Assembly (NCBI RefSeq): GCF_002080045.1 | Contig: NZ_MUIN01000004.1 | Location: 146 to 64,145, forward strand | From: Pseudomonas sp. Bc-h | GTDB lineage: Bacteria > Pseudomonadota > Gammaproteobacteria > Pseudomonadales > Pseudomonadaceae | Length of the DNA stretch: 64,000 bases | Reading direction: 5' to 3' | Shown: positions 1-64,000 of the stretch, in pieces | How the letters are laid out: every line of letters starts with the position of its first letter | Position numbering within the stretch: position 1 is the first letter of the stretch | Program-made: the position numbers and the translations under genes | The notes under the pieces: generated by a model | The model's input: the letters and a program-made list of their open reading frames with translations, nothing else | Database searches by the model: none | Told to the model about the DNA's origin: nothing

Positions 1-12
1 GTTACAATCTGC

Positions 13-18
13 TGTCAA
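13..18 (-). promoter_or_regulatory. -35 box of a second rRNA promoter (cut by window edge)
   Basis: On the minus strand this reads TTGACA, a perfect sigma70 -35 box. It lies about 200 bp downstream of the first rRNA promoter. The matching -10 box would fall beyond base 1, so only half of the promoter is visible. Tandem P1/P2 promoters are usual for rRNA operons, and tyrS lies next to a 16S gene in other Pseudomonas, which supports the reading. The 16S gene itself is outside the window. Confidence 0.5.
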
Positions 19-23
19 CCACC

Positions 24-177
24 TTTTTCACCGCTGTCGATTCAAGCATCTGAACCGAAGCACTTCCTCACTGCTTACTTCGTCCAACTCTTTGATTCTC
101 TTTTTCACCGCTGTCGATTCAAGCATCTGAACCGAAGCACTTCCTCACTGCTTACTTCGTCCAACTCTTTGATTCTC
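24..177. repeat. Perfect 77-bp tandem duplication in rRNA leader
   Basis: Bases 24-100 and 101-177 are identical over 77 bp and sit head to tail. The unit lies between the two putative rRNA promoters, so the P1 transcript would contain both copies and a P2 transcript neither. It contains no open reading frame of note and no tRNA. Perfect identity suggests a recent duplication or homogenisation between rRNA operons. Confidence 0.85.
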
Positions 178-216
178 AAGGAGTTTTCCGTTTCGTCTGC
201 GCCGGAAGTGGGGCGA

Positions 217-244
217 ATTATAGACAGTTCCTGAGGGGCGTCAA
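217..244 (-). promoter_or_regulatory. rRNA operon P1 promoter
   Basis: On the minus strand TTGACG (239-244) and TATAAT (217-222) are separated by 16 bp. A GC-rich discriminator follows and an A/T-rich UP-like stretch lies upstream, overlapping the stop codon of tyrS. This is the architecture of a strong, stringently controlled rRNA promoter. It fires leftward toward a 16S gene outside the window. The stretch from 1 to 216 is therefore rRNA leader and holds no protein gene. Confidence 0.75.
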
Positions 245-253
245 GCACTTATT

Positions 254-1459
254 TCAAACTTGCTCCAAATTCAGCGTAACGCGTCCGAAAGCCTTCTTGC
301 CAGCCTGGCAAACATGGGTAGCGCCCAGCTTGAAGATGAAGGTGCGATCAACAACTTCTCCATCTATACGCACACCACCGGACGCCAGCAGGTCACGAGC
401 GACAGCAGAGTTCTTCACCAGGCCCGCCTTATTAAGGACAGCAGCGATCGGCATGTCTTCAGCACCCATAACACTAATCTCAGGAAGATCTTCCGGTAGC
501 TCGCCATCCTTCATACGGTTCCCCGCAGAACGGTGGGCCGACGAAGCAGCTTCCTCACCATGGAAACGGGCGACGATCTCTTCAGCCAGCTTGATCTTGA
601 TGTCGCGCGGGTTCGCACCTGCCTCGCAGTCCGCCTTGAAGCCGTCAATCTCTTCCATAGAGCGAAAGCTCAGCAGCTCGAAATAGCGCCACATCAACGC
701 ATCGGGAATGGAGACCAGCTTGCTGTACATGATGCCCGGCGCTTCCTGGATACCCACATAGTTACCCAGCGACTTGGACATCTTCTTCACGCCATCCAGA
801 CCTTCGAGCAAAGGCATGGTCAGCACGCACTGGGCTTCCTGACCATAAGCGCGCTGAAGCTCACGCCCCATGAGCAGGTTGAACTTCTGATCCGTACCGC
901 CCAGCTCGACATCGGCACGCAATGCGACCGAGTCGTAACCCTGAACCAGCGGATAGAGGAATTCGTGGATAGCGATGGACTGGTTCGACTTGTAGCGTTT
1001 GTCGAAGTCATCACGCTCCAGCATGCGGGCTACTGTGTATTGAGAAGATAGGCGAATGAAGTCGGCAGGACTCAGTTGATCCATCCAGGTGGAGTTGAAC
1101 GCCACCTCGGTCTTGGCCGGATCGAGAATTTTGAACACTTGAACCTTATAGGTCTCGGCATAGTCCAGCACTTGCTCGCGGGTCAGCGGCGGGCGCGTGG
1201 CGCTCTTGCCACTCGGATCGCCGATCATGCCGGTGAAGTCGCCGATCAGGAAGATGACCTGATGGCCCAACTCCTGGAACTGACGCAGCTTATTAATAAG
1301 CACCGTATGACCCAGGTGCAGGTCGGGCGCCGTCGGGTCGAAACCGGCCTTGATGCGCAGTGGCTGACCACGCTTGAGTTTCGCGACCAGTTCGGACTCG
1401 ACCAGGAGTTCATCCGCGCCACGCTTGATCAGCGCTAGCTGCTCTTCAACCGACTTCAT
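254..1459 (-). CDS. tyrS: Tyrosyl-tRNA synthetase
   Basis: A cytoplasmic class I aminoacyl-tRNA synthetase of 401 residues that charges tRNA-Tyr. The HIGH signature appears as HLGH at residues 48-51 and KMSKS at 226-230. A C-terminal S4-like RNA-binding domain occupies roughly residues 340-401. The start at 1459 (MKSVEEQ) is preferred; the reading frame runs 21 residues further upstream but that part is not tyrosyl-tRNA-synthetase-like. P. aeruginosa has two such enzymes, and the one next to an rRNA operon, anmK and an M23 peptidase gene is called tyrZ there; position makes this gene its orthologue. It is divergent from mepM. Confidence 0.95.
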
Positions 1460-1671
1460 AACAGCCCCGTAATGCCTTATTTCAAAGGGAAACAACCATA
1501 CAAGATCACCGCCCAAATACAAGATCCGACCGCAGACGGTAGACGAATCAGGAAGCGATCCGTACGCGAGCTTGCCTCAGGGAGGATTTGGTTATATTTT
1601 ATACAGTTATTTCATCTTCATCATGTCATTCATCTTTTCCATTTCATCTTTTTTCAAAGTCAAAATTACCT

Positions 1672-3108
1672 ATGAACGACACTCCGCCTAAAGCGCCCCC
1701 GCTTTATCCGAAGAGCCACCTGCTAGCTGCAAGCGGTATTGCAGCCTTGCTGAGCCTGGCCCTTCTGGTTTTTCCATCCAGTGATGTCGAAGCCAAGAAA
1801 ACCAATCTCACCCTCGAACTGGACACGCCAGTTGAGCAGTTCAAGCAAGAACAAGACGCACAGCAACAGAGCCAAGCCACAGAAGACACCACAGTTTCTC
1901 CGTTTGCGCAGATCGACAACGGCGCGGACGAGTCGGAAGACACCGCTGCGACAGAGCCGGAAACCAAGCCCGCAGCCCCTGCAGCAGTAGCAGCGGTCAA
2001 AGGAGCGACACATAAGGAAGTCGTGGTTTCCAAAGGCGATACGCTTTCTACCTTGTTCGAGAAGGTCGGCCTCCCGCCAGCTGCGGTCCACGAGGTTATC
2101 GCCAGCGACAAGCAAGCCAAGCAATTCAGCCAGCTGAAAAACGGTCAGGTGCTGCAGTTCGAGCTGACCCCAGATGGCAACCTCAAGCAACTGCATAGCA
2201 AACTCAGCGATCTGGAAAGCATCAGTCTTTCCCGAACCGACAAGGGCTACACCTTCACCCGCGATGTCAGCAAACCGAACGTCCGCACCGCCTATGTCCA
2301 TGGCGTGATCAGTAATTCGCTGTCTCAGTCGGCACAACGCGCGGGCCTGAGCCACAGCATGACGATGGATATGGCCAACATCTTCGGCTATGACGTCGAC
2401 TTCGCTCAGGACATTCGCAAAGGCGATGAATTCGACGTGATCTACGAGCAGAAAGTCGTTAACGGCAAGACTGTCGCCACCGGCAACATCCTGTCCGCTC
2501 GCTTCACCAACCGCGGCAAAACCTATACCGCCGTGCGTTACACCAACAAACAGGGCAACACTAACTACTACACAGCCGATGGCAACAGCATGCGTAAGGC
2601 ATTCATCCGCACACCTGTGGAATACGCCCGCATCAGTTCCATGTTCTCCATGGGCCGCAAGCACCCGATCCTGAACAAGATCCGCGCGCACAAAGGCATC
2701 GACTATGCTGCTCCACGCGGCACCCCGATCAAGGCCACAGGTGACGGCAAAGTTATCCTCGCAGGTCGGCGCGGCGGCTACGGCAATACCGTGATCATTC
2801 AGCACGGGGAGACCTACCGCACGCTGTATGGCCACATGCAGGGTTTCGCCAAAGGCATTCAGAACGGCAGCAGCGTCAAACAAGGTCAGGTCATCGGCTA
2901 TATTGGAACAACAGGCCTGTCGACCGGTCCGCATGTACATTACGAGTTCCAGGTAAATGGCGTTCACGTTGACCCGCTGGGTCAGAAGCTGCCAATGGCA
3001 GACCCGATCGCCAAGTCCGAAAAACAGCGGTTCATGCAAGAGAGCCAGCCTCTGATGGCTCGTATGGACCAGGAAAAGGCCACCATGCTGGCCTCGAGTA
3101 AGCGCTGA
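1672..3108 (+). CDS. mepM: Periplasmic M23 peptidoglycan DD-endopeptidase (MepM-like)
   Basis: A 478-residue membrane-anchored murein hydrolase expected to cut peptide cross-links during wall growth. Residues 16-34 form a transmembrane anchor, followed by an Ala/Glu-rich linker, a LysM/OapA-like domain near 110-160 and a C-terminal M23 domain. The zinc ligands are visible as H330-x3-D334 and H411-x-H413, with another conserved His at 378, so the enzyme looks active. The ATG at 1672 is chosen because the membrane anchor follows it; an upstream extension to 1588 is Ser-rich and unlike the family. It precedes anmK by 3 bp, so the two are probably co-transcribed, linking wall cleavage to recycling. 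The P. aeruginosa orthologue is a substrate of the CtpA protease. Confidence 0.88.
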   Translation: MNDTPPKAPPLYPKSHLLAASGIAALLSLALLVFPSSDVEAKKTNLTLELDTPVEQFKQEQDAQQQSQATEDTTVSPFAQIDNGADESEDTAATEPETKPAAPAAVAAVKGATHKEVVVSKGDTLSTLFEKVGLPPAAVHEVIASDKQAKQFSQLKNGQVLQFELTPDGNLKQLHSKLSDLESISLSRTDKGYTFTRDVSKPNVRTAYVHGVISNSLSQSAQRAGLSHSMTMDMANIFGYDVDFAQDIRKGDEFDVIYEQKVVNGKTVATGNILSARFTNRGKTYTAVRYTNKQGNTNYYTADGNSMRKAFIRTPVEYARISSMFSMGRKHPILNKIRAHKGIDYAAPRGTPIKATGDGKVILAGRRGGYGNTVIIQHGETYRTLYGHMQGFAKGIQNGSSVKQGQVIGYIGTTGLSTGPHVHYEFQVNGVHVDPLGQKLPMADPIAKSEKQRFMQESQPLMARMDQEKATMLASSKR

Positions 3109-4203
<1,095 letters not shown>

Positions 4204-4220
4204 CGGCTCAGGTGGACAGC

Positions 4221-4248
4221 AAAACGCCGCGCATATGCGCGGCGTTTT
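4221..4248. terminator. Bidirectional terminator between anmK and erpA
   Basis: A near-perfect palindrome, AAAACGCCGCGC paired with GCGCGGCGTTTT, lies between the convergent genes anmK and erpA. The A-tract on one side and T-tract on the other let it work in both directions. Confidence 0.9.
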
Positions 4249-4265
4249 CGTTTGAAGCCGGTGAA

Positions 4266-4616
4266 TCAGATCGAGAACGAGGAACCACAACCGCAAGTGG
4301 TCGCAGCGTTCGGGTTCTTGATCACGAAACGAGAGCCTTCGAGGCCCTCCTGATAATCCACTTCAGCGCCAGCCAGGTACTGGAAGCTCATTGGATCGAC
4401 AACCAGGCTCACACCCTCGCGCTCGACAATGGTGTCATCATCAGCAACGTCTTCATCAAAAGTAAAACCGTACTGGAAACCGGAACAGCCGCCACCTGTC
4501 ACGAAAACACGCAACTTAAGGCGGTCATTGCCCTCTTCGTCGACCAGGGTTTTCACTTTGTGCGCTGCACCTTGCGTGAATTCCAAAGCCGTAGGAGTGA
4601 AGGATTCGACGCTCAT
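4266..4616 (-). CDS. erpA: Iron-sulfur cluster insertion protein ErpA
   Basis: A 116-residue A-type carrier that delivers Fe-S clusters to apo-enzymes, including isoprenoid synthesis enzymes. The three cluster-binding cysteines are present: C44 in GGGCSGF, and C108 and C110 in the C-terminal CGCGSSF. The ATG at 4616 is preferred because GGGAG sits about 9 bp upstream; a TTG two codons earlier is too close to that site. It is convergent with anmK and shares its terminator. No neighbour is functionally tied to it. Confidence 0.95.
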
Positions 4617-4702
4617 GCTCAATATCTCCCGGCGCTAAGCCGTCATAATGCGTAATGCGCGCATTATCCGCTTGTCCTAGAAAAATGGTCAACTATTTGG
4701 AG

Positions 4703-4781
4703 AGCAGCGGTAAGCCACAAGCTTCAAGCCGCAAGAAGCGTTGCCCCTCCTGCAGATTGAAGCTTGCCGCCAAAAGCTGCT
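4703..4781. repeat. REP-type inverted repeat downstream of argC
   Basis: The arms are AGCAGC (4703-4708) with AAGCTTCAA (4719-4727), against TTGAAGCTT (4757-4765) with GCTGCT (4776-4781). The element ends 2 bp from the argC stop codon. It can fold on the argC transcript and may protect or terminate its 3' end. A related sequence rich in the same CAAGCTT / TGTAGCT words lies at 47845-47927. Confidence 0.6.
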
Positions 4782-4782
4782 T

Positions 4783-5817
4783 TTAAGGCAACAATGCGGC
4801 GTGAGACAGCCCCATGCGCTCGTCCAGCTCGAACATAATGTTCATGTTCTGCACCGCTTGCCCGGATGCACCTTTGACGAGGTTGTCGATAACCGACAAC
4901 ACCACCACCAGATCGCCATCCTGAGGACGGTGCACCGCGATTCGGCAGACGTTGGCGCCGCGTACACTGCGTGTTTCAGGGTGGCTGCCCGCCGGCATTA
5001 CATCGACGAACGGTTCATTGGCGAAGCGCTTCTCAAACAGAGCCTGAAGATCAACAGACTGGTCGACAACGGTCGAATACAGCGTCGCGTGTATACCGCG
5101 GATCATTGGCGTAAGGTGCGGCACGAAGGTCAATCCGATGTCGCCGCCTGCTGCACGACGCAGGCCTTGGCTGATTTCAGGCAAGTGACGGTGACCTTTC
5201 ACGGCATAGGCTTTGAAACTCTCACTGGTCTCTGCGTACAGGGAACCAACGCTTGCACCTCGACCGGCGCCGCTGATGCCAGATTTGCAGTCAGCGATCA
5301 GCCGCGTCGGGTCAGCCAGCCCCGCTTCAAGCAGCGGCAGGAAACCCAGTTGGGTTGCCGTTGGATAGCAACCCGGCACCGCGATGAGGCGAGCGCCTTT
5401 GATTTGTTCGCGATTGACCTCCGGCAAACCATAAACGGCTTCGTTGAGCAGCTCGGGCGCGCCATGCGGCTGGTTGTACCATTTGGCCCACTCAACCGGA
5501 TCTTGCAGGCGGAAGTCGGCAGACAGATCGATAACCTTGGTGCCTGCGGCGAGCAGTTCACCGGCCAGCGCGTGAGCTACGCCATGGGGTGTGGCGAAAA
5601 ATACAACGTCACAGGCACCCAGCACTTTCACATCCGGCACGCTGAAGGCCAGACCGTCGTAGTGACCGCGCAGGTTCGGATACATGTCGGCAACGGGCAA
5701 ACCTGCCTCGGAGCGCGAGGTGATCGCGACCACTTCAGCTTGTGGATGCTGCGCCAGAAGACGTAGCAACTCGACGCCGGTGTAACCCGTGCCGCCGACG
5801 ATACCGACCTTGACCAT
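4783..5817 (-). CDS. argC: N-acetyl-gamma-glutamyl-phosphate reductase
   Basis: A 344-residue NADPH-dependent reductase of arginine biosynthesis that converts N-acetylglutamyl phosphate to the semialdehyde. The nucleotide-binding [10 protein letters not shown] lies at residues 5-14 and the catalytic cysteine is C150 in VPGCYPT. Length is typical for the short, single-domain ArgC. It is transcribed away from hemJ with a 135-bp divergent intergenic region, and a REP-type hairpin follows its stop codon. No other arginine gene lies nearby, as is usual in Pseudomonas. Confidence 0.96.
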
Positions 5818-5952
5818 AACCTGCCCCTCAACGAAACCACTGGAAAGCCGCTGATAATATGAGTCAAGCGCCCTCGGAACAACCGTGAACGTGACGTACG
5901 GGCACGCAAGCCACTACTATTTGCGCCACCGTGATCCTGGAAAATAACCAAA

Positions 5953-6378
5953 ATGCTCTATCTATGGATAAAAGCACTGCACATCGTTTCGATCGTCTGC
6001 TGGTTCGCCGGTCTGTTTTATCTCCCTCGGCTGTTCGTTTACCACTCCATGAGCGAGGACGCTGTCAGTCGAGAGCGCTTCTGCACCATGGAGCGCAAAC
6101 TCTATCGGGGCATCATGGGCCCGGCGATGATCGCCACACTGGTGTTCGGCATCTGGCTGCTTACACTCACACCAGGATTTCTGCAGCAAGGTTGGTTGCA
6201 CGCCAAGCTGACTCTCGTGGTCTTACTGATCGGGTATCACCACATGTGCGGCGCGCAGGTCAAAAAATTCGCCCGGGGCGAAAACGGCCGCAGCCACGTG
6301 TTTTATCGCTGGTTCAATGAAGTCCCGGTATTGATTCTGCTGGCTGTCGTGATTCTGGTGGTCGTCAAACCGTTCTGA
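5953..6378 (+). CDS. hemJ: HemJ-type protoporphyrinogen IX oxidase
   Basis: A 141-residue inner-membrane protein with four predicted transmembrane segments, of the UPF0093/HemJ family that oxidises protoporphyrinogen IX in haem synthesis. The conserved H10 lies in the first helix (WIKALHIVSIVCW), and the family's basic K/R residues are kept before helices two and three. Length and the closing VILVVVKPF match the family. It is divergent from argC and starts a same-strand run with the DUF805 gene 46 bp later. Function is assigned by family, not by experiment in this organism. Confidence 0.88.
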   Translation: MLYLWIKALHIVSIVCWFAGLFYLPRLFVYHSMSEDAVSRERFCTMERKLYRGIMGPAMIATLVFGIWLLTLTPGFLQQGWLHAKLTLVVLLIGYHHMCGAQVKKFARGENGRSHVFYRWFNEVPVLILLAVVILVVVKPF

Positions 6379-6424
6379 TCTCAATGCCGACAGACGCATT
6401 CAACCCAAGACAAGGAAGCCGAGC

Positions 6425-7348
6425 ATGGCCGAGCACTTCAAGATCGTTTTCGAAGGACAGCTGCGAACGGGCGTCGATCTGGAGACGGCGCGCCTGAACC
6501 TGGCGCAGCTGTTCAAAAGCGATGTGGCCAACATGGATCGGCTGTTCACCGGCAAACCGGTGACGGTAAAGCGCGGCCTGTCCCACGGCGATGCCCAGCG
6601 CTACCTCAAGGCGCTGAATGACGCCGGTGTTGAAGCGAAGATCGAGCCAGAGCAACCGGTCAGTTGGACGCTGGAGGAGATCGACGAGCCTGCGTCTGAT
6701 AGGACAGCCTTCGAACCGGCAACGTCGCCTTACGCGCCACCGAGAGCTTCTGTCGCGCAAGAGGGTCCGGATGTTGGCGAACTCAAAGTATTCACGGTGC
6801 AGGGTCGCATCGGCCGATTGCGTTATCTTGCATGGACTATGGCGCTGACGTTCGTCGGGCTGGTATTGGGCGCTCTGTGTTTCGGCATCATGAGCATGTC
6901 ACTGGTAGCAGGCGGCTTGCTGGGCGCGATCGTGCTGGTGGCGTTTGTGGTGGTCAGCATTCAGATGGGCGCACAGCGGCTGCACGATGCGGGCTGGTCT
7001 GCCTGGTTGTTGCTGCTCAACCTTGTCCCGGTCGTGGGCGGTTTCTTTCCTCTGCTGATGATCGTAGTACCGGGCAACGGCGGCCCGAATAGATACGGCG
7101 CGCCACCCCCTCCCAACAGCCGGACAGTCAAGCTGCTCGCGGTGCTCTGGATTCTGGTGCTCGCGCTGGTGTTCGTCGGCGCGATGATGGGTGGCCTGCA
7201 GAAGGTTCAGGAGCAAGTGGAAGCAACGACCGGCGAATACGAACAGACCCTGCCCTACGACGATGACTCGGACGACGCAACGCCGCCTGCCGTTCCCGTC
7301 GATCCTGCAGATTCTGGTGACTCTTCCGACAGCGAAGACGACCAATAA
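6425..7348 (+). CDS. DUF805-family membrane protein with soluble N-terminal domain
   Basis: A 307-residue protein of unknown function. Residues 1-90 are soluble and resemble a small alpha/beta domain that shares its layout with other Pseudomonas DUF805 proteins (start MAEHFKIVFEG). A Pro/Ala linker follows, then the DUF805 core from about residue 124 (GRIGRLRYLAW) with three membrane segments and the hallmark DAGWSAW and NRYG motifs. A further hydrophobic helix near 240 precedes a very acidic tail rich in Asp, Ser and Pro. A good site, AAGGAAG, precedes the ATG. It lies between hemJ and an SDR gene on the same strand, which gives no clear hint of role. Confidence 0.8.
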   Translation: MAEHFKIVFEGQLRTGVDLETARLNLAQLFKSDVANMDRLFTGKPVTVKRGLSHGDAQRYLKALNDAGVEAKIEPEQPVSWTLEEIDEPASDRTAFEPATSPYAPPRASVAQEGPDVGELKVFTVQGRIGRLRYLAWTMALTFVGLVLGALCFGIMSMSLVAGGLLGAIVLVAFVVVSIQMGAQRLHDAGWSAWLLLLNLVPVVGGFFPLLMIVVPGNGGPNRYGAPPPPNSRTVKLLAVLWILVLALVFVGAMMGGLQKVQEQVEATTGEYEQTLPYDDDSDDATPPAVPVDPADSGDSSDSEDDQ

Positions 7349-7399
7349 CTGTCTGGCAGCAAGGATGCTGTCTCAACACCTGCTTCATTGGAGAATTGC

Positions 7400-8185
7400 A
7401 TGTCCCGTTACGCCCTGGTCACAGGTGCTTCCAGCGGTATCGGCCTGGCCATGGCCGAAGCCTTGGCTCGCCGCGGCCGCAATCTGATTCTGGTCTCGCG
7501 CCATCGGGACATGCTGGAGAGCATTGCGATCGAGTTCACTCAGCGATTCGGCGTCGAAGTGCTGTTCCGCGCCTGCGATCTGGGTGAACCATTGCGGCTT
7601 TCGGGCTTTCTGCTTGAACTGGAAGAAGGTGAGCGGCAGATCGACCTGTTGGTGAATTGCGCGGGCATCGGCAACAGCGGACCGTTTCTAGCGCAGGAAT
7701 GGGCCCAGGAGCAGGATCTGCTGGATCTCAACGTGCTCGCCCTGACACGCCTTTGCCATACCGTCGGTAACCTGATGGCAGTGCAGGGCGGAGGGCAGAT
7801 TCTCAACGTTGCCTCGATCATGGGCTTCCAGCCGGGGCCCTGGATGAGCACTTACGCGGCGAGCAAAGCGTATGTGCTGCATTTCTCCGAAGGGTTGCGC
7901 GAAGAACTGAAAAAAACCGGCGTGAAGATTTCCGTGCTCTGCCCAGGCCCTACGCGCACTTCGTTCTTCCGCACAGCGCAGCTGAGTGCGGACAAGTTCA
8001 CCAACGAAAAGACCATGACCGCCGAGGAGATCGCGCTGTACACCGTCCGCGCCCTGGACAAAAACCGCGCGATCATCATTCCCGGGAGACGCAACCGCTT
8101 CCTCAGCCGCTTGCCTCGATTGGCCGGACGCTGGATGACACGAAAAATCTGGGGGTCGATGCTGAAGTCTCGCACGTCGGCCTGA
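7400..8185 (+). CDS. Short-chain dehydrogenase/reductase
   Basis: A 261-residue classical SDR with the cofactor motif TGASSGIG at residues 8-15, NCAG at 86-89, and the catalytic residues S139, Y152 and K156 (YAASK). The Arg after the first strand suggests NADP(H) preference. The C-terminal part is basic and may touch the membrane, as in the DltE/YqjQ-like SDR group. The start at 7400 is chosen because GGAG lies 7 bp upstream; an in-frame TTG at 7388 lacks a site. The substrate cannot be told from sequence. It follows the DUF805 gene on the same strand. Confidence 0.88.
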   Translation: MSRYALVTGASSGIGLAMAEALARRGRNLILVSRHRDMLESIAIEFTQRFGVEVLFRACDLGEPLRLSGFLLELEEGERQIDLLVNCAGIGNSGPFLAQEWAQEQDLLDLNVLALTRLCHTVGNLMAVQGGGQILNVASIMGFQPGPWMSTYAASKAYVLHFSEGLREELKKTGVKISVLCPGPTRTSFFRTAQLSADKFTNEKTMTAEEIALYTVRALDKNRAIIIPGRRNRFLSRLPRLAGRWMTRKIWGSMLKSRTSA

Positions 8186-8273
8186 GTCGCCGTACTACGA
8201 GAAACGGCTGGGCGCGGCTCGACACGCTCAGTACACTCGGCTCATTCCCCACAAGAAACGGAGAAACAAGGCT

Positions 8274-8612
8274 GTGGAAACTCTGTTCACCAAAATCATC
8301 AATCGGGAAATTCCGGCGAAGATCATCTACGAAGATGACCAGGTCCTGGCTTTTCACGACATCGCCCCACAGGCGCCGGTGCATTTTCTGGTCATCCCGA
8401 AAAAACCGATCCGCACCCTCAACGACGTGACTGAAGAAGACAAGGGCCTGCTGGGTCACATCCTTTTTACCGCGCAGCGCCTGGCCAAGGAGCAGGGTTG
8501 TGAAGACGGTTTCCGCGTTGTCATGAACACCAATGAGAAAGGCGGTCAGACCGTCTATCACATTCACATGCACGTGCTGGGCAAGCGTCAGATGACCTGG
8601 CCGCCGGGCTGA
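8274..8612 (+). CDS. HIT-family nucleotide hydrolase (HinT-like)
   Basis: A 112-residue histidine-triad protein. The catalytic triad is H96, H98 and H100 in YHIHMHVLG, and the N-terminal METLFTKIINREIPAKI is typical of the HINT branch that hydrolyses purine nucleoside phosphoramidates. It begins with GTG, preceded by GGAG and AAGG. It sits alone between the SDR gene and coq7. The physiological substrate in Pseudomonas is not known. Confidence 0.92.
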   Translation: METLFTKIINREIPAKIIYEDDQVLAFHDIAPQAPVHFLVIPKKPIRTLNDVTEEDKGLLGHILFTAQRLAKEQGCEDGFRVVMNTNEKGGQTVYHIHMHVLGKRQMTWPPG

Positions 8613-8736
8613 GTCGCAAATTCAAAGACTTACACCCGCCGAGCGTCTATACCGCGCTTCGGCGGGCTGACGCATTACAAGCTCCGTCAGATCGATTGAG
8701 GTAGACTGGCCGCCGTGGATTCATCCGGAGGTGCCC

Positions 8737-9384
8737 ATGGCTACCGAACGTCACTACTCCCCTATCGACCGTTTCCTTCTGCAAGCCGATGCTGCGATGA
8801 AAACGCTGCTGCCTGCCAGCGCGCACTCTCACCGCCCTTCGCCTGCCATCGTTCAACCTGACACCAAGATGAGCGAGACCGACACCAGGCATGTCGCCGG
8901 CCTAATGCGCATCAATCATACCGGCGAAGTCTGTGCTCAGGCGCTGTATCAGGGCCAGGCCCTGACCGCCAAGCTGCCACACGTCCGTAAAGCCATGGAG
9001 CACGCCGCCGAAGAGGAAATCGATCACTTGGTGTGGTGCGAACAGCGCATTCGCCAGCTCGGCAGCCACACCAGCGTGCTCAACCCGCTGTTCTATGGGA
9101 TGTCCTTCGGTATTGGGGCTGTGGCGGGCCTGATCAGCGACAAGGTCAGCCTTGGATTTGTGGCCGCTACTGAAGATCAGGTTTGCAAACATCTGAACGA
9201 ACATCTTGAGCAACTGCCGGTGGAGGACGAAAAGTCCCGCGCGATTCTCGAGCAGATGCGTACCGACGAAGAACAACACGCGGAAGGCGCGATTCAGGCG
9301 GGGGGTTTTCGCTTCCCGAAGCCTGTGAAATTCGGCATGAGCATGCTGGCCAAGGTGATGACCAAGAGCACGTATCGGATCTGA
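8737..9384 (+). CDS. coq7: Ubiquinone biosynthesis hydroxylase Coq7
   Basis: A 215-residue di-iron monooxygenase that hydroxylates 2-polyprenyl-3-methyl-6-methoxy-1,4-benzoquinone in ubiquinone synthesis. The iron-binding residues appear in two repeats: a Glu in the first (NHTGEVCAQ) with ExxH in EEIDH, and a Glu in the second with ExxH in EEQHAEGA. The ATG at 8737 is preceded by a perfect GGAGG, 7 bp away, so it is preferred to the GTG two codons upstream. Pseudomonas uses Coq7 where E. coli uses UbiF. An intrinsic terminator follows. Confidence 0.95.
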
Positions 9385-9405
9385 CCCGATTCGCAAACAC
9401 AAAAG

Positions 9406-9428
9406 AGGCGCCTCGTTGGCGCCTTTTT
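9406..9428 (+). terminator. Intrinsic terminator after coq7
   Basis: The stem AGGCGCC / GGCGCCT has a 5-base loop and is followed by a run of five T. It lies 21 bp after the coq7 stop and between convergent genes. Confidence 0.9.
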
Positions 9429-9451
9429 CGTTTATCGGATCGGGCTATCGG

Positions 9452-9874
9452 TCAGCCCAGCTCGATAATTTCGTAATCGTGGGAGATTTCAACGCCCGCG
9501 TTGCCCAGCATGATCGAAGCCGAGCAGTATTTTTCAGCGGAAAGTTCGATGGCGCGCTTGACCTGGTTTTCTTTCAGGCCACGGCCCTTGACCACGAAAT
9601 GCAGGTGGATCCTGGTAAATATCTTAGGGTCTTCAGTGGCGCGTTCGGCTTCCAGAAACGCCTCGCAACTTTCAACCGGCTGACGCGCTTTCTTGAGAAT
9701 GCTCACCACGTCGAAGTTACTGCAGCCGCCCAGGCCAATCAGCACCATTTCCATCGGACGCACACCCAGGTTGCGGCCGCCGCTCTCGGGCGGGCCGTCC
9801 ATCACGACCACGTGGCCGCTGCCCGATTCGCCGAGGAACATGGCCTCACCGGCCCACTGAATACGCGCTTTCAT
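9452..9874 (-). CDS. OsmC-family protein
   Basis: A 140-residue OsmC/Ohr-family protein. Two cysteines are kept, C51 in GGCSNFD and C117 in EKYCSAS, at the spacing used for thiol-dependent peroxide reduction. The sequence is closer to the YhfA-like branch than to OsmC or Ohr proper, for which the substrate is unsettled. It is convergent with coq7 and divergent from vfr, and in P. aeruginosa a homologue occupies the same place. A role in peroxide detoxification is inference. Confidence 0.85.
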   Translation of the reverse strand: MKARIQWAGEAMFLGESGSGHVVVMDGPPESGGRNLGVRPMEMVLIGLGGCSNFDVVSILKKARQPVESCEAFLEAERATEDPKIFTRIHLHFVVKGRGLKENQVKRAIELSAEKYCSASIMLGNAGVEISHDYEIIELG

Positions 9875-10081
9875 CCCCAGGACTCCAATGCTTGAAAAAA
9901 GGCGGCCAGCTTAGCACAGGGCCACGATGTCGCTGAGTGGACCGGAAATGTCGATATGTGCCAGAAATGTAGGAAATTTCTGAAAAAATGGCGATTTGCC
10001 GCTGTGGAACTGTGTCAAATCGGAAATACTGCCGATACCTATAAGAATGCCTCAGGGCGCAGTTTTTTACGGGATACAGCC

Positions 10082-10726
10082 ATGGTTGCCATCGCCCCTG
10101 CGAACAAAGTGAAACTGGTCGACAAACTCCTCCCCCACGCGCAACGGAAGCGCTGCGCCGCCAAGAGCAACATTATTTGTGCGGGCGAGAATTCCGAGTC
10201 GTTGTACCTGATCATCAAGGGTTCGGTCACGATCCTGATCGAGGACAACGAAGGCCGCGAGATGATTGTGGCGTACCTCAACAGCGGTGATTTTTTCGGC
10301 GAACTGGGCCTGTTCGACCAAGCGAGCGCCGGGCCACAGCGCAGCGCCTGGGTTCGCGCCAAGACGGAGTGCGAAGTGGCCGAAATCAGCTACGCCAAGT
10401 TCCGCGAACTGAGTCAGCACGATCCTGATCTAATGTACGCAATCGGCGGACAAATGGCCGAACGCCTGCGCAATACAACGCGCAAAGTGGGTGATCTGGC
10501 ATTTCTCGATGTCACCGGCCGCGTTGCGCGCAGCCTGCTGGACCTGTGCAAACAGCCAGATGCCATGACTCACCCGGATGGTATGCAGATCAAGATTACC
10601 CGTCAGGAAATTGGTCGTATCGTCGGCTGTTCACGGGAGATGGTCGGCCGTGTACTCAAGGCCCTGGAAGAACAGAAGCTGGTGCATGTGCGCGGCAAGA
10701 CCATGGTGGTCTTCGGTACACGCTGA
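10082..10726 (+). CDS. vfr: Vfr, cAMP-dependent global regulator (CRP family)
   Basis: A 214-residue CRP-family transcription factor. The N-terminal cyclic-nucleotide domain shows FFGELGLF (71-78) and the phosphate-binding R87-S88. A helix-turn-helix follows at about 163-188 with [18 protein letters not shown], matching CRP recognition-helix residues. The start at 10082 gives the usual Vfr length; the open frame extends 42 codons upstream without a ribosome site. In P. aeruginosa Vfr controls quorum sensing, type III secretion and twitching; targets here cannot be seen. It is convergent with the lipoate-ligase-like gene, only 17 bp away. Confidence 0.93.
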
Positions 10727-10743
10727 GCTGAAAGGAAGGGTAA

Positions 10744-11439
10744 CTACAAGCGGGCGAAAACGTCCGCGTAGCGCTCGCCCAAACGGTGGAGAAAATCCGG
10801 GGCGGCAAATAACTCGCGCAAGGCGATGTGGCTGTCGGCGCGGCAACGCTGTTCGATTTCACATATTTCGTTGAAACGGTTAACCGCATTGACCATCTCG
10901 ATCCGCTCGTTATCCATCAACATCGCGCCATGGGCGAGCACAACCGGCCGCTGCCCACCCTGACTTTGACGCCAGCGTTGAGCAGTGCCGACCATCTTTC
11001 GGCCATTCAGGTTGACGTTGAAGCGACCGTCGCAAAACGCCCCCTCGACTTCGCCCAGAGAGGCTGCGCCACCCAGCTCGGTCAAGACGTCGAGCATTGG
11101 CTGACAAAGGCGCATGTAGGCCTTCTCGATTCGGTCACGATCCAGATCCGCTTTGGGCTGAACGTAGACCAGCGCCACGTTGACTGTGGCATGGGATTGC
11201 GGCACCGGCTCGCCGCCGCTTTCACGCAGCAGCACTGGCCAACCGATGTCGGCCAGGGTTTCACTGGCTTCGGTGAATCCGCCCAGACGGCCCAGCCGAC
11301 GGGGCATCACCAAGGCGTGATCATCAGGCCGCCAGAACAACAGGCCGTAATCGGCATCGCCAGCGCAGACCGAGGCCAGCAGATCCTGCTCCGCCTTGAG
11401 GCCTGCTTCAACGCAGATGTCGAGTACCTGAGGGGTCAT
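10744..11439 (-). CDS. Lipoate-protein ligase A family protein
   Basis: A 231-residue member of the BPL/LplA/LipB fold. The ligase-like core shows a Gly-rich LLRESGGEPVP in place of the usual RRxSGGG motif, then FNVNLNGRKMVGTAQRW, which carries the Lys that contacts lipoyl-AMP. The motif variation means true lipoate ligase activity is uncertain, and an octanoyl or lipoyl transferase role is possible. It lies 100 bp downstream of trpC on the same strand, so it may receive read-through from the trp operon. No lipoylated complex is encoded nearby. Confidence 0.75.
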   Translation of the reverse strand: MTPQVLDICVEAGLKAEQDLLASVCAGDADYGLLFWRPDDHALVMPRRLGRLGGFTEASETLADIGWPVLLRESGGEPVPQSHATVNVALVYVQPKADLDRDRIEKAYMRLCQPMLDVLTELGGAASLGEVEGAFCDGRFNVNLNGRKMVGTAQRWRQSQGGQRPVVLAHGAMLMDNERIEMVNAVNRFNEICEIEQRCRADSHIALRELFAAPDFLHRLGERYADVFARL

Positions 11440-11539
11440 GGGGATTCCTTGTCAGGACATACCAGTCGCAGCCGGCCTGTTGGCACTCGCGTTTTCGAAA
11501 AAGCCACCGCCAGCAATCGGGCTGCCACAAACGTCTATC

Positions 11540-12376
11540 TCAATCCAGGCTACTGGACTTGATCGCAGTGCCCTTCTCTGGAAAGAACAGACGCTGCAGT
11601 TCCACGCCCGGTTTCTCCGCGCGCATGAACGCTTCGCCGACCAGAAATGAATAGACGTCGTTTATTTCCATCAATTCGACATCGGCACGATTCAGGATAC
11701 CGCTCTCGGTGATCACCAGACGATCACGCGGAATGCGCGGCAGCAAGTCCAGTGTGGTTTCCAGGCTGACGTCGAAGGTGTGCAGATTGCGGTTGTTGAT
11801 GCCGACCAACGGGGTGTCGAGGGTTTTCAGCGCACGCTCCAACTCGGCACCGTCGTGAACTTCAACCAGCACGTCCAGTTGGTTGGCCTTGGCGACCGCC
11901 GCCAGCTCGGCCATCTTCACGTCATCCAGAGCCGAGACGATCAGCAAAATGCAATCGGCGCCCAAGGCGCGAGCTTCAACCACCTGATAGGGATCGATCA
12001 TGAAATCCTTGCGGATCACCGGCAATTTGCACGCGCCACGGGCTTCTTTCAGGTAAGCGTCGGCGCCCTGAAAGAAGTCGATGTCGGTCAGTACGGACAG
12101 GCAAGTCGCACCGCCCGCCTCGTAGCTCTTGGCGATTTCAGCAGGCTGGAAATTCTCACGAATTACACCTTTGCTCGGTGACGCTTTCTTGATCTCAGCG
12201 ATCACGGCGGGCTGTTTGCGCTTGGCCTGTTCAATCAGCGCCTTAGCAAAACCACGCGAGGCATCGGCGGTGGAGACCAGCGTCTCGAGCTCCGACAGGC
12301 TGACGCTGGCACGGCGCGCAGCCACTTCTTCAGCCTTGCGGGCGAGAATCTTTTCCAGAACCGTCGGCACACTCAT
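11540..12376 (-). CDS. trpC: Indole-3-glycerol phosphate synthase
   Basis: A 278-residue (beta-alpha)8 barrel that closes the indole ring in tryptophan synthesis. The N-terminal [17 protein letters not shown], the catalytic lysines in [11 protein letters not shown] and RKDF, and the ITESGI and GEAFMRA phosphate-binding loops are all present. Unlike the E. coli enzyme it is not fused to TrpF. Its start overlaps the trpD stop by 4 bp (ATGA), which indicates translational coupling in trpGDC. It is the last trp gene of the unit. Confidence 0.97.
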
Positions 12377-13422
12377 CCTTCATTCTCCTGTTTGAATACC
12401 GCGGTAAACGCACCTAACTCTTCAAGCTTCTCGCGCGCAAGACCTGTATGCAGCGCGTCGTGAGCCAGTTCCACGCCCTCTTTCAGCGAAGAGGCATGGT
12501 CAGCAGCATAGAGGGCGGCCCCCGCGTTGAGCACGATCATTTCAGCGGCTTTCTGACCGTTCTCGGTCTTGCGACGCCCAAGAGCATCACGGATCAATTC
12601 CAGCGACTGGGCCGGGCTGTCGACCACCAGGCCAAACAGACTCTGGCTCTTCATGCCCAGATCTTCCGGCTGTACCGAGTATTCGGTGACTTCGCCGTTT
12701 TTCAGTTCAGCCACGAAAGTCGGCGCGGCGAGGCTGAATTCGTCCAGACCGTCCTGAGAGTGAACCACCAGCACGTGCTTACTGCCCAGGCGCAACAGCA
12801 CTTCGGCCAGCGGGCGGCAAAGGGCCTGGCTGAATACGCCAACGACCTGATGCTTGACGCCTGCGGGGTTGGTCAGTGGACCCAGCATGTTGAAGATCGT
12901 GCGCAAACCCAGATCCTTGCGCGGACCAGCGGCGTGTTTCATTGCGCCGTGATGGGTCTGGGCAAACATGAAGCCAATGCCCACGCTGTCGATGCAGCGC
13001 GCCACTTGGACTGGTGTCAGATTCAGATACACACCCGCCGCCTCCAGCAAATCGGCGCTGCCGCTCTTGCCCGACACCGCGCGGTTACCGTGCTTGGCGA
13101 CCGTGCAGCCTGCCGCAGCGATCACGAAGGATGCTGCCGTCGAGACGTTGAAGATGTTCGCGCCGTCGCCGCCAGTGCCGACAATGTCGACCACGCTATC
13201 GAGCGTCTTGAGTTCGACCTTGTCCGCCAGCTCGCGCATGACTGAAACCGCGCCAACGATTTCGTCGATGCTCTCGCTCTTCATGCGCATGCCCATCAGA
13301 AAAGCGCCGATCTGCGCCTGGGTGCACTGGCCGGTCATGATTTCGCGCATGACGTCGCGCATTTCGTCGGTGCTCAGGTCCAGTTGCGTGACAACCCGAC
13401 CCAGCGCCGTCTTGATATCCAT
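12373..13422 (-). CDS. trpD: Anthranilate phosphoribosyltransferase
   Basis: A 349-residue enzyme that joins anthranilate to PRPP. The PRPP-binding [14 protein letters not shown] loop and the [15 protein letters not shown] motif are intact. An ATG two codons upstream (13428) is possible; 13422 gives the MDIKTAL start usual in Pseudomonas. It lies 18 bp after trpG and overlaps trpC by 4 bp. It is a separate protein, not fused to TrpG as in enterics. Confidence 0.97.
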
Positions 13423-13440
13423 TGCCATAACGAAGTGTCC

Positions 13441-14040
13441 TTAACCCTGACGAGTGCCGCCGGTCTGCTTGAGGAAGTTGGCGAACAGCTCGTGGCCCTG
13501 CTCGGAGAGAATCGACTCGGGGTGGAATTGCACACCTTCGACGTTCAGCGTCTTGTGGCGCAGGCCCATAATCTCGTCCACCGAGCCGTCTTCGAGTTGG
13601 GTCCAGGCGGTTACTTCCAGGCAGTCGGGCAATGTTTCGCGCTTGACGATAAGCGAGTGGTAGCGGGTGACGGTGAGCGGATGCTTCAAACCGTCGAACA
13701 CGCCTTTGTCTTCATGAATCAGGTCGCTGGTCTTGCCGTGCATCACCTGACGGGCGCGCACGACATCGCCGCCAAATGCCTGACCGATGGACTGATGCCC
13801 GAGGCAAACACCCAGCACCGGCAGTTTGCCCGCAAAGTGCTTGATCACTTCGATGGAAACCCCGGCTTCATTCGGGGTGCAAGGGCCGGGTGAAACCACG
13901 ATGCGCTCGGGATTCAGGGCCTCGATCTCGGCAACGGTCATTTCATCGTTGCGGATCACTTTAACGTCGGCGCCGAGCTCGCCCAGATACTGCACGACGT
14001 TATAGGTAAAGGAGTCGTAGTTATCGATCATCAGCAGCAT
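13441..14040 (-). CDS. trpG: Anthranilate synthase component II (glutamine amidotransferase)
   Basis: A 199-residue class I glutaminase that supplies ammonia to TrpE. The catalytic triad is C79 in GVCLGHQS with H173 and E175 in FHPES. Its partner TrpE is encoded 4.9 kb away at 18949-20430. A 166-bp region separates the start codon from an upstream Trp-rich leader peptide and hairpin, so trpGDC is probably under attenuation. It could also serve p-aminobenzoate synthesis, as in some Pseudomonas. Confidence 0.97.
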
Positions 14041-14180
14041 TTTGTGCTCAACCTCTTGAAATCACTGACCTTCATTCAAGCCTTTCGAAATCCGTATCCG
14101 CGCTTGCGCCCGCGTTATCAGTCATTGCGAAACGCTCGACTGGCGGCAGACGTCACGGTTTGAAGGCATGGTGTTGCAGG

Positions 14181-14195
14181 GCCGGGTGAACCGGC
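14181..14195 (-). promoter_or_regulatory. Leader hairpin upstream of trpG
   Basis: A perfect 5-bp GCCGG/CCGGC stem with a 5-base loop starts 11 nt after the stop codon of the leader peptide. The same stem occurs at the same relative place before trpE (20476-20489). No U-run follows, so it may act as part of an alternative-pairing structure and not as a simple terminator. Confidence 0.55.
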
Positions 14196-14206
14196 AGGGA
14201 AAAGAG

Positions 14207-14251
14207 TCAGGCGCGCCAACGCCAACGGGCGTGAGCCTTGATAACGCGCAT
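14207..14251 (-). CDS. trpL: trp leader peptide of the trpGDC operon
   Basis: A 14-codon open frame reading MRVIKAHARWRWRA, with two Trp codons separated by one Arg codon just before the stop. It differs at only two residues from the 14-residue end of the gph product upstream of trpE. Tandem or near-tandem Trp codons followed by a hairpin are the mark of ribosome-mediated attenuation, and attenuation of both trpE and trpGDC has been reported for P. putida. No strong ribosome site is visible. The frame is open back to an ATG at 14338 (43 codons), but similarity to the second copy fades upstream of this start. Confidence 0.7.
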   Translation of the reverse strand: MRVIKAHARWRWRA

Positions 14252-14262
14252 CAAGAGTTTGC

Positions 14263-14274
14263 TGACAATTGTCA
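14263..14274. promoter_or_regulatory. 12-bp palindrome upstream of the trpG leader peptide
   Basis: A perfect TGACAATTGTCA palindrome lies 11 bp before the leader start codon and would be in the early transcribed region. It could be an operator or an RNA element. It is absent from the trpE copy of the leader. Confidence 0.4.
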
Positions 14275-14303
14275 CAGGAGGGGTCTCATCTATACGTTTC
14301 GGG

Positions 14304-14332
14304 ACATTAGCGTACCGAACCCAGCGGTGCAA
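14304..14332 (-). promoter_or_regulatory. Candidate promoter for trpGDC
   Basis: On the minus strand TTGCAC (14327-14332) and TAATGT (14304-14309) are spaced by 17 bp, with an expected start near 14297. Both boxes are imperfect. The rest of the 14041-14392 gap holds the leader, hairpin and palindrome; I see no other gene in it. Confidence 0.3.
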
Positions 14333-14392
14333 CAGCATTCTACGATAGAAAAATCCAGGTGGATGTAGGCAGAACAGCGTGCATACCGCGGA

Positions 14393-15319
14393 TCAGTCTT
14401 GAGCTGATGCAGGATCAAGGAACAGTTTGGATGTCCTGATGCGCAGCCGAGGGGCCACGAAGTCCAGAAAGGCCCGCAGCTTCAACGGCAGCGGCGTTTG
14501 CCCCTTGTGCACCAGGCTGACGGGCAAGGGTTCAGATTCGAATGACTCGAGCACCACGCGCAACGCATCCCCACGCACAGCGTCCTCGACCTGATAGGAC
14601 AATACGCGTATCAGCCCCACGCCCAACGCCGACGCAGCAATCGCGGCCTCGGCTGTATTGACTGCAAGACGGGCGCGAACCGGAACCGACACTTGCGCCC
14701 TCCCGCTACCGAACACCCAGGCGCGTTTCGATTCCAGTACCTCGAAGGTGATGCAGTCATGACCAACGAGATCGTCAGGCGTCGTTGGAACTCCACGGTT
14801 AGACAGATAGGAAGGACTGGCGCAGACGACCCTGCGCACTTTTCCCACTTGAGTGGCCATCAGCGAGCTGTCGGGCAAGTCGCCGATGCGCAAGGCGACG
14901 TCGCCGTGCTCCTCCATCAAGTGCACGACACGATCAGTGAGCATGAGGCTGATGTTGATTTCGGGATAGTGCGCAAGAAACTCGGCAATTACGGGCACGA
15001 CGTGCAAACGGCCGAAAACCACCGGCGCCGTGACCACCAGTTCGCCTTTGGGAGCGGCGTTTTCGCCAGTCGCCGCACGCTCGGCCTCGCCAATGTCCTC
15101 AAGAATTCGCCGACACGCCGCCACGTATGAGCTTCCCGCCTCCGTCAGAGAGAGCTGACGGGTGGTGCGATGAAGCAGCCGAGTATTCAAGTGCGACTCA
15201 AGCTCAGCCACCTTGCGGCTGACTGTCGCCAGCGGCATACCGAGCCGACGCGCTGCCGCTGTAAGACTGCCTGCATCGGCGACTGCGATAAAGATGGACA
15301 TGGCGTCGAGACGATTCAT
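14393..15319 (-). CDS. LysR-family transcriptional regulator
   Basis: A 308-residue LysR regulator. The N-terminal winged helix-turn-helix (residues 1-60, MNRLDAMSIFIAVADAGSL then AARRLGMPLATVSRKVAELE) is followed by a two-lobed effector-binding domain. The HRTTRQLSLTEAG sequence places it in the CrgA/AaeR-like branch. It is divergent from the MFS gene, with a symmetrical ATTCCC/GGGAAT site between them, so it most likely controls that transporter. The effector is unknown. Confidence 0.92.
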   Translation of the reverse strand: MNRLDAMSIFIAVADAGSLTAAARRLGMPLATVSRKVAELESHLNTRLLHRTTRQLSLTEAGSSYVAACRRILEDIGEAERAATGENAAPKGELVVTAPVVFGRLHVVPVIAEFLAHYPEINISLMLTDRVVHLMEEHGDVALRIGDLPDSSLMATQVGKVRRVVCASPSYLSNRGVPTTPDDLVGHDCITFEVLESKRAWVFGSGRAQVSVPVRARLAVNTAEAAIAASALGVGLIRVLSYQVEDAVRGDALRVVLESFESEPLPVSLVHKGQTPLPLKLRAFLDFVAPRLRIRTSKLFLDPASAQD

Positions 15320-15347
15320 GGAAATTCTCTCGAATTTTGGAAGGATG

Positions 15348-15366
15348 ATTCCCGATCTTAGGGAAT
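15348..15366. promoter_or_regulatory. Candidate LysR operator
   Basis: ATTCCC and GGGAAT form a perfect inverted repeat with a 7-bp spacer and fit the T-N11-A LysR box pattern. It lies 29 bp upstream of the regulator start and about 100 bp upstream of the MFS start. Confidence 0.55.
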
Positions 15367-15463
15367 TCTCTTTATATAAGCGAGTGCGTAGGGTTTGAGC
15401 CTAATGATCGGTAAGCGGCGCTCAGCCGCCAACACCCAAGCCACTCAAACTCAGGAGGGTGCC

Positions 15464-16699
15464 ATGAGCAGCCTGCCCAACTCAGCCCAAACCGCCAGCG
15501 CACCGAACGCGCCCACGACAGCGTCGCGGGGCAAAATCATCATGATGGCGATCATCGCGGGCGCGGTGATCACCAACCTGTATTGCGTCCAGCCGATTCT
15601 GCCGCTGATCGCAGCAAGCCTTGCGGTGGACCAGACTACAGTCGATCTCGTGGCGGGCTCGGCCCTGCTGGGTTTCGCCTTCGGGCTCGCATTGCTGTTG
15701 CCTCTGGGCGACCGATTCGACCGGCGCAAGCTGGTGCTGGGGCAAATCATCGTCGCGTTCTTTTTCGGCATGGCGGCGGCTATCTCGCCAAGCATCTGGA
15801 CGTTGATCGCTGCAGCCTTCGGGTTGGGCGTCGTCAGCTGCGTTCCCCAGCAACTGGTGCCCTTCGCGGCGGTGATGTCCAGACCGAGCGAGCGTGGCCG
15901 CTCGGTGGGGACGGTCGTCAGCGGGATCATGGTCGGCATTCTCCTGGGCCGCACGATCAGCGGGTTTGTTGGCGACATGTTTGGCTGGCGGGCAGTCTTC
16001 GCCGTTGAAGCGGCGTTCATGATTCCGGTGTGGATTGCCGCGGCGATGCTGCTGCCCAAGGGCGTGCCCAGCACCAACCTTTCCTACGGGCGCTTGCTGG
16101 CTTCGCTCTGGCCATTGATGCGTGACAACCGTCCGATTCGCGAGTCGATGATCATTCAGGCTCTGCTGTGGGCGTGCTTCAACGCGTTCTGGGTCAACCT
16201 CGCGGCGTTGCTCGCTGACGGCCCGATGCATCTGGGCAGCGCATGGGCGGGAGCGTTCGGCATCATCGGCGCGGCTGGCGCACTCGCCGCTACGTTCGGT
16301 GGTCGTGCCTCCGACAAGTTGGGACCGCGCAGTGTGATCGGCGCCAGCATCGGCATCGTCACCTTGTCTTTCCTGCTCCTGGCTGGCGCCGAATCCTCGC
16401 TGATCTGTCTGGTGATCGGGGTCATCGTCCTCGACATCGGGGTCCAGGCCGGTCTCGTGTCGAACCAGACCCGCGCTTTTGCAGTCGATCCGAAAGCCCA
16501 AGGCCGCATCAACAGCCTATATATGACTGCCACCTTCTTTGGCGGCGCCGTGGGCACGATCATCAGCGGCTGGCTGATGGCGCGACTCGGCTGGGAGGGC
16601 ATCGTCGCCTTCGGGATTCTGTTGGGGCTGATCGCGCTGGCAATTCACTGGATCGGCGCCCCTCGTCATGCAGAGAAGCCCGCGACACCGGGCGCCTGA
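15464..16699 (+). CDS. Major facilitator superfamily exporter
   Basis: A 411-residue MFS protein with twelve predicted membrane segments. The loop 2-3 motif reads LPLGDRFDRRKLVLG, the signature of drug:H+ antiporter-like MFS proteins, and the order of helices fits the YnfM/sugar-efflux-like branch. The ATG at 15464 is chosen because AGGAGG lies 6 bp upstream; an earlier in-frame start at 15395 has no such site. It is divergent from a LysR gene and ends at a terminator. The substrate cannot be deduced. Confidence 0.9.
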   Translation: MSSLPNSAQTASAPNAPTTASRGKIIMMAIIAGAVITNLYCVQPILPLIAASLAVDQTTVDLVAGSALLGFAFGLALLLPLGDRFDRRKLVLGQIIVAFFFGMAAAISPSIWTLIAAAFGLGVVSCVPQQLVPFAAVMSRPSERGRSVGTVVSGIMVGILLGRTISGFVGDMFGWRAVFAVEAAFMIPVWIAAAMLLPKGVPSTNLSYGRLLASLWPLMRDNRPIRESMIIQALLWACFNAFWVNLAALLADGPMHLGSAWAGAFGIIGAAGALAATFGGRASDKLGPRSVIGASIGIVTLSFLLLAGAESSLICLVIGVIVLDIGVQAGLVSNQTRAFAVDPKAQGRINSLYMTATFFGGAVGTIISGWLMARLGWEGIVAFGILLGLIALAIHWIGAPRHAEKPATPGA

Positions 16700-16781
16700 A
16701 GGCTTCGCCGACATCAGATGCAGAAACAAACCACAACAAGCAGCACTAAACGCATCCTCTTGACCCCAATGCCCCGGCGCT

Positions 16782-16814
16782 GGGTGTCTACCTCCGCGGT
16801 GGACACCCTTTTTT
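16782..16814 (+). terminator. Intrinsic terminator after the MFS gene
   Basis: An 11-bp stem (GGGTGTCTACC with GGTGGACACCC, one G-T pair) has a 5-base loop and is followed by six T. It ends the MFS transcript before the autotransporter gene. Confidence 0.85.
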
Positions 16815-16940
16815 ACCTCTCTTCGTTTGACTTGACTCTTTTTCGACACAAATACGTCCTGCGTGACACAAAGCATGGCGGGTTGTCTCGTGGCTGCTAC
16901 CTTGTCGTACAGCAACAAAAAGACAAGAAGGGATCTCTCG

Positions 16941-18881
16941 ATGCTCAAAGCCACAATGTCGCGGCCCTTTGCCGCCTGCCTGCTCACCCTTGCCTGCTCC
17001 TCAGCGATGGCAGCATCCTCCCCCTACTCGACGATGATCGTGTTCGGCGACAGCCTCGCCGATGCCGGTCAATTCCCCGATGCTGGCGGCCCGCCGGGCG
17101 CAACGTTGCGCTTCACCAACCGCGTCGGGCCGACCTATCTCAACGGCAGCGGTGAGGTCTTCGGGCTGAACTCGTCGACGCTGCTGGGCGGGATGCTCGG
17201 TGTCGCACCGGGCGATTTGCAAGCATCTACGTCTCCGGTACGCGCAGCGCAGGGTCTGGCGGATGGCAACAACTGGGCGGTGGGCGGGGATCGGACGGAT
17301 CAGATCCTCGCGGCGATCACCACCGAGTCGCAAGTGGCGAATACCGATACGTCCACGGGCGTGACTACGGTCTTTCGTACCCGGCCCGGTTATCTGGTGG
17401 AGACCGGTCTGCGCGCAGACCCGAACGCGCTGTATTACCTGACCGGCGGGGGAAATGACTTCCTCCAGGGCCGAGTACTGAGCCTGGGGCAGGCGGTCAA
17501 CGCTGCCAATAACCTCGCCGACAGCGCCCAGGTACTTTCGCAGGCGGGCGCGCGCTACATCATGGTCTGGCTGCTGCCGGATATCGGCCAGACTCCTGCG
17601 GTTTCCGGCACTCCATTGCAAGGGCCTTCGACGCTGCTCAGCGGTGTGTTCAATCAGCAACTGGTCAATCGGCTGGGGCAGATCGATGCCGAAGTCATCC
17701 CGCTGAACGTTCCGGGACTGGTGCGCGAAGTCCTGAATGATCCGGCGCGGTATGGTCTGGCAGCCGATCAGAACCTCGTCGGCACCTGTTTCAGCGGCAA
17801 CAGCTGCACCGCCAACAGTGTGTATGGGATCGGTGGCCTCACGCCCGACCCCACCAAGCTCCTGTTCAATGACGGCGTTCACCCGACCGTTGCCGGGCAA
17901 CGCCTGATTGCTGATTACGGCTATTCGATCCTCTCCGCGCCATGGGAAATCACCCTGCTGCCGGAAATGGCCAACGGTACGTTACGCGCACAACAGGACG
18001 AGCTGCGCAGTCAGTGGCTGGCGGACTGGGGCAATTGGCAGAACGTCGGCGAGTGGCGTGCCATCGTCGCAGGTGGTGGTCAGAAACTGGACATTGACGC
18101 GCAAAGCAATTCCGCCAGCGGCGACGGCCATGGCTACAACCTGACCATCGGTGGCAGCTACCGATTTGCTGAAGACTGGCGTGCCGGTCTGGTCGCTGGC
18201 GCCTATCGACAGACGCTGGAAGCCGGGCCTCGCGATTCGGACTACAAACTCAATAGCTACATCGCCACCGCATTCGTGCAGTTTCAGGCCAATCATTGGT
18301 GGGCCGATCTGGCGGCATCGGGTGGACGACTGGACTACGACAATCTGAAGCGCAAATTCGCCCTCGGCATCAGCGAAGGATCGGAAAAAGGCGACACCGA
18401 TGGCGACCTGTGGGCGGTCAGCGGTCGCCTGGGATTCGACATGGCCGAACAGACCAGTCGCTGGCATTTCTCGCCCTTCATCAGCGCGGACTATTCCCAT
18501 GTCGAGGTCGACGGTTATTCGGAGAACAGTACGCGCTCGACAGCCCTCAGCTACGACGATCAGACCCGCCGTTCGAAACGTCTGGGCGCAGGGTTGCAAG
18601 GCAAGTTCGAGACCACCCCGCAGACTCAGGTATTTGGCGAGATCGCGCACGAACGTGAGTTCGACACCGATCAACAGGATTTGACCATTGCCGTGAACAG
18701 CGTGCCTGGAGTGGATTTCAACCTGGAAGGCTATGAGCCACAGCGCAGCCTGAACCGGGCAAGTGTCGGCCTGGCCCAGAAACTGGCGCCGGACCTGACG
18801 CTGCGCGCCGGCTACAACTGGCGCAAGAACGATGACGTGACGCAGCAAGGGGTGAATCTGGCGCTGAGTCTGGATTTCTGA
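16941..18881 (+). CDS. estP: GDSL esterase autotransporter (EstA/EstP type)
   Basis: A 646-residue type V secreted esterase that stays on the cell surface. A signal peptide ends near residue 24 (AMA). The GDSL passenger shows the nucleophile S38 in [13 protein letters not shown] at 169-173, and the D311-x-x-H314 pair in NDGVHPT, so the catalytic set is complete. From about residue 370 to the end is a 12-strand beta-barrel translocator that closes with Phe. The start at 16941 is set by the signal peptide. P. aeruginosa EstA affects rhamnolipid production and motility. A homologue near trpE is known in P. putida. It ends at a strong terminator facing trpE. Confidence 0.9.
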
Positions 18882-18900
18882 CCGATCGCCAGCCACAAAA

Positions 18901-18930
18901 AAACGCGGGGCCATTGGCACCCGCGTTTTG
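18901..18930. terminator. Bidirectional terminator between estP and trpE
   Basis: AAAACGCGGG pairs with CCCGCGTTTT across a 10-base loop, between the convergent genes estP and trpE. It has A and T tracts on both sides. Confidence 0.9.
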
Positions 18931-18948
18931 TTATCGACCCTACTGCGG

Positions 18949-20430
18949 TCAACTTTCCGGCGTCTGCTCCGCCAGTGCTACCGCGCGGAACATGGCGCGG
19001 CGCTTGTTCAGGGTTTCTTCCCACTCAAGCGCAGGCACCGAATCGGCAACGATCCCGCCGCCAGCCTGGACGTGCAGCTCTCCGTTCTTGATCACTGCGG
19101 TGCGGATGGCAATTGCAGTGTCCATGTTGCCGTTCCACGCCAGATATCCCACGGCCCCGCCGTAGACGCCACGCTTGACCGGCTCCAACTCGTCGATGAT
19201 TTCCATCGCACGAATTTTCGGTGCGCCCGACAAAGTACCCGCTGGCAGAATGGCGCGAAGTGCGTCCATCGCCGTCAGCCCGCTTTTCAGTTGGCCGGTG
19301 ACGTTGGACACGATATGCATCACGTTGGAATAACGTTCGATGACCATCTTCTCGGTGAGCTTCACCGAGCCGATTTCCGAGACGCGGCCAGTATCGTTAC
19401 GGCCCAGATCGATGAGCATCAAGTGCTCGGCGATTTCCTTGTCATCGGAAAGCAGGTCAACTTCCAGCGCGTGGTCCGCTTCTTCGGTCGCGCCGCGAGG
19501 GCGAGTTCCGGCGATTGGCCGTACGGTGATCAGGTTGTCTTCGACGCGCACCAGCACTTCCGGCGAACTGCCGACGACGTGGAAATCGCCGAAGTTGAAG
19601 AAATACATGTACGGCGTCGGGTTGAAGCAACGCAGTGCGCGATAAAGATCGATCGGCGCCGCCTTGAAGTCGATCGACATCCGCTGCGACGGCACGACCT
19701 GCATGCAGTCGCCCGCCAGGATGTATTCCTTAATGGTGTCGACAGCTTTCTCGTAATCGCTCTGAGTGAAACTCGAACGGAACACCGGATCGGCCGCTTG
19801 CGGACGCGTCAGGTCCAGGCCACGACGTGGCGTGATCGGCTGACGCAGTTTTTCCATCAACTGTTCCAAGCGCGCGAGACCACTTTCGTAAGCTTCGGGC
19901 TGCGCTGGATCAACGAGCACGATCGCGTGCATCTTCCCGGCCAGGTTGTCGAACACCACCACGGCATCGGACACCATCAACAGGATGTCCGGCACGCCCA
20001 GCGGATCAGGATTCGGGCATGCACCCAGACGCTGTTCCACGTAACGCACGCAGTCGTAACCGAAGTAGCCCACCAGGCCGCCATTGAAGCGAGGAAGACC
20101 TGCAATGGTCGGGACGTTGTAACGCGCCTTGAAGGTTTCGACGAAGGCCAACGGGTCTTCGGCTTCCAGGCTTTCGATCTCGACGCCGTCAAGGGTCACG
20201 CTGATCTTGTGCTCATGCACTCGCATCACGGTGCGACATGGCAGACCGATGATCGAATAACGGCCCCACTTCTCGCCGCCCTGAACGGACTCCAGCAGAT
20301 AGGAGTTCGGCTCGTCGGCCAGTTTGAGGTAGATCGACAGCGGCGTGTCGAAGTCGGCCAGGGTTTCAAGGGCAAGCGGGATGCGGTTGTAGCCTTCAGC
20401 GCCCAAACGCAGGAATTCTTCGCGGATCAT
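18949..20430 (-). CDS. trpE: Anthranilate synthase component I
   Basis: A 493-residue chorismate-using enzyme that makes anthranilate with TrpG. The [15 protein letters not shown] segment near residues 45-60 forms the Trp feedback site. The C-terminal catalytic half carries PSQRMS, GTRPRG and [12 protein letters not shown] motifs. It lies 69 bp after the end of gph on the same strand, with a Trp-Arg-Trp leader and a GCCGG/CCGGC hairpin in between. This suggests both read-through from rpe-gph and attenuation. Confidence 0.97.
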
Positions 20431-20475
20431 GATCAGCCTCGTGGTCTGAGGTAAAACGGTCAGGTGTGCAAACGC

Positions 20476-20489
20476 GCCGGAGAGCCGGC
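20476..20489 (-). promoter_or_regulatory. Leader hairpin upstream of trpE
   Basis: GCCGG and CCGGC pair across a 4-base loop, 10 nt after the leader stop. The 3' arm continues into GGCGCG, which can also pair with CGCGCC at the last codons of the leader peptide. That gives two mutually exclusive structures, as expected of an attenuator. Only a short GTTT follows. Confidence 0.55.
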
Positions 20490-20499
20490 CAGATTCAAG

Positions 20500-20544
20500 T
20501 CAGGCGCGCCAACGCCAACGGGCCAAGGCCTTGATGACTTTCAT
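20500..20544 (-). CDS. trpL: trp leader peptide upstream of trpE, nested in gph
   Basis: An internal ATG at 20544 in the gph frame opens 14 codons, MKVIKALARWRWRA, and shares the gph stop codon. It matches the trpG leader peptide at 12 of 14 residues. Ribosomes finishing gph would also read the two Trp codons, so attenuation of trpE could work with or without a separate initiation here. Whether a free peptide is made is inference; no clear ribosome site precedes the ATG. Confidence 0.6.
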   Translation of the reverse strand: MKVIKALARWRWRA

Positions 20545-21330
20545 CCAGAGTTTGCGAGTGACCACCACGATGGATTCTCTAAAGGAGGGAGATTTGACGT
20601 CGGGCAACGTTATCTCAGCCCCATCTTCTAAGCAACCGCCAGTGCAACCCGTAATCAGTTTGCGCAAATCATCGATTACCAATGCCGGCGATTCCTCGGC
20701 AATCGGACGACCGTGGTTGTAGCCATAACTAAGCGCGACACAGCTGACGCCCGCAGCCTTCGCCGCCAGTACATCGTTGCGCGAGTCGCCGACAAACAGC
20801 GATTGCGAACCCGACGCGCCGGCCATCTTCATCACGAAGAACAGCGCCGCAGGATCAGGTTTCTGCTGTGGCAAGGTATCGCCACCGACGATCCAGCGAA
20901 AGAAACGGCCAAGCTTCATGTCATCCAGCAAGGGCGCGACAAACTGCTCGGGCTTGTTGGTGATGAGGGCCATTTCCACGCCATTTTTTTGCAGCCACTT
21001 CAGCGCTTCACGCACGCCAGGATAGACCTTGGTCAGGGAGTGATCGCCGCCATAGGCTTCCATGAATATGGCCAGCGCCGATTCAGTGGAGGCCTCATCG
21101 ACGCTGGAGTGATCCATGTCGTTGGCCAGCGCGCGACGCACAAGCACCCGTACGCCGTTGCCGATCCAGTCGCGTACACGCTCGATGCCCGCAGGCGCAC
21201 GGCCGAGCTGAAGCAGGGTTTTGTCCACAGCTGCGGCCAGGTCCGGCACCGAGTCGACCAACGTCCCATCCAGATCGAACATGATCAGTTTGGGGAGGCG
21301 ACCCGGAAACAGCTGTTCGAAGCCGCTCAT
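20500..21330 (-). CDS. gph: Phosphoglycolate phosphatase
   Basis: A 276-residue HAD-superfamily phosphatase that removes 2-phosphoglycolate formed by DNA repair or oxygenation. Motif I is FDLDGTLVDS with D19 and D21, motif II is ITNKP, and motif IV is VGDSRNDVLAAKAAG. About 40 C-terminal residues extend past the HAD core and end in a basic ARWRWRA tail that is identical to a trp leader peptide, so the tail may exist for regulation and not catalysis. The ATG at 21330 overlaps the rpe stop by one base (TGATG), giving translational coupling. The gene feeds directly into trpE. Confidence 0.93.
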   Translation of the reverse strand: MSGFEQLFPGRLPKLIMFDLDGTLVDSVPDLAAAVDKTLLQLGRAPAGIERVRDWIGNGVRVLVRRALANDMDHSSVDEASTESALAIFMEAYGGDHSLTKVYPGVREALKWLQKNGVEMALITNKPEQFVAPLLDDMKLGRFFRWIVGGDTLPQQKPDPAALFFVMKMAGASGSQSLFVGDSRNDVLAAKAAGVSCVALSYGYNHGRPIAEESPALVIDDLRKLITGCTGGCLEDGAEITLPDVKSPSFRESIVVVTRKLWMKVIKALARWRWRA

Positions 21331-22001
21331 CAACGAGCCAACGCCAGTTCTGCGCGCATTTTCTCAATGACCTCTTGGTAGTCGGGCGCATTGAAGATAG
21401 CTGAACCTGCAACAAACGTATCGGCGCCAGCGGCGGCGATTTCACGGATGTTGTTGACGTTGACGCCGCCGTCGATTTCCAGACGGATATCACGGCCGGA
21501 AGCATCGATGAGCGCGCGGGCTTCGCGCAGCTTGTTGAGCGTGCCGGGAATGAACTTCTGACCGCCGAAGCCCGGGTTTACGCTCATGAGCAGGATCATG
21601 TCGACCTTGTCCATGACGTATTCGAGCAGGTTCAGCGGGGTCGCCGGGTTGAACACCAGGCCCGACTTGCAACCGCCTTCGCGGATCAGCTGCAGGGAAC
21701 GGTCGATGTGCTGGGTCGCTTCCGGATGGAAGGTAATGTAGGTCGCGCCTGCTTCGACGAAGTCGCCGATGATGCGATCCACCGGGCTGACCATCAGGTG
21801 TACGTCGATGGGCGCCGTGATGCCGTACTTGCGCAACGCCGCGCAGACCATCGGACCGATGGTGAGGTTGGGGACGTAGTGGTTGTCCATGACGTCGAAG
21901 TGGACGATGTCGGCGCCAGCGGCCAGGACATTGTCGACTTCCTGACCCAGACGGGCGAAATCGGCGGACAGAATCGACGGAGCAATAGCGAAGGGCTGCA
22001 T
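21330..22001 (-). CDS. rpe: Ribulose-phosphate 3-epimerase
   Basis: A 223-residue metal-dependent (beta-alpha)8 barrel that interconverts ribulose-5-phosphate and xylulose-5-phosphate. Metal ligands are visible as H34 and D36 in VHFDVMDN, with DVHLMV and LEIDGG later. The start at 22001 is preceded by AAGGTG. It is the first gene of an rpe-gph-trpE unit, linking pentose phosphate chemistry with aromatic synthesis. The 233 bp upstream hold a REP-type repeat but no gene. Confidence 0.96.
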
Positions 22002-22114
22002 GACGCACCTTTTTTGAGCGAAATCACGGTGGCGCGCATTGTACTCCAAGAGTTTGAAACATGGGTTGTGTGGCGGATGAATGCGGTTTTACGTGAATCC
22101 GTACGCGGTCCATC

Positions 22115-22212
22115 GTGGGAGCTGCCGGCGGTTACGACGATGAGAGCCGCATCTGGACGAAAGCGGTGTCAGGCACCGCATCGCCACCGTCGTGACCTCC
22201 GGCAGCTCCCAC
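22115..22212. repeat. Large REP-doublet inverted repeat
   Basis: Perfect 14-bp arms, GTGGGAGCTGCCGG (22115-22128) and CCGGCAGCTCCCAC (22199-22212), enclose about 70 bp with a smaller CGGTG/CACCG hairpin. It lies between the rpe start and the permease stop. The size and form fit a Pseudomonas REP doublet mobilised by a RAYT transposase, although no such transposase lies in the window. Confidence 0.75.
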
Positions 22213-22234
22213 AGAGGATCGTGATAAGCCGGGA

Positions 22235-23659
22235 TCAATCCACCAACGCTTCTTCCTTGATGCGCTCAGGCTTGACGGGCGGCTTGGCGTCCACGGCTTT
22301 CAAATCCTTGCTGAAGGTGCCGTCCACTTCGCCCTTGAAGAAGTTCTTGCCGTAGATCAGCAGACACAGCACGACACCGATACCGAATGCCCAGCTTGCG
22401 CCCTTGATGGCCAGGACCGCCCCGATCACCCCTGCAATTCCCAGGTCACGCTGGCTGCGCGCTTCGAGGATCCCCAGACGCACGCTCACGTATCCCTGAA
22501 TCAGCAACGTCAGCGACAGCGCCACACCGAGGATGGGTTGTACCAGCGTCACCACCGGCAACAGCAGCAGGCCGGTATTGGTCCCCCAACGGAATGAGCC
22601 AACGCCGCCGATGATCGACTGCATTGCCTTCGGCCCGCCTTTGAAACGTTCGATCACGACCACCAGCATCGCGGCCCATTTCGGGCCGCACATGGCGACG
22701 TCGGGGCCGAAGATGCTCATGAAGGCGTTGCGGGCACCGAAGATCAGGTGCGCGCGGTCGGGGTTGTAGTCCACGACTTCATCGGTACGGACAGTTTCCG
22801 CTTCATCGAGTAGGGATTTCGCACTGAGTACGTCGCCAAAAACGATGATGTAGACCGCCAGCATGGTCGGCAGCGCCGAGATGAACATCGACAGCGGCGG
22901 CATGCCCAGCCCGAATACGGTGTAGTTGCTCCACAGCCCCGCGAAGTCCGGTTTGCTGATGCCCCACTGGATGGTCGGCCACGCGGCTTCACCAAACAGC
23001 GGCGCAATCACCACCGCCAGCAGAATAATCGGCAGGATTCCCAGTTTGGCGAAGTTCCACCAGAACCGGTTGCGCTGTTTCAGTTCGTTGAAGTGTTGAG
23101 AAAAGATCAGGTAGAAGGCAATGCCGACTGCGATGGAAATGGTCCAGGGCAGCACGTTGAATTTGCCACCGACCTGAAACACGGCGATCACGGCGCTCAA
23201 TCCGGCGCCGACAATGATCCCCGACTTGATCGCCGACGGCACATATTCCACGACCTTCTTCGCCATCCCTGTTGCCCCCAGTGCAATCGAGAAAACCCCG
23301 AGCATCAACTGGAAGGCAATCAAGGCATGGACACGCTCCGGGCCCATGGGAAATTGCGCGCAGTAGGCCATCAACAGCGGAACCGCCGGGGTGATCCAGC
23401 CGGGGACCGTCGGATCACCGAGCAGATGGTGGGTGAGATACAGCAAGCCGTTGAGCATCACCACTGCCAGCGCCACTTCGAAGGGCATGCCCAGCAGTTC
23501 GGTCATCAGCGGGATGGCAGCCAGATCCACGGCGCACATCAGCAGGCCTTGCAGGTAGTCAGGCATCTCGAACTTGTAGTGAATGAACGGCAACCGGACC
23601 TTGAACGGGCCGAGCGGGATGTAGGGGCTTTCGCTCCGCTGTTGGGGAGTGTTGGACAT
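22235..23659 (-). CDS. Multi-pass permease (NCS2/SulP-like fold), substrate unknown
   Basis: A 474-residue integral membrane protein with about twelve hydrophobic segments. Pairing of repeats around GWITPAVPLLM and a later GPDVAMCGPKWAA stretch resembles nucleobase and SulP-type carriers, but the match is weak and I do not assign a substrate. The last 40 residues are a charged cytoplasmic tail. The ATG at 23659 has AGGTG 6 bp upstream. It lies 85 bp after an iron-dependent alcohol dehydrogenase gene, and both follow a sigma54 promoter and an activator gene. The layout suggests uptake of an alcohol, or of a compound that yields one. Confidence 0.7.
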   Translation of the reverse strand: MSNTPQQRSESPYIPLGPFKVRLPFIHYKFEMPDYLQGLLMCAVDLAAIPLMTELLGMPFEVALAVVMLNGLLYLTHHLLGDPTVPGWITPAVPLLMAYCAQFPMGPERVHALIAFQLMLGVFSIALGATGMAKKVVEYVPSAIKSGIIVGAGLSAVIAVFQVGGKFNVLPWTISIAVGIAFYLIFSQHFNELKQRNRFWWNFAKLGILPIILLAVVIAPLFGEAAWPTIQWGISKPDFAGLWSNYTVFGLGMPPLSMFISALPTMLAVYIIVFGDVLSAKSLLDEAETVRTDEVVDYNPDRAHLIFGARNAFMSIFGPDVAMCGPKWAAMLVVVIERFKGGPKAMQSIIGGVGSFRWGTNTGLLLLPVVTLVQPILGVALSLTLLIQGYVSVRLGILEARSQRDLGIAGVIGAVLAIKGASWAFGIGVVLCLLIYGKNFFKGEVDGTFSKDLKAVDAKPPVKPERIKEEALVD

Positions 23660-23744
23660 TGAGTGCACCTGTTTTATTGGTCTTATTTGTGTGTCTTGAA
23701 GCGGCAGACGCCCGTGCGCGTGGCCGGGCGTCGTGGTCTCGGGA

Positions 23745-24908
23745 TCAGTAGGCTGCGCGGTAGATCTTCTCGATATCGGCGGCGGTCAATTTACGGGGGT
23801 TATTGCGCATCAGGCGGTCAATCTTGCTGGCCTCTTCAGCCATCGCAGGAATGGCATCTTCGGGGACGTTGAAACTGCGCATGCCGGACGGGATATCCAC
23901 AGCGGCGCAAAGATCGGCCATGGCTTTGACGGCCTGATCGGCAGCGTCCTTGTCGCTCAGGTCGGCGACACGCACGCACATGGCTTCGGCGATGTCCCGG
24001 AAGCGCTCGACGCAAGCCATCTTGTTCCACTCCATTACGTACGGCAGCAGCAGGGCATTGCTCACGCCGTGGGCGATGTTGAATCGCCCACCCAACGGAT
24101 AGGCCAGCGCATGCACCGCGCCTACGCCCGCATTGCCGAATGCCATCCCGGCCATGAGGCTGGCGGTGGCCATATCCTCTCGGGCTTGCAGATTCGAAGG
24201 ATTGGCGTATGCCTTGGGCAGCGCCTTGGCGATCAGCTTGATGGCGCCCAGCGCGATGGCGTCGGTAATCGGAGAGGCATTGACCGACAGATACGATTCG
24301 ACCGCATGCACCAGCGCATCGACACCGCTTGCCGCTGTCACGCTGCGCGGGCAGGTCAGGGTCATGATCGGGCTGACCAGAGCAACGTCCGGCAGCAGGT
24401 AGTCGCTGACGATGCCCTTTTTCAGCTGGGCCTCTTTGTCGGAGAAGATCGCCACGTTGGTCACTTCCGAGCCAGTGCCTGCCGTGGTCGGAATGGCAAT
24501 CAGCGAAGGACCTTTGCGCTTTACCAGATCGACGCCAAACAACTCAGTCAGCGGGCCTTCGTGACCTGCAAACGCCGCCACGCCTTTGGCGATATCAATA
24601 GCACTGCCGCCACCCAGCCCGATCAAACCGTCGTGTCCACCTTCGCGATAGGCGCGGGTGCAGTCCTCAACGATAGAGATTTCAGGCTCGGGTTTGACCT
24701 GATCGAAAATGCCGTAACGACGTCCGCCCAACTGGGCTAGCGCCAGATCGACGGTGCCGGACTTGACCAGAATGGCGTCGGTGACGATCAGGGGATTGTT
24801 GACGTTGAGGCGGGTCAGCTCGGCGGCAAGCTGCTCAATGGCGGCAGGGCCGGTGATCAGCTTGTTGGCGATTTTGAAAGCGCTGATTTTGGAGGCAGAG
24901 GTGCTCAT
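23745..24908 (-). CDS. Iron-containing (group III) alcohol dehydrogenase
   Basis: A 387-residue NAD(P)-dependent dehydrogenase of the Fe-ADH family. The cofactor loop is GLGGGSAIDIAKG, followed by TTAGTGSEVTN. Metal ligands occur in DALVHAVESY (Asp and His), GAVHALAYPLGG and FNIAHGVSNALLLP (His). Known members act on propanediol, 4-hydroxybutyrate, methanol or threonine-like alcohols, and the sequence alone does not choose between them. A good sigma54 promoter lies about 55 bp upstream of the start, and the adjacent PAS/AAA+ gene encodes the likely activator. It is co-oriented with the permease. Confidence 0.9.
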   Translation of the reverse strand: MSTSASKISAFKIANKLITGPAAIEQLAAELTRLNVNNPLIVTDAILVKSGTVDLALAQLGGRRYGIFDQVKPEPEISIVEDCTRAYREGGHDGLIGLGGGSAIDIAKGVAAFAGHEGPLTELFGVDLVKRKGPSLIAIPTTAGTGSEVTNVAIFSDKEAQLKKGIVSDYLLPDVALVSPIMTLTCPRSVTAASGVDALVHAVESYLSVNASPITDAIALGAIKLIAKALPKAYANPSNLQAREDMATASLMAGMAFGNAGVGAVHALAYPLGGRFNIAHGVSNALLLPYVMEWNKMACVERFRDIAEAMCVRVADLSDKDAADQAVKAMADLCAAVDIPSGMRSFNVPEDAIPAMAEEASKIDRLMRNNPRKLTAADIEKIYRAAY

Positions 24909-24958
24909 CGGGCTCGTCCTGTGTGCGTTGTTTTATTGGAAGACGTGCCGGAACAGAT

Positions 24959-24975
24959 AGCGAAAGCTGTGCCAA
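24959..24975 (-). promoter_or_regulatory. Sigma54 promoter of the dehydrogenase-permease unit
   Basis: On the minus strand the site reads TTGGCACAGCTTTCGCT, with the invariant GG and GC exactly 10 nt apart. Only one position of the -24 block and one of the -12 block differ from the TTGGCACG-N4-TTGCW consensus. The predicted start is near 24949, giving a 40-nt leader before the dehydrogenase. Confidence 0.8.
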
Positions 24976-25049
24976 TACGCGCAAGAGCCCATGAACTGGG
25001 GCTTTGCGCGATTCACCTGAGGTTTGAAGGGTTTTGACAGGGCAGTTCT

Positions 25050-25065
25050 GATCAGCTTTTTGATC
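25050..25065. promoter_or_regulatory. Candidate enhancer site for the sigma54 activator
   Basis: GATCA and TGATC form an inverted repeat with a 6-bp spacer, about 90 bp upstream of the -12 element. That is a usual distance for an activator-binding site. The repeat is short and AT-rich, so this is tentative. Confidence 0.35.
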
Positions 25066-25090
25066 GAATTAAGGGGCCTTGATTGAAATC

Positions 25091-26464
25091 CTAATCAGAA
25101 CGCTCCCAGCGTTTCATCTTCTGCACCACCGTCGCCTGGCTGACACCCAATGCCTTGGCCGCCAGGCGCGTGGTCTTGTGAGCCTGCAATGCGGCGCGAA
25201 TCGCCGAACGTTCGGCGTTCTCCAATACCTTGCGCAGGGGCAGGCGGCTGTCGTCGGTGTTCTGCGGATTGAGGTTGAGGATTTCCTCGGGCAGATCCAG
25301 CGCCTCGATGGTCCCGGTCTGATTGGTCACCACCAGCCGCTCGACGATGTTGATCAACTCGCGAATGTTGCCCGGCCAGGCGTATTCGCACATCAGGTCG
25401 AGGGCTTCGAGGCTCCATTGCAGTTGCCGCTCGTAGCGGACGTTGAAGCTCTCGAGGTAGTAATGCAGCAGTGGCGGGATTTCTTCGCTGCGCTCGCGCA
25501 AAGCCGGAATGTTGATCGGCACCACGTTGAGCCGGTAATACAGATCAGCGCGAAAACGCCCTTCCGCCACCAGCTGTTTGAGGTCGTGGTGAGTCGCGCT
25601 GATGATGCGTACGTCGACCTCTTTCAACTCCAGCCCGCCGACCGGAATAAAGCGGTTTTCCTCGATGACCTTGAGCAGTTTCACCTGGACCGGTAGCGGC
25701 AGGTCGCCGATTTCATCGAGGAACAAAGTGCCGTGATGCGCCAGCTCAAGCAGGCCGCGCTTGCCTTTCGGGCCTGCACCAGTGAACGCGCCAGGGGCAT
25801 AGCCAAACAGTTCGGCTTCGATCAGGTTCTCCGGCAGCGCGCCGCAGTTAAGCGCCAGAAACGGCTCGCTGGCGCGAGGACTGGCGTTGTGAATGAACTG
25901 CGCGACGAGCGTTTTGCCGACACCGGTTTCGCCTTGCAGCAGGACTTTCACCGAACTGTTGGCGACTTGCCTGGCGAGGGCGAAGACTCGCCCCGAGACT
26001 TCCTGATCGGCCATCAACGGTGAGTGCAAAAGGTTGTCGCGCTGGCCGGCATGCAGCTTGGCGGTGCTGTTGCGCAGTTGTTTGAGTTGCTGAAGCTCGT
26101 CGCGCTCGTGCTTCATGCGCAGCAGTTCGGTCATGTCGCGAACGGTGCTGACGACGTAGGAAATGCGGTGTTCGGCGTCGAGAATCGGCGTGGCGCTGAC
26201 CAGCAGTTTCTTGCCTTGACTCAGGCTCTGCATCACCGAAACCGGACGGCCTTCCTGCAACACCCGCAATGAGGCGGATTGCGAGATGACCCCTTCCTTG
26301 ACCAGCTCCTGCATTGGACGGCCGATGAGGTCTGCACCGCTGAGACCGGTCAGACGCTCGTAGGCATGATTGACCTTGAGCGTCTTGCCGGCGCCGTCGG
26401 TGATATAGACGCCGTCATGCAGAGCGTTGAGCAGTTCTTCGAAACTGGCGTCGTTGACGTTCAC
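25091..26464 (-). CDS. PAS-domain sigma54-dependent transcriptional activator
   Basis: A 457-residue enhancer-binding protein. An N-terminal PAS domain (about 5-115) is followed by an AAA+ domain with Walker A GETGVGKT at 178-185 and the sigma54-contacting GAFTGA at 225-230, and by a Fis-type helix-turn-helix near 415-455 (RLAAKALGVSQATVVQKM). It begins with GTG, preceded by GGAG. The PAS domain suggests it senses a small molecule directly, with no partner kinase. It is encoded just upstream of the dehydrogenase and permease, on the same strand, with the sigma54 promoter in the gap. Confidence 0.92.
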   Translation of the reverse strand: MNVNDASFEELLNALHDGVYITDGAGKTLKVNHAYERLTGLSGADLIGRPMQELVKEGVISQSASLRVLQEGRPVSVMQSLSQGKKLLVSATPILDAEHRISYVVSTVRDMTELLRMKHERDELQQLKQLRNSTAKLHAGQRDNLLHSPLMADQEVSGRVFALARQVANSSVKVLLQGETGVGKTLVAQFIHNASPRASEPFLALNCGALPENLIEAELFGYAPGAFTGAGPKGKRGLLELAHHGTLFLDEIGDLPLPVQVKLLKVIEENRFIPVGGLELKEVDVRIISATHHDLKQLVAEGRFRADLYYRLNVVPINIPALRERSEEIPPLLHYYLESFNVRYERQLQWSLEALDLMCEYAWPGNIRELINIVERLVVTNQTGTIEALDLPEEILNLNPQNTDDSRLPLRKVLENAERSAIRAALQAHKTTRLAAKALGVSQATVVQKMKRWERSD

Positions 26465-26554
26465 CGAGGGGCTCCATGCGTGGGTTGGGAGCGGTGAAGT
26501 TTAAACGGTGTGGTGCGGGTTGCAGAGCAGACATTGGTCTTGAAAATGACTAAC

Positions 26555-26591
26555 GATGATCCTGCCCACGCAGAGCGCGGGCAGGATCATC
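26555..26591. repeat. REP-type hairpin with 13-bp arms
   Basis: GATGATCCTGCCC (26555-26567) pairs perfectly with GGGCAGGATCATC (26579-26591) across 11 bases. The core resembles the CCCACGC-GCG-GGG words common in fluorescent Pseudomonas repeats. It lies between the agtD stop and the start of the activator gene. No T-run follows on either strand. Confidence 0.7.
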
Positions 26592-26648
26592 ATTCGCGCG
26601 CAAGCGCCCTCCCACAGGACAGGTGTCGTGCTTCAGACGTGCCTCAGA

Positions 26649-27473
26649 TCACACCGCTGCCGTACGCAATTTCTCGCTGCGCCCACGCAACCACTCCAGC
26701 ACCAGCAACAGCACCACCGAAAAGCCGATCAGCAAGGTCGCGGCGGCGGCGATGGTCGGGCTGAGGTTTTCGCGGATGCCGCTGAACATCTGGCGAGGCA
26801 GGGTCGCCTGTTCGGGGCCGGCGAGGAAAAGCGTCACCACGACTTCATCGAACGAGGTGGCGAACGCGAACAACGCACCGGAAATCACCCCTGGGGCAAT
26901 CAGCGGCAGGGTCACGCGTCGGAAGGCGGTTACGGGTGACGCACCGAGACTCGCCGCCGCCCGCACCAGGTTGTAATTGAAGCCTTGCAGCGTTGCCGAC
27001 ACCGTGATGATCACGAACGGCACGCCCAGCACGGCATGCACCAGAATCAGCGAGGTGTAGCTGTTGCCCAGGCCCAGCGGCGCGAAGAACAGGTAGCTCG
27101 CGACACCGACGATCACCACAGGCACGACCATCGGCGAGATCACCAACGCCATCACCAGCGATTTGCCGGGGAAGTTGCTGCGGGTCAGTCCAATCGCAGC
27201 CAGTGTGCCGAACCCCATTGCCAGCACCGTGGCTGCCGGGGCGACGATCAGGCTGTTCTTCAACGCACGCATCCACTCGGCCGAACCGAAGAAGTCCTGA
27301 TACCAGTGCAGTGAGAAGCCTTGCAGCGGATAGACCAGAAAGCTGCCGGAGTTGAACGACAACGGCACGATCACCAGCACCGGAAGCACGAGGAACAACA
27401 GGATCAGCCCGCACATGATGCGCAGCGTGTAATACCAGACCCGCTCGATGGGCGAGGAATAAGGGCTCAACAT
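26649..27473 (-). CDS. agtD: ABC importer permease, PotC type (AgtD-like)
   Basis: A 274-residue inner-membrane permease with six membrane segments of the spermidine/putrescine-type ABC family. The conserved EAA loop appears as EAA-like RAAASLGASPVTAFRRVTLPL near residues 170-190, where the ATPase docks. It is the fourth gene of an ATPase, binding protein, permease, permease series. The same order and the same neighbours (agtSR before, rpe after) are found at the agtABCD locus of P. aeruginosa, which imports 4-aminobutyrate and 5-aminovalerate. That substrate is inferred from synteny. Confidence 0.82.
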   Translation of the reverse strand: MLSPYSSPIERVWYYTLRIMCGLILLFLVLPVLVIVPLSFNSGSFLVYPLQGFSLHWYQDFFGSAEWMRALKNSLIVAPAATVLAMGFGTLAAIGLTRSNFPGKSLVMALVISPMVVPVVIVGVASYLFFAPLGLGNSYTSLILVHAVLGVPFVIITVSATLQGFNYNLVRAAASLGASPVTAFRRVTLPLIAPGVISGALFAFATSFDEVVVTLFLAGPEQATLPRQMFSGIRENLSPTIAAAATLLIGFSVVLLLVLEWLRGRSEKLRTAAV

Positions 27474-27483
27474 ATCAGTCTCC

Positions 27484-28731
27484 TCAGCTCAGTCGCAGGC
27501 GGCTGGCGCCGACCAGCCAGCTATAGATCAGGTACAGCACCACGGTCGCCAGCAGCAACAGGCCACCCAGCGCTGTCGCCATACCCCAGTTGATGCTGGT
27601 GTTGGTGTAGAAGGCCACGAAGTAGCTGACCATCTGGTCGTTCGGGCTGCCGAGCAATGCCGGGGTGATGTAGTAACCGATGGCCAGAATGAACACCAGC
27701 AGACAGCCTGCCCCGACGCCGGCATAGGTCTGCGGGAAGTACACGCGCCAGAAGCTGGCGAACGGGTTGCAGCCCAGCGAAATCGCTGCGCGCATGTAGG
27801 TCGGCGAGATGCCTTTCATCACGCTGTAGATGGGCAGGATCATGAACGGCAGCATGATGTGCACCATCGAGATGTAGACGCCGACCCGGTTGAACACCAG
27901 CTCCAGCGGTTTATCGATGATCCCCAGCGCCATCAGCGCGCCGTTGATCAGGCCGCTCGATTGGAGCAGCACGATCCAGGCGGCGACGCGCACCAGAATC
28001 GAAGTCCAGAACGGCAGCAGCACCAGAATCATCAACAGGTTGCTCTGCCGCGCAGGCAGATTCGCCAGCAGGTACGCCAGCGGGTAAGCGAGGAACAGGC
28101 AGATCACGGTGATCACCAGACCCATCCAGAAAGTGCGGGCAAAGATGTCGAGGTAGATCGCCTGATCGGGGGTCGCCGGCGCCACTTCACCAAGGTCATC
28201 GATGCGATGGTCGACAGCGGCCAGCAGGTAATAAGGGGTGAAGCTGGAGGTGTTGCGACGGATCGCCTGCCAGTAGGCCGGATCGCCCCAACGCTCGTCG
28301 ACGGCTTCCAGCGCTTCTTTATAAGAGGCGGGCTCTTCCTTGAATGGCAACGCGCGGGCGGTTTTCGCCAACAGGCTGCGGTAACCGGCCAGCTCTTGGT
28401 TGAGGCGCTTGGACAGGTCGCCCAGTGTCTGATTCTTGCGGGCGTCGGCCAAATCCTGGCTTGCAGCCTTGTACACCGACTCAGGTGGCAGACCCTTGCC
28501 ATCCCACTTGGAGACTTCTACGACAGTGAGCGGCATGCCGCCGACCACTTCAGGGTTATTCACGCTCTTGTAGAGCAGTGCCGCAATCGGCACCAGAAAC
28601 ACCAGCAGCAGGAAAATCGCCAATGGCGCGATCAACGCCTGAGCCTTCCAGCGGTTGACGCGCTCGGCACGGGCCAGGCGTTGCTTCAAGGTCGGGCTGG
28701 CGCCTTCAGTCAGGGGCACGGCGGTGGCCAT
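27484..28731 (-). CDS. agtC: ABC importer permease, PotB type, with long periplasmic loop (AgtC-like)
   Basis: A 415-residue permease, longer than the usual 280-300 because about 130 residues are inserted between the first membrane segment (about 36-56) and the rest. The insert is mostly helical and charged (ESVYKAASQDLADARKN and following) and would sit in the periplasm. The EAA-type loop is RAAISLGCNPFASFWRVYFPQ. It precedes agtD by 10 bp. The insertion is known in this subfamily of PotB proteins and could contact the binding protein. Confidence 0.82.
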   Translation of the reverse strand: MATAVPLTEGASPTLKQRLARAERVNRWKAQALIAPLAIFLLLVFLVPIAALLYKSVNNPEVVGGMPLTVVEVSKWDGKGLPPESVYKAASQDLADARKNQTLGDLSKRLNQELAGYRSLLAKTARALPFKEEPASYKEALEAVDERWGDPAYWQAIRRNTSSFTPYYLLAAVDHRIDDLGEVAPATPDQAIYLDIFARTFWMGLVITVICLFLAYPLAYLLANLPARQSNLLMILVLLPFWTSILVRVAAWIVLLQSSGLINGALMALGIIDKPLELVFNRVGVYISMVHIMLPFMILPIYSVMKGISPTYMRAAISLGCNPFASFWRVYFPQTYAGVGAGCLLVFILAIGYYITPALLGSPNDQMVSYFVAFYTNTSINWGMATALGGLLLLATVVLYLIYSWLVGASRLRLS

Positions 28732-28757
28732 AGCGAACTCCGAAATCTTTCAACAAA

Positions 28758-28797
28758 GGGTGCGTTTTTTCCCCGTTACGAGAAAGAAAACGCACCC
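28758..28797 (-). promoter_or_regulatory. Intercistronic hairpin between agtB and agtC
   Basis: GGGTGCGTTTT (28758-28768) and AAAACGCACCC (28787-28797) are perfect 11-bp arms around an 18-base loop. It lies in the 99-bp gap between the binding-protein gene and the first permease gene. Such hairpins often stabilise the upstream message, or stop part of transcription, so that more binding protein than permease is made. Confidence 0.65.
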
Positions 28798-28830
28798 GGA
28801 TCTAACTCAAATCAAAAAGCGATGCAGCAC

Positions 28831-29862
28831 TTACTTGGCGGCCCAAGAGTTGAAACGCTGCTCCAGTGACTCGCCATTGTCGGTCCAGAAGCTCACGCTC
28901 AACTGCACCTGATCCTTGATGTTCTCAGGCGTGGTTGGCATGTTTTTCTGGTTGTCGGCGGTCAGCAGGCTGACGGCCTGCGAGTTGGCCGGACCGTATG
29001 CGATGTTTTCGGAATAGGTCTTCTGCTGCTCAGGCTTGAGGGTGTAAGCGATGAACTTCTTGGCTTCCTCGGCGTTTTTCGCGCCCTTCGGAATGGCCCA
29101 CGAGTCGAAGTCATACACGCCGCCCGTCCATACCACTTTCAGGTTGCTTTCTTTCTGCACGGCAGCGATGCGACCGTTGTAGGCCGAGCTCATCACCACA
29201 TCGCCAGACTGCAGGAATTGCGGCGGCTGTGCGCCCGCTTCCCACCACTGAATGCTTGGCTTGAGTTTGTCGAGCATCTTGAAGGCGCGGTCCTGGCCGT
29301 CTTTGCTGGCCAGCACTTTGTAGACGTCTTTCGGCGCGACGCCGTCAGCCATCAGCGCGAACTCCAGGGTGTACTTGGCGCCTTTGCGCAGGCCACGCTT
29401 GCCCGGGAATTTTTCGGTGTTCCAGAAATCGGCCCAACCGGTCGGTGCGGTTTTCAGTTTGTCGGCGTTGTAGGCCAGCACGGTCGACCACACGAAGAAG
29501 CCTACGCCACAGGTCTGAATCGCACCTGGCACGTAATCTTCTTTCTTACCCAGAATGGCCGGATCGAGCGTCTCGAACATGTCCTCGTCGCAACCGCGAG
29601 CCAGTTCGGGAGATTCAACCTCGACCAGATCCCAGCTCACGCTTTTGGTGTCGACCATGGCTTTGACCTTGGCCATCTCGCCGTTGTACTCGCCGGCAAT
29701 GATCTTGCCGCTGCCCGCTTTTTCCCACGGTGCATAGAAGGCCTTTTCCTGTGCAGCCTTGTTCGCGCCACCGAAGGAAATGACAGTCAGGTCGGCTGCC
29801 ATGGCTTGCGCCGCGCACATCATGCCGACCGATAGAGCGGTGAGCTTTAATGTCTTGAGCAT
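28831..29862 (-). CDS. agtB: Periplasmic substrate-binding protein, PotD type (AgtB-like)
   Basis: A 343-residue periplasmic solute-binding protein of the spermidine/putrescine family. The signal peptide ends near residue 22 (AQAMA), and the mature part starts with DLTVISFGGANKAAQ. It lies between the ATPase and permease genes. By synteny with P. aeruginosa agtABCD the ligand would be a C4-C5 omega-amino acid and not a polyamine, although the family similarity is to polyamine-binding proteins. The ligand pocket was not checked residue by residue. Confidence 0.82.
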   Translation of the reverse strand: MLKTLKLTALSVGMMCAAQAMAADLTVISFGGANKAAQEKAFYAPWEKAGSGKIIAGEYNGEMAKVKAMVDTKSVSWDLVEVESPELARGCDEDMFETLDPAILGKKEDYVPGAIQTCGVGFFVWSTVLAYNADKLKTAPTGWADFWNTEKFPGKRGLRKGAKYTLEFALMADGVAPKDVYKVLASKDGQDRAFKMLDKLKPSIQWWEAGAQPPQFLQSGDVVMSSAYNGRIAAVQKESNLKVVWTGGVYDFDSWAIPKGAKNAEEAKKFIAYTLKPEQQKTYSENIAYGPANSQAVSLLTADNQKNMPTTPENIKDQVQLSVSFWTDNGESLEQRFNSWAAK

Positions 29863-29951
29863 TTATTTTTCTCTCCACGAACAATGTTGGTTAAGCGATG
29901 GGGGCGATGAGTCGCCTCTGATTGCTTCGGTTTGCGACTACAGCGGTTGAA

Positions 29952-31076
29952 TCAATGCGCTTCCTGCAAAGGGTCTAGCGCGCGGGCGTGCTCGACCTGC
30001 CATCCAATGGGCACAACGTCGCCAACGCTCAAGGCCGGATCCAGCTCGGCAATGGGCTGTTTGACGAAGAAATCGGTTTTGCCGGCAACTTCCAGACGTA
30101 CGCGCACGTGGTCGCCCAGATAAATGAATTCAGCAACGCGGCCGGAGAAACGGTTGACGCAACTTTCGCTGCGGCCGTTGAGGTTTACCCGCTCAGGGCG
30201 GATCGAAAGGGTCACAGGATCGCCCGCCGCACCCACGTTTACCGCCAGCGCCTCGACTTTCTCGCCACGGCCGAGGGTGACCACGCAACGGTCGCCTGTC
30301 TGGCTGAGCAACGTGCCGTTGATGCGGTTGTTCTCGCCGATGAAGTTGGCGACGAAGGTGTTCTTCGGCTCTTCATACAGGGTGCGCGGGGGGGCGATCT
30401 GCTGGATTTCACCCTGATGGAATACCGCGACCCGGTCGGACATGGTCAGCGCTTCGCCTTGGTCGTGGGTCACATAAACCACGGTCACGCCCAGACGCTG
30501 GTGGATATGCTTGATCTCCATCTGCATGTGCTCGCGCAGCTGTTTGTCGAGAGCACCCAGCGGTTCGTCCATCAATACCAGTTGCGGTTCGAACACCAGC
30601 GCGCGGGCCAGCGCCACACGTTGCTGTTGACCGCCGGACAACTGCGCCGGATAGCGATGGGCGAAGGTGCCGAGTTGCACCATGTCGAGGGCGCGCTTGA
30701 CCTTCTCGGTGACGTCGGTCTTGCTCATGCCGCGCACCGACAGCGGGAACGCCAGGTTCTCGGCCACCGTCATGTGCGGGAACAGCGCGTAGTTCTGGAA
30801 CACCATGCCAATGTCGCGCTTGTGCGGCGGCACGTTGTTGATCGAGCGGCCGGCCAACTGGATCTCGCCTGCGGTCGGCGTTTCGAACCCGGCGAGCATC
30901 ATCAGGCTGGTGGTCTTGCCGGAACCCGAAGGCCCGAGCAGGGTGAGGAACTCGCCCTTGCGAATGTCCAGGTTGAGGTCTTTGACGATCAGGGCTTCGC
31001 CGTCGTAGCTTTTTTGCACACCACGAAAGCTGACCAGAACATCACTCGCCCCAGCGCTTGAATCGACGTTGCTCAT
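29952..31076 (-). CDS. agtA: ABC importer ATPase, PotA type (AgtA-like)
   Basis: A 374-residue ATPase that powers the importer. Walker A is GPSGSGKTT, the signature is LSGGQQQR, Walker B is LVLMDEP, and the H-loop His lies in VYVTHDQGEAL. A C-terminal TOBE domain follows from about residue 285. The start at 31076 is supported by AAAGGTG. It is the first gene of the operon, and the 323-bp region upstream carries a symmetrical GTAGGG/CCCTAC site and a REP repeat, with no gene. Confidence 0.85.
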   Translation of the reverse strand: MSNVDSSAGASDVLVSFRGVQKSYDGEALIVKDLNLDIRKGEFLTLLGPSGSGKTTSLMMLAGFETPTAGEIQLAGRSINNVPPHKRDIGMVFQNYALFPHMTVAENLAFPLSVRGMSKTDVTEKVKRALDMVQLGTFAHRYPAQLSGGQQQRVALARALVFEPQLVLMDEPLGALDKQLREHMQMEIKHIHQRLGVTVVYVTHDQGEALTMSDRVAVFHQGEIQQIAPPRTLYEEPKNTFVANFIGENNRINGTLLSQTGDRCVVTLGRGEKVEALAVNVGAAGDPVTLSIRPERVNLNGRSESCVNRFSGRVAEFIYLGDHVRVRLEVAGKTDFFVKQPIAELDPALSVGDVVPIGWQVEHARALDPLQEAH

Positions 31077-31184
31077 TACCCACACCTTTGTTTAATCAAC
31101 CGTTGGAACAAGCCTAGGCTAGCCTGCAGACCGCGCAAATCGGGGCGCAGGAGAGATTGTCCTAGGTGCGATGGAAGGTTTTGG

Positions 31185-31200
31185 GTAGGGATTGCCCTAC
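31185..31200. promoter_or_regulatory. Palindromic operator candidate upstream of agtA
   Basis: GTAGGG and CCCTAC form a perfect 6+6 inverted repeat with a 4-bp spacer, 109-124 bp upstream of the agtA start. A NarL-type regulator gene (agtR) ends 200 bp away, so this is a natural candidate for its binding site. It is not linked to any known consensus that I can verify. Confidence 0.45.
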
Positions 31201-31268
31201 ACGGATGGCGGGGATAGGCATGTGGTCTTTCAGGAATTTATCCGCCGAGTCTGCAGGCTTGATCTGTG

Positions 31269-31328
31269 GCAGTCCGGCTTGACGGCGGTGTCGCCCTCAG
31301 GACCGCTACCGCTGGCAAGCCGGACTGC
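31269..31328. repeat. REP-type inverted repeat
   Basis: Perfect 13-bp arms GCAGTCCGGCTTG (31269-31281) and CAAGCCGGACTGC (31316-31328). The GGCTTGC / GCAAGCC core with GCGGT / ACCGC is shared with repeats at 35235-35304 and 52094-52135. Confidence 0.75.
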
Positions 31329-31399
31329 TACAAGGGTCGGTAGCCGTAGCAACGAACCCGCCCGTCATGGCGTCACCTCAACTTGGCGAAATGTCGTTT

Positions 31400-32029
31400 T
31401 CAGACCAGCTTGTGCTCCATCGCATACTTCACCAATTCGGCCAGCGACGTGATATTCAGCTTCTGCATCAGTCGCGCCTTGTGGGTGCTGATGGTCTTGC
31501 TGCTCAGCGCCAGTTGCTGAGCGATGTCATTGACGTTGGCGCCTTGAGCCAGGCGCTCGAACACCGAAAACTCACGCTCGGACAACAATGAATGAAGTGG
31601 CCGGCTGTCAGTCAAACCGACTTCAAACACCATGCGGTCGGCCAGGTCCGGATCGATGTAACGCCCGCCCGATGCCACCCGTCGGATCGCTGTCAGCAAC
31701 AGCGCCGGATCACTGTCTTTTGTTGCGTACCCGGCTGCACCAACCTTCAATGCACGAGCCGCCATTTGCGCTTCATCGTGCATCGACAGCACCAGAATCG
31801 CCGGCGGATTGTTCAGCGCGCGGATTCTCGGGATGGCCTCAAGGCCGTTCACGCCTGGCATCGAGATATCGAGCAGCACGACCTCGCACTCGATATGACG
31901 CAAGGCTTCGAGCAGTTGTTCACCATTGCTGGCCTCCCCTACCACTTGCAGGTCCTTGGCTAGACCGATCAATTGCTTGATGCCTTCACGAACGATGGTG
32001 TGGTCTTCGGCGACCAATACACGAATCAC
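31400..32029 (-). CDS. agtR: NarL-family response regulator (AgtR-like)
   Basis: A 209-residue two-component regulator. The receiver domain has the phosphoacceptor D54 in LLDISMPG, acidic residues E8/D9 and a Lys in ATKDSDP. A LuxR-type helix-turn-helix lies at about 144-200 (LSEREFSVFERLAQGANVNDIAQ). It starts with GTG that overlaps the kinase stop codon by 4 bp. Place and partner match AgtR of P. aeruginosa, which activates uptake of 4-aminobutyrate and 5-aminovalerate. Its target is probably agtABCD. Confidence 0.85.
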   Translation of the reverse strand: MIRVLVAEDHTIVREGIKQLIGLAKDLQVVGEASNGEQLLEALRHIECEVVLLDISMPGVNGLEAIPRIRALNNPPAILVLSMHDEAQMAARALKVGAAGYATKDSDPALLLTAIRRVASGGRYIDPDLADRMVFEVGLTDSRPLHSLLSEREFSVFERLAQGANVNDIAQQLALSSKTISTHKARLMQKLNITSLAELVKYAMEHKLV

Positions 32030-34137
32030 TGCACTTGCTCCTGCGCGATCTGTTCCAGCGGAATGTCGATACGCAAGGTTGTGCCTTCTCCCAGCATACT
32101 GTCCAGATGCAATCGTCCGCCCATGATCAACACGCGCTCGCGCATGCCCACCAAGCCGAACGACGCGGGGCGCTCGGCACCTTGATCGAAGCCTTTGCCA
32201 TCATCGGCGATGCTCATGCACAACACCCCATCGGTCAGGCTCAACTCCAGCTCGACGGTGTGTGCCTCGGCGTGACGCATGACGTTGGTCAGCGACTCCT
32301 GAAGAATGCGAAACAGGCCGATGGCCGTTGCGTCCGGCAGCGCTGGCAAGTTGTCGGGCACCTGCACCAGACACGGGATCTGCGTGCGCGCCTCGAACCG
32401 ACGCGCCTGCCATTCAATGGCCGAGGCAATGCCCGCATCGAGAATCGGCGGACGCAATGCAGTCGCCACATCGCGCACCAACTGGAACAACTGAGCGATC
32501 AGGCGCTTCATGCTGTTCAGGCGATCACGCAAGCCGGGGTCGAGATCGGCGTAGGCCAGTTCACACATGGACGTTTCAAGTTTGAGAACGGTCAGCATCT
32601 GACCCAGCTCGTCGTGAACCTCCCGAGCAATCCGGGCCTTTTCCTCTTCCCTCACCGTTTCCAGGTGCGCAGACAAATCGCGCAGCTGTTCGGCCAACAC
32701 CTGCAAACGCGCCTCGCTTTCCTGCAACGCGGCCAGAGAACGCCGACGCTCGGTGACGTCGGTAATGAACACCACCAGGTATTCGGCCTCGCGAAAACGC
32801 AGGAAGCTCAGCGAGACATCGGCAGGCAAGATGCTGCCATCGGCGCGCACGCAATTGCTCTCGAAGTTCTGTGGGGCTTCATCGCTCGCGCGGGCGTTTT
32901 TCCACAGATTGAGCCAGCGATCCATATTCAGGCCCGGCTCGAAATCGATCAGCGGTCGGTCGACCACGCCACCCGACGCATAACCGAGCATGCTTTCGGC
33001 GGCTCCGTTGGCGTAGCGCACGTGGCTGTCCCAGTTGACCCAAAGGATGCCGACCGTGCTCTGGTCGATGGAGAATTGCGCCAGGCGCAACGCTTCTTCA
33101 CCCGCCAATCGACGGGCGATGGTTTCACGGGCAGCCAACAGATCGCGCTCCAGGACCTGCTGCTGCTTGCGCTGCCAGACAACGATGGCGCCGCTGGCCA
33201 GCGTTAATAAAAGCAAAAGAAGCGCGATGTTTTTCCACAGCCCCGGCGATTCTGTGGCCTGCGGATACTTGGGTTGCAGCCATTGGGCGTGCAGTTGATC
33301 CAGATCCTTGGGCGCAATCGCATTCAGCGCCTGACTGATGATCTCGGCCAGTTCCGGCGCATCGCGACGAGACGCGACGCGAAGCAGTTGCGGAAAACCG
33401 ATATCTCCTACCACGGCCAACCCGGCGAACTCGCTCTCGCGGGACAGCCGGCTGAGCTGCGCCTCGTCGACTACCGCGTAACGGGCCTGCTGGCTGAGCA
33501 ACAGCTGTAACGCCTGTCGCTCCAAAGGCACGCCTTGCAGATTGAGATGGGTGAAGTTGGCCCGCAGATAATCCGCCGTGGCGCTGGGCATGCGCACCGC
33601 GATACGAACCTGACTGTCGAGCTTTTCCAGATCCACGACACCGGAGCCATCGCGCTCACCCACCACCAGTTGTGGCACGCGCATGTAGGGGTCGGAATAC
33701 AGCCACATGCGCAGACCGGCCGGGGTTTGCGTCAGGCCGGGAGCAAAATCGATCTGCCCCTCAGCCAGGGCTTTCTCAAGTTCCGCCTGATCCGAAAAGT
33801 TGCGCCATAGCAACTCGACCTGGAGGGTTCTGGCCATCAGATTGACCAGATCGACGTTGGCCCCGGAAAGCACCTGCGCCCGCCGATCGAATTGCGCATA
33901 GGGCGCCTGCAATACCAGGCCGACACGCAACTGACCGCGCTGATTCAGCCATTCGCGCTGAACACCGTTCAGTGGATCGGGTGGGGCGGTGGGCGCTCCA
34001 GCCTGCGTCATAGAAGACAGGATCAGCAGCACCAGAAACATCAAGAGCGCTCTCGGACAGCCGATAACCCGAAGGCCCAGCACGCGGATTCTCAACCTGT
34101 CATCTCCACTTCCCTGAATCCTCGTTCGATCGCGCAT
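32026..34137 (-). CDS. agtS: Hybrid-sensor histidine kinase with periplasmic SBP_bac_3 domain and PAS (AgtS-like)
   Basis: A kinase of about 703 residues. A signal/anchor helix near 22-45 is followed by a periplasmic solute-binding-type sensor (about 60-285), a second membrane helix (about 300-320), a PAS domain (about 355-470), a HisKA_3 dimerisation domain with the phospho-His in AREVHDELGQ, and an ATPase domain with SIADDGKGFD. The sensor fold implies direct ligand sensing, fitting an amino-acid uptake system. There is no receiver domain, so hybrid refers only to the sensor mix. The start is uncertain: 34137 is the first ATG, a TTG at 34179 is also open, and no strong site marks either. 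Confidence 0.82.
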   Translation of the reverse strand: MRDRTRIQGSGDDRLRIRVLGLRVIGCPRALLMFLVLLILSSMTQAGAPTAPPDPLNGVQREWLNQRGQLRVGLVLQAPYAQFDRRAQVLSGANVDLVNLMARTLQVELLWRNFSDQAELEKALAEGQIDFAPGLTQTPAGLRMWLYSDPYMRVPQLVVGERDGSGVVDLEKLDSQVRIAVRMPSATADYLRANFTHLNLQGVPLERQALQLLLSQQARYAVVDEAQLSRLSRESEFAGLAVVGDIGFPQLLRVASRRDAPELAEIISQALNAIAPKDLDQLHAQWLQPKYPQATESPGLWKNIALLLLLLTLASGAIVVWQRKQQQVLERDLLAARETIARRLAGEEALRLAQFSIDQSTVGILWVNWDSHVRYANGAAESMLGYASGGVVDRPLIDFEPGLNMDRWLNLWKNARASDEAPQNFESNCVRADGSILPADVSLSFLRFREAEYLVVFITDVTERRRSLAALQESEARLQVLAEQLRDLSAHLETVREEEKARIAREVHDELGQMLTVLKLETSMCELAYADLDPGLRDRLNSMKRLIAQLFQLVRDVATALRPPILDAGIASAIEWQARRFEARTQIPCLVQVPDNLPALPDATAIGLFRILQESLTNVMRHAEAHTVELELSLTDGVLCMSIADDGKGFDQGAERPASFGLVGMRERVLIMGGRLHLDSMLGEGTTLRIDIPLEQIAQEQVQ

Positions 34138-34232
34138 TGCGTTAGGCTCACGAAACGAGCGCCGCTGCCCGCCTGACAAACAATCATCAACCCATTAGGC
34201 TGCCGGAATTGTTTCTGGCTTTGGAATATTCG

Positions 34233-35219
34233 ATGTCCTACACCATTCGCGCAATCTTTCCCGCGATCTGCCTGACGCTGATACTACCCTGCTCGCAGAT
34301 CGCAATGGCGGCGGATCCCGCTCCAGCGAAAGACGCCAAGCCCGCCGAAACCCCGATCGAGCGCGCTCCGTTGCCCTCGCGCAGCCAGGAAGACACGCTG
34401 GCGCTGGAGCGCACGGTGCCAGCGGCCGAGCAGCAGCAATTGCAGGCTGGGGACGAAAGCTTCCTCGCCCTATGGAAACCCGCCAACGTCGATGAGCCCA
34501 AAGGTGCTGTGGTGATCGTGCCCGGCGCCGACGAATCCGCCGACTGGCCAAATGCAGTAGGACCTCTGCGCCGCAAGCTGCCGGACGTGGGTTGGTCGAG
34601 CCTCAGCCTGAGCATGCCTGACGCATACAATGACGGCATCTTCGCCCGTGCGGCTGATGCACCGGCTACAGATGACAAGACGGCTTCCGACAAGGACAAA
34701 GCCAAGGACCCACAAGCCAAGGCGCCGGACCCTGCTGCCAGCGCAGAAGTCGACGCAGCTGCGGCCGCCGAACAAGCCGCCGCTCAGGCAGAACTGTCCA
34801 AGGCCAACGCCGAAAAAATCTTTGCCCGCATCGACAGCGCAGTGGCCTTTGCACAACAGAACAAGGCCCGCAGCATCGTATTACTGGGTCACGGTACCGG
34901 TGCCTACTGGGCTGCGCGATACATGAGCGAACGCCCGTCGCCGGCGGTTCAGAAACTGGTGATGGTGACCGCAGTCGATAGCGGCAAAGACACGCCTTCG
35001 CTACTGGACGTCCTGCCGACCCTGAAAATCGCCACGGCGGACTTCGTGAATAAAGAACGCCCCGTCGCTCGCCAACAAGCTCAGGATCGGCTCGACGCCA
35101 GCAAACGCGTGAAGAACGCGCGGTTCACGCAAGTGGCACTGAACGCAATCCCGGGTAATTCGGCGATGGAGCAGGATCAGCTTTTCCGCCGAGTGCGCGG
35201 GTGGCTGGAAGCGCAGTGA
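34233..35219 (+). CDS. DUF3530-family secreted protein, alpha/beta-hydrolase-like
   Basis: A 328-residue exported protein. The signal peptide ends near residue 27 (AMAA). The fold shows alpha/beta-hydrolase traits: GAVVIVPGAD early and a nucleophile-elbow-like VLLGHGTGAYWAARY, but the elbow has H-G-T in place of G-x-S-x-G, so hydrolase activity is doubtful. The middle (about 135-190) is an Ala/Lys/Asp-rich low-complexity insert. It is divergent from agtS and convergent with the DjlA-like gene. The function of DUF3530 proteins is unknown; in P. aeruginosa one occupies the same position. Confidence 0.8.
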   Translation: MSYTIRAIFPAICLTLILPCSQIAMAADPAPAKDAKPAETPIERAPLPSRSQEDTLALERTVPAAEQQQLQAGDESFLALWKPANVDEPKGAVVIVPGADESADWPNAVGPLRRKLPDVGWSSLSLSMPDAYNDGIFARAADAPATDDKTASDKDKAKDPQAKAPDPAASAEVDAAAAAEQAAAQAELSKANAEKIFARIDSAVAFAQQNKARSIVLLGHGTGAYWAARYMSERPSPAVQKLVMVTAVDSGKDTPSLLDVLPTLKIATADFVNKERPVARQQAQDRLDASKRVKNARFTQVALNAIPGNSAMEQDQLFRRVRGWLEAQ

Positions 35220-35234
35220 GGAACGATTCAAATC

Positions 35235-35304
35235 CTGTCGCAGCACGGCTTGCTGGCGGTGGCGTCGTTGAGATCGCTACCGCCGGCAAGCCGGACTGAG
35301 ACAG
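35235..35304. repeat. REP-type inverted repeat
   Basis: The arms pair CTGTC with GACAG and GGCTTGC-GGCGGT with ACCGCC-GCAAGCC. It fills the gap between convergent genes and belongs to the same family as 31269-31328. Confidence 0.75.
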
Positions 35305-35332
35305 GGGATGTCGGCGGCCCTAAGGCCTGGAC

Positions 35333-36103
35333 TCAGCGAAACCCGCGCTTGTCTCTGATCACCGCATAGGCATTGTGCAGCTCGCGGGTTCTTTCGGTGG
35401 CATCCCGCACCTGGGTCTGATTGGCTCCGGAACCGGCGATCTTGTCCGGGTGGTGACGACTCAACAAACGACGATAGGCCCGTTTGATCTGCGCAGGCTC
35501 CGAGTCTGACCTGACACCCAGCAGACGCAAGGCCTCCTGATACTCGCCACCGCTGCTGGCTGGCGCCCGGGTGCGCTGCTCGTCTTCTGTCGATGACAAA
35601 CCCTCGACCTTGTCCGCAGGCCAACCCAGCCACTTGCCCCACAACACGATCAACTCGCGCTCGGCTCGCGAAGCCTTGCCATCCGCCCAGGCCATGCGCC
35701 AGCAAGCACGCAGCAAACCTTCGGCGGCATGAGGCTGGGTTTTCATGCGCGTCAGGTGCACACGCAGATTGTCGCGGCCATCCTTGCCCCGGTTAAACGC
35801 AGCGATGGCGCGTCGCGTTGCGGGCTCGCTCAAATCCAGACGACGCATTTCAACCCGCGCCTGCTGAATGTGGCCGTCGACCACTCGCCCATCACTCTTG
35901 GCGACGCGTCCCAGCAGGATGAAAATCAGCTCGTCGTCGCGGGGAACGCCGCGCCCGCTGAGGCGCTCGCGCAACTCTGCAAGGCTTTGAACGTGCAAGC
36001 GCCGATCAAGTGCCTGGCCCAACAAAGCGCCCAACATCGCACCGGGAATGCTCGCAATCGCGTACCCGGCGCCACCGCCGATCACTGTGAATGGCCAGAG
36101 CAT
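35333..36103 (-). CDS. djlA: DjlA-like membrane J-domain co-chaperone
   Basis: A 256-residue protein with a Gly/Ala-rich N-terminal membrane helix (about 5-30), a TerB-like middle domain (about 55-170) and a C-terminal J domain (about 190-256) with the essential HPD in HHPDKI. This is the DjlA layout; DjlA stimulates DnaK ATPase near the inner membrane. It directly abuts murU (stop and start one base apart), which hints at co-transcription with amgK-murU. Which DnaK clients it serves is unknown. Confidence 0.85.
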   Translation of the reverse strand: MLWPFTVIGGGAGYAIASIPGAMLGALLGQALDRRLHVQSLAELRERLSGRGVPRDDELIFILLGRVAKSDGRVVDGHIQQARVEMRRLDLSEPATRRAIAAFNRGKDGRDNLRVHLTRMKTQPHAAEGLLRACWRMAWADGKASRAERELIVLWGKWLGWPADKVEGLSSTEDEQRTRAPASSGGEYQEALRLLGVRSDSEPAQIKRAYRRLLSRHHPDKIAGSGANQTQVRDATERTRELHNAYAVIRDKRGFR

Positions 36104-36808
<705 letters not shown>

Positions 36809-37837
36809 TCAAACGGCGGCTTCTTGTTTTGGCTGACCGAGGCTGGTCAGCAGATTGCTCAGTTCGACCAGTTCAGGTCGACGGGCCAGCACCGCTTCTA
36901 TATAGGAGAAGAAGCGCGGGACATCGGCGACGTAACGCGGCTTGCCGTCACGATGGCAGATACGGGCAAAAATACCGATCACCTTCAAATGGCGCTGTAC
37001 GCCCATCAAATCGCTGGCGCGGTGAAACTCTTCAAAATCGTCCTGCACCGGAATTCCAATCGCGCCGGCCTTCTCCCAATAGGTCTTGAGCCAGTTCGCC
37101 ACCCGCTCTTCAGGCCAGCTCAGGAATGCATCCTTGAACAGGCAAGTGATGTCGTAGGTCACCGGGCCATACACTGCATCCTGAAAGTCCAGCACGCCAG
37201 GATTGGGCTCGCTGAGCATCAAGTTACGTGGCATGTAGTCGCGATGCACCAGCACCTTCGGTTGTGCCAGGGCGCTGTCGATCAACAGGTCACTGACCCG
37301 CTGCCAACTGGCTTGCTGAACTGCATCGAACTCGATGCCCAGATGACGCTTCACGTACCACTCAGGGAAAAGCTCCAGCTCGCGACGCAAGAGTGCCACG
37401 TCATAGCTGGGCAGCGGCGCCTGCATCGGCAACTGCTGATAAGCCAGCAATGCCTCGATGGCGTCGGCGAACAATCGATCCGCATTTTGTTCGTCGATGA
37501 CCTCCAGATAGGTTTTTCGACCCAGATCGTTGAGCAGAAGAAAGCCCTGATTCAGGTCTTCGGCATAAATTTTTGGAACATTAATTCCCGATTCGCTCAA
37601 TAAATGAGCGATATCAACGAAGGGTTTGCAGTTTTCCTGGGGGGGAGGAGCATCCATAACAATAAAAGTATGGCCCTGGCCTTCCCAGCGGAAATAGCGT
37701 CGGAAACTAGCGTCGCTGCTCGCCGCAGTCAACGTGGCCGGGGGTATGGCGCCCCAGCCTTGAGCCGAGAACAATTTCGGCAGTTGCTCATCGAGCCAAA
37801 CTTTCAGGTGTTGCAGGCGTACATCTTGATCTGGCAT
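36809..37837 (-). CDS. amgK: N-acetylmuramate/N-acetylglucosamine kinase
   Basis: A 342-residue kinase of the aminoglycoside-phosphotransferase fold that phosphorylates MurNAc at the anomeric position. The catalytic loop is VHRDYMPRNLM and the metal-binding DFG equivalent is VLDFQDAVYGP. It starts the amgK-murU-djlA unit, divergent from lptD over 129 bp. With anmK at 3112-4203 and a phosphatase (MupP, not in the window) it completes wall recycling. Confidence 0.94.
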   Translation of the reverse strand: MPDQDVRLQHLKVWLDEQLPKLFSAQGWGAIPPATLTAASSDASFRRYFRWEGQGHTFIVMDAPPPQENCKPFVDIAHLLSESGINVPKIYAEDLNQGFLLLNDLGRKTYLEVIDEQNADRLFADAIEALLAYQQLPMQAPLPSYDVALLRRELELFPEWYVKRHLGIEFDAVQQASWQRVSDLLIDSALAQPKVLVHRDYMPRNLMLSEPNPGVLDFQDAVYGPVTYDITCLFKDAFLSWPEERVANWLKTYWEKAGAIGIPVQDDFEEFHRASDLMGVQRHLKVIGIFARICHRDGKPRYVADVPRFFSYIEAVLARRPELVELSNLLTSLGQPKQEAAV

Positions 37838-37966
37838 TGCAAGGGTCTCCGACGGCGCTAGCCGTCAAGCGGGTCATGCTTTATTATCCGACATCTTTTT
37901 CAGCCCATCGAGAGGCGTGCGGCCCCCCCGCGGGCAGATGGCGCGCAGGAAGCCCGGACTAATAAG

Positions 37967-40774
37967 ATGGCATTGAAATCCCCCGCGTTTCGTAAAAAAT
38001 TTCCGTTGCTCGTAACCGGCAGTTTGCTGGCGATGCAACCTCTGGCCACCCAGTACGTGGTTGCAGCCGAACAGTATGACTGCTCGGTGTCTGCAGCAGG
38101 TTCCTGGGATTGCTCCCCGAAAACCAACGCAGCCCAGTTGCCCCCGCGGCCGGTGCACGACGCCAACAGCGTGTCGTCCAACAGCAGCACGGTGACTGAA
38201 AGCACGACCACCACCGAAACCGGTGAAGTCGTGCCCAAGACCATGCTGGTCACCGAAGCGAAGGGCCGTGGCCTGAAATCGCGTAGCGCAGACTACAGCC
38301 ATCTGGACTGGGTGCCACGCGAGAAGTTGACCGCTGCCCAACTGGCGGAGACCGGCCCCTACTGCTCCGGTGCCTACATCGAGCCGATTCGTCCAGGCAT
38401 GGACGACAAGACCGCGAAGAGCGACGCCCCGACTTTCATTGGCGCCAAAGCTTCGCGTTATCAGCAGGAAGAGCAGATCGCAACCCTGGCCGGTGACGTT
38501 GTCATGCGCCAGGGCTCCATGCAGATCGAATCCGACGAAGCCAGCCTGCATCAGGCCGAGAACCGTGGCGAGCTGAACGGCGATGTGCGTCTGCGCGACA
38601 ACGGTGCCCTGATCGTCGGCGACCACGCTGAAGTCCAGTTGGACACCGGCGAGGCGAAGGTCGACAACGCCGAGTACGTGCTGCACAAATCCAACGTGCG
38701 TGGTAACGCGCTGTACGCTCGCCGTGCAGAGAACGCGATCATCCGCCTGAAGGACGGTACGTACACCACGTGCGAACCCAACAGCAACGCCTGGACCGTC
38801 AAGGGCAACAACATCACCCTTAACCCGGCCACCGGCTTCGGTACCGCGACCAATGCAACCCTGCGCGTGAAGGACATCCCGATCCTCTACACGCCCTACA
38901 TCTATTTCCCGATCGACGACCGTCGCCAGTCCGGCTTCCTGCCACCGACCATCGGTGCCAGCAGCGACACCGGCTTCTCGTTGCTCACCCCGTACTACTT
39001 CAACCTGGCGCCGAACTACGACGCTACGTTGTATCCGACCTACATGGCCAAACGCGGTCTGTTGCTCGAGGGTGAATTCCGCTACTTGACCAAGAGCAGT
39101 GAAGGTCAGTTTGGCGCGGCTTACCTGAACGACGACAATGACGATCGTAAAGAACAGTCGGACTACAAAGACACCCGCTGGTTGATCAACTGGCAGAACC
39201 GCAGCGGTCTGGACGAACGTCTGACCGCGCACGTCGACTACACCAAGGTCAGCGATCCTTACTACTTCAGGGATCTGAAGAGCGGCCAGGAAGGCGTCAG
39301 CACTCACGACTTCCTCAATCAACAGGCTGATCTGACGTATCGCGGAGACGGCTACAACGCGCGCCTGAACGTTCAGCAGTACCAGTTGACCACCGTGACC
39401 CAGATCACGCCGTACGGTCGTCTGCCACAGCTGACGCTGGACGGCACACTGCCGTTCAATCCGGGCGGGCTGAAATTTGACTACAACACCGAGCTGGTTC
39501 GCTTTGACCGTGACTTGAGAACAGGGGATTTCACCGATGAAGACGGAATTTCGTCTACTCGCCTGGATAACAACGTCTTCGGGATCGAACGCGCCACTGG
39601 CGACAGGCTGAACCTCGCTCCAGCGATTAGTTTGCCGCTGACAGCCAGCTACGGCTATGTCACCCCGAAACTGAAGTACGTTTACACCAAATATGATCTG
39701 GACCTGGACGGACGGGGCAGGGCCGACCTGGCGTCAAACGCCAATCTGCAAGATGCAGGCAGGCAGCAGAACTTCGATAGCGGCGTAGACCGAGCCGTGC
39801 CGATCTTCAGCGTCGACAGCGGTCTTTATTTCGATCGCAACACCAATTGGTTCGGCAAGGATTACCGCCAGACCCTGGAACCACGTCTCTACTACCTCTA
39901 TGTCCCAGAGAAGGATCAGAATGACATTCCGGTCTTTGACAGTGGCGAGACGACATTCAACTATGCCTCGCTGTTCCGCGACAACCGCTTCGTCGGCTCC
40001 GACCGTATCGGTGACGAGAACAAGCTATCGCTGGGTGTGACCAACCGCTGGATCGAAGACAACGGATTTGAGCGTCAGCGTTTCAGCATCGGTCAGGCAT
40101 TGTATTTCGCCGACCGCAAGGTGCAGTTGCCAGGCATCAGCTACGAAGACCGCAAGGACGCACAGTCCGACGTGTCGCCGTATGCACTGGAATACGAATA
40201 CCGCTTCAACCGCGATTGGCGTGCCACTTCGGATTTCAACTGGGATCCGGACAGCAAGACAACCCGTTCCGGCAGCGCGATGTTCCATTACCAGCCTGAA
40301 GACGAACCGGGCAAGATCGTGAACGCCGGCTTCCGCTACCGCAATGACCAGGTCCGGTATGACCAGAACTCCGGTCGCTGGGTAGTCGGCAGTGGTTTAG
40401 GGACGCCTGGGCAACCTGGATATGATCCGGACTACTACAAGATCAAACAACATGACTTCTCGGTCATCTGGCCGATCGTGCCGCAGTGGAGCGCAATCGC
40501 TCGCTGGCAGTACGATTACAACCGTGATCGCACCCTCGAAGCCTTTGGTGGTTTTGAATATGACAACTGCTGCTGGAAGCTGCGCCTGATCAACCGGTAC
40601 TGGGTCGACTACGACGAAACCAGTCAGGACGTTGCTCAGAATGAAAAAGGCGACCGCGGCATTTTCCTACAAATCGTGTTGAAGGGACTTGGCGGCGTTG
40701 TTGGCCAAAAAGTTGAAAGCTTCCTCGACCAAGGCATTCAAGGTTATCGTGAACGTGAAGACCAAGCTTTCTGA
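37967..40774 (+). CDS. lptD: LPS-assembly protein LptD
   Basis: A 935-residue outer-membrane beta-barrel that inserts LPS into the outer leaflet. A signal peptide ends near residue 34, an OstA/LptA-like beta-jellyroll lies at about 135-300, and the barrel runs to the C-terminus. Cysteines at 39 and 49, one near 127, and a Cys pair in NCCWKLRL near the end fit the inter-domain disulfides the protein needs. Partner LptE is not in the window. It overlaps surA, whose product is the chaperone for its folding. Confidence 0.96.
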
Positions 40775-42077
40775 TTGTCTGCGCCCGCTGATGCTGGGCG
40801 CGCTACTCATCGGTACCGTGGCGCACGCTGAAGTGCGCTCCATCGACAAGGTTGTAGCCATCGTCGACAACGACGTGGTCATGCAAAGCCAGCTCGACCA
40901 GCGCACCCGTGAAGTTCAGCAAACCATCGCCAAGCGCGGTCAGGGCGTTCCGCCTGCCAGCGCGCTGGAGTCTCAGGTTCTGGATCGTCTGATTCTGGAA
41001 AACCTGCAACTGCAGATCGGCGAGCGCTCCGGCATTCGCATCACCGATGAAGAACTGAACCAGGCGGTCGGTACCATCGCTCAACGCAACAACATGAGCA
41101 TCGACCAGTTCAAGGCCGCACTGGCACATGACGGCTTGTCATACAACAACGCTCGTGAGCAGATTCGCCGGGAAATGATCATCAGCCGCGTGCGTCAGCG
41201 TCGTGTCGCCGAGCGCATTCAAGTGTCGGAGCAGGAAGTGAAGAACTTCCTCGCCTCGGACATGGCGAAGGTTCAGTTCTCCGAAGAATTCCACCTGGCC
41301 AATATCCTGATTCCGACCCCTGACAGCGCGACCTCGGACCAGATCCAGGCAGCAGCCGCCAAGGCCAAGGATATCTACGGCAAGCTTGAGCAAGGTGCAA
41401 ACTTCGAGCAGATGGCGATTTCCTCCTCGGCCAGCGAAAGCGCCCTGGACGGCGGCGACATGGGCTGGCGCAAGGCTGCTCAACTGCCTCCGCCATTCGG
41501 TGACATGCTCAGCTCTATGAGTCCAGGCCAGGTGACGCCTCCAGCGCGCACACCAGGCGGCTTCATCATCATCAAATTGCTGGAAAAACGCGGCGGCGAA
41601 AATCAGACCCAGATGCGCGACGAAGTCCACGTTCGTCACATCCTGATCAAACCAAGCGAAATCCGCAGCGAAGCTGAAACCAAGTTGTTGGCACAACGCA
41701 TCTATGACCGGATCCAGAACGGCGAAGACTTTGCCGAGCTGGCGAAGAACTTCTCCGAAGATCCGGGCTCGGCTCTGAATGGCGGCGACATGAACTGGGT
41801 TGATCCCCGTTCGCTGGTGCCTGAGTTCCGTGATGTGATGAACGAAACACCGCAGGGCGTTGTGTCCAAACCGTTCCAGACTCAATTCGGCTGGCACGTT
41901 CTCGAAGTCCTGGGGCGTCGCGCAACCGACGGCACAAACCAGGCTCGCGAACAACAGGCCATGACAGTATTGCGTAACCGCAAATACGACGAAGAGCTGC
42001 AAACCTGGCTGCGTCAGATCCGCGACGAAGCCTACGTTGAAATCAAGCTCCCTGGCGCTGACCAGGCTGCCAAGTGA
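40749..42077 (+). CDS. surA: Periplasmic chaperone and peptidyl-prolyl isomerase SurA
   Basis: A 442-residue periplasmic chaperone for outer-membrane proteins. A signal peptide (about 3-28, ending VAHA) precedes the N-terminal chaperone domain and two parvulin domains that begin near [10 protein letters not shown] and [11 protein letters not shown]. The start is taken at GTG 40749, which has AAGG upstream and places the signal peptide at the N-terminus; this overlaps lptD by 26 bp. A longer frame from 40689 would bury the signal peptide. It leads into pdxA with a 4-bp overlap. Confidence 0.94.
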
Positions 42078-43063
42078 AACCCCGGCGTTTCGCCCTGACA
42101 CCCGGCGAGCCCGCCGGCATCGGTCCAGACCTTTGCCTGCTGCTCGCCGCGCAGTCCCAGCCACACCCCCTGATCGCCATCACCAGTTGCGACCTGCTCA
42201 CCGAGCGGGCCGCGCAACTGGGTGTGGCTGTCAGCCTGATTCCCATCATGCCGGACGTCTGGCCTGACATACCCGCCCCAGCCGGCAGCCTGTATGTATG
42301 GGATACCCCGCTTCAGGCCCCCGTGCTTGCCGGGCAACTGAACACGGCCAATGGCGCCTTCGTTCTGCAAACACTGACCCGCGCCGGTCAAGGCTGCATC
42401 GCCGGCGATTTCGCCGGGATGATCACCGCGCCTGTTCACAAGGGCGTTATCAATGAAAGCGGCATCGCCTTTTCCGGGCACACCGAATTTCTCGCCGAAC
42501 TGACCCAGACCGAACAAGTGGTGATGATGCTCGCGACCGGCGATCTGCGCGTGGCACTGGTGACCACTCACCTGCCCTTGCGTGATGTTACCGACGCCAT
42601 CACACCTGAGCGGCTGGAGCGCGTGGCCCGCATTCTCCACGCAGACCTGGTCAATAAGTTTGGCATCGCGCATCCACGCATTCTGGTCTGCGGCCTGAAT
42701 CCGCACGCCGGCGAAAGCGGCCACCTCGGCCGCGAAGAAATCGACATCATTGAACCAACTCTGGAGCGTCTGCGCAGTGAGGGCCTGGATTTTCGCGGCC
42801 CGCTGCCAGCAGACACTCTGTTTACCCCTAAATATCTGGAGCACTGCGATGCAGTGCTGGCGATGTACCACGACCAAGGCCTGCCCGTATTGAAGTACAA
42901 GGGCTTCGGCGCCGCCGTCAACGTCACGCTTGGTCTGCCAATCATTCGCACCTCCGTGGATCACGGTACGGCGCTGGATCTGGCCGGCAGTGGCAAGATT
43001 GACACCGGTAGCCTCAAGGTCGCTCTGGAAACCGCCTATCAGATGTCCGAGACCCGTAAATGA
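42074..43063 (+). CDS. pdxA: 4-hydroxythreonine-4-phosphate dehydrogenase
   Basis: A 329-residue NAD-dependent, metal-dependent enzyme of the DXP-dependent pyridoxal phosphate route. The [11 protein letters not shown] start, the [10 protein letters not shown] segment and the His residues in TTHLPLRDV and [12 protein letters not shown] that bind metal are present. It begins with GTG in a 4-bp overlap with surA (GTGA) and overlaps rsmA by 4 bp (ATGA), so all three are translationally coupled. Confidence 0.96.
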
Positions 43064-43866
43064 CTGAGCAATACCAACACAAGGCGCGCAAGCGTTTCGG
43101 CCAGAACTTCCTGCATGACGCGGGCGTGATCGACAAGATCCTGCGCTCGATCCGTGCCAAGGCAGAAGACCGCATGCTGGAAATCGGCCCGGGCCAGGGC
43201 GCCCTGACTGAAGGCCTGCTGAGCAGCGGCGCTCAGCTGGATGTCGTGGAGCTGGACAAGGACCTCGTTCCGATCCTGATGCAGCAGTTCGGTGACAAAC
43301 CGAACTTCAACCTGCATCAGGGCGATGCTCTGAAGTTCGACTTCACAAGCCTCGATGCAGCGCCGAACAGCCTGCGCGTTGTCGGTAACCTGCCGTACAA
43401 CATCTCGACGCCGCTGATCTTTCACCTGCTGCAAAACGCCCACCTGATCCGCGACATGCACTTCATGCTGCAAAAAGAAGTGGTCGAGCGCCTGGCGGCA
43501 GGCCCTGGTGGCGGCGACTGGGGTCGCCTGTCGATCATGGTTCAGTATCACTGCCGCGTGGAACACCTGTTCAACGTAGGTCCTGGTGCTTTCAATCCGC
43601 CGCCGAAAGTCGACTCTGCGATTGTCCGCCTGGTGCCGCATCAAACGTTGCCGCATCCAGCCATGGACCAACGCGTCCTTGAGCGCGTCGTTCGTGAAGC
43701 CTTCAACCAGCGCCGCAAAACCCTGCGCAATACCTTGAAGGCGCTGCTCACCAGCGAAGAAATCACCGAAGCTGGTGTGGACGGTAGCCTACGTCCTGAG
43801 CAGCTGGATCTGGCAGCATTTGTCCGGCTGGCTGACAAGCTCACCGAGAAGTCTCTCGTCGGCTAA
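43060..43866 (+). CDS. rsmA: 16S rRNA dimethyladenosine transferase
   Basis: A 268-residue methyltransferase that dimethylates two adjacent adenosines near the 3' end of 16S rRNA; loss of it gives kasugamycin resistance. The SAM-binding [11 protein letters not shown] and catalytic NLPYNIST motifs are intact. It overlaps pdxA by 4 bp. A palindromic region of about 50 bp separates it from apaG. Confidence 0.96.
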
Positions 43867-43873
43867 GCCAAAA

Positions 43874-43922
43874 GGACATGTCCGGTCTAAGCACCAATTG
43901 GTTTTTTAGCCGTCACATGTCC
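43874..43922. promoter_or_regulatory. Repeated ACATGTCC palindromes upstream of apaG
   Basis: GGACATGTCC (43874-43883) is a perfect 10-bp palindrome and ACATGTCC recurs at 43915-43922. CCAATTGG followed by six T lies between them and could act as a weak terminator. The layout resembles paired operator half sites or a hairpin between rsmA and apaG. Confidence 0.4.
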
Positions 43923-43983
43923 TAGACTGAGTCTTCTCCGGGCTTTTCCGGCTTTTTCCGCTTCCGCTTTTAAGGCCTCTTGC

Positions 43984-44364
43984 ATGTCCGATCTTCGTTA
44001 TCAGGTCGACGTCAGCGTCGTCACCCGCTTCCTCGCAGAACAATCCCAACCCGAGCAGAACCGCTTTGCCTTCGCCTACACCGTCACTGTTCACAACAGC
44101 GGCCAGCTACCGGCCAAGCTGTTGTCGCGCCATTGGGTGATCACCGACGGTGACGGCCATGTCGAAGAAGTTCGCGGTGAGGGTGTGGTCGGTCAGCAGC
44201 CGCTGATTCAGGCGGGCCAGAGCCATACCTACAGCAGCGGTACGGTGATGACCACCAAGGTCGGGAACATGCAAGGCACCTATCAGATGCTTGCCGAAGA
44301 CGGCAAACGATTCGACGCCATCATTGCTCCATTCCGGCTGGCGGTACCGGGGGCGCTTCACTGA
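43984..44364 (+). CDS. apaG: ApaG protein
   Basis: A 126-residue single-domain beta-sandwich of the ApaG/DUF525 family. The conserved [17 protein letters not shown] and [18 protein letters not shown] segments are intact. Bacterial ApaG has been linked to magnesium/cobalt resistance and to nucleotide binding, but its role is unsettled. It overlaps apaH by one base (TGATG), so the two are coupled. Confidence 0.95.
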
Positions 44365-45245
44365 TGACGGTCTACGCGGTCGGCGATCTGCAAGGTTGCC
44401 TCGAACCTCTGAAATGCCTGCTTGAGCGGGTTTCTTTCGAACCTGGCAAGGACAAACTCTGGCTGGTGGGTGATCTGGTCAACCGTGGCCCGCGCTCGCT
44501 GGAAACCCTGCGATTCCTATATGCCATGCGTGACTCGCTCGTTTGCGTGCTGGGCAACCATGACCTGCACCTGCTCGCGGCCGGTCGCAACATCGAGCGC
44601 CTGAAGAAAGGCGACACTTTGCGGGAGATCCTTGAGGCCCCGGACTGCAACGAGCTGCTCGACTGGCTGCGGCAACAAAAGCTGCTGCATTACGACGCCC
44701 AGCGGGACATCGCGCTGGTGCATGCAGGCATCCCGCCGCAATGGACGCTGAAGAAAGCGCTGCGCTGCGCCGAGGAAGTCGAAGAGGCGCTGCGCGACGA
44801 CAATCTGTTCGAACCTTTTCTGGACGGCATGTATGGCAACGAGCCCGCCAGATGGGACAAGGATCTGCATGGCGTCACGCGCCTTCGCGTGATCACCAAC
44901 TACTTCACGCGCATGCGCTTCTGCACCGCTGACGGCAAGTTGGACCTCAAGAGCAAGGAAGGCCTGGACAGCGCCCCTGCCGGATACGCGCCATGGTTCA
45001 GCCACAAGGATCGCAAGACCAAGGGCCTGAATATCATTTTCGGGCACTGGGCTGCGCTGGAAGGCCGCTGCGACGAGCCCGGCATCTACGCGTTGGACAC
45101 CGGCTGCGTATGGGGCAATGTGATGACCATGCTCAACGTCGACACCCGCCAGCGGATCAGCTGCGATTGCGATGAACGTGGCAACCTCGCGCCTTCAGCA
45201 TCCAGCAACCCGCCCGCTGGCGACTCGGTCGCCGCCCGGCGTTAG
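44364..45245 (+). CDS. apaH: Diadenosine tetraphosphatase (symmetrical)
   Basis: A 293-residue PPP-family metallophosphatase that splits Ap4A to two ADP and can remove Np4 caps from RNA. The three metal-binding motifs [14 protein letters not shown] and GNHD appear in order. The C-terminal 20 residues are polar and variable. It is coupled to apaG and followed by glpE after 56 bp. Confidence 0.96.
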
Positions 45246-45301
45246 AATTGTCTTTTCCGTTCTCGACCGATCGAGAACCCAATGGCCCAGGAGCCCACGC
45301 C

Positions 45302-45622
45302 ATGACCGACTTCAAACGCATTCCGCCGGAGCAGGCCCAGGCCCTGCGTGAACAAGGCGCCGTGCTGGTCGATGTCCGCGACGCACAGACATTCGCCAGT
45401 AATCACATTCCTGACTCGCATCACCTGGACAATCACTCCATTGCCGATTTCATCCGCAATGCCGATCTCGACAAACCGCTCGTCGTCCTCTGCTATCACG
45501 GCAATTCCAGTCAGAGCGCGGCCGCCTATCTTGTAGGTCAGGGCTTCTCCGAGGTCTACAGCATGGATGGCGGTTTCGAGCTGTGGAAAAACACTTTCCC
45601 GAGCGAAACCGCGCAAGGCTGA
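45302..45622 (+). CDS. glpE: Thiosulfate sulfurtransferase GlpE
   Basis: A 106-residue single-domain rhodanese that moves sulfane sulfur from thiosulfate to cyanide or thiols. The active-site Cys lies in [14 protein letters not shown], and the ending DGGFELWK is typical. The ATG at 45302 gives the standard length; an upstream extension to 45248 is unlike the family. It ends the run that starts at lptD. The 288 bp after it hold the putative AlgU promoter of prkA. Confidence 0.92.
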
Positions 45623-45735
45623 TCGAAAAATATTTTTTTCAGTGCGCGAGCCCGCGTTCTACGCGGCCTCGCGCGTCCAACTGACGAACGGTCCCCCTTC
45701 ATTCATACGCCTTCCTTCTTTCTGTGTGCGAATCC

Positions 45736-45763
45736 GAACTATCCTTAGCCTCAGGCCATCCGA
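45736..45763 (+). promoter_or_regulatory. AlgU (sigma22)-like promoter of prkA
   Basis: GAACTA (45736-45741) and TCCGA (45759-45763) are separated by 17 bp, each one base from the AlgU consensus GAACTT-N16-17-TCTGA. The start would be about 140 nt before prkA. A GCCGGT/ACCGGC inverted repeat follows at 45775-45788. The prkA-yeaH-spoVR homologues in P. aeruginosa respond to osmotic and envelope stress, which fits. Confidence 0.5.
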
Positions 45764-45910
45764 ATCAGGGGAGAGCCGGTACACCGGCGCGTGGGTCATC
45801 GGTAGCTACTTTTATGGTGTTTGGGGGGTAATGGCTTCTGAGTAATCAGATGTCAGCCAGCATCGACTGACGATCCGCCGCCGGCTCCACGTATCGAGCG
45901 AGGTGACGTC

Positions 45911-47833
45911 ATGAGTATTTTTAGCCACTTCCAACAACGCTTTGAATCGACACGCCAGGAAGAGCTCTCGCTACAGGAGTATCTGGAGCTCTGCAAAACC
46001 GACCGCAGCGCATACGCCTCAGCCGCAGAACGTCTTCTGATGGCCATCGGCGAGCCTGAGTTGTTCGACACCTCGACCAACTCCCGGCTATCCAGAATCT
46101 TCTCCAACAAGGTCATTCGACGCTATCCCGCGTTCGAGGATTTCCACGGCATGGAGGACTGCATCGAGCAAATCGTCTCGTACTTCCGCCACGCCGCTCA
46201 GGGCCTGGAAGAGAAGAAACAGATCCTTTACCTGCTCGGCCCTGTAGGCGGCGGTAAGTCGTCCCTGGCTGAAAAACTCAAACAGCTGGTTGAAAAAGTA
46301 CCTTTCTACGCCATCAAGGGCTCCCCGGTTTTCGAATCGCCCTTGGGCCTGTTCAAACCCACCGAAGACGGGACGATCCTCGAAGAGGACTACGGCATCC
46401 CGCGTCGTTATCTGAATACCATCATGTCGCCATGGGCGACCAAACGTCTGGCCGAGTTCGGGGGCGACATCAGCCAGTTCAAGGTGGTGAAACTCTATCC
46501 GTCGATCCTCAACCAGATCGCCGTGGCCAAAACCGAGCCGGGGGACGAGAACAACCAGGACATTTCGGCGTTGGTCGGCAAAGTCGACATTCGCAAACTC
46601 GAGGAATACCCACAGAACGACGCCGACGCTTACAGCTATTCTGGCGCGCTGTGCCGGGCCAACCAGGGCCTGATGGAATTCGTGGAGATGTTCAAGGCGC
46701 CGATCAAGGTCCTGCACCCACTGCTCACCGCTACTCAGGAAGGTAACTACAACAGTACCGAAGGCCTGGGCGCGATCCCGTTCACCGGTATTCTGCTGGC
46801 CCACTCCAACGAATCGGAATGGCACAGCTTCCGCAACAACAAGAACAACGAAGCCTTCATCGACCGTATCTACATCGTGAAGGTGCCGTACTGCCTGCGC
46901 GTCAGCGATGAGATCAAGATTTACGACAAGTTGCTGTTCAACAGCTCACTGGCCAAGGCGCATTGCGCACCGGACACGCTGAAAATGCTTGCGCAGTTCA
47001 CTGTTCTGTCCCGCCTCAAGGAGCCTGAGAACTCCAATATCTATTCCAAGATGCGGGTTTACGACGGCGAGAACCTAAAAGACACCGACCCCAAAGCCAA
47101 GTCGATTCAGGAGTACCGCGACAGCGCGGGCGTCGATGAAGGCATGAACGGTCTGTCTACCCGGTTCGCGTTCAAGATCCTGTCGAAAGTCTTCAACTTC
47201 GACCCTCATGAAGTGGCAGCCAACCCGGTCCACCTGCTGTATGTGCTTGAACAGCAGATCGAGCAGGAACAGTTTCAGGCCGAAACCCGCGAACGCTATC
47301 TGCGGTTCATCAAGGAATATCTGGCCCCACGCTACATCGAGTTCATCGGCAAGGAAATCCAGACGGCCTACCTTGAGTCCTATAGCGAATACGGCCAGAA
47401 CATCTTCGACCGCTACGTGCTCTATGCGGATTTCTGGATTCAGGATCAGGAATACCGCGATCCGGAGACCGGCGAAATTCTCAACCGAGTCGCACTGAAC
47501 GAAGAACTGGAAAAAATCGAGAAACCGGCCGGCATCAGCAACCCGAAAGATTTCCGCAACGAGATCGTCAACTTCGTGTTGCGCGCACGTGCCAACAACA
47601 ACGGCAAGAATCCGACCTGGCTCAGCTACGAGAAGCTGCGGGTGGTGATCGAGAAGAAAATGTTCTCCAACACCGAGGATCTGCTGCCGGTTATCAGCTT
47701 CAACGCCAAGGCGAGCAAAGAGGACCAACAGAAGCACAACGACTTCGTTACCCGAATGGTCGAGCGCGGTTACACCGATAAACAGGTACGTCTGCTCTCT
47801 GAGTGGTACCTGCGCGTGCGTAAGTCCCAATAA
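45911..47833 (+). CDS. prkA: PrkA/YeaG serine protein kinase
   Basis: A 640-residue cytoplasmic AAA+-fused kinase of the PrkA family. An AAA domain carries the P-loop GPVGGGKSS near residue 112, and the C-terminal part (about 390-640) resembles eukaryotic-type kinase elements. In enterics the YeaG protein acts in nitrogen starvation and stationary phase. It begins a three-gene set with yeaH and spoVR, and a hairpin with T-run separates it from yeaH. Full length, no broken motif seen. Confidence 0.94.
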   Translation: MSIFSHFQQRFESTRQEELSLQEYLELCKTDRSAYASAAERLLMAIGEPELFDTSTNSRLSRIFSNKVIRRYPAFEDFHGMEDCIEQIVSYFRHAAQGLEEKKQILYLLGPVGGGKSSLAEKLKQLVEKVPFYAIKGSPVFESPLGLFKPTEDGTILEEDYGIPRRYLNTIMSPWATKRLAEFGGDISQFKVVKLYPSILNQIAVAKTEPGDENNQDISALVGKVDIRKLEEYPQNDADAYSYSGALCRANQGLMEFVEMFKAPIKVLHPLLTATQEGNYNSTEGLGAIPFTGILLAHSNESEWHSFRNNKNNEAFIDRIYIVKVPYCLRVSDEIKIYDKLLFNSSLAKAHCAPDTLKMLAQFTVLSRLKEPENSNIYSKMRVYDGENLKDTDPKAKSIQEYRDSAGVDEGMNGLSTRFAFKILSKVFNFDPHEVAANPVHLLYVLEQQIEQEQFQAETRERYLRFIKEYLAPRYIEFIGKEIQTAYLESYSEYGQNIFDRYVLYADFWIQDQEYRDPETGEILNRVALNEELEKIEKPAGISNPKDFRNEIVNFVLRARANNNGKNPTWLSYEKLRVVIEKKMFSNTEDLLPVISFNAKASKEDQQKHNDFVTRMVERGYTDKQVRLLSEWYLRVRKSQ

Positions 47834-47844
47834 AGCAGCTGTGA

Positions 47845-47927
47845 GCTACAAGCCTCAAGCGGCAAGCTGGACGGATCAGCGCCTAAGTGCCTGGCAGGAT
47901 CAGCTTGCAGCTTGTAGCTGTTTTTTT
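47845..47927 (+). terminator. Hairpin with T-run between prkA and yeaH
   Basis: GCTACAAGC (47845-47853) pairs with GCTTGTAGC (47910-47918), and CAAGCTG (47863-47869) with CAGCTTG (47901-47907); seven T follow at 47921-47927. It has the form of a REP-derived intrinsic terminator inside the cluster and could reduce transcription into yeaH-spoVR. Confidence 0.65.
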
Positions 47928-47949
47928 CTTGTAGCTGCCCGGAGGGCCT

Positions 47950-49221
47950 ATGAGCTATGTGATCGACCGACGTCTCAATGGCAAGAACAAGAGCACGGTG
48001 AACCGGCAGCGCTTCCTGCGCCGCTACCGTGACCACATAAAGAAAGCAGTCGAAGAAGCAGTCAGCCGCCGCTCCATTACCGATATGGAACATGGCGAAC
48101 AGATCAGCATCCCCGGTCGCGATATCGATGAACCGGTACTTCACCATGGTCGCGGCGGGAAACAAACCGTCGTCCACCCTGGCAACAAGGAATTCACAAC
48201 TGGCGAACACATCGCCCGCCCGCAAGGTGGCGGCGGCGGAAAGGGGCCTGGCAAGGCGAGCAATTCCGGCGAAGGCATGGACGAGTTCGTGTTCCAGATC
48301 ACCCAGGAAGAATTTCTCGAATTCATGTTCGAAGATCTCGAACTGCCTAATCTGGTCAAACGCAACCTGAGCGGCACCGACACGTTCAAGACCGTCCGCG
48401 CGGGGATCAGCAACGAAGGCAATCCTTCGCGCATCAACATCATTCGCACCCTGCGCTCAGCCCATGCGCGACGCATCGCGCTGTCCGGCAGCAGCCGCGC
48501 CAAGCTTCGAGAAGTACTCGCCGAACTTGAGCGCATGAAACGCGAAGAACCCGATAACTTTGGCGACATTCAAGAACTCGAGATCGAGGCTCAGCGTCTG
48601 CAAGCGCGGATAAAACGCGTCCCCTATCTCGACACCTTCGACCTCAAGTACAACCTGCTGGTCAAACAACCCAACCCCAGCTCCAAGGCCGTCATGTTTT
48701 GTCTCATGGACGTTTCCGGCTCCATGACCCAAGCCACCAAAGACATTGCCAAGCGCTTTTTCATACTCCTGTACCTGTTCCTCAAGCGGAACTACGACAA
48801 GATCGAAGTGGTGTTCATCCGCCATCACACCAGTGCGCGGGAAGTCGACGAAGAAGAGTTTTTTTACTCGCGGGAAACCGGCGGGACCATCGTTTCCAGC
48901 GCATTGAAGCTGATGCAGGAGATCATGGCCGAGCGCTACCCCACCAACGAGTGGAACATTTATGCGGCCCAAGCCTCCGACGGCGACAACTGGAACGACG
49001 ATTCACCTATCTGCCGCGACATCCTGATCAAACAGATCATGCCCTTCGTGCAGTACTACACTTACGTCGAAATCACGCCACGCGAGCATCAGGCGCTGTG
49101 GTTCGAATACGAGCGCATCGGCGAAGCTTTCGCTGACACGTTTGCCCAGCAGCAGCTTGTCTCTGCCGGTGATATCTATCCGGTATTCCGTGAACTCTTC
49201 CAGCGCAGGTTAGTGACATGA
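47950..49221 (+). CDS. yeaH: UPF0229 protein YeaH
   Basis: A 423-residue protein with a C-terminal von Willebrand A-like domain. The MIDAS motif DVSGS lies in [12 protein letters not shown], so a bound divalent metal is expected. The N-terminal third is basic and polar with a Gly-rich stretch (GGGGKGPGK). A strong GGAGGG precedes the ATG. It is coupled to spoVR by a 4-bp overlap (ATGA). YeaH works with the YeaG kinase in stress, by an unknown mechanism. Confidence 0.92.
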
Positions 49222-50780
49222 CCGGTAGAGAACAGAAACGCCAACCCCTTTCCACGGGTTCAGAGTGGACGTTCGAACTGATCCAGGCCTACGACCGGGA
49301 GATCAGTCGCATCGCCGAGCGCTACGCCCTGGACACCTATCCCAACCAGATTGAGGTGATCACCGCCGAGCAGATGATGGACGCTTATGCGTCGGTCGGC
49401 ATGCCGCTCGGCTATCACCACTGGTCCTACGGCAAACACTTCCTCAGCACGGAAAAATCCTACTCACGCGGCCAGATGGGTCTCGCATACGAGATCGTCA
49501 TCAACTCCGATCCGTGCATCGCCTATCTGATGGAAGAAAACACCATCTGCATGCAGGCGCTGGTGGTTGCGCATGCCTGCTATGGTCACAACAGCTTCTT
49601 CAAGGGCAATTACCTGTTCCGCACCTGGACTGACGCCAGCTCGATCATCGACTACCTGGTGTTCGCCAAGCAGTACATCATGCAATGCGAGGAGCGCCAT
49701 GGCATCGACGCAGTTGAGGACCTTCTCGACTCGTGCCACGCGCTGATGAACTACGGCGTCGACCGCTACAAGCGCCCTTACCCGATTTCCGCCGAAGAAG
49801 AACGCCGCCGCCAGAAAGATCGCGAAGAGCATATGCAAAAACAGATCAACGATCTATGGCGCACCATCCCCAAGAATGCCAGCAAGAATGACAAAGAGGA
49901 CGGTGCACGCTTCCCCGCAGAGCCGCAGGAAAACATTCTCTATTTCATCGAAAAACATGCGCCACTGCTGGAGCCCTGGCAGCGTGAAGTCGTGCGTATC
50001 GTGCGCAAGATCGCCCAGTATTTTTATCCACAGCGCCAGACGCAAGTCATGAACGAAGGCTGGGCGACGTTCTGGCACTACACCCTGATGAACGACTTGT
50101 ACGACGAGGGGCTGGTAACCGACGGATTCATGATGGAATTCCTGCAGTCTCACACCAGTGTGGTGTTCCAGCCCGGCTTTGACAGCCCGTATTACAGCGG
50201 TATAAACCCGTACACCTTGGGTTTCGCCATGTATCAGGATATCCGGCGGATGTGCGAGCACCCCACCGAGGAAGACCGTCACTGGTTCCCTGACCTGGCC
50301 GGCACCGACTGGTTGACCGCTGTGAAGTTTGCGATGAGCAGCTTCAAGGATGAGAGCTTCATCCTTCAGTACCTGTCACCCAAGGTCATTCGCGACCTGA
50401 AACTGTTCAGCATCCTGGATGACGATCAGAAGGATGACCTGCTCGTTCCTGCGATTCATGACGAAACCGGCTACAAGATCATTCGAGAAACACTGGCTGC
50501 GCAATACAACCTCGGCAACCGTGAGCCCAATGTGCAGATCTACAGCATCGACCGCCGTGGCGACCGCTCGCTGACACTGCGCCATCAACAACATGATCGC
50601 AAACCGTTGGGCGACTCCACCGACGAGGTGCTCAAACACCTGCACCGTTTGTGGGGCTTCGATATTCATCTGGAAACGCTGCAAGGCGACCAGATCATGA
50701 AAACTCACCACGTACCCCCGAGAAGCGAACACGCTGACAGTGAATATCCCCGGCTCGATCTGGCCGTCGTTCACCTATAG
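49218..50780 (+). CDS. spoVR: SpoVR family protein (YcgB)
   Basis: A 520-residue cytoplasmic SpoVR/YcgB homologue. The conserved [26 protein letters not shown] and [17 protein letters not shown] motifs, rich in His and Glu, look metal-binding and recall zinc peptidases, though no activity is proven. In spore formers SpoVR affects the cortex; here there are no spores, so a stress role with prkA and yeaH is likely. The gene ends at a long terminator hairpin that touches cca. Confidence 0.93.
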
Positions 50781-50797
50781 GCGATAAAGTAATTTCC

Positions 50798-50851
50798 GCC
50801 TCCGCAAGAGCGACGTAAGGTTTATCCTGTCGCGCTTACGGAGGCTTTTTT
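50798..50851 (+). terminator. spoVR terminator that overlaps the cca ribosome-binding site
   Basis: A 17-bp imperfect stem begins GCCTCCG and ends CGGAGGC, and is followed by six T and then at once by the cca ATG. The 3' arm contains GGAGG (50840-50844), the only Shine-Dalgarno site for cca, 7 nt from its start. A read-through transcript would therefore hide the cca start in the stem. Confidence 0.85.
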
Positions 50852-52081
50852 ATGCAGATCTATAAAGTTGGCGGAGCCGTTCGCGACCGCCTGCTTGGCA
50901 AACCGGTCGCTGACACTGACTGGGTGGTCGTCGGCGCGACGACCGACGAGATGCTGATCAAGGGCTATCGCCCGGTCGGCACAGATTTCCCGGTATTTCT
51001 GCACCCGCTGACCGGCGAGGAATACGCGCTGGCCCGAACCGAGCGAAAGAGCGGGCGCGGGTATGGCGGCTTCGTGTTTCATGCCGATTCGAACGTTACT
51101 CTGGAAGAAGATTTGATCCGCCGCGACCTGACGATCAACGCCATCGCCGAGGACAAGGACGGGCATCTGACTGATCCGTTCCACGGCCAGCGAGATCTGG
51201 GAGAACGAGTTTTACGCCACGTTTCCCCGGCATTTGCCGAAGATCCCCTCCGAGTGCTGCGTGTCGCGCGATTCGCTGCTCGCTATGCGCCTGACGGCTT
51301 CACAATCGCCCCTGAGACGATGGAACTGATGCGCCAGCTCAGCGCCTCGGGAGAGCTGGAAGCGCTGACGCCGGAACGCAGCTGGAAGGAAATCTCCCGC
51401 GCTTTGATGGAGAAAGAGCCTCAGGTTTTTATCGAGGTCTTAAGGGAGTGCGGGGCGCTCAAGATATTGATGCCGGAAATCGACACCCTCTTCGGCGTGC
51501 CGCAACCGGAAGCCCACCACCCCGAAATCGATACCGGCCTGCATGTGCTGAGCGTGCTGCATCAAGCCGCGATCCATCAGCAGCCGTTGAGTGTGCGTTG
51601 GGCTTGCCTGCTGCATGACTTGGGGAAGGGTCTGACACCGGAAGAGGAATGGCCTCGCCACATTGCCCACGAGCACAAAGGCTTGAAGGCGATCAAGGCG
51701 GTGAACCAGCGCTTCAAGGTCCCAAGGGATTGTCAGGAACTGGCGCTGTTGGTGGGCCAATATCACACCCATGGGCACCGGGCGCTGGAATTGAAGCCGT
51801 CTACCCTGTTCGATTTACTGCAGAGCTTTGACGTCTATCGACGCCCGCAGCGCTTCGAAGAGTTCATCATCGCGTGCGAAATGGACGCGCGAGGGCGAAA
51901 GGGGTTTGAAGACCGGAATTATCCCCAGGCCGAGTATTTGCGCGGGGCTGCCGAAGCAGCACGGCAAGTTGCCGTGCAGCCATTGCTGGATCAGGGGTAT
52001 CAAGGGCAGGAGCTGGGCGAAGCGCTCAAACGTGAGCGGCTGGATACGCTAAAGGTCTACAAAGCGAGCTATCAGAGCTGA
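50852..52081 (+). CDS. cca: Multifunctional CCA tRNA nucleotidyltransferase
   Basis: A 409-residue enzyme that adds or repairs the CCA end of tRNA. The nucleotidyltransferase motif [10 protein letters not shown] with catalytic D21 and D23 (DTDW), then RRDLTINAI, are intact. A C-terminal HD domain (LLHDLGKG) should give phosphatase and phosphodiesterase activity. The start is fixed by the GGAGG 7 bp upstream, which lies inside the spoVR terminator. A REP repeat follows the gene. Confidence 0.96.
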
Positions 52082-52093
52082 AAGCTCATCTGA

Positions 52094-52135
52094 CTTGCCG
52101 GCGGTGGTGCAGTTGAGTTCGCTGCCGCCAGCAAG
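52094..52135. repeat. REP-type inverted repeat
   Basis: CTTGCCGGCGG (52094-52104) pairs with CCGCCAGCAAG (52125-52135) with one mismatch. It lies between the convergent genes cca and folK and belongs to the family at 31269 and 35235. Confidence 0.7.
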
Positions 52136-52159
52136 CCGCACCGCCACAGCAACGCAATT

Positions 52160-52693
52160 CTAACCAACAGGCTCGTCAAACAGGGGCGCCGGGGTCAATG
52201 GCTCTCCCCGCCACTCGAACCTCACCGGCCATAACTGCTGGTCGATCTGCGCCTCGGCCCACAGCTGAGCGAACGCAATACCGACACCTGGATGCAGACG
52301 CTCAGGCGCGATCAACGAAAGAGGCCAAAGAACGAATGCATTCTTGAGGATTTCGGCACGGGGCAATACCAGACCGTCGAAATTGCCTACGTGTTCGTCG
52401 TATAGCAGGACGTCGATATCCAACGGCAAACCCTTGCGGTCCGGCGCGTAACGCCCGTTATCGGCTTCGATGAATTTCAGGCGACGATCCAGTTCCATCA
52501 ACGGCAGGTCGGTCAGCGCCGATACCACCAGATTGAAAAACGGACCGCTCTTGATCCCCACCGGATGGCTTTCGAACACCGGGGAGCAACTCAGGTCGGT
52601 GAGAAAGCCCGCCAGCGCATCGAGCCCGGCGCAGAGGTGCTTCTCTCGGTCGATATTGCTACCCAAGCCAAGGAAAATCCGTGTCAGCGACAT
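52160..52693 (-). CDS. folK: Hydroxymethyldihydropterin pyrophosphokinase
   Basis: A 177-residue folate enzyme that pyrophosphorylates 6-hydroxymethyl-7,8-dihydropterin. The FLGLGSNIDRE start and the ATP/metal loop GRYAPDRKGLPLDIDVLLYD are intact. It overlaps the end of folB by 10 bp and follows it on the same strand. P. aeruginosa has two folK-like genes; this would be the folB-linked one. Confidence 0.93.
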   Translation of the reverse strand: MSLTRIFLGLGSNIDREKHLCAGLDALAGFLTDLSCSPVFESHPVGIKSGPFFNLVVSALTDLPLMELDRRLKFIEADNGRYAPDRKGLPLDIDVLLYDEHVGNFDGLVLPRAEILKNAFVLWPLSLIAPERLHPGVGIAFAQLWAEAQIDQQLWPVRFEWRGEPLTPAPLFDEPVG

Positions 52694-53037
52694 CCGCGCT
52701 CGATCTCCACGCCAACGCCTTTGGCCGCTGGCACGGCTCCGGGCTTGGTCAGTTTGAGGTGCAGCCAGGGGATATTGAACTCGCTCATCAACACTTCGGC
52801 CAGACGCTCGGCGAAGGTTTCGACCAACTGGAATTGCGATGCTTCGGCGAAAGCCTGGATGCGTGCAGAAACGCTAGCGTAATCGAGCGCCTTGCTCAGG
52901 TCATCGCCTGCCGCGGCAGGCCGGTTATCCCAGGCAAAACTCAGGTCCAGACGCAAGCACTGGCGAATGCCCCGTTCCCAGTCGTAGGCACCGATAACGG
53001 TGTCGACTTCCAGACCCTCAATGAAAACTCTGTCCAA
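52684..53037 (-). CDS. folB: Dihydroneopterin aldolase
   Basis: A 117-residue enzyme that converts dihydroneopterin to the folK substrate and glycolaldehyde. [21 protein letters not shown] and the closing [17 protein letters not shown] are typical. The start is read as TTG at 53037 because GGAG lies 7 bp upstream and the protein then has the standard length. A TTG eight codons earlier has no site. It is divergent from plsY and coupled to folK. Confidence 0.9.
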
Positions 53038-53111
53038 GCCTTTCTCTCCGTTGCACGACAAGGGCGCGATGCGCCGTTAGAATCAAGGCATCCTCGCCCG
53101 GAATGGTTAGC

Positions 53112-53681
53112 ATGTTTTGGTTAATGGCGATACTCGCCTACCTGCTCGGCTCGCTGTCCTTCGCCATCCTGCTCAGCCGCATAACCGGCAGTCCGGACCC
53201 ACGCGCCAGCGGCTCGGGCAACGCTGGCGCCACCAACATGCTGCGTCTGGCGGGCAAGAAGCTCGCTATCCTGACCCTGATTGGCGATGTCTGCAAAGGA
53301 CTGATCCCCGTGCTGATCGCCAGCTGGATCGGACTCGATCCCCGGCAACAGGCCTGGATCGGCCTCTACGCCGTACTCGGTCACTTGTTTCCGTTGTACT
53401 TCCGTTTTCGCGGCGGCAAGGGCGTTGCGACCGCAGCAGGCATGTTGCTCGGCCTGTATCCACCCGCTGCGCTGCTGGCCATAGCCGCCTGGCTACTGAC
53501 GTTCTACCTGACCCGGACCAGCTCGCTCGCCTCGCTCATCGCTACACCGCTGACCCTGCCGTTACTGGCGTGGCAAGAACCTCATGCGTTGCTGCCGATG
53601 AGCCTGCTGACCCTGCTTATCGTCTGGCGCCACCGCGGCAATTTACGCGACCTGTTTGCCGGGCGCGAACGGCATTTCTGA
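53112..53681 (+). CDS. plsY: Acyl-phosphate glycerol-3-phosphate acyltransferase
   Basis: A 189-residue membrane enzyme that makes lysophosphatidate from acyl-phosphate. Five or more hydrophobic helices and the conserved loops [17 protein letters not shown] and [17 protein letters not shown] are present. The second ATG (53112) is chosen as it gives the usual N-terminus; ATG 53103 is only three codons earlier. It is convergent with tsaD. Confidence 0.94.
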
Positions 53682-53697
53682 ATCCATAAGATGAAAA

Positions 53698-53716
53698 AGG
53701 CTCATTCGAGCCTCTT
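53698..53716 (-). terminator. Terminator between plsY and tsaD
   Basis: AGGCTC and GAGCCT pair across four bases. On the minus strand five T follow, so it mainly serves tsaD. Confidence 0.75.
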
Positions 53717-53734
53717 CCCGACACTCCAGCCTGC

Positions 53735-54760
53735 TTACAGCCCAGGCAATTGCTCCATCGGCCAGCGTGCCTGAACGGTGATGCTGAGGCTTTCCTTCTG
53801 GCCCGCCTGCAGACGCTGACAACCGGCAAAGGCAATCATCGCGCCGTTGTCGGTGCAGAACTCAGGACGAGCGTAGTAAACGTTGCCGCCCAGACCACCG
53901 AGCATCTGTTCGAGCGATTCGCGCAGTGCCTTGTTCGCACTCACGCCACCGGCGATCACCAGACGCTTCATTCCCGCCTGCTTCAACGCACGCTTGCACT
54001 TGATGGTCAAAGTCTCCACCACCGCCTGCTGGAAGGCCAGCGAGATGTCGCAACGGGTTTGTTCTCCGTCGTCCCCAGCGCTCTGGCACTGCTGCCAGGT
54101 GTTCAGGGCGAATGTTTTCAAGCCGCTGAAGCTGAAATCCAGGCCGGGACGATCCGTCATCGGCCGCGGGAAAGTGAAACGTCCCGCTACGCCTTTGAGC
54201 GCCAGACGGGAAATCTCGGGGCCGCCCGGGTAATTCAGGCCCATCATTTTTGCCGTCTTGTCGAAAGCCTCGCCTGCCGCATCATCCAGCGTCTCGCCCA
54301 ACAGCTCATAAAGGCCGATGCCGTCGACCCGAACCAGTTGGGTATGTCCACCGGAAACCAACAAAGCGACGAACGGAAATTCTGGCGGTTGCTCCTCCAG
54401 CATGGGTGCCAGCAGATGGCCCTCCATGTGGTGAACACCAAGCGCCGGGATGTCCCAGGCGAAGGCCAGTGCCTGGGCGCAGGAAGCCCCCACCAGCAGC
54501 GCCCCGACAAGGCCGGGGCCTGCGGTATAAGCGATCGCATCGATCTCGGTCACGGCACAGTCAGCCTCGGCCAACACCTGACGGATCAAGGGCAGCATGC
54601 GTTTTACGTGATCGCGGGACGCAAGTTCCGGGACCACGCCACCATAGACGCGGTGCAGGTCTATCTGGCTGAACAATGCATCGGCAAGAAGGCCGCGTTC
54701 GCTGTCGTACAGCGCTACGCCGGTCTCGTCGCAGGAGGTTTCCAATCCCAGTACTAGCAT
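53735..54760 (-). CDS. tsaD: tRNA threonylcarbamoyladenosine transferase TsaD
   Basis: A 341-residue essential enzyme that transfers threonylcarbamoyl to A37 of ANN-decoding tRNAs, with TsaB and TsaE. The metal-binding H111 and H115 lie in [10 protein letters not shown], and the ASKAR-fold motifs [16 protein letters not shown] and [13 protein letters not shown] are intact. Its start faces rpsU across 196 bp, the usual arrangement next to the rpsU-dnaG-rpoD group. Confidence 0.96.
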
Positions 54761-54846
54761 GGGTTACGCCTTGTAGAGGCCAAATTCGAAGGCGCGCATA
54801 ATAGTCGCCGCTCATGCCTGCGACCAGCGGTTTTCGATCAGAGGCT

Positions 54847-54875
54847 TTGCATTCCTCGCTGCGAGGGGTTAACAT
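54847..54875 (+). promoter_or_regulatory. Candidate promoter of rpsU
   Basis: TTGCAT (54847-54852) and TAACAT (54870-54875) are spaced by 17 bp, 81 bp before rpsU. Both boxes are imperfect. Confidence 0.35.
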
Positions 54876-54956
54876 CCGCAACCCTTAAAAACCGACGTAC
54901 TTAGTGCAAGTGTTGCACGAGGCGTTGACCCCGGTAATGAATGAAGGTAGCTCTGG

Positions 54957-55172
54957 ATGCCAGCCGTCAAAGTTAAAGAGAACGAACCCTTCGACGTAGC
55001 TCTGCGTCGTTTCAAGCGCTCCTGCGAAAAAGCCGGTGTTCTGGCTGAAGTTCGTAGCCGCGAATTTTACGAGAAGCCGACTTCTGAGCGTAAGCGTAAA
55101 GCAGCTGCTGCTGTTAAGCGCCACGCCAAGAAAGTTCAGCGCGAACAGCGCCGCGCCGTTCGTCTGTATTAA
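54957..55172 (+). CDS. rpsU: 30S ribosomal protein S21
   Basis: A 71-residue basic ribosomal protein, full length and typical ([20 protein letters not shown]). GAAGGT precedes the ATG. It is the first gene of the macromolecular-synthesis group with dnaG and rpoD. A 246-bp gap with a hairpin separates it from dnaG, so expression of the three can be set apart. Confidence 0.98.
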
Positions 55173-55201
55173 TACAGACGTCTGTCGCAAGCTTCTGCCT
55201 T

Positions 55202-55221
55202 GCCCGGCCCTAAAGCCGGGC
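55202..55221 (+). promoter_or_regulatory. Hairpin between rpsU and dnaG
   Basis: GCCCGGC and GCCGGGC are perfect 7-bp arms with a 6-base loop, and an outer TGCC/GGCA adds to the stem. No T-run follows. E. coli has a partial terminator at the same place, which lowers dnaG expression relative to rpsU. Confidence 0.6.
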
Positions 55222-55418
55222 TGTCGGCAGTTGCAGAATTAGCCTCAAGCAGCACAGGCAGAGGCTGTCGACGCCGCAGATGCGACCTAGACAAACCCCG
55301 TCGAACTCTTCCAGCCTGATTCAGGCCGCGTTGACCCGTCTACACTGACCAAGCAACCGTCGTTACGCTTTGGATTCGCCACGATCTTTCTGGCGGGGCG
55401 CCTGATGATGAGAACGCC

Positions 55419-57389
55419 ATGGCCGGACTGATTCCCCAAGGTTTTATTGACGACCTCCTGAACCGCACCGACATCGTCGATGTTGTCAGCTCGCGCGTCC
55501 AATTAAAGAAAACCGGCAAGAACTTCAGCGCCTGCTGTCCTTTCCACAAGGAAAAGACACCGTCGTTCAGCGTCAGCCCGGACAAACAGTTCTACTACTG
55601 CTTCGGTTGCGGCGCAGGCGGAAACGCCCTCGGCTTCATCATGGACCACGACAACCTGGATTTCCCTCAGGCCGTCGAGGATCTGGCAAAAGCCGCAGGC
55701 ATGGAAGTACCCCGCGAACAGGGCGTGAAAGGCCAAAAGCCGAGACAGCCCACTGATTCGCCGCTTTACCCATTACTTACAGCCGCCGCCGAGTTTTACC
55801 GTGCGGCGCTGAAAAGCCATCCGACACGCAAGTCGGCGGTGGACTACCTGAAAGGCCGCGGCCTTTCAGGTGAGATTGCCCGCGATTTCGGTTTGGGGTT
55901 CGCTCCGCCAGGCTGGGACAATCTCTACAAACATCTGAGCAGCGACACCCTTCAGCAGAAGGCCATGATCGACGCAGGCCTGCTGATCGAGAACGCCGAA
56001 ACCGGTAAACGCTACGATCGCTTCCGTGATCGCGTGATGTTTCCTATCCGCGACAGTCGCGGTCGGGTCATCGCTTTTGGTGGGCGTGTACTCGGAGATG
56101 ACAAACCGAAATACCTGAACTCCCCCGAGACGCCGGTATTTCATAAAGGCCAGGAGTTGTACGGCCTGTTCGAGGCGCGCAAACATAATCGCAACCTCGA
56201 CGAGATCATCGTTGTCGAAGGCTACATGGACGTCATTGCTTTAGCCCAGCAAGGCCTGCGCAATGCCGTTGCAACACTTGGGACCGCGACCAGCGAAGAG
56301 CATCTGAAGCGACTCTTTCGTGTAGTACCTAACGTGCTGTTCTGTTTCGACGGCGACCAGGCAGGTCGCAACGCTGCATGGCGTGCATTGGAAGCGACGC
56401 TCTCCAGCTTGCAGGACGGCCGCCGCGCCCGGTTTCTGTTTCTGCCGGAAGGCGAAGACCCGGACACCCTGGTACGCGCCGAAGGAACGGATGCGTTCAA
56501 GGCAAGGATCAACCAGCACGCTCAGCCTCTGGCCGATTACTTCTTCGAACAACTGACCAAGGAAGCGGACCCGCGCTCGCTGGAAGGCAAGGCGCACATG
56601 GTCACCCTGGCTGCACCGCTGATCGAAAAGGTGCCTGGGGCCAACCTGCGCGAACTGATGCGTCGCCGACTCAAGGAAATCACCGGGCTGGATACCGCAG
56701 CCGTGAATCAACTGGTGCAGGCCGCACCACACGAAGCCCCGCCGGTATACGACCCGGGCTTCGATTACGATTCAGTCCCGGATTACAGCGACTACCAACC
56801 GCACGATGCGTACGAGCCGCAGCAGGAATGGGCGCCGAAGGCACCGGGTGGGCAGCAGAAGAAGTGGGAAAACAAGCCATGGGAAAAGGGCAAGAAGTGG
56901 GACAAGAACGGTAAACGGCCGGACTTCGAACCTCGCGCCCCGCGTACCCCGGCGACGGTCGAGCCACCGACACTGACAGCGCTCAGGACGCTCCTTCATC
57001 ATCCTGACCTGTCGCAGAAAGTGGAAGACACCAGCCACTTCGCAGCAGAAGACAACGTTTATTCACAGTTGCTGGTGGCGCTGCTCGAGGCCCTGCAGAA
57101 AAATCCCAAGTTGCGATCGCTGCAGTTGATCGCGCGGTGGCACGGGACCGACCAGGGACGATTATTAAGACAACTGGCGGAAAAGGAATGGCTGATCTCC
57201 GCCGATAACCTTGAACAACAGTTTTTCGACACTATAACTAGCTTGTCCGCCCGCCAACGCGAGCGAAGCCTGGATCAATTGATCAGGAAGGAACGGCAGT
57301 CAGGGTTGAGCGCAGAGGAAAAAGTTCAGCTGCTCAGCCTGTTAAATCGCAAAGTTCCTGCACAAACCCCGACCTCAACTGGCGCGTGA
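55419..57389 (+). CDS. dnaG: DNA primase
   Basis: A 656-residue primase that lays RNA primers at the replication fork. The zinc-binding domain has C40, H43, C61 and C64. The catalytic TOPRIM domain carries VVEGYMDVIAL and the acidic CFDGDQAG. A Lys/Trp/Pro-rich linker near 455-515 precedes the DnaB-binding domain. The linker is more repetitive (KKWENKPWEKGKKW) than in enterics. Confidence 0.96.
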   Translation: MAGLIPQGFIDDLLNRTDIVDVVSSRVQLKKTGKNFSACCPFHKEKTPSFSVSPDKQFYYCFGCGAGGNALGFIMDHDNLDFPQAVEDLAKAAGMEVPREQGVKGQKPRQPTDSPLYPLLTAAAEFYRAALKSHPTRKSAVDYLKGRGLSGEIARDFGLGFAPPGWDNLYKHLSSDTLQQKAMIDAGLLIENAETGKRYDRFRDRVMFPIRDSRGRVIAFGGRVLGDDKPKYLNSPETPVFHKGQELYGLFEARKHNRNLDEIIVVEGYMDVIALAQQGLRNAVATLGTATSEEHLKRLFRVVPNVLFCFDGDQAGRNAAWRALEATLSSLQDGRRARFLFLPEGEDPDTLVRAEGTDAFKARINQHAQPLADYFFEQLTKEADPRSLEGKAHMVTLAAPLIEKVPGANLRELMRRRLKEITGLDTAAVNQLVQAAPHEAPPVYDPGFDYDSVPDYSDYQPHDAYEPQQEWAPKAPGGQQKKWENKPWEKGKKWDKNGKRPDFEPRAPRTPATVEPPTLTALRTLLHHPDLSQKVEDTSHFAAEDNVYSQLLVALLEALQKNPKLRSLQLIARWHGTDQGRLLRQLAEKEWLISADNLEQQFFDTITSLSARQRERSLDQLIRKERQSGLSAEEKVQLLSLLNRKVPAQTPTSTGA

Positions 57390-57403
57390 GGTCCTAGCTC
57401 GGG

Positions 57404-57409
57404 TATAAT
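57404..57409 (+). promoter_or_regulatory. TATAAT box between dnaG and rpoD
   Basis: A perfect -10 hexamer lies 48 bp upstream of rpoD, but no good -35 is found at 16-18 bp. A G-rich run precedes it. It may be a secondary rpoD promoter. Confidence 0.35.
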
Positions 57410-57456
57410 CCTCGGCTTGTTTTTTGCCCGCCAAGACCTTCAGTGGATAGGGTGTT

Positions 57457-59301
<1,845 letters not shown>

Positions 59302-59322
59302 GCACTAGCTTCCTGACAAAAC

Positions 59323-59349
59323 AAAACCCCCGGCCAAGCCGGGGGTTTT
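59323..59349 (+). terminator. Intrinsic terminator after rpoD
   Basis: A 12-bp stem, AAAACCCCCGGC with GCCGGGGGTTTT, has a 3-base loop and four T. It lies 21 bp after the rpoD stop. Confidence 0.92.
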
Positions 59350-59443
59350 GCATTTCAGGGAATAAGATTTCCGGCAGTGTGCCACCTTCCTTCAGCCCGG
59401 CTACACTCGACTCATTCTTATCGCTGAAACTATTGAGGCTGCC

Positions 59444-62400
59444 ATGTTCTGGATGCCGGCCATTGTTTTCTTGTGCTTGATGGGGTCGACGACGGTCGAC
59501 GCTCAGGTTCTCCCCCAAAGGGAAAAAACCTGGCAGGGCATGCACGGGGAGCCAATGCAGAGTACGGATGCTGCATTACCCGACATCGAACGCATAACCG
59601 AAAACAGCGCACCACATCCCGGCACCGCAGGCGCTGACGACAGCCTGCATGAAGCCCTGGCATTCACTGAATCGCCAGAAATCGACACAAGCACGCCGAC
59701 ATTGCCGCCGGAGGGTGCAGAGTCCCCAAAATTCTGGCGGGACTTCCTGCTCTATGGGCTTCCGGGGCTGCTGTTGCTTTCCACCATTCTGGCGGTGGTG
59801 GTACGCATCAACCGACGCCTCAGTTCGGAAATCTCCCGTCGGGTGGCGCTGGAACAGGAGCTTCGCAGCAGCGAATACCACTATCGCGGCATGATCGAAA
59901 GCCTGTCGGCCATCGCCTGGGAAGCCAACACCCACGATTACTCCTACAACTATGTTTCGCCGCACGCCGAAAACCTGCTGGGCTATCCGCTCCATGAATG
60001 GCGGCGGCCAGGTTTCTGGCGAAGCATCGTCCACCCAGCCGACCTGGAATGCGCCGAGGGCTTCTGCGCCCGGGAAACTGCACTAGGCAACGATCACAGT
60101 CTCGACTACCGCGTCATCAGCGCCGACGGCAGGGTATTGTGGGTGCGCGATATCGTCAGCCTGATCACCTATGGCCATGAACCGGTGATGCGCGGCTTGA
60201 TGATCGACATCAGCGAAGCGAAGCAGACCGAGGAAGCCTTGCGCCGCTCTGAAGGCAAGTTTGCCTCGGTGTTTGCTCAATGCCCTGACATTCTGGTGAT
60301 TGCGCGACTCTCCGACGGCTGTTTCCTGGAGGCCAACCAGGCGTTCGTTGAACAGATCGGTCTCAGCGCCAGTGAAGTCATCGGCCGAACTCCGAGCGAC
60401 CTGAACATCTGGGGCATTCCGGACATCGGGCCAAGCCTGCTGCAACGCCTGCAAAAAGGCAGCATTCGCAACCTGGAGATGCCGTTTCGCCGCAACAACG
60501 GGCGCACCTTTACCGGCCTGCTGTCGGCCGAGCCGTTCGACCTCGACTCCACGCCAGCCGTAGTTGTCGTGGTACGCGATATCACACCGCTCAAGGAAGC
60601 CCAGCAACAACTGCAGCTGTCCGAAGAGAAGTTCGCCAAAGCTTTCCACTCGTCCCCGGATGGCCTGCTCATTTCGCGTCAAAGCGACGGATTGTTGGTG
60701 GAGATCAACGATGGGTTCAGTCGCATTACCGGTTATCACAGCTCACTGTCGCTAGACCGCACGACCCTGGATCTGGGGATCTGGGTCGATCTGAACGAGC
60801 GCCAGCAACTGTTGGAACAGCTTAGCCGCGACGGTTTCGTCAAAGACTTCACCAGCCATATTCGTCGCAGGGACGGTCAGATTCGATTGTGTGAAATTTC
60901 ATCGCGACCGTTACCGATCGGTGGCGAAGACTGCATGCTGACCATCGCCCGCGACATCACGGAACGCCATCAGATGCAGGAGAAACTGCAACTGGCGGCC
61001 ACAGTCTTCGAGAGCACCGCCGAGGGCGTGTTGATCACCGACACTCGCCAGCGCATCAACGCGGTTAACCGCGCGTTCAGCGAGATCACCGGCTACAGCG
61101 AGGGCGAAGCTATTGGCGAAACCCCGCGCTTGCTTGCCTCAGGGCTGCACGACAGCGCCTTCTACGCCGCCATGTGGTATCAGCTGACCGCAGAGGGGCA
61201 CTGGCAAGGCGAGATCAGCAACCGACGCAAGAATGGCGAGATCTATCCCAGTTGGCTGACCATCAGCGCGGTGCGCAACCGCGACAAGTTCATCACCCAC
61301 TTCGTCGCCGTGTTCGCGGATATTTCCAGCTTGAAGCAGGCGCAAGCTCGACTCGACTACCAGGCGCACCACGATCCATTGACCGGCCTGCCCAACCGCA
61401 CGCTGTTCGAAAGTCGCCTGCACGCAGCGCTGAGCCACAGCAAGGAAGCCCACAGTCTGGGCGCCGTGTTGTTCCTCGATCTGGACCGGTTCAAACACAT
61501 CAACGACAGCCTTGGCCATCCGGTGGGCGACCTGCTGCTCAAGGGCATCGCTTATCGTCTCAAGGAAAACCTGCGCGACATCGACACCGTTGCACGCCTG
61601 GGCGGCGATGAGTTCATCATTCTGCTACCGGGCCTGCAAAACGCCGGCGATGCTGAAACCATTGCGACAAAACTGCTGAACAGTTTCTCGGCGCCTTTCC
61701 AGGCCGGCGAGCACGAGTTCTTCATCAGTACCAGTATCGGTACCGCCATATTCCCAACTGACGGTGCAGACGTCGCGACGCTCATCAAGAATGCCGACGC
61801 GGCCATGTATCGCTCCAAGGCGAAGGGTCGCAATCGTGTGGAAAGCTACACCCGTGATCTCACTGCCCAGGCCAGCGAACGCATTGCGCTGGAGCACGAA
61901 TTGCGCAGGGCCATCGAACGCAACGAATTCACCCTTTCCTACCAGCCTAAAGTCAGTCTGCTGACGCAGCGACTCGTAGGAGCCGAAGCCTTGATTCGCT
62001 GGACCCACCCGACCTTCGGCGATGTCCCACCGGAACGCTTCATTCCGCTTGCCGAAGAGAACGGCATGATCCTGCAGATCGGTGAATGGGTGCTGGAGCA
62101 GGCCTGTCACCAGCTACATGAGTGGAACCAGACCTACGACATTTTCGGATCGTTGTCCGTGAACCTGGCCGGTGCGCAACTGCGTCAGCCGAATCTGGTA
62201 AACCGCATCGAGCAACTGCTGACGCAATACCACTTGCAGCCCGGCTGCCTGCAATTGGAGATCACCGAAAACTTCATCATGTCCCAGACCGAGGAGGCAC
62301 TTTCCGTACTACACCGCCTGAAAAAACTCGGCGTGCAACTGGCAATCGACGACTTCGGCACTGGCTACTCCTCACTGAGTTACCTCAAGCGTCTGCCACT

Positions 62401-62689
62401 GGACATCCTCAAGATCGACCAGTCATTCGTGCGAGGTTTGCCGGACGATCCACACGACGCCGCTATCGTCCGCGCGATCATCGCGCTTGGCCGCAGCATG
62501 CAACTGACCGTCATTGCCGAGGGTGTGGAGAGCCTGGAACAACAGCAATTCCTCGCCGACGAAGGCTGTGAACAGATCCAGGGCTACATCGTCAGCCTGC
62601 CCCTTCGCCCCGAGGAATTTTGCGCGACGTTTCTTCGTATCACCGTTTCAGACTTTTCGGATAGCACAGCACGTAAACCGTCGTTATAA
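59444..62689 (+). CDS. rmcA: Membrane PAS-GGDEF-EAL cyclic-di-GMP enzyme (RmcA-like)
   Basis: A 1081-residue protein. A signal peptide (1-21) and a short periplasmic part of about 75 residues lead to one membrane helix at 101-122. Four PAS domains follow (about 145-260, 270-385, 403-515, 527-640), then GGDEF (GGDEF at 720-724) and EAL (EAL at 848-850; LEITE at 948-952; DDFGTGYSS at 969-977). Both enzyme motifs are intact. Its place after rpoD and before a CAU tRNA matches rmcA in P. aeruginosa, which senses redox state through PAS domains. The large periplasmic sensor of that protein is missing here, so the symbol rests on position and PAS layout. Confidence 0.8.
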   Translation: MFWMPAIVFLCLMGSTTVDAQVLPQREKTWQGMHGEPMQSTDAALPDIERITENSAPHPGTAGADDSLHEALAFTESPEIDTSTPTLPPEGAESPKFWRDFLLYGLPGLLLLSTILAVVVRINRRLSSEISRRVALEQELRSSEYHYRGMIESLSAIAWEANTHDYSYNYVSPHAENLLGYPLHEWRRPGFWRSIVHPADLECAEGFCARETALGNDHSLDYRVISADGRVLWVRDIVSLITYGHEPVMRGLMIDISEAKQTEEALRRSEGKFASVFAQCPDILVIARLSDGCFLEANQAFVEQIGLSASEVIGRTPSDLNIWGIPDIGPSLLQRLQKGSIRNLEMPFRRNNGRTFTGLLSAEPFDLDSTPAVVVVVRDITPLKEAQQQLQLSEEKFAKAFHSSPDGLLISRQSDGLLVEINDGFSRITGYHSSLSLDRTTLDLGIWVDLNERQQLLEQLSRDGFVKDFTSHIRRRDGQIRLCEISSRPLPIGGEDCMLTIARDITERHQMQEKLQLAATVFESTAEGVLITDTRQRINAVNRAFSEITGYSEGEAIGETPRLLASGLHDSAFYAAMWYQLTAEGHWQGEISNRRKNGEIYPSWLTISAVRNRDKFITHFVAVFADISSLKQAQARLDYQAHHDPLTGLPNRTLFESRLHAALSHSKEAHSLGAVLFLDLDRFKHINDSLGHPVGDLLLKGIAYRLKENLRDIDTVARLGGDEFIILLPGLQNAGDAETIATKLLNSFSAPFQAGEHEFFISTSIGTAIFPTDGADVATLIKNADAAMYRSKAKGRNRVESYTRDLTAQASERIALEHELRRAIERNEFTLSYQPKVSLLTQRLVGAEALIRWTHPTFGDVPPERFIPLAEENGMILQIGEWVLEQACHQLHEWNQTYDIFGSLSVNLAGAQLRQPNLVNRIEQLLTQYHLQPGCLQLEITENFIMSQTEEALSVLHRLKKLGVQLAIDDFGTGYSSLSYLKRLPLDILKIDQSFVRGLPDDPHDAAIVRAIIALGRSMQLTVIAEGVESLEQQQFLADEGCEQIQGYIVSLPLRPEEFCATFLRITVSDFSDSTARKPSL

Positions 62690-62705
62690 TCCGCGGCCAG
62701 ACTGA

Positions 62706-62782
62706 GGGCCTATAGCTCAGTTGGTTAGAGCAGAGGACTCATAATCCTTTGGTCCACGGTTCGAGTCCGTGTGGGCCCACCA
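62706..62782 (+). tRNA. tRNA with CAU anticodon, probably tRNA-Ile2
   Basis: A 77-nt tRNA with a 7-bp acceptor (GGGCCTA / TGGGCCC), D stem GCTC/GAGC, anticodon loop CTCATAA, T stem CACGG/CCGTG and encoded CCA. The anticodon is CAU. C4-G69 and C5-G68 and the G27-U43 pair match the features by which TilS recognises tRNA-Ile2, where C34 becomes lysidine. An elongator tRNA-Met label is the other option and may be what automatic annotation gives. Confidence 0.95.
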
Positions 62783-62788
62783 CCTTTG

Positions 62789-62812
62789 AAAGCCGCGCAT
62801 TGCGCGGCTTTT
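62789..62812 (+). terminator. Terminator after the tRNA gene
   Basis: AAAGCCGCGC pairs with GCGCGGCTTT across three bases, with T-rich sequence at the end. Confidence 0.85.
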
Positions 62813-62983
62813 GTGTATCTGGCGAATGAGTCTCCAGGCCCGGCAGCGGATCAGGAGCCCCCTGAGGTATATTCCGGTTTGCTGCGAACACAGGGGTTCT
62901 CTGGTTCGAATTGAATCTCTTGCGCGCCGCTTGTAGTTTTCCACGATGGGGAATTACCCCCTCCCCAGACGGTCTGTTACCCC

Positions 62984-64000
62984 ATGAATACACCCGCCAT
63001 GCCCCTCTTCATCCGCCGCATTCTGCGTCCACTTCTGGACCCATATCGCCGTTATCGCCACGCCCGTTACATTCATGCCGGGCGTATCGTTGTCGGTCTG
63101 CTGGTGTCCATCCTGCTGACCACCGGGATTCACCTGCCCCATGGCGAATGGGCGTCGGTGACGATGCTGATCGTGATCGGCGGTCTTCAGCATCACGGCA
63201 ATATCGGCAAGAAGTCTGTGGAGCGGGCCTACGGGACCTTGATTGGTGCGGCGCTGGGGTTGGCCGTCGTCGCGCAGGAAAGCTACTTGGGCATGCCGCT
63301 GCTGACGTACGTGATCATGTCGCTGATCTGTGGCTTCTTCGCCTATCACGCCATCGGCAAGGGTGGGTATACGGCGCTGTTGTCAGCCATCACGCTGTTT
63401 ATCGTCGCCGGGCATGGCGATAACCCGATCACTGACGGGCTGTGGCGCACCGTGGATATTTTGATTGGGATCGTTCTGGCGCTGGCGTTTTCGTTCGCCT
63501 TGCCGCTGTATGCGGTGTACTCGTGGCGCTATAACCTGGCCATCGGCCTGCGCGATTGCGCAAAGGTCTATGAACGCATCAGCAGCGGCCAGTCGATCAG
63601 CGCCGACGAGCATCTGAAGCTGACCGCGCGCCTCAACGCGACGATGCTGCAACTGCGCTCGTTGATGCCGTCGGTATCGAAGGAAGTGAAGATTTCACTG
63701 GTTGAACTGGACGCCATTCAAAGCCATTTCCGCATGTGCCTGAGCACTCTGGAAATCCTCTCCAACCTGCGACCGGCTGAAATAGGCAACGTAGGCATGA
63801 ACGCCGAGCAGCGTCGGATTCGTCGCATGCTGATCGGTATGGCGAGAGCCTTGCAAAGTGGCGCGACAGAGCGTCTGCAGCGTCCGACCGAATCCCTTGC
63901 CGTCGGCCCGGAAGCGCCCGCCGTTTCGGCCGACGTATTGGGTTATCAACTGATGACTCGACAATTGGCGCTGAACATCGAGGGCTTGCAGCAGCGGCTG
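62984..64000 (+). CDS. FUSC-family inner-membrane protein (partial, runs off window)
   Basis: The first 339 codons of an open frame that continues past the window. After a basic N-terminus there are six hydrophobic helices (from VVGLLVSILLTTGIHL to LIGIVLALAFSFALPLYAVYSW), typical of the FUSC/YccS/aromatic-acid exporter group. A cytoplasmic, helical domain with Arg/Leu-rich stretches follows. Family members export aromatic acids such as p-hydroxybenzoate or fusaric acid; the substrate here is unknown. The ATG at 62984 (MNTPAMPLF) starts the frame. The 171 bp before it hold no clear gene. Confidence 0.85.
   Translation, partial: MNTPAMPLFIRRILRPLLDPYRRYRHARYIHAGRIVVGLLVSILLTTGIHLPHGEWASVTMLIVIGGLQHHGNIGKKSVERAYGTLIGAALGLAVVAQESYLGMPLLTYVIMSLICGFFAYHAIGKGGYTALLSAITLFIVAGHGDNPITDGLWRTVDILIGIVLALAFSFALPLYAVYSWRYNLAIGLRDCAKVYERISSGQSISADEHLKLTARLNATMLQLRSLMPSVSKEVKISLVELDAIQSHFRMCLSTLEILSNLRPAEIGNVGMNAEQRRIRRMLIGMARALQSGATERLQRPTESLAVGPEAPAVSADVLGYQLMTRQLALNIEGLQQRL

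Follow-up and report, generated by a model that had tools for sequence, protein, structure and literature searches.

In the trpL system of E. coli, a separate leader ORF with two tandem Trp codons is followed by a terminator with a U-tract. Systems of the SecM/TnaC type rely on dedicated regulatory ORFs with nascent peptides. In Pseudomonas putida, attenuation of trpE and trpGDC was reportedly described by Olekhnovich and Gussin in 2001, and a published study is said to link miaA to this regulation. Excerpts of a study in P. aeruginosa describe premature 3' ends beside a GTG uORF in the trpGDC leader, predicted solely in azithromycin-treated biofilms, and estimate that termination in this species is mostly factor-dependent (PMC8297930). 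Excerpts of another source place the ampC promoter of E. coli within the coding region of the upstream frd operon, the upstream terminator being an attenuator (PMC11838884). The locus analysed here shares something with each of these systems.

The window, i.e. the whole stretch that we analysed, comprises 64,000 nt of Pseudomonas sp. Bc-h (contig NZ_MUIN01000004.1), and coordinates are window positions throughout. Its minus strand carries rpe, gph and trpE in this order, then trpGDC further on. The gph ATG (21330-21328) shares one base with the rpe stop, and the trpE ATG, at 20430, lies 69 nt beyond the gph stop. An earlier note on this DNA had claimed that the end of gph contains, in frame, a trpE leader with two tandem Trp codons; this is indeed what we find, and at the same positions. 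The relevant features are:

20500-21330, minus strand: gph, phosphoglycolate phosphatase (NF009698, 517.7 bits, covering 2-277)
20630-20635, minus strand: predicted -35 box TTGCTT of a trpE promoter, within gph (scan for promoter-like pairs)
20607-20612, minus strand: predicted -10 box TAACGT, 17 nt past the -35 box, within gph (same scan)
20500-20568, minus strand: putative trpE leader ORF, (GTG)VVTRKLWMKVIKALARWRWRA, 22 codons plus TGA, in the gph frame (from the comparison of loci)
20506-20517, minus strand: tandem Trp codons, TGG CGT TGG CGC (core CGN TGG CGN TGG CG)
20476-20489, minus strand: hairpin P2, GCCGG-CTCT-CCGGC, starting 10 nt after the stop (conserved stem)
20437-20440, minus strand: trpE ribosome-binding site GAGG (from position and conservation in the alignment)
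18949-20430, minus strand: trpE, anthranilate synthase component I (TIGR00564, 568.6 bits)

As in trpL, an anthranilate synthase gene is preceded by a short leader ORF, which has two Trp codons in tandem, and by a hairpin downstream of this ORF. Yet, the E. coli leader is a separate ORF backed by a U-tract, whereas the leader of the window forms the C-terminal end of a different gene and no U-tract follows. The P. putida case involves the same genes, genus and regulatory idea, and its leader is very likely the same. Attenuation of trpE by a leader with Trp codons, as reported for P. putida, is the most likely picture. The resemblance to SecM and TnaC is that a ribosome on an upstream ORF would control a downstream gene, but those ORFs are dedicated to regulation and here a metabolic enzyme gene carries the putative leader. 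The premature 3' ends and the factor-dependent termination of P. aeruginosa, as described in the excerpts of PMC8297930, fit the attenuation picture. As for frd-ampC, described in the excerpts of PMC11838884, a downstream promoter would likewise lie in upstream coding sequence (predicted boxes at 20635-20607 in gph); the difference is that the window has a leader with Trp codons in the gph frame and that no terminator was found in 20380-20700. We found no description of the gph fusion in the open literature, outside which most subscription papers fall.

We consider it likely, with a probability of roughly 60%, that the final ~50 codons of gph also serve as the control region of trpE and that slowing of ribosomes at the Trp codons raises trpE expression at low tryptophan. 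The predicted promoter inside gph would give a short transcript, whose translation from the GTG at 20568 would be the main sensor. On longer rpe-gph-trpE transcripts, ribosomes completing gph would enter the leader in frame and reach the same Trp codons, so that read-through transcripts might be attenuated too. The final step might be an end of transcription or a block of trpE translation; since there is no U-tract, our guess is Rho-dependent termination. That the ribosomes of gph sense tryptophan is a plausible conjecture. Yet, gph translation would be at most a second input, because the leader, with its likely start at GTG, is longer than the earlier note supposed, because it does not require gph and because the hairpin is not recognisable as a terminator. 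Nor would this route be essential, since P. aeruginosa-like and other groups have no fusion and it was lost twice within the fused lineage.

The HAD domain of Gph ends at about residue 227 (about position 20650) and a tail of about 50 residues extends beyond. The NCBIfam model TIGR01449 matches residues 17-226 and the Pfam domain PF13242 likewise ends at residue 226. Since general models such as TIGR01449 describe Gph without a tail, the tail is probably a derived state. The gene closes with MKVIKALARWRWRA-TGA (14 codons and the stop, 20544-20500, minus strand), i.e. with the residues WMKVIKALARWRWRA before a TGA that ends at 20500. The curated NCBIfam model of phosphoglycolate phosphatase, NF009698, extends through the last residue of the leader (window 20500-20570); annotation thus counts the trpE leader as enzyme sequence.

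To place the window among its relatives we used 230 loci: the closest 80 of 575 relatives, 89 from 119 genomes of the genus, 60 from a sample of the family, and the window itself. These loci are not independent, species may be repeated and all unfused genomes of the genus search were included deliberately. The recurrence of the tail together with the gene order in 168 of the 230 loci is far beyond chance, and is not a prevalence because the set is enriched for unfused genomes. In the genus search, the best gph match extended to the end of the tail (residue 276 or 277) in 101 of the 118 matching genomes; the genome G079 gave no gph match at the cutoff and no leader match. We found trpE downstream on the same strand in 226 loci, the other 4 having no trpE in the stretch examined. 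The core CGN TGG CGN TGG CG occurs upstream of trpE in 221 of these 226, and its invariance among the 221 leaders is a consequence of the search pattern. The five loci without the pattern are L227, L229, L232, L238 and L239. Two of them, L238 and L239 (genomes G124 and G140, of another genus), have diverged leader-like ORFs ending in WHRWRCCA before trpE, which suggests that the pattern undercounts leaders. No such leader was found in G150 and G180, where the stretch examined contained no trpE. Among 145 genomes of the order, a strict pattern was found in 5, which are the 5 members of the family of the window in this sample, and diverged forms may escape it.

Fused loci, where the gph frame runs through the entire control region to the leader stop, make up 168 of the 221, window included. 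In the remaining 53, gph has an early stop and the leader stands apart from it; most often this stop comes soon past the HAD domain, and the leader occupies the interval up to trpE. Every fused locus has trpE next (168/168). The earlier note had asked whether the tail occurs in genomes with trpE elsewhere. We found no such case, all 168 fused loci having trpE downstream, so that the refuting condition named by the note did not come true. In two genomes of one genus, G159 (L211/L275) and G134 (L213/L277), about 2.2-2.4 kb separate gph from the leader and trpE. The leader thus stays with trpE when gph is distant or unfused, and therefore belongs to trpE and not to gph. The leader does not require gph, given the leaders outside the gph frame and the two losses of fusion that keep the leader.

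Two further features bear on where the leader starts:

20542-20544, minus strand: internal ATG, the start favoured by the earlier note (absent in some relatives)
20576-20580, minus strand: AGAGA, perhaps a weak ribosome-binding site for the leader, 7 nt upstream of the GTG (SD-like pattern)

The leader was previously taken to be 14 codons long, starting at the internal ATG. Six of 197 distinct trpE leaders have no such ATG. Nor do 24 of 33 distinct trpG leaders, which mostly read LLDQVIKAH, and all 33 have the GTG (counted by eye). These 33 are the 37 rows of comparison-set loci minus L189 and L193-L195, whose leaders belong to trpE. Every one of the 221 trpE leaders has a GTG in frame, 48-75 nt before the CGN-TGG core, and in 210 of them its context is CGTGG. 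When CGTG was sought irrespective of frame, 30-80 nt upstream of the core, 52 of the 53 unfused loci had exactly one; in all 52 it was in the frame of the leader, at distances of 48, 54, 60 and 63. Only the leader itself demands this frame in unfused loci. Since the ATG is absent in relatives and the GTG and its frame persist, the GTG is the best start. We therefore rejected the ATG, and predict the GTG at 20568 as the most likely start, rather than the ATG at 20544. An SD-like tetramer (any of eight) lies at most 16 nt from the GTG in 168/168 fused and 48/53 unfused loci, a broad pattern counted without a chance control. We also discarded an argument for the GTG from leader length changes in multiples of three; it is circular because the GTG was chosen in frame.

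The window has a second leader, before trpG:

14207-14275, minus strand: separate homologous leader before trpG, (GTG)TIVSKLLMRVIKAHARWRWRA, 22 codons
14181-14195, minus strand: hairpin following the trpG leader, GCCGG-TTCAC-CCGGC (from sequence)
13441-14040, minus strand: trpG (trpG/pabA-type), glutamine amidotransferase of anthranilate synthase (TIGR00566, 295 bits)

If both leaders start at their GTG, they are of equal length, 22 codons. That the gph end nearly equals the trpG leader, another claim made before, is borne out: the latter ends in MRVIKAHARWRWRA, also on the minus strand, and 12 of 14 residues are identical. The pattern YGGCGYTGGCG has three matches in the window (both leaders and 63477) against 0.64 expected, and none of 100 shuffles reached three. 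In the window, 6.3 kb separate the trpE leader from the trpG leader; in the listed relatives the distance is mostly about 3.7-4 kb (by eye). Between trpG and trpE (14393-18881) lie, judging by translations alone, what we take to be a LysR-type regulator, an MFS-type transporter and a GDSL autotransporter-like ORF.

The predicted promoter is conserved with the leader. A loose pair, TTGNNN-N16-18-T[AG]NNNT, occurs 95-160 nt upstream of the core in 221/221 loci, where base shuffles average 12, and the strict form in 207/221 leaders against 0.4 in shuffles. The boxes are coding sequence in fused loci and lie after or across the gph end in unfused ones. In the fused tail, the codons that bear them (GGT TGC and ATA ACG) are among the few that are constant. 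GTG, promoter-like boxes and leader are all present in 221 of the 226 Pseudomonadaceae loci with trpE downstream. From alignment and pattern counts, the promoter-like boxes, the GTG, the leader and the hairpin are conserved together as a single block, whether or not the fusion is present. In one locus (L118, genome G009) the fusion was lost by a frame shift and the gph stop is now the TAA of the -10 box, so that the predicted promoter supplies the stop codon of gph.

The hairpin after the leader is also conserved. Among 81 selected loci, 77 have a P2 stem of at least 5 pairs, which starts 8-10 nt past the stop in 76, and 73 have a stem score of at least 13 against 9.8 in shuffles; altered arms remain paired. 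The earlier note had described a hairpin after the gph stop and then trpE. This order stands, but the hairpin is not recognisable as a terminator: a scan of 20380-20700 found no terminator-like site, P2 has no U-tract, and at least 5 T within 8 nt after P2 occur in just 6 of the 81 loci. We thus rejected a classical intrinsic terminator, i.e. a GC hairpin with a U-tract. The folded leader was no more stable than shuffles (z 0.96), folds of the RNA masked by a ribosome revealed no clear switch, and the accessibility of the trpE SD showed no clear difference among the masked states (0.20 free, 0.26, 0.26). At gathering thresholds, Rfam found a single tRNA in the window and nothing else.

Several compensated cases suggest a further helix, P1, on mixed evidence:

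20550-20555, minus strand: 5' strand of the suggested long-range helix P1, GCAAAC (leader codons 5-7)
20468-20473, minus strand: 3' strand of the suggested helix P1, GTTTGC, directly after P2

Relatives show compensated cases, e.g. CACACAC/GTGTGTG and GCACAG/CTGTGC. The strands are paired in 460 of 567 cells, a figure that none of 2000 shuffles equalled, and pairing within a species exceeds pairing across species in 17 of 22 divergent loci. The column pair 49-127 of P1 ranks fourth among all pairs in a ranking that carries relatedness, since its ranks 1 and 3 are not base pairs. The P1 score is passed by 74 of 81 loci, but shuffled windows pass in 37.9 of 81. With 52 of 57 rows, pairs changed on both sides numbered 3 against 3.6 in shuffles, and the covariation score was matched by 8 of 500 shuffles. 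The long-range helix is thus a suggestion only.

If the control region belongs to trpE, why does gph run through it? Our tentative answer, on which we would not wager at even odds, is that in one large Pseudomonas lineage gph swallowed the promoter and leader of trpE, and that the frame has since been kept for ribosome traffic alone, so that translation of gph would report the tryptophan supply to trpE; the stretch would be maintained as a track for ribosomes and not as protein. It is possible, if somewhat doubtful, that the control region works solely through its own promoter and GTG and that the fusion is a neutral by-product of a lost gph stop. Such neutrality accords with the 53 of 221 leaders that lie outside the gph frame, and with the only two losses inside the fused clade, L118 and L132, both frameshifts that left the leader intact (the loss in L132 may be a sequencing error). 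So does the lack of coding periodicity in the linker. Changes at codon positions 1/2/3 number 8.8/5.2/7.8 in the linker and 2.9/1.8/10.5 in the HAD domain of the same 40 tips, which are fused and of one linker length; the linker has no coding signature. We do not claim positive selection from a linker omega above 1: multiple hits score as nonsynonymous, and the even spread over codon positions is the safer reading.

Two observations are at odds with neutrality. First, between the HAD domain and the GTG there were 406 codon changes over 54 tips; were nonsense changes tolerated, about 10 more changes of this kind would be expected. We found no loss of fusion by a stop codon in the fused lineage, where the fused label itself demands an open frame and losses would appear as unfused rows within the fused clade. 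Second, length changes mostly keep the frame. Between the -10 box and the core they were in phase in 9 of 11 cases in the fused clade against 6 of 23 outside (Fisher p 0.0035; strict promoters only, two unfused members of the clade included). Between the HAD end and the -35 box, 7 of 8 were in phase in the fused clade, or 9 of 10 with two events (8 to 35 and 8 to 38) that were dropped as alignment-end artefacts. Both stretches combined give 16 of 19 against 6 of 23 outside (p 0.0002). These counts replace earlier ones (12/15 against 5/27, Fisher p 0.00018) that were anchored on the in-frame GTG. The strict -10 box stands at a single phase from the core in 166/166 fused loci, which is partly built into the definition of fused, whereas 41 unfused loci are split 15/13/13 among the three phases. 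This suggests that selection keeps the path open from gph into the leader, and not the amino acids on the way. A route by which gph ribosomes reach the Trp codons would explain an open frame despite linker codons that have no coding signature.

The fusion likely arose once. In a FastTree phylogeny of 112 rows (L020 and L139 left out for their short TrpE, fused rows thinned by identity and unfused rows kept whole), the fused rows form one clade with two nested losses and a weak basal support of 0.207. A quick IQ-TREE tree of 56 rows, rooted on the distant L241, puts the root among fused rows and needs 4 changes, and a single fused clade is not rejected (p-AU 0.175). Under another root, the unfused groups could reflect an early gain with one old loss, an event outside our counts.

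The leader itself is constrained both at the amino-acid level and at synonymous sites. Its omega is about 0.19, against 0.16 for TrpE and Gph, and its synonymous rate is 2.29 against 6.24. It shows 95 synonymous changes in 15 codons, fewer than any window of 15 codons in TrpE and Gph (138 at the lowest), a comparison to be read knowing that four leader codons (Trp, Met) permit no synonymous change. Conserved residues other than Trp in the trpE and trpG leaders (KA.ARWRWRA), together with the low omega, might evoke a true arrest peptide, whose nascent chain would be sensed in the ribosome tunnel beyond the sensing of codon starvation. We deem this improbable. The omega is no lower than that of TrpE and Gph, and since synonymous sites are constrained too, constraint on the RNA could explain much of the conservation. 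The miaA link, reportedly published, also points to tRNA-dependent decoding. Even less probable is that the tail is kept for the sake of Gph itself (its stability, or its binding to a membrane or a partner) with an incidental leader overlap, for although the frame is maintained and NF009698 covers the tail to its final residue, linker changes are spread evenly over codon positions and the conserved parts are the promoter boxes and the leader, which are conserved also outside Gph.

Leader peptides are usually viewed as small stand-alone ORFs, and here a likely sensor leader and a predicted promoter lie inside the C-terminus of an enzyme. If ribosomes coming from gph read the Trp codons, tryptophan would control even those transcripts that bypass the promoter of trpE, and the gph linker may be an open frame selected without regard to its amino acids. 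Attenuators hidden inside upstream genes would escape searches that start where the upstream gene ends, as does the method described in the excerpts of PMC2965389.

Two minor observations concern the surroundings of the fusion. In L134 (G051:C1:1591760-1596374; the genome is flagged as 9% contaminated) there is a tandem duplication: after gph comes the start of a trpE that continues, in frame, as the end of a second gph, and then another leader with trpE, with 1374 nt between the first gph stop and the matched trpE. In the window, the gap before rpe (22113-22213) contains the inverted pair GTGGGAGCTGCCGG / CCGGCAGCTCCCAC, which resembles a REP-type repeat.
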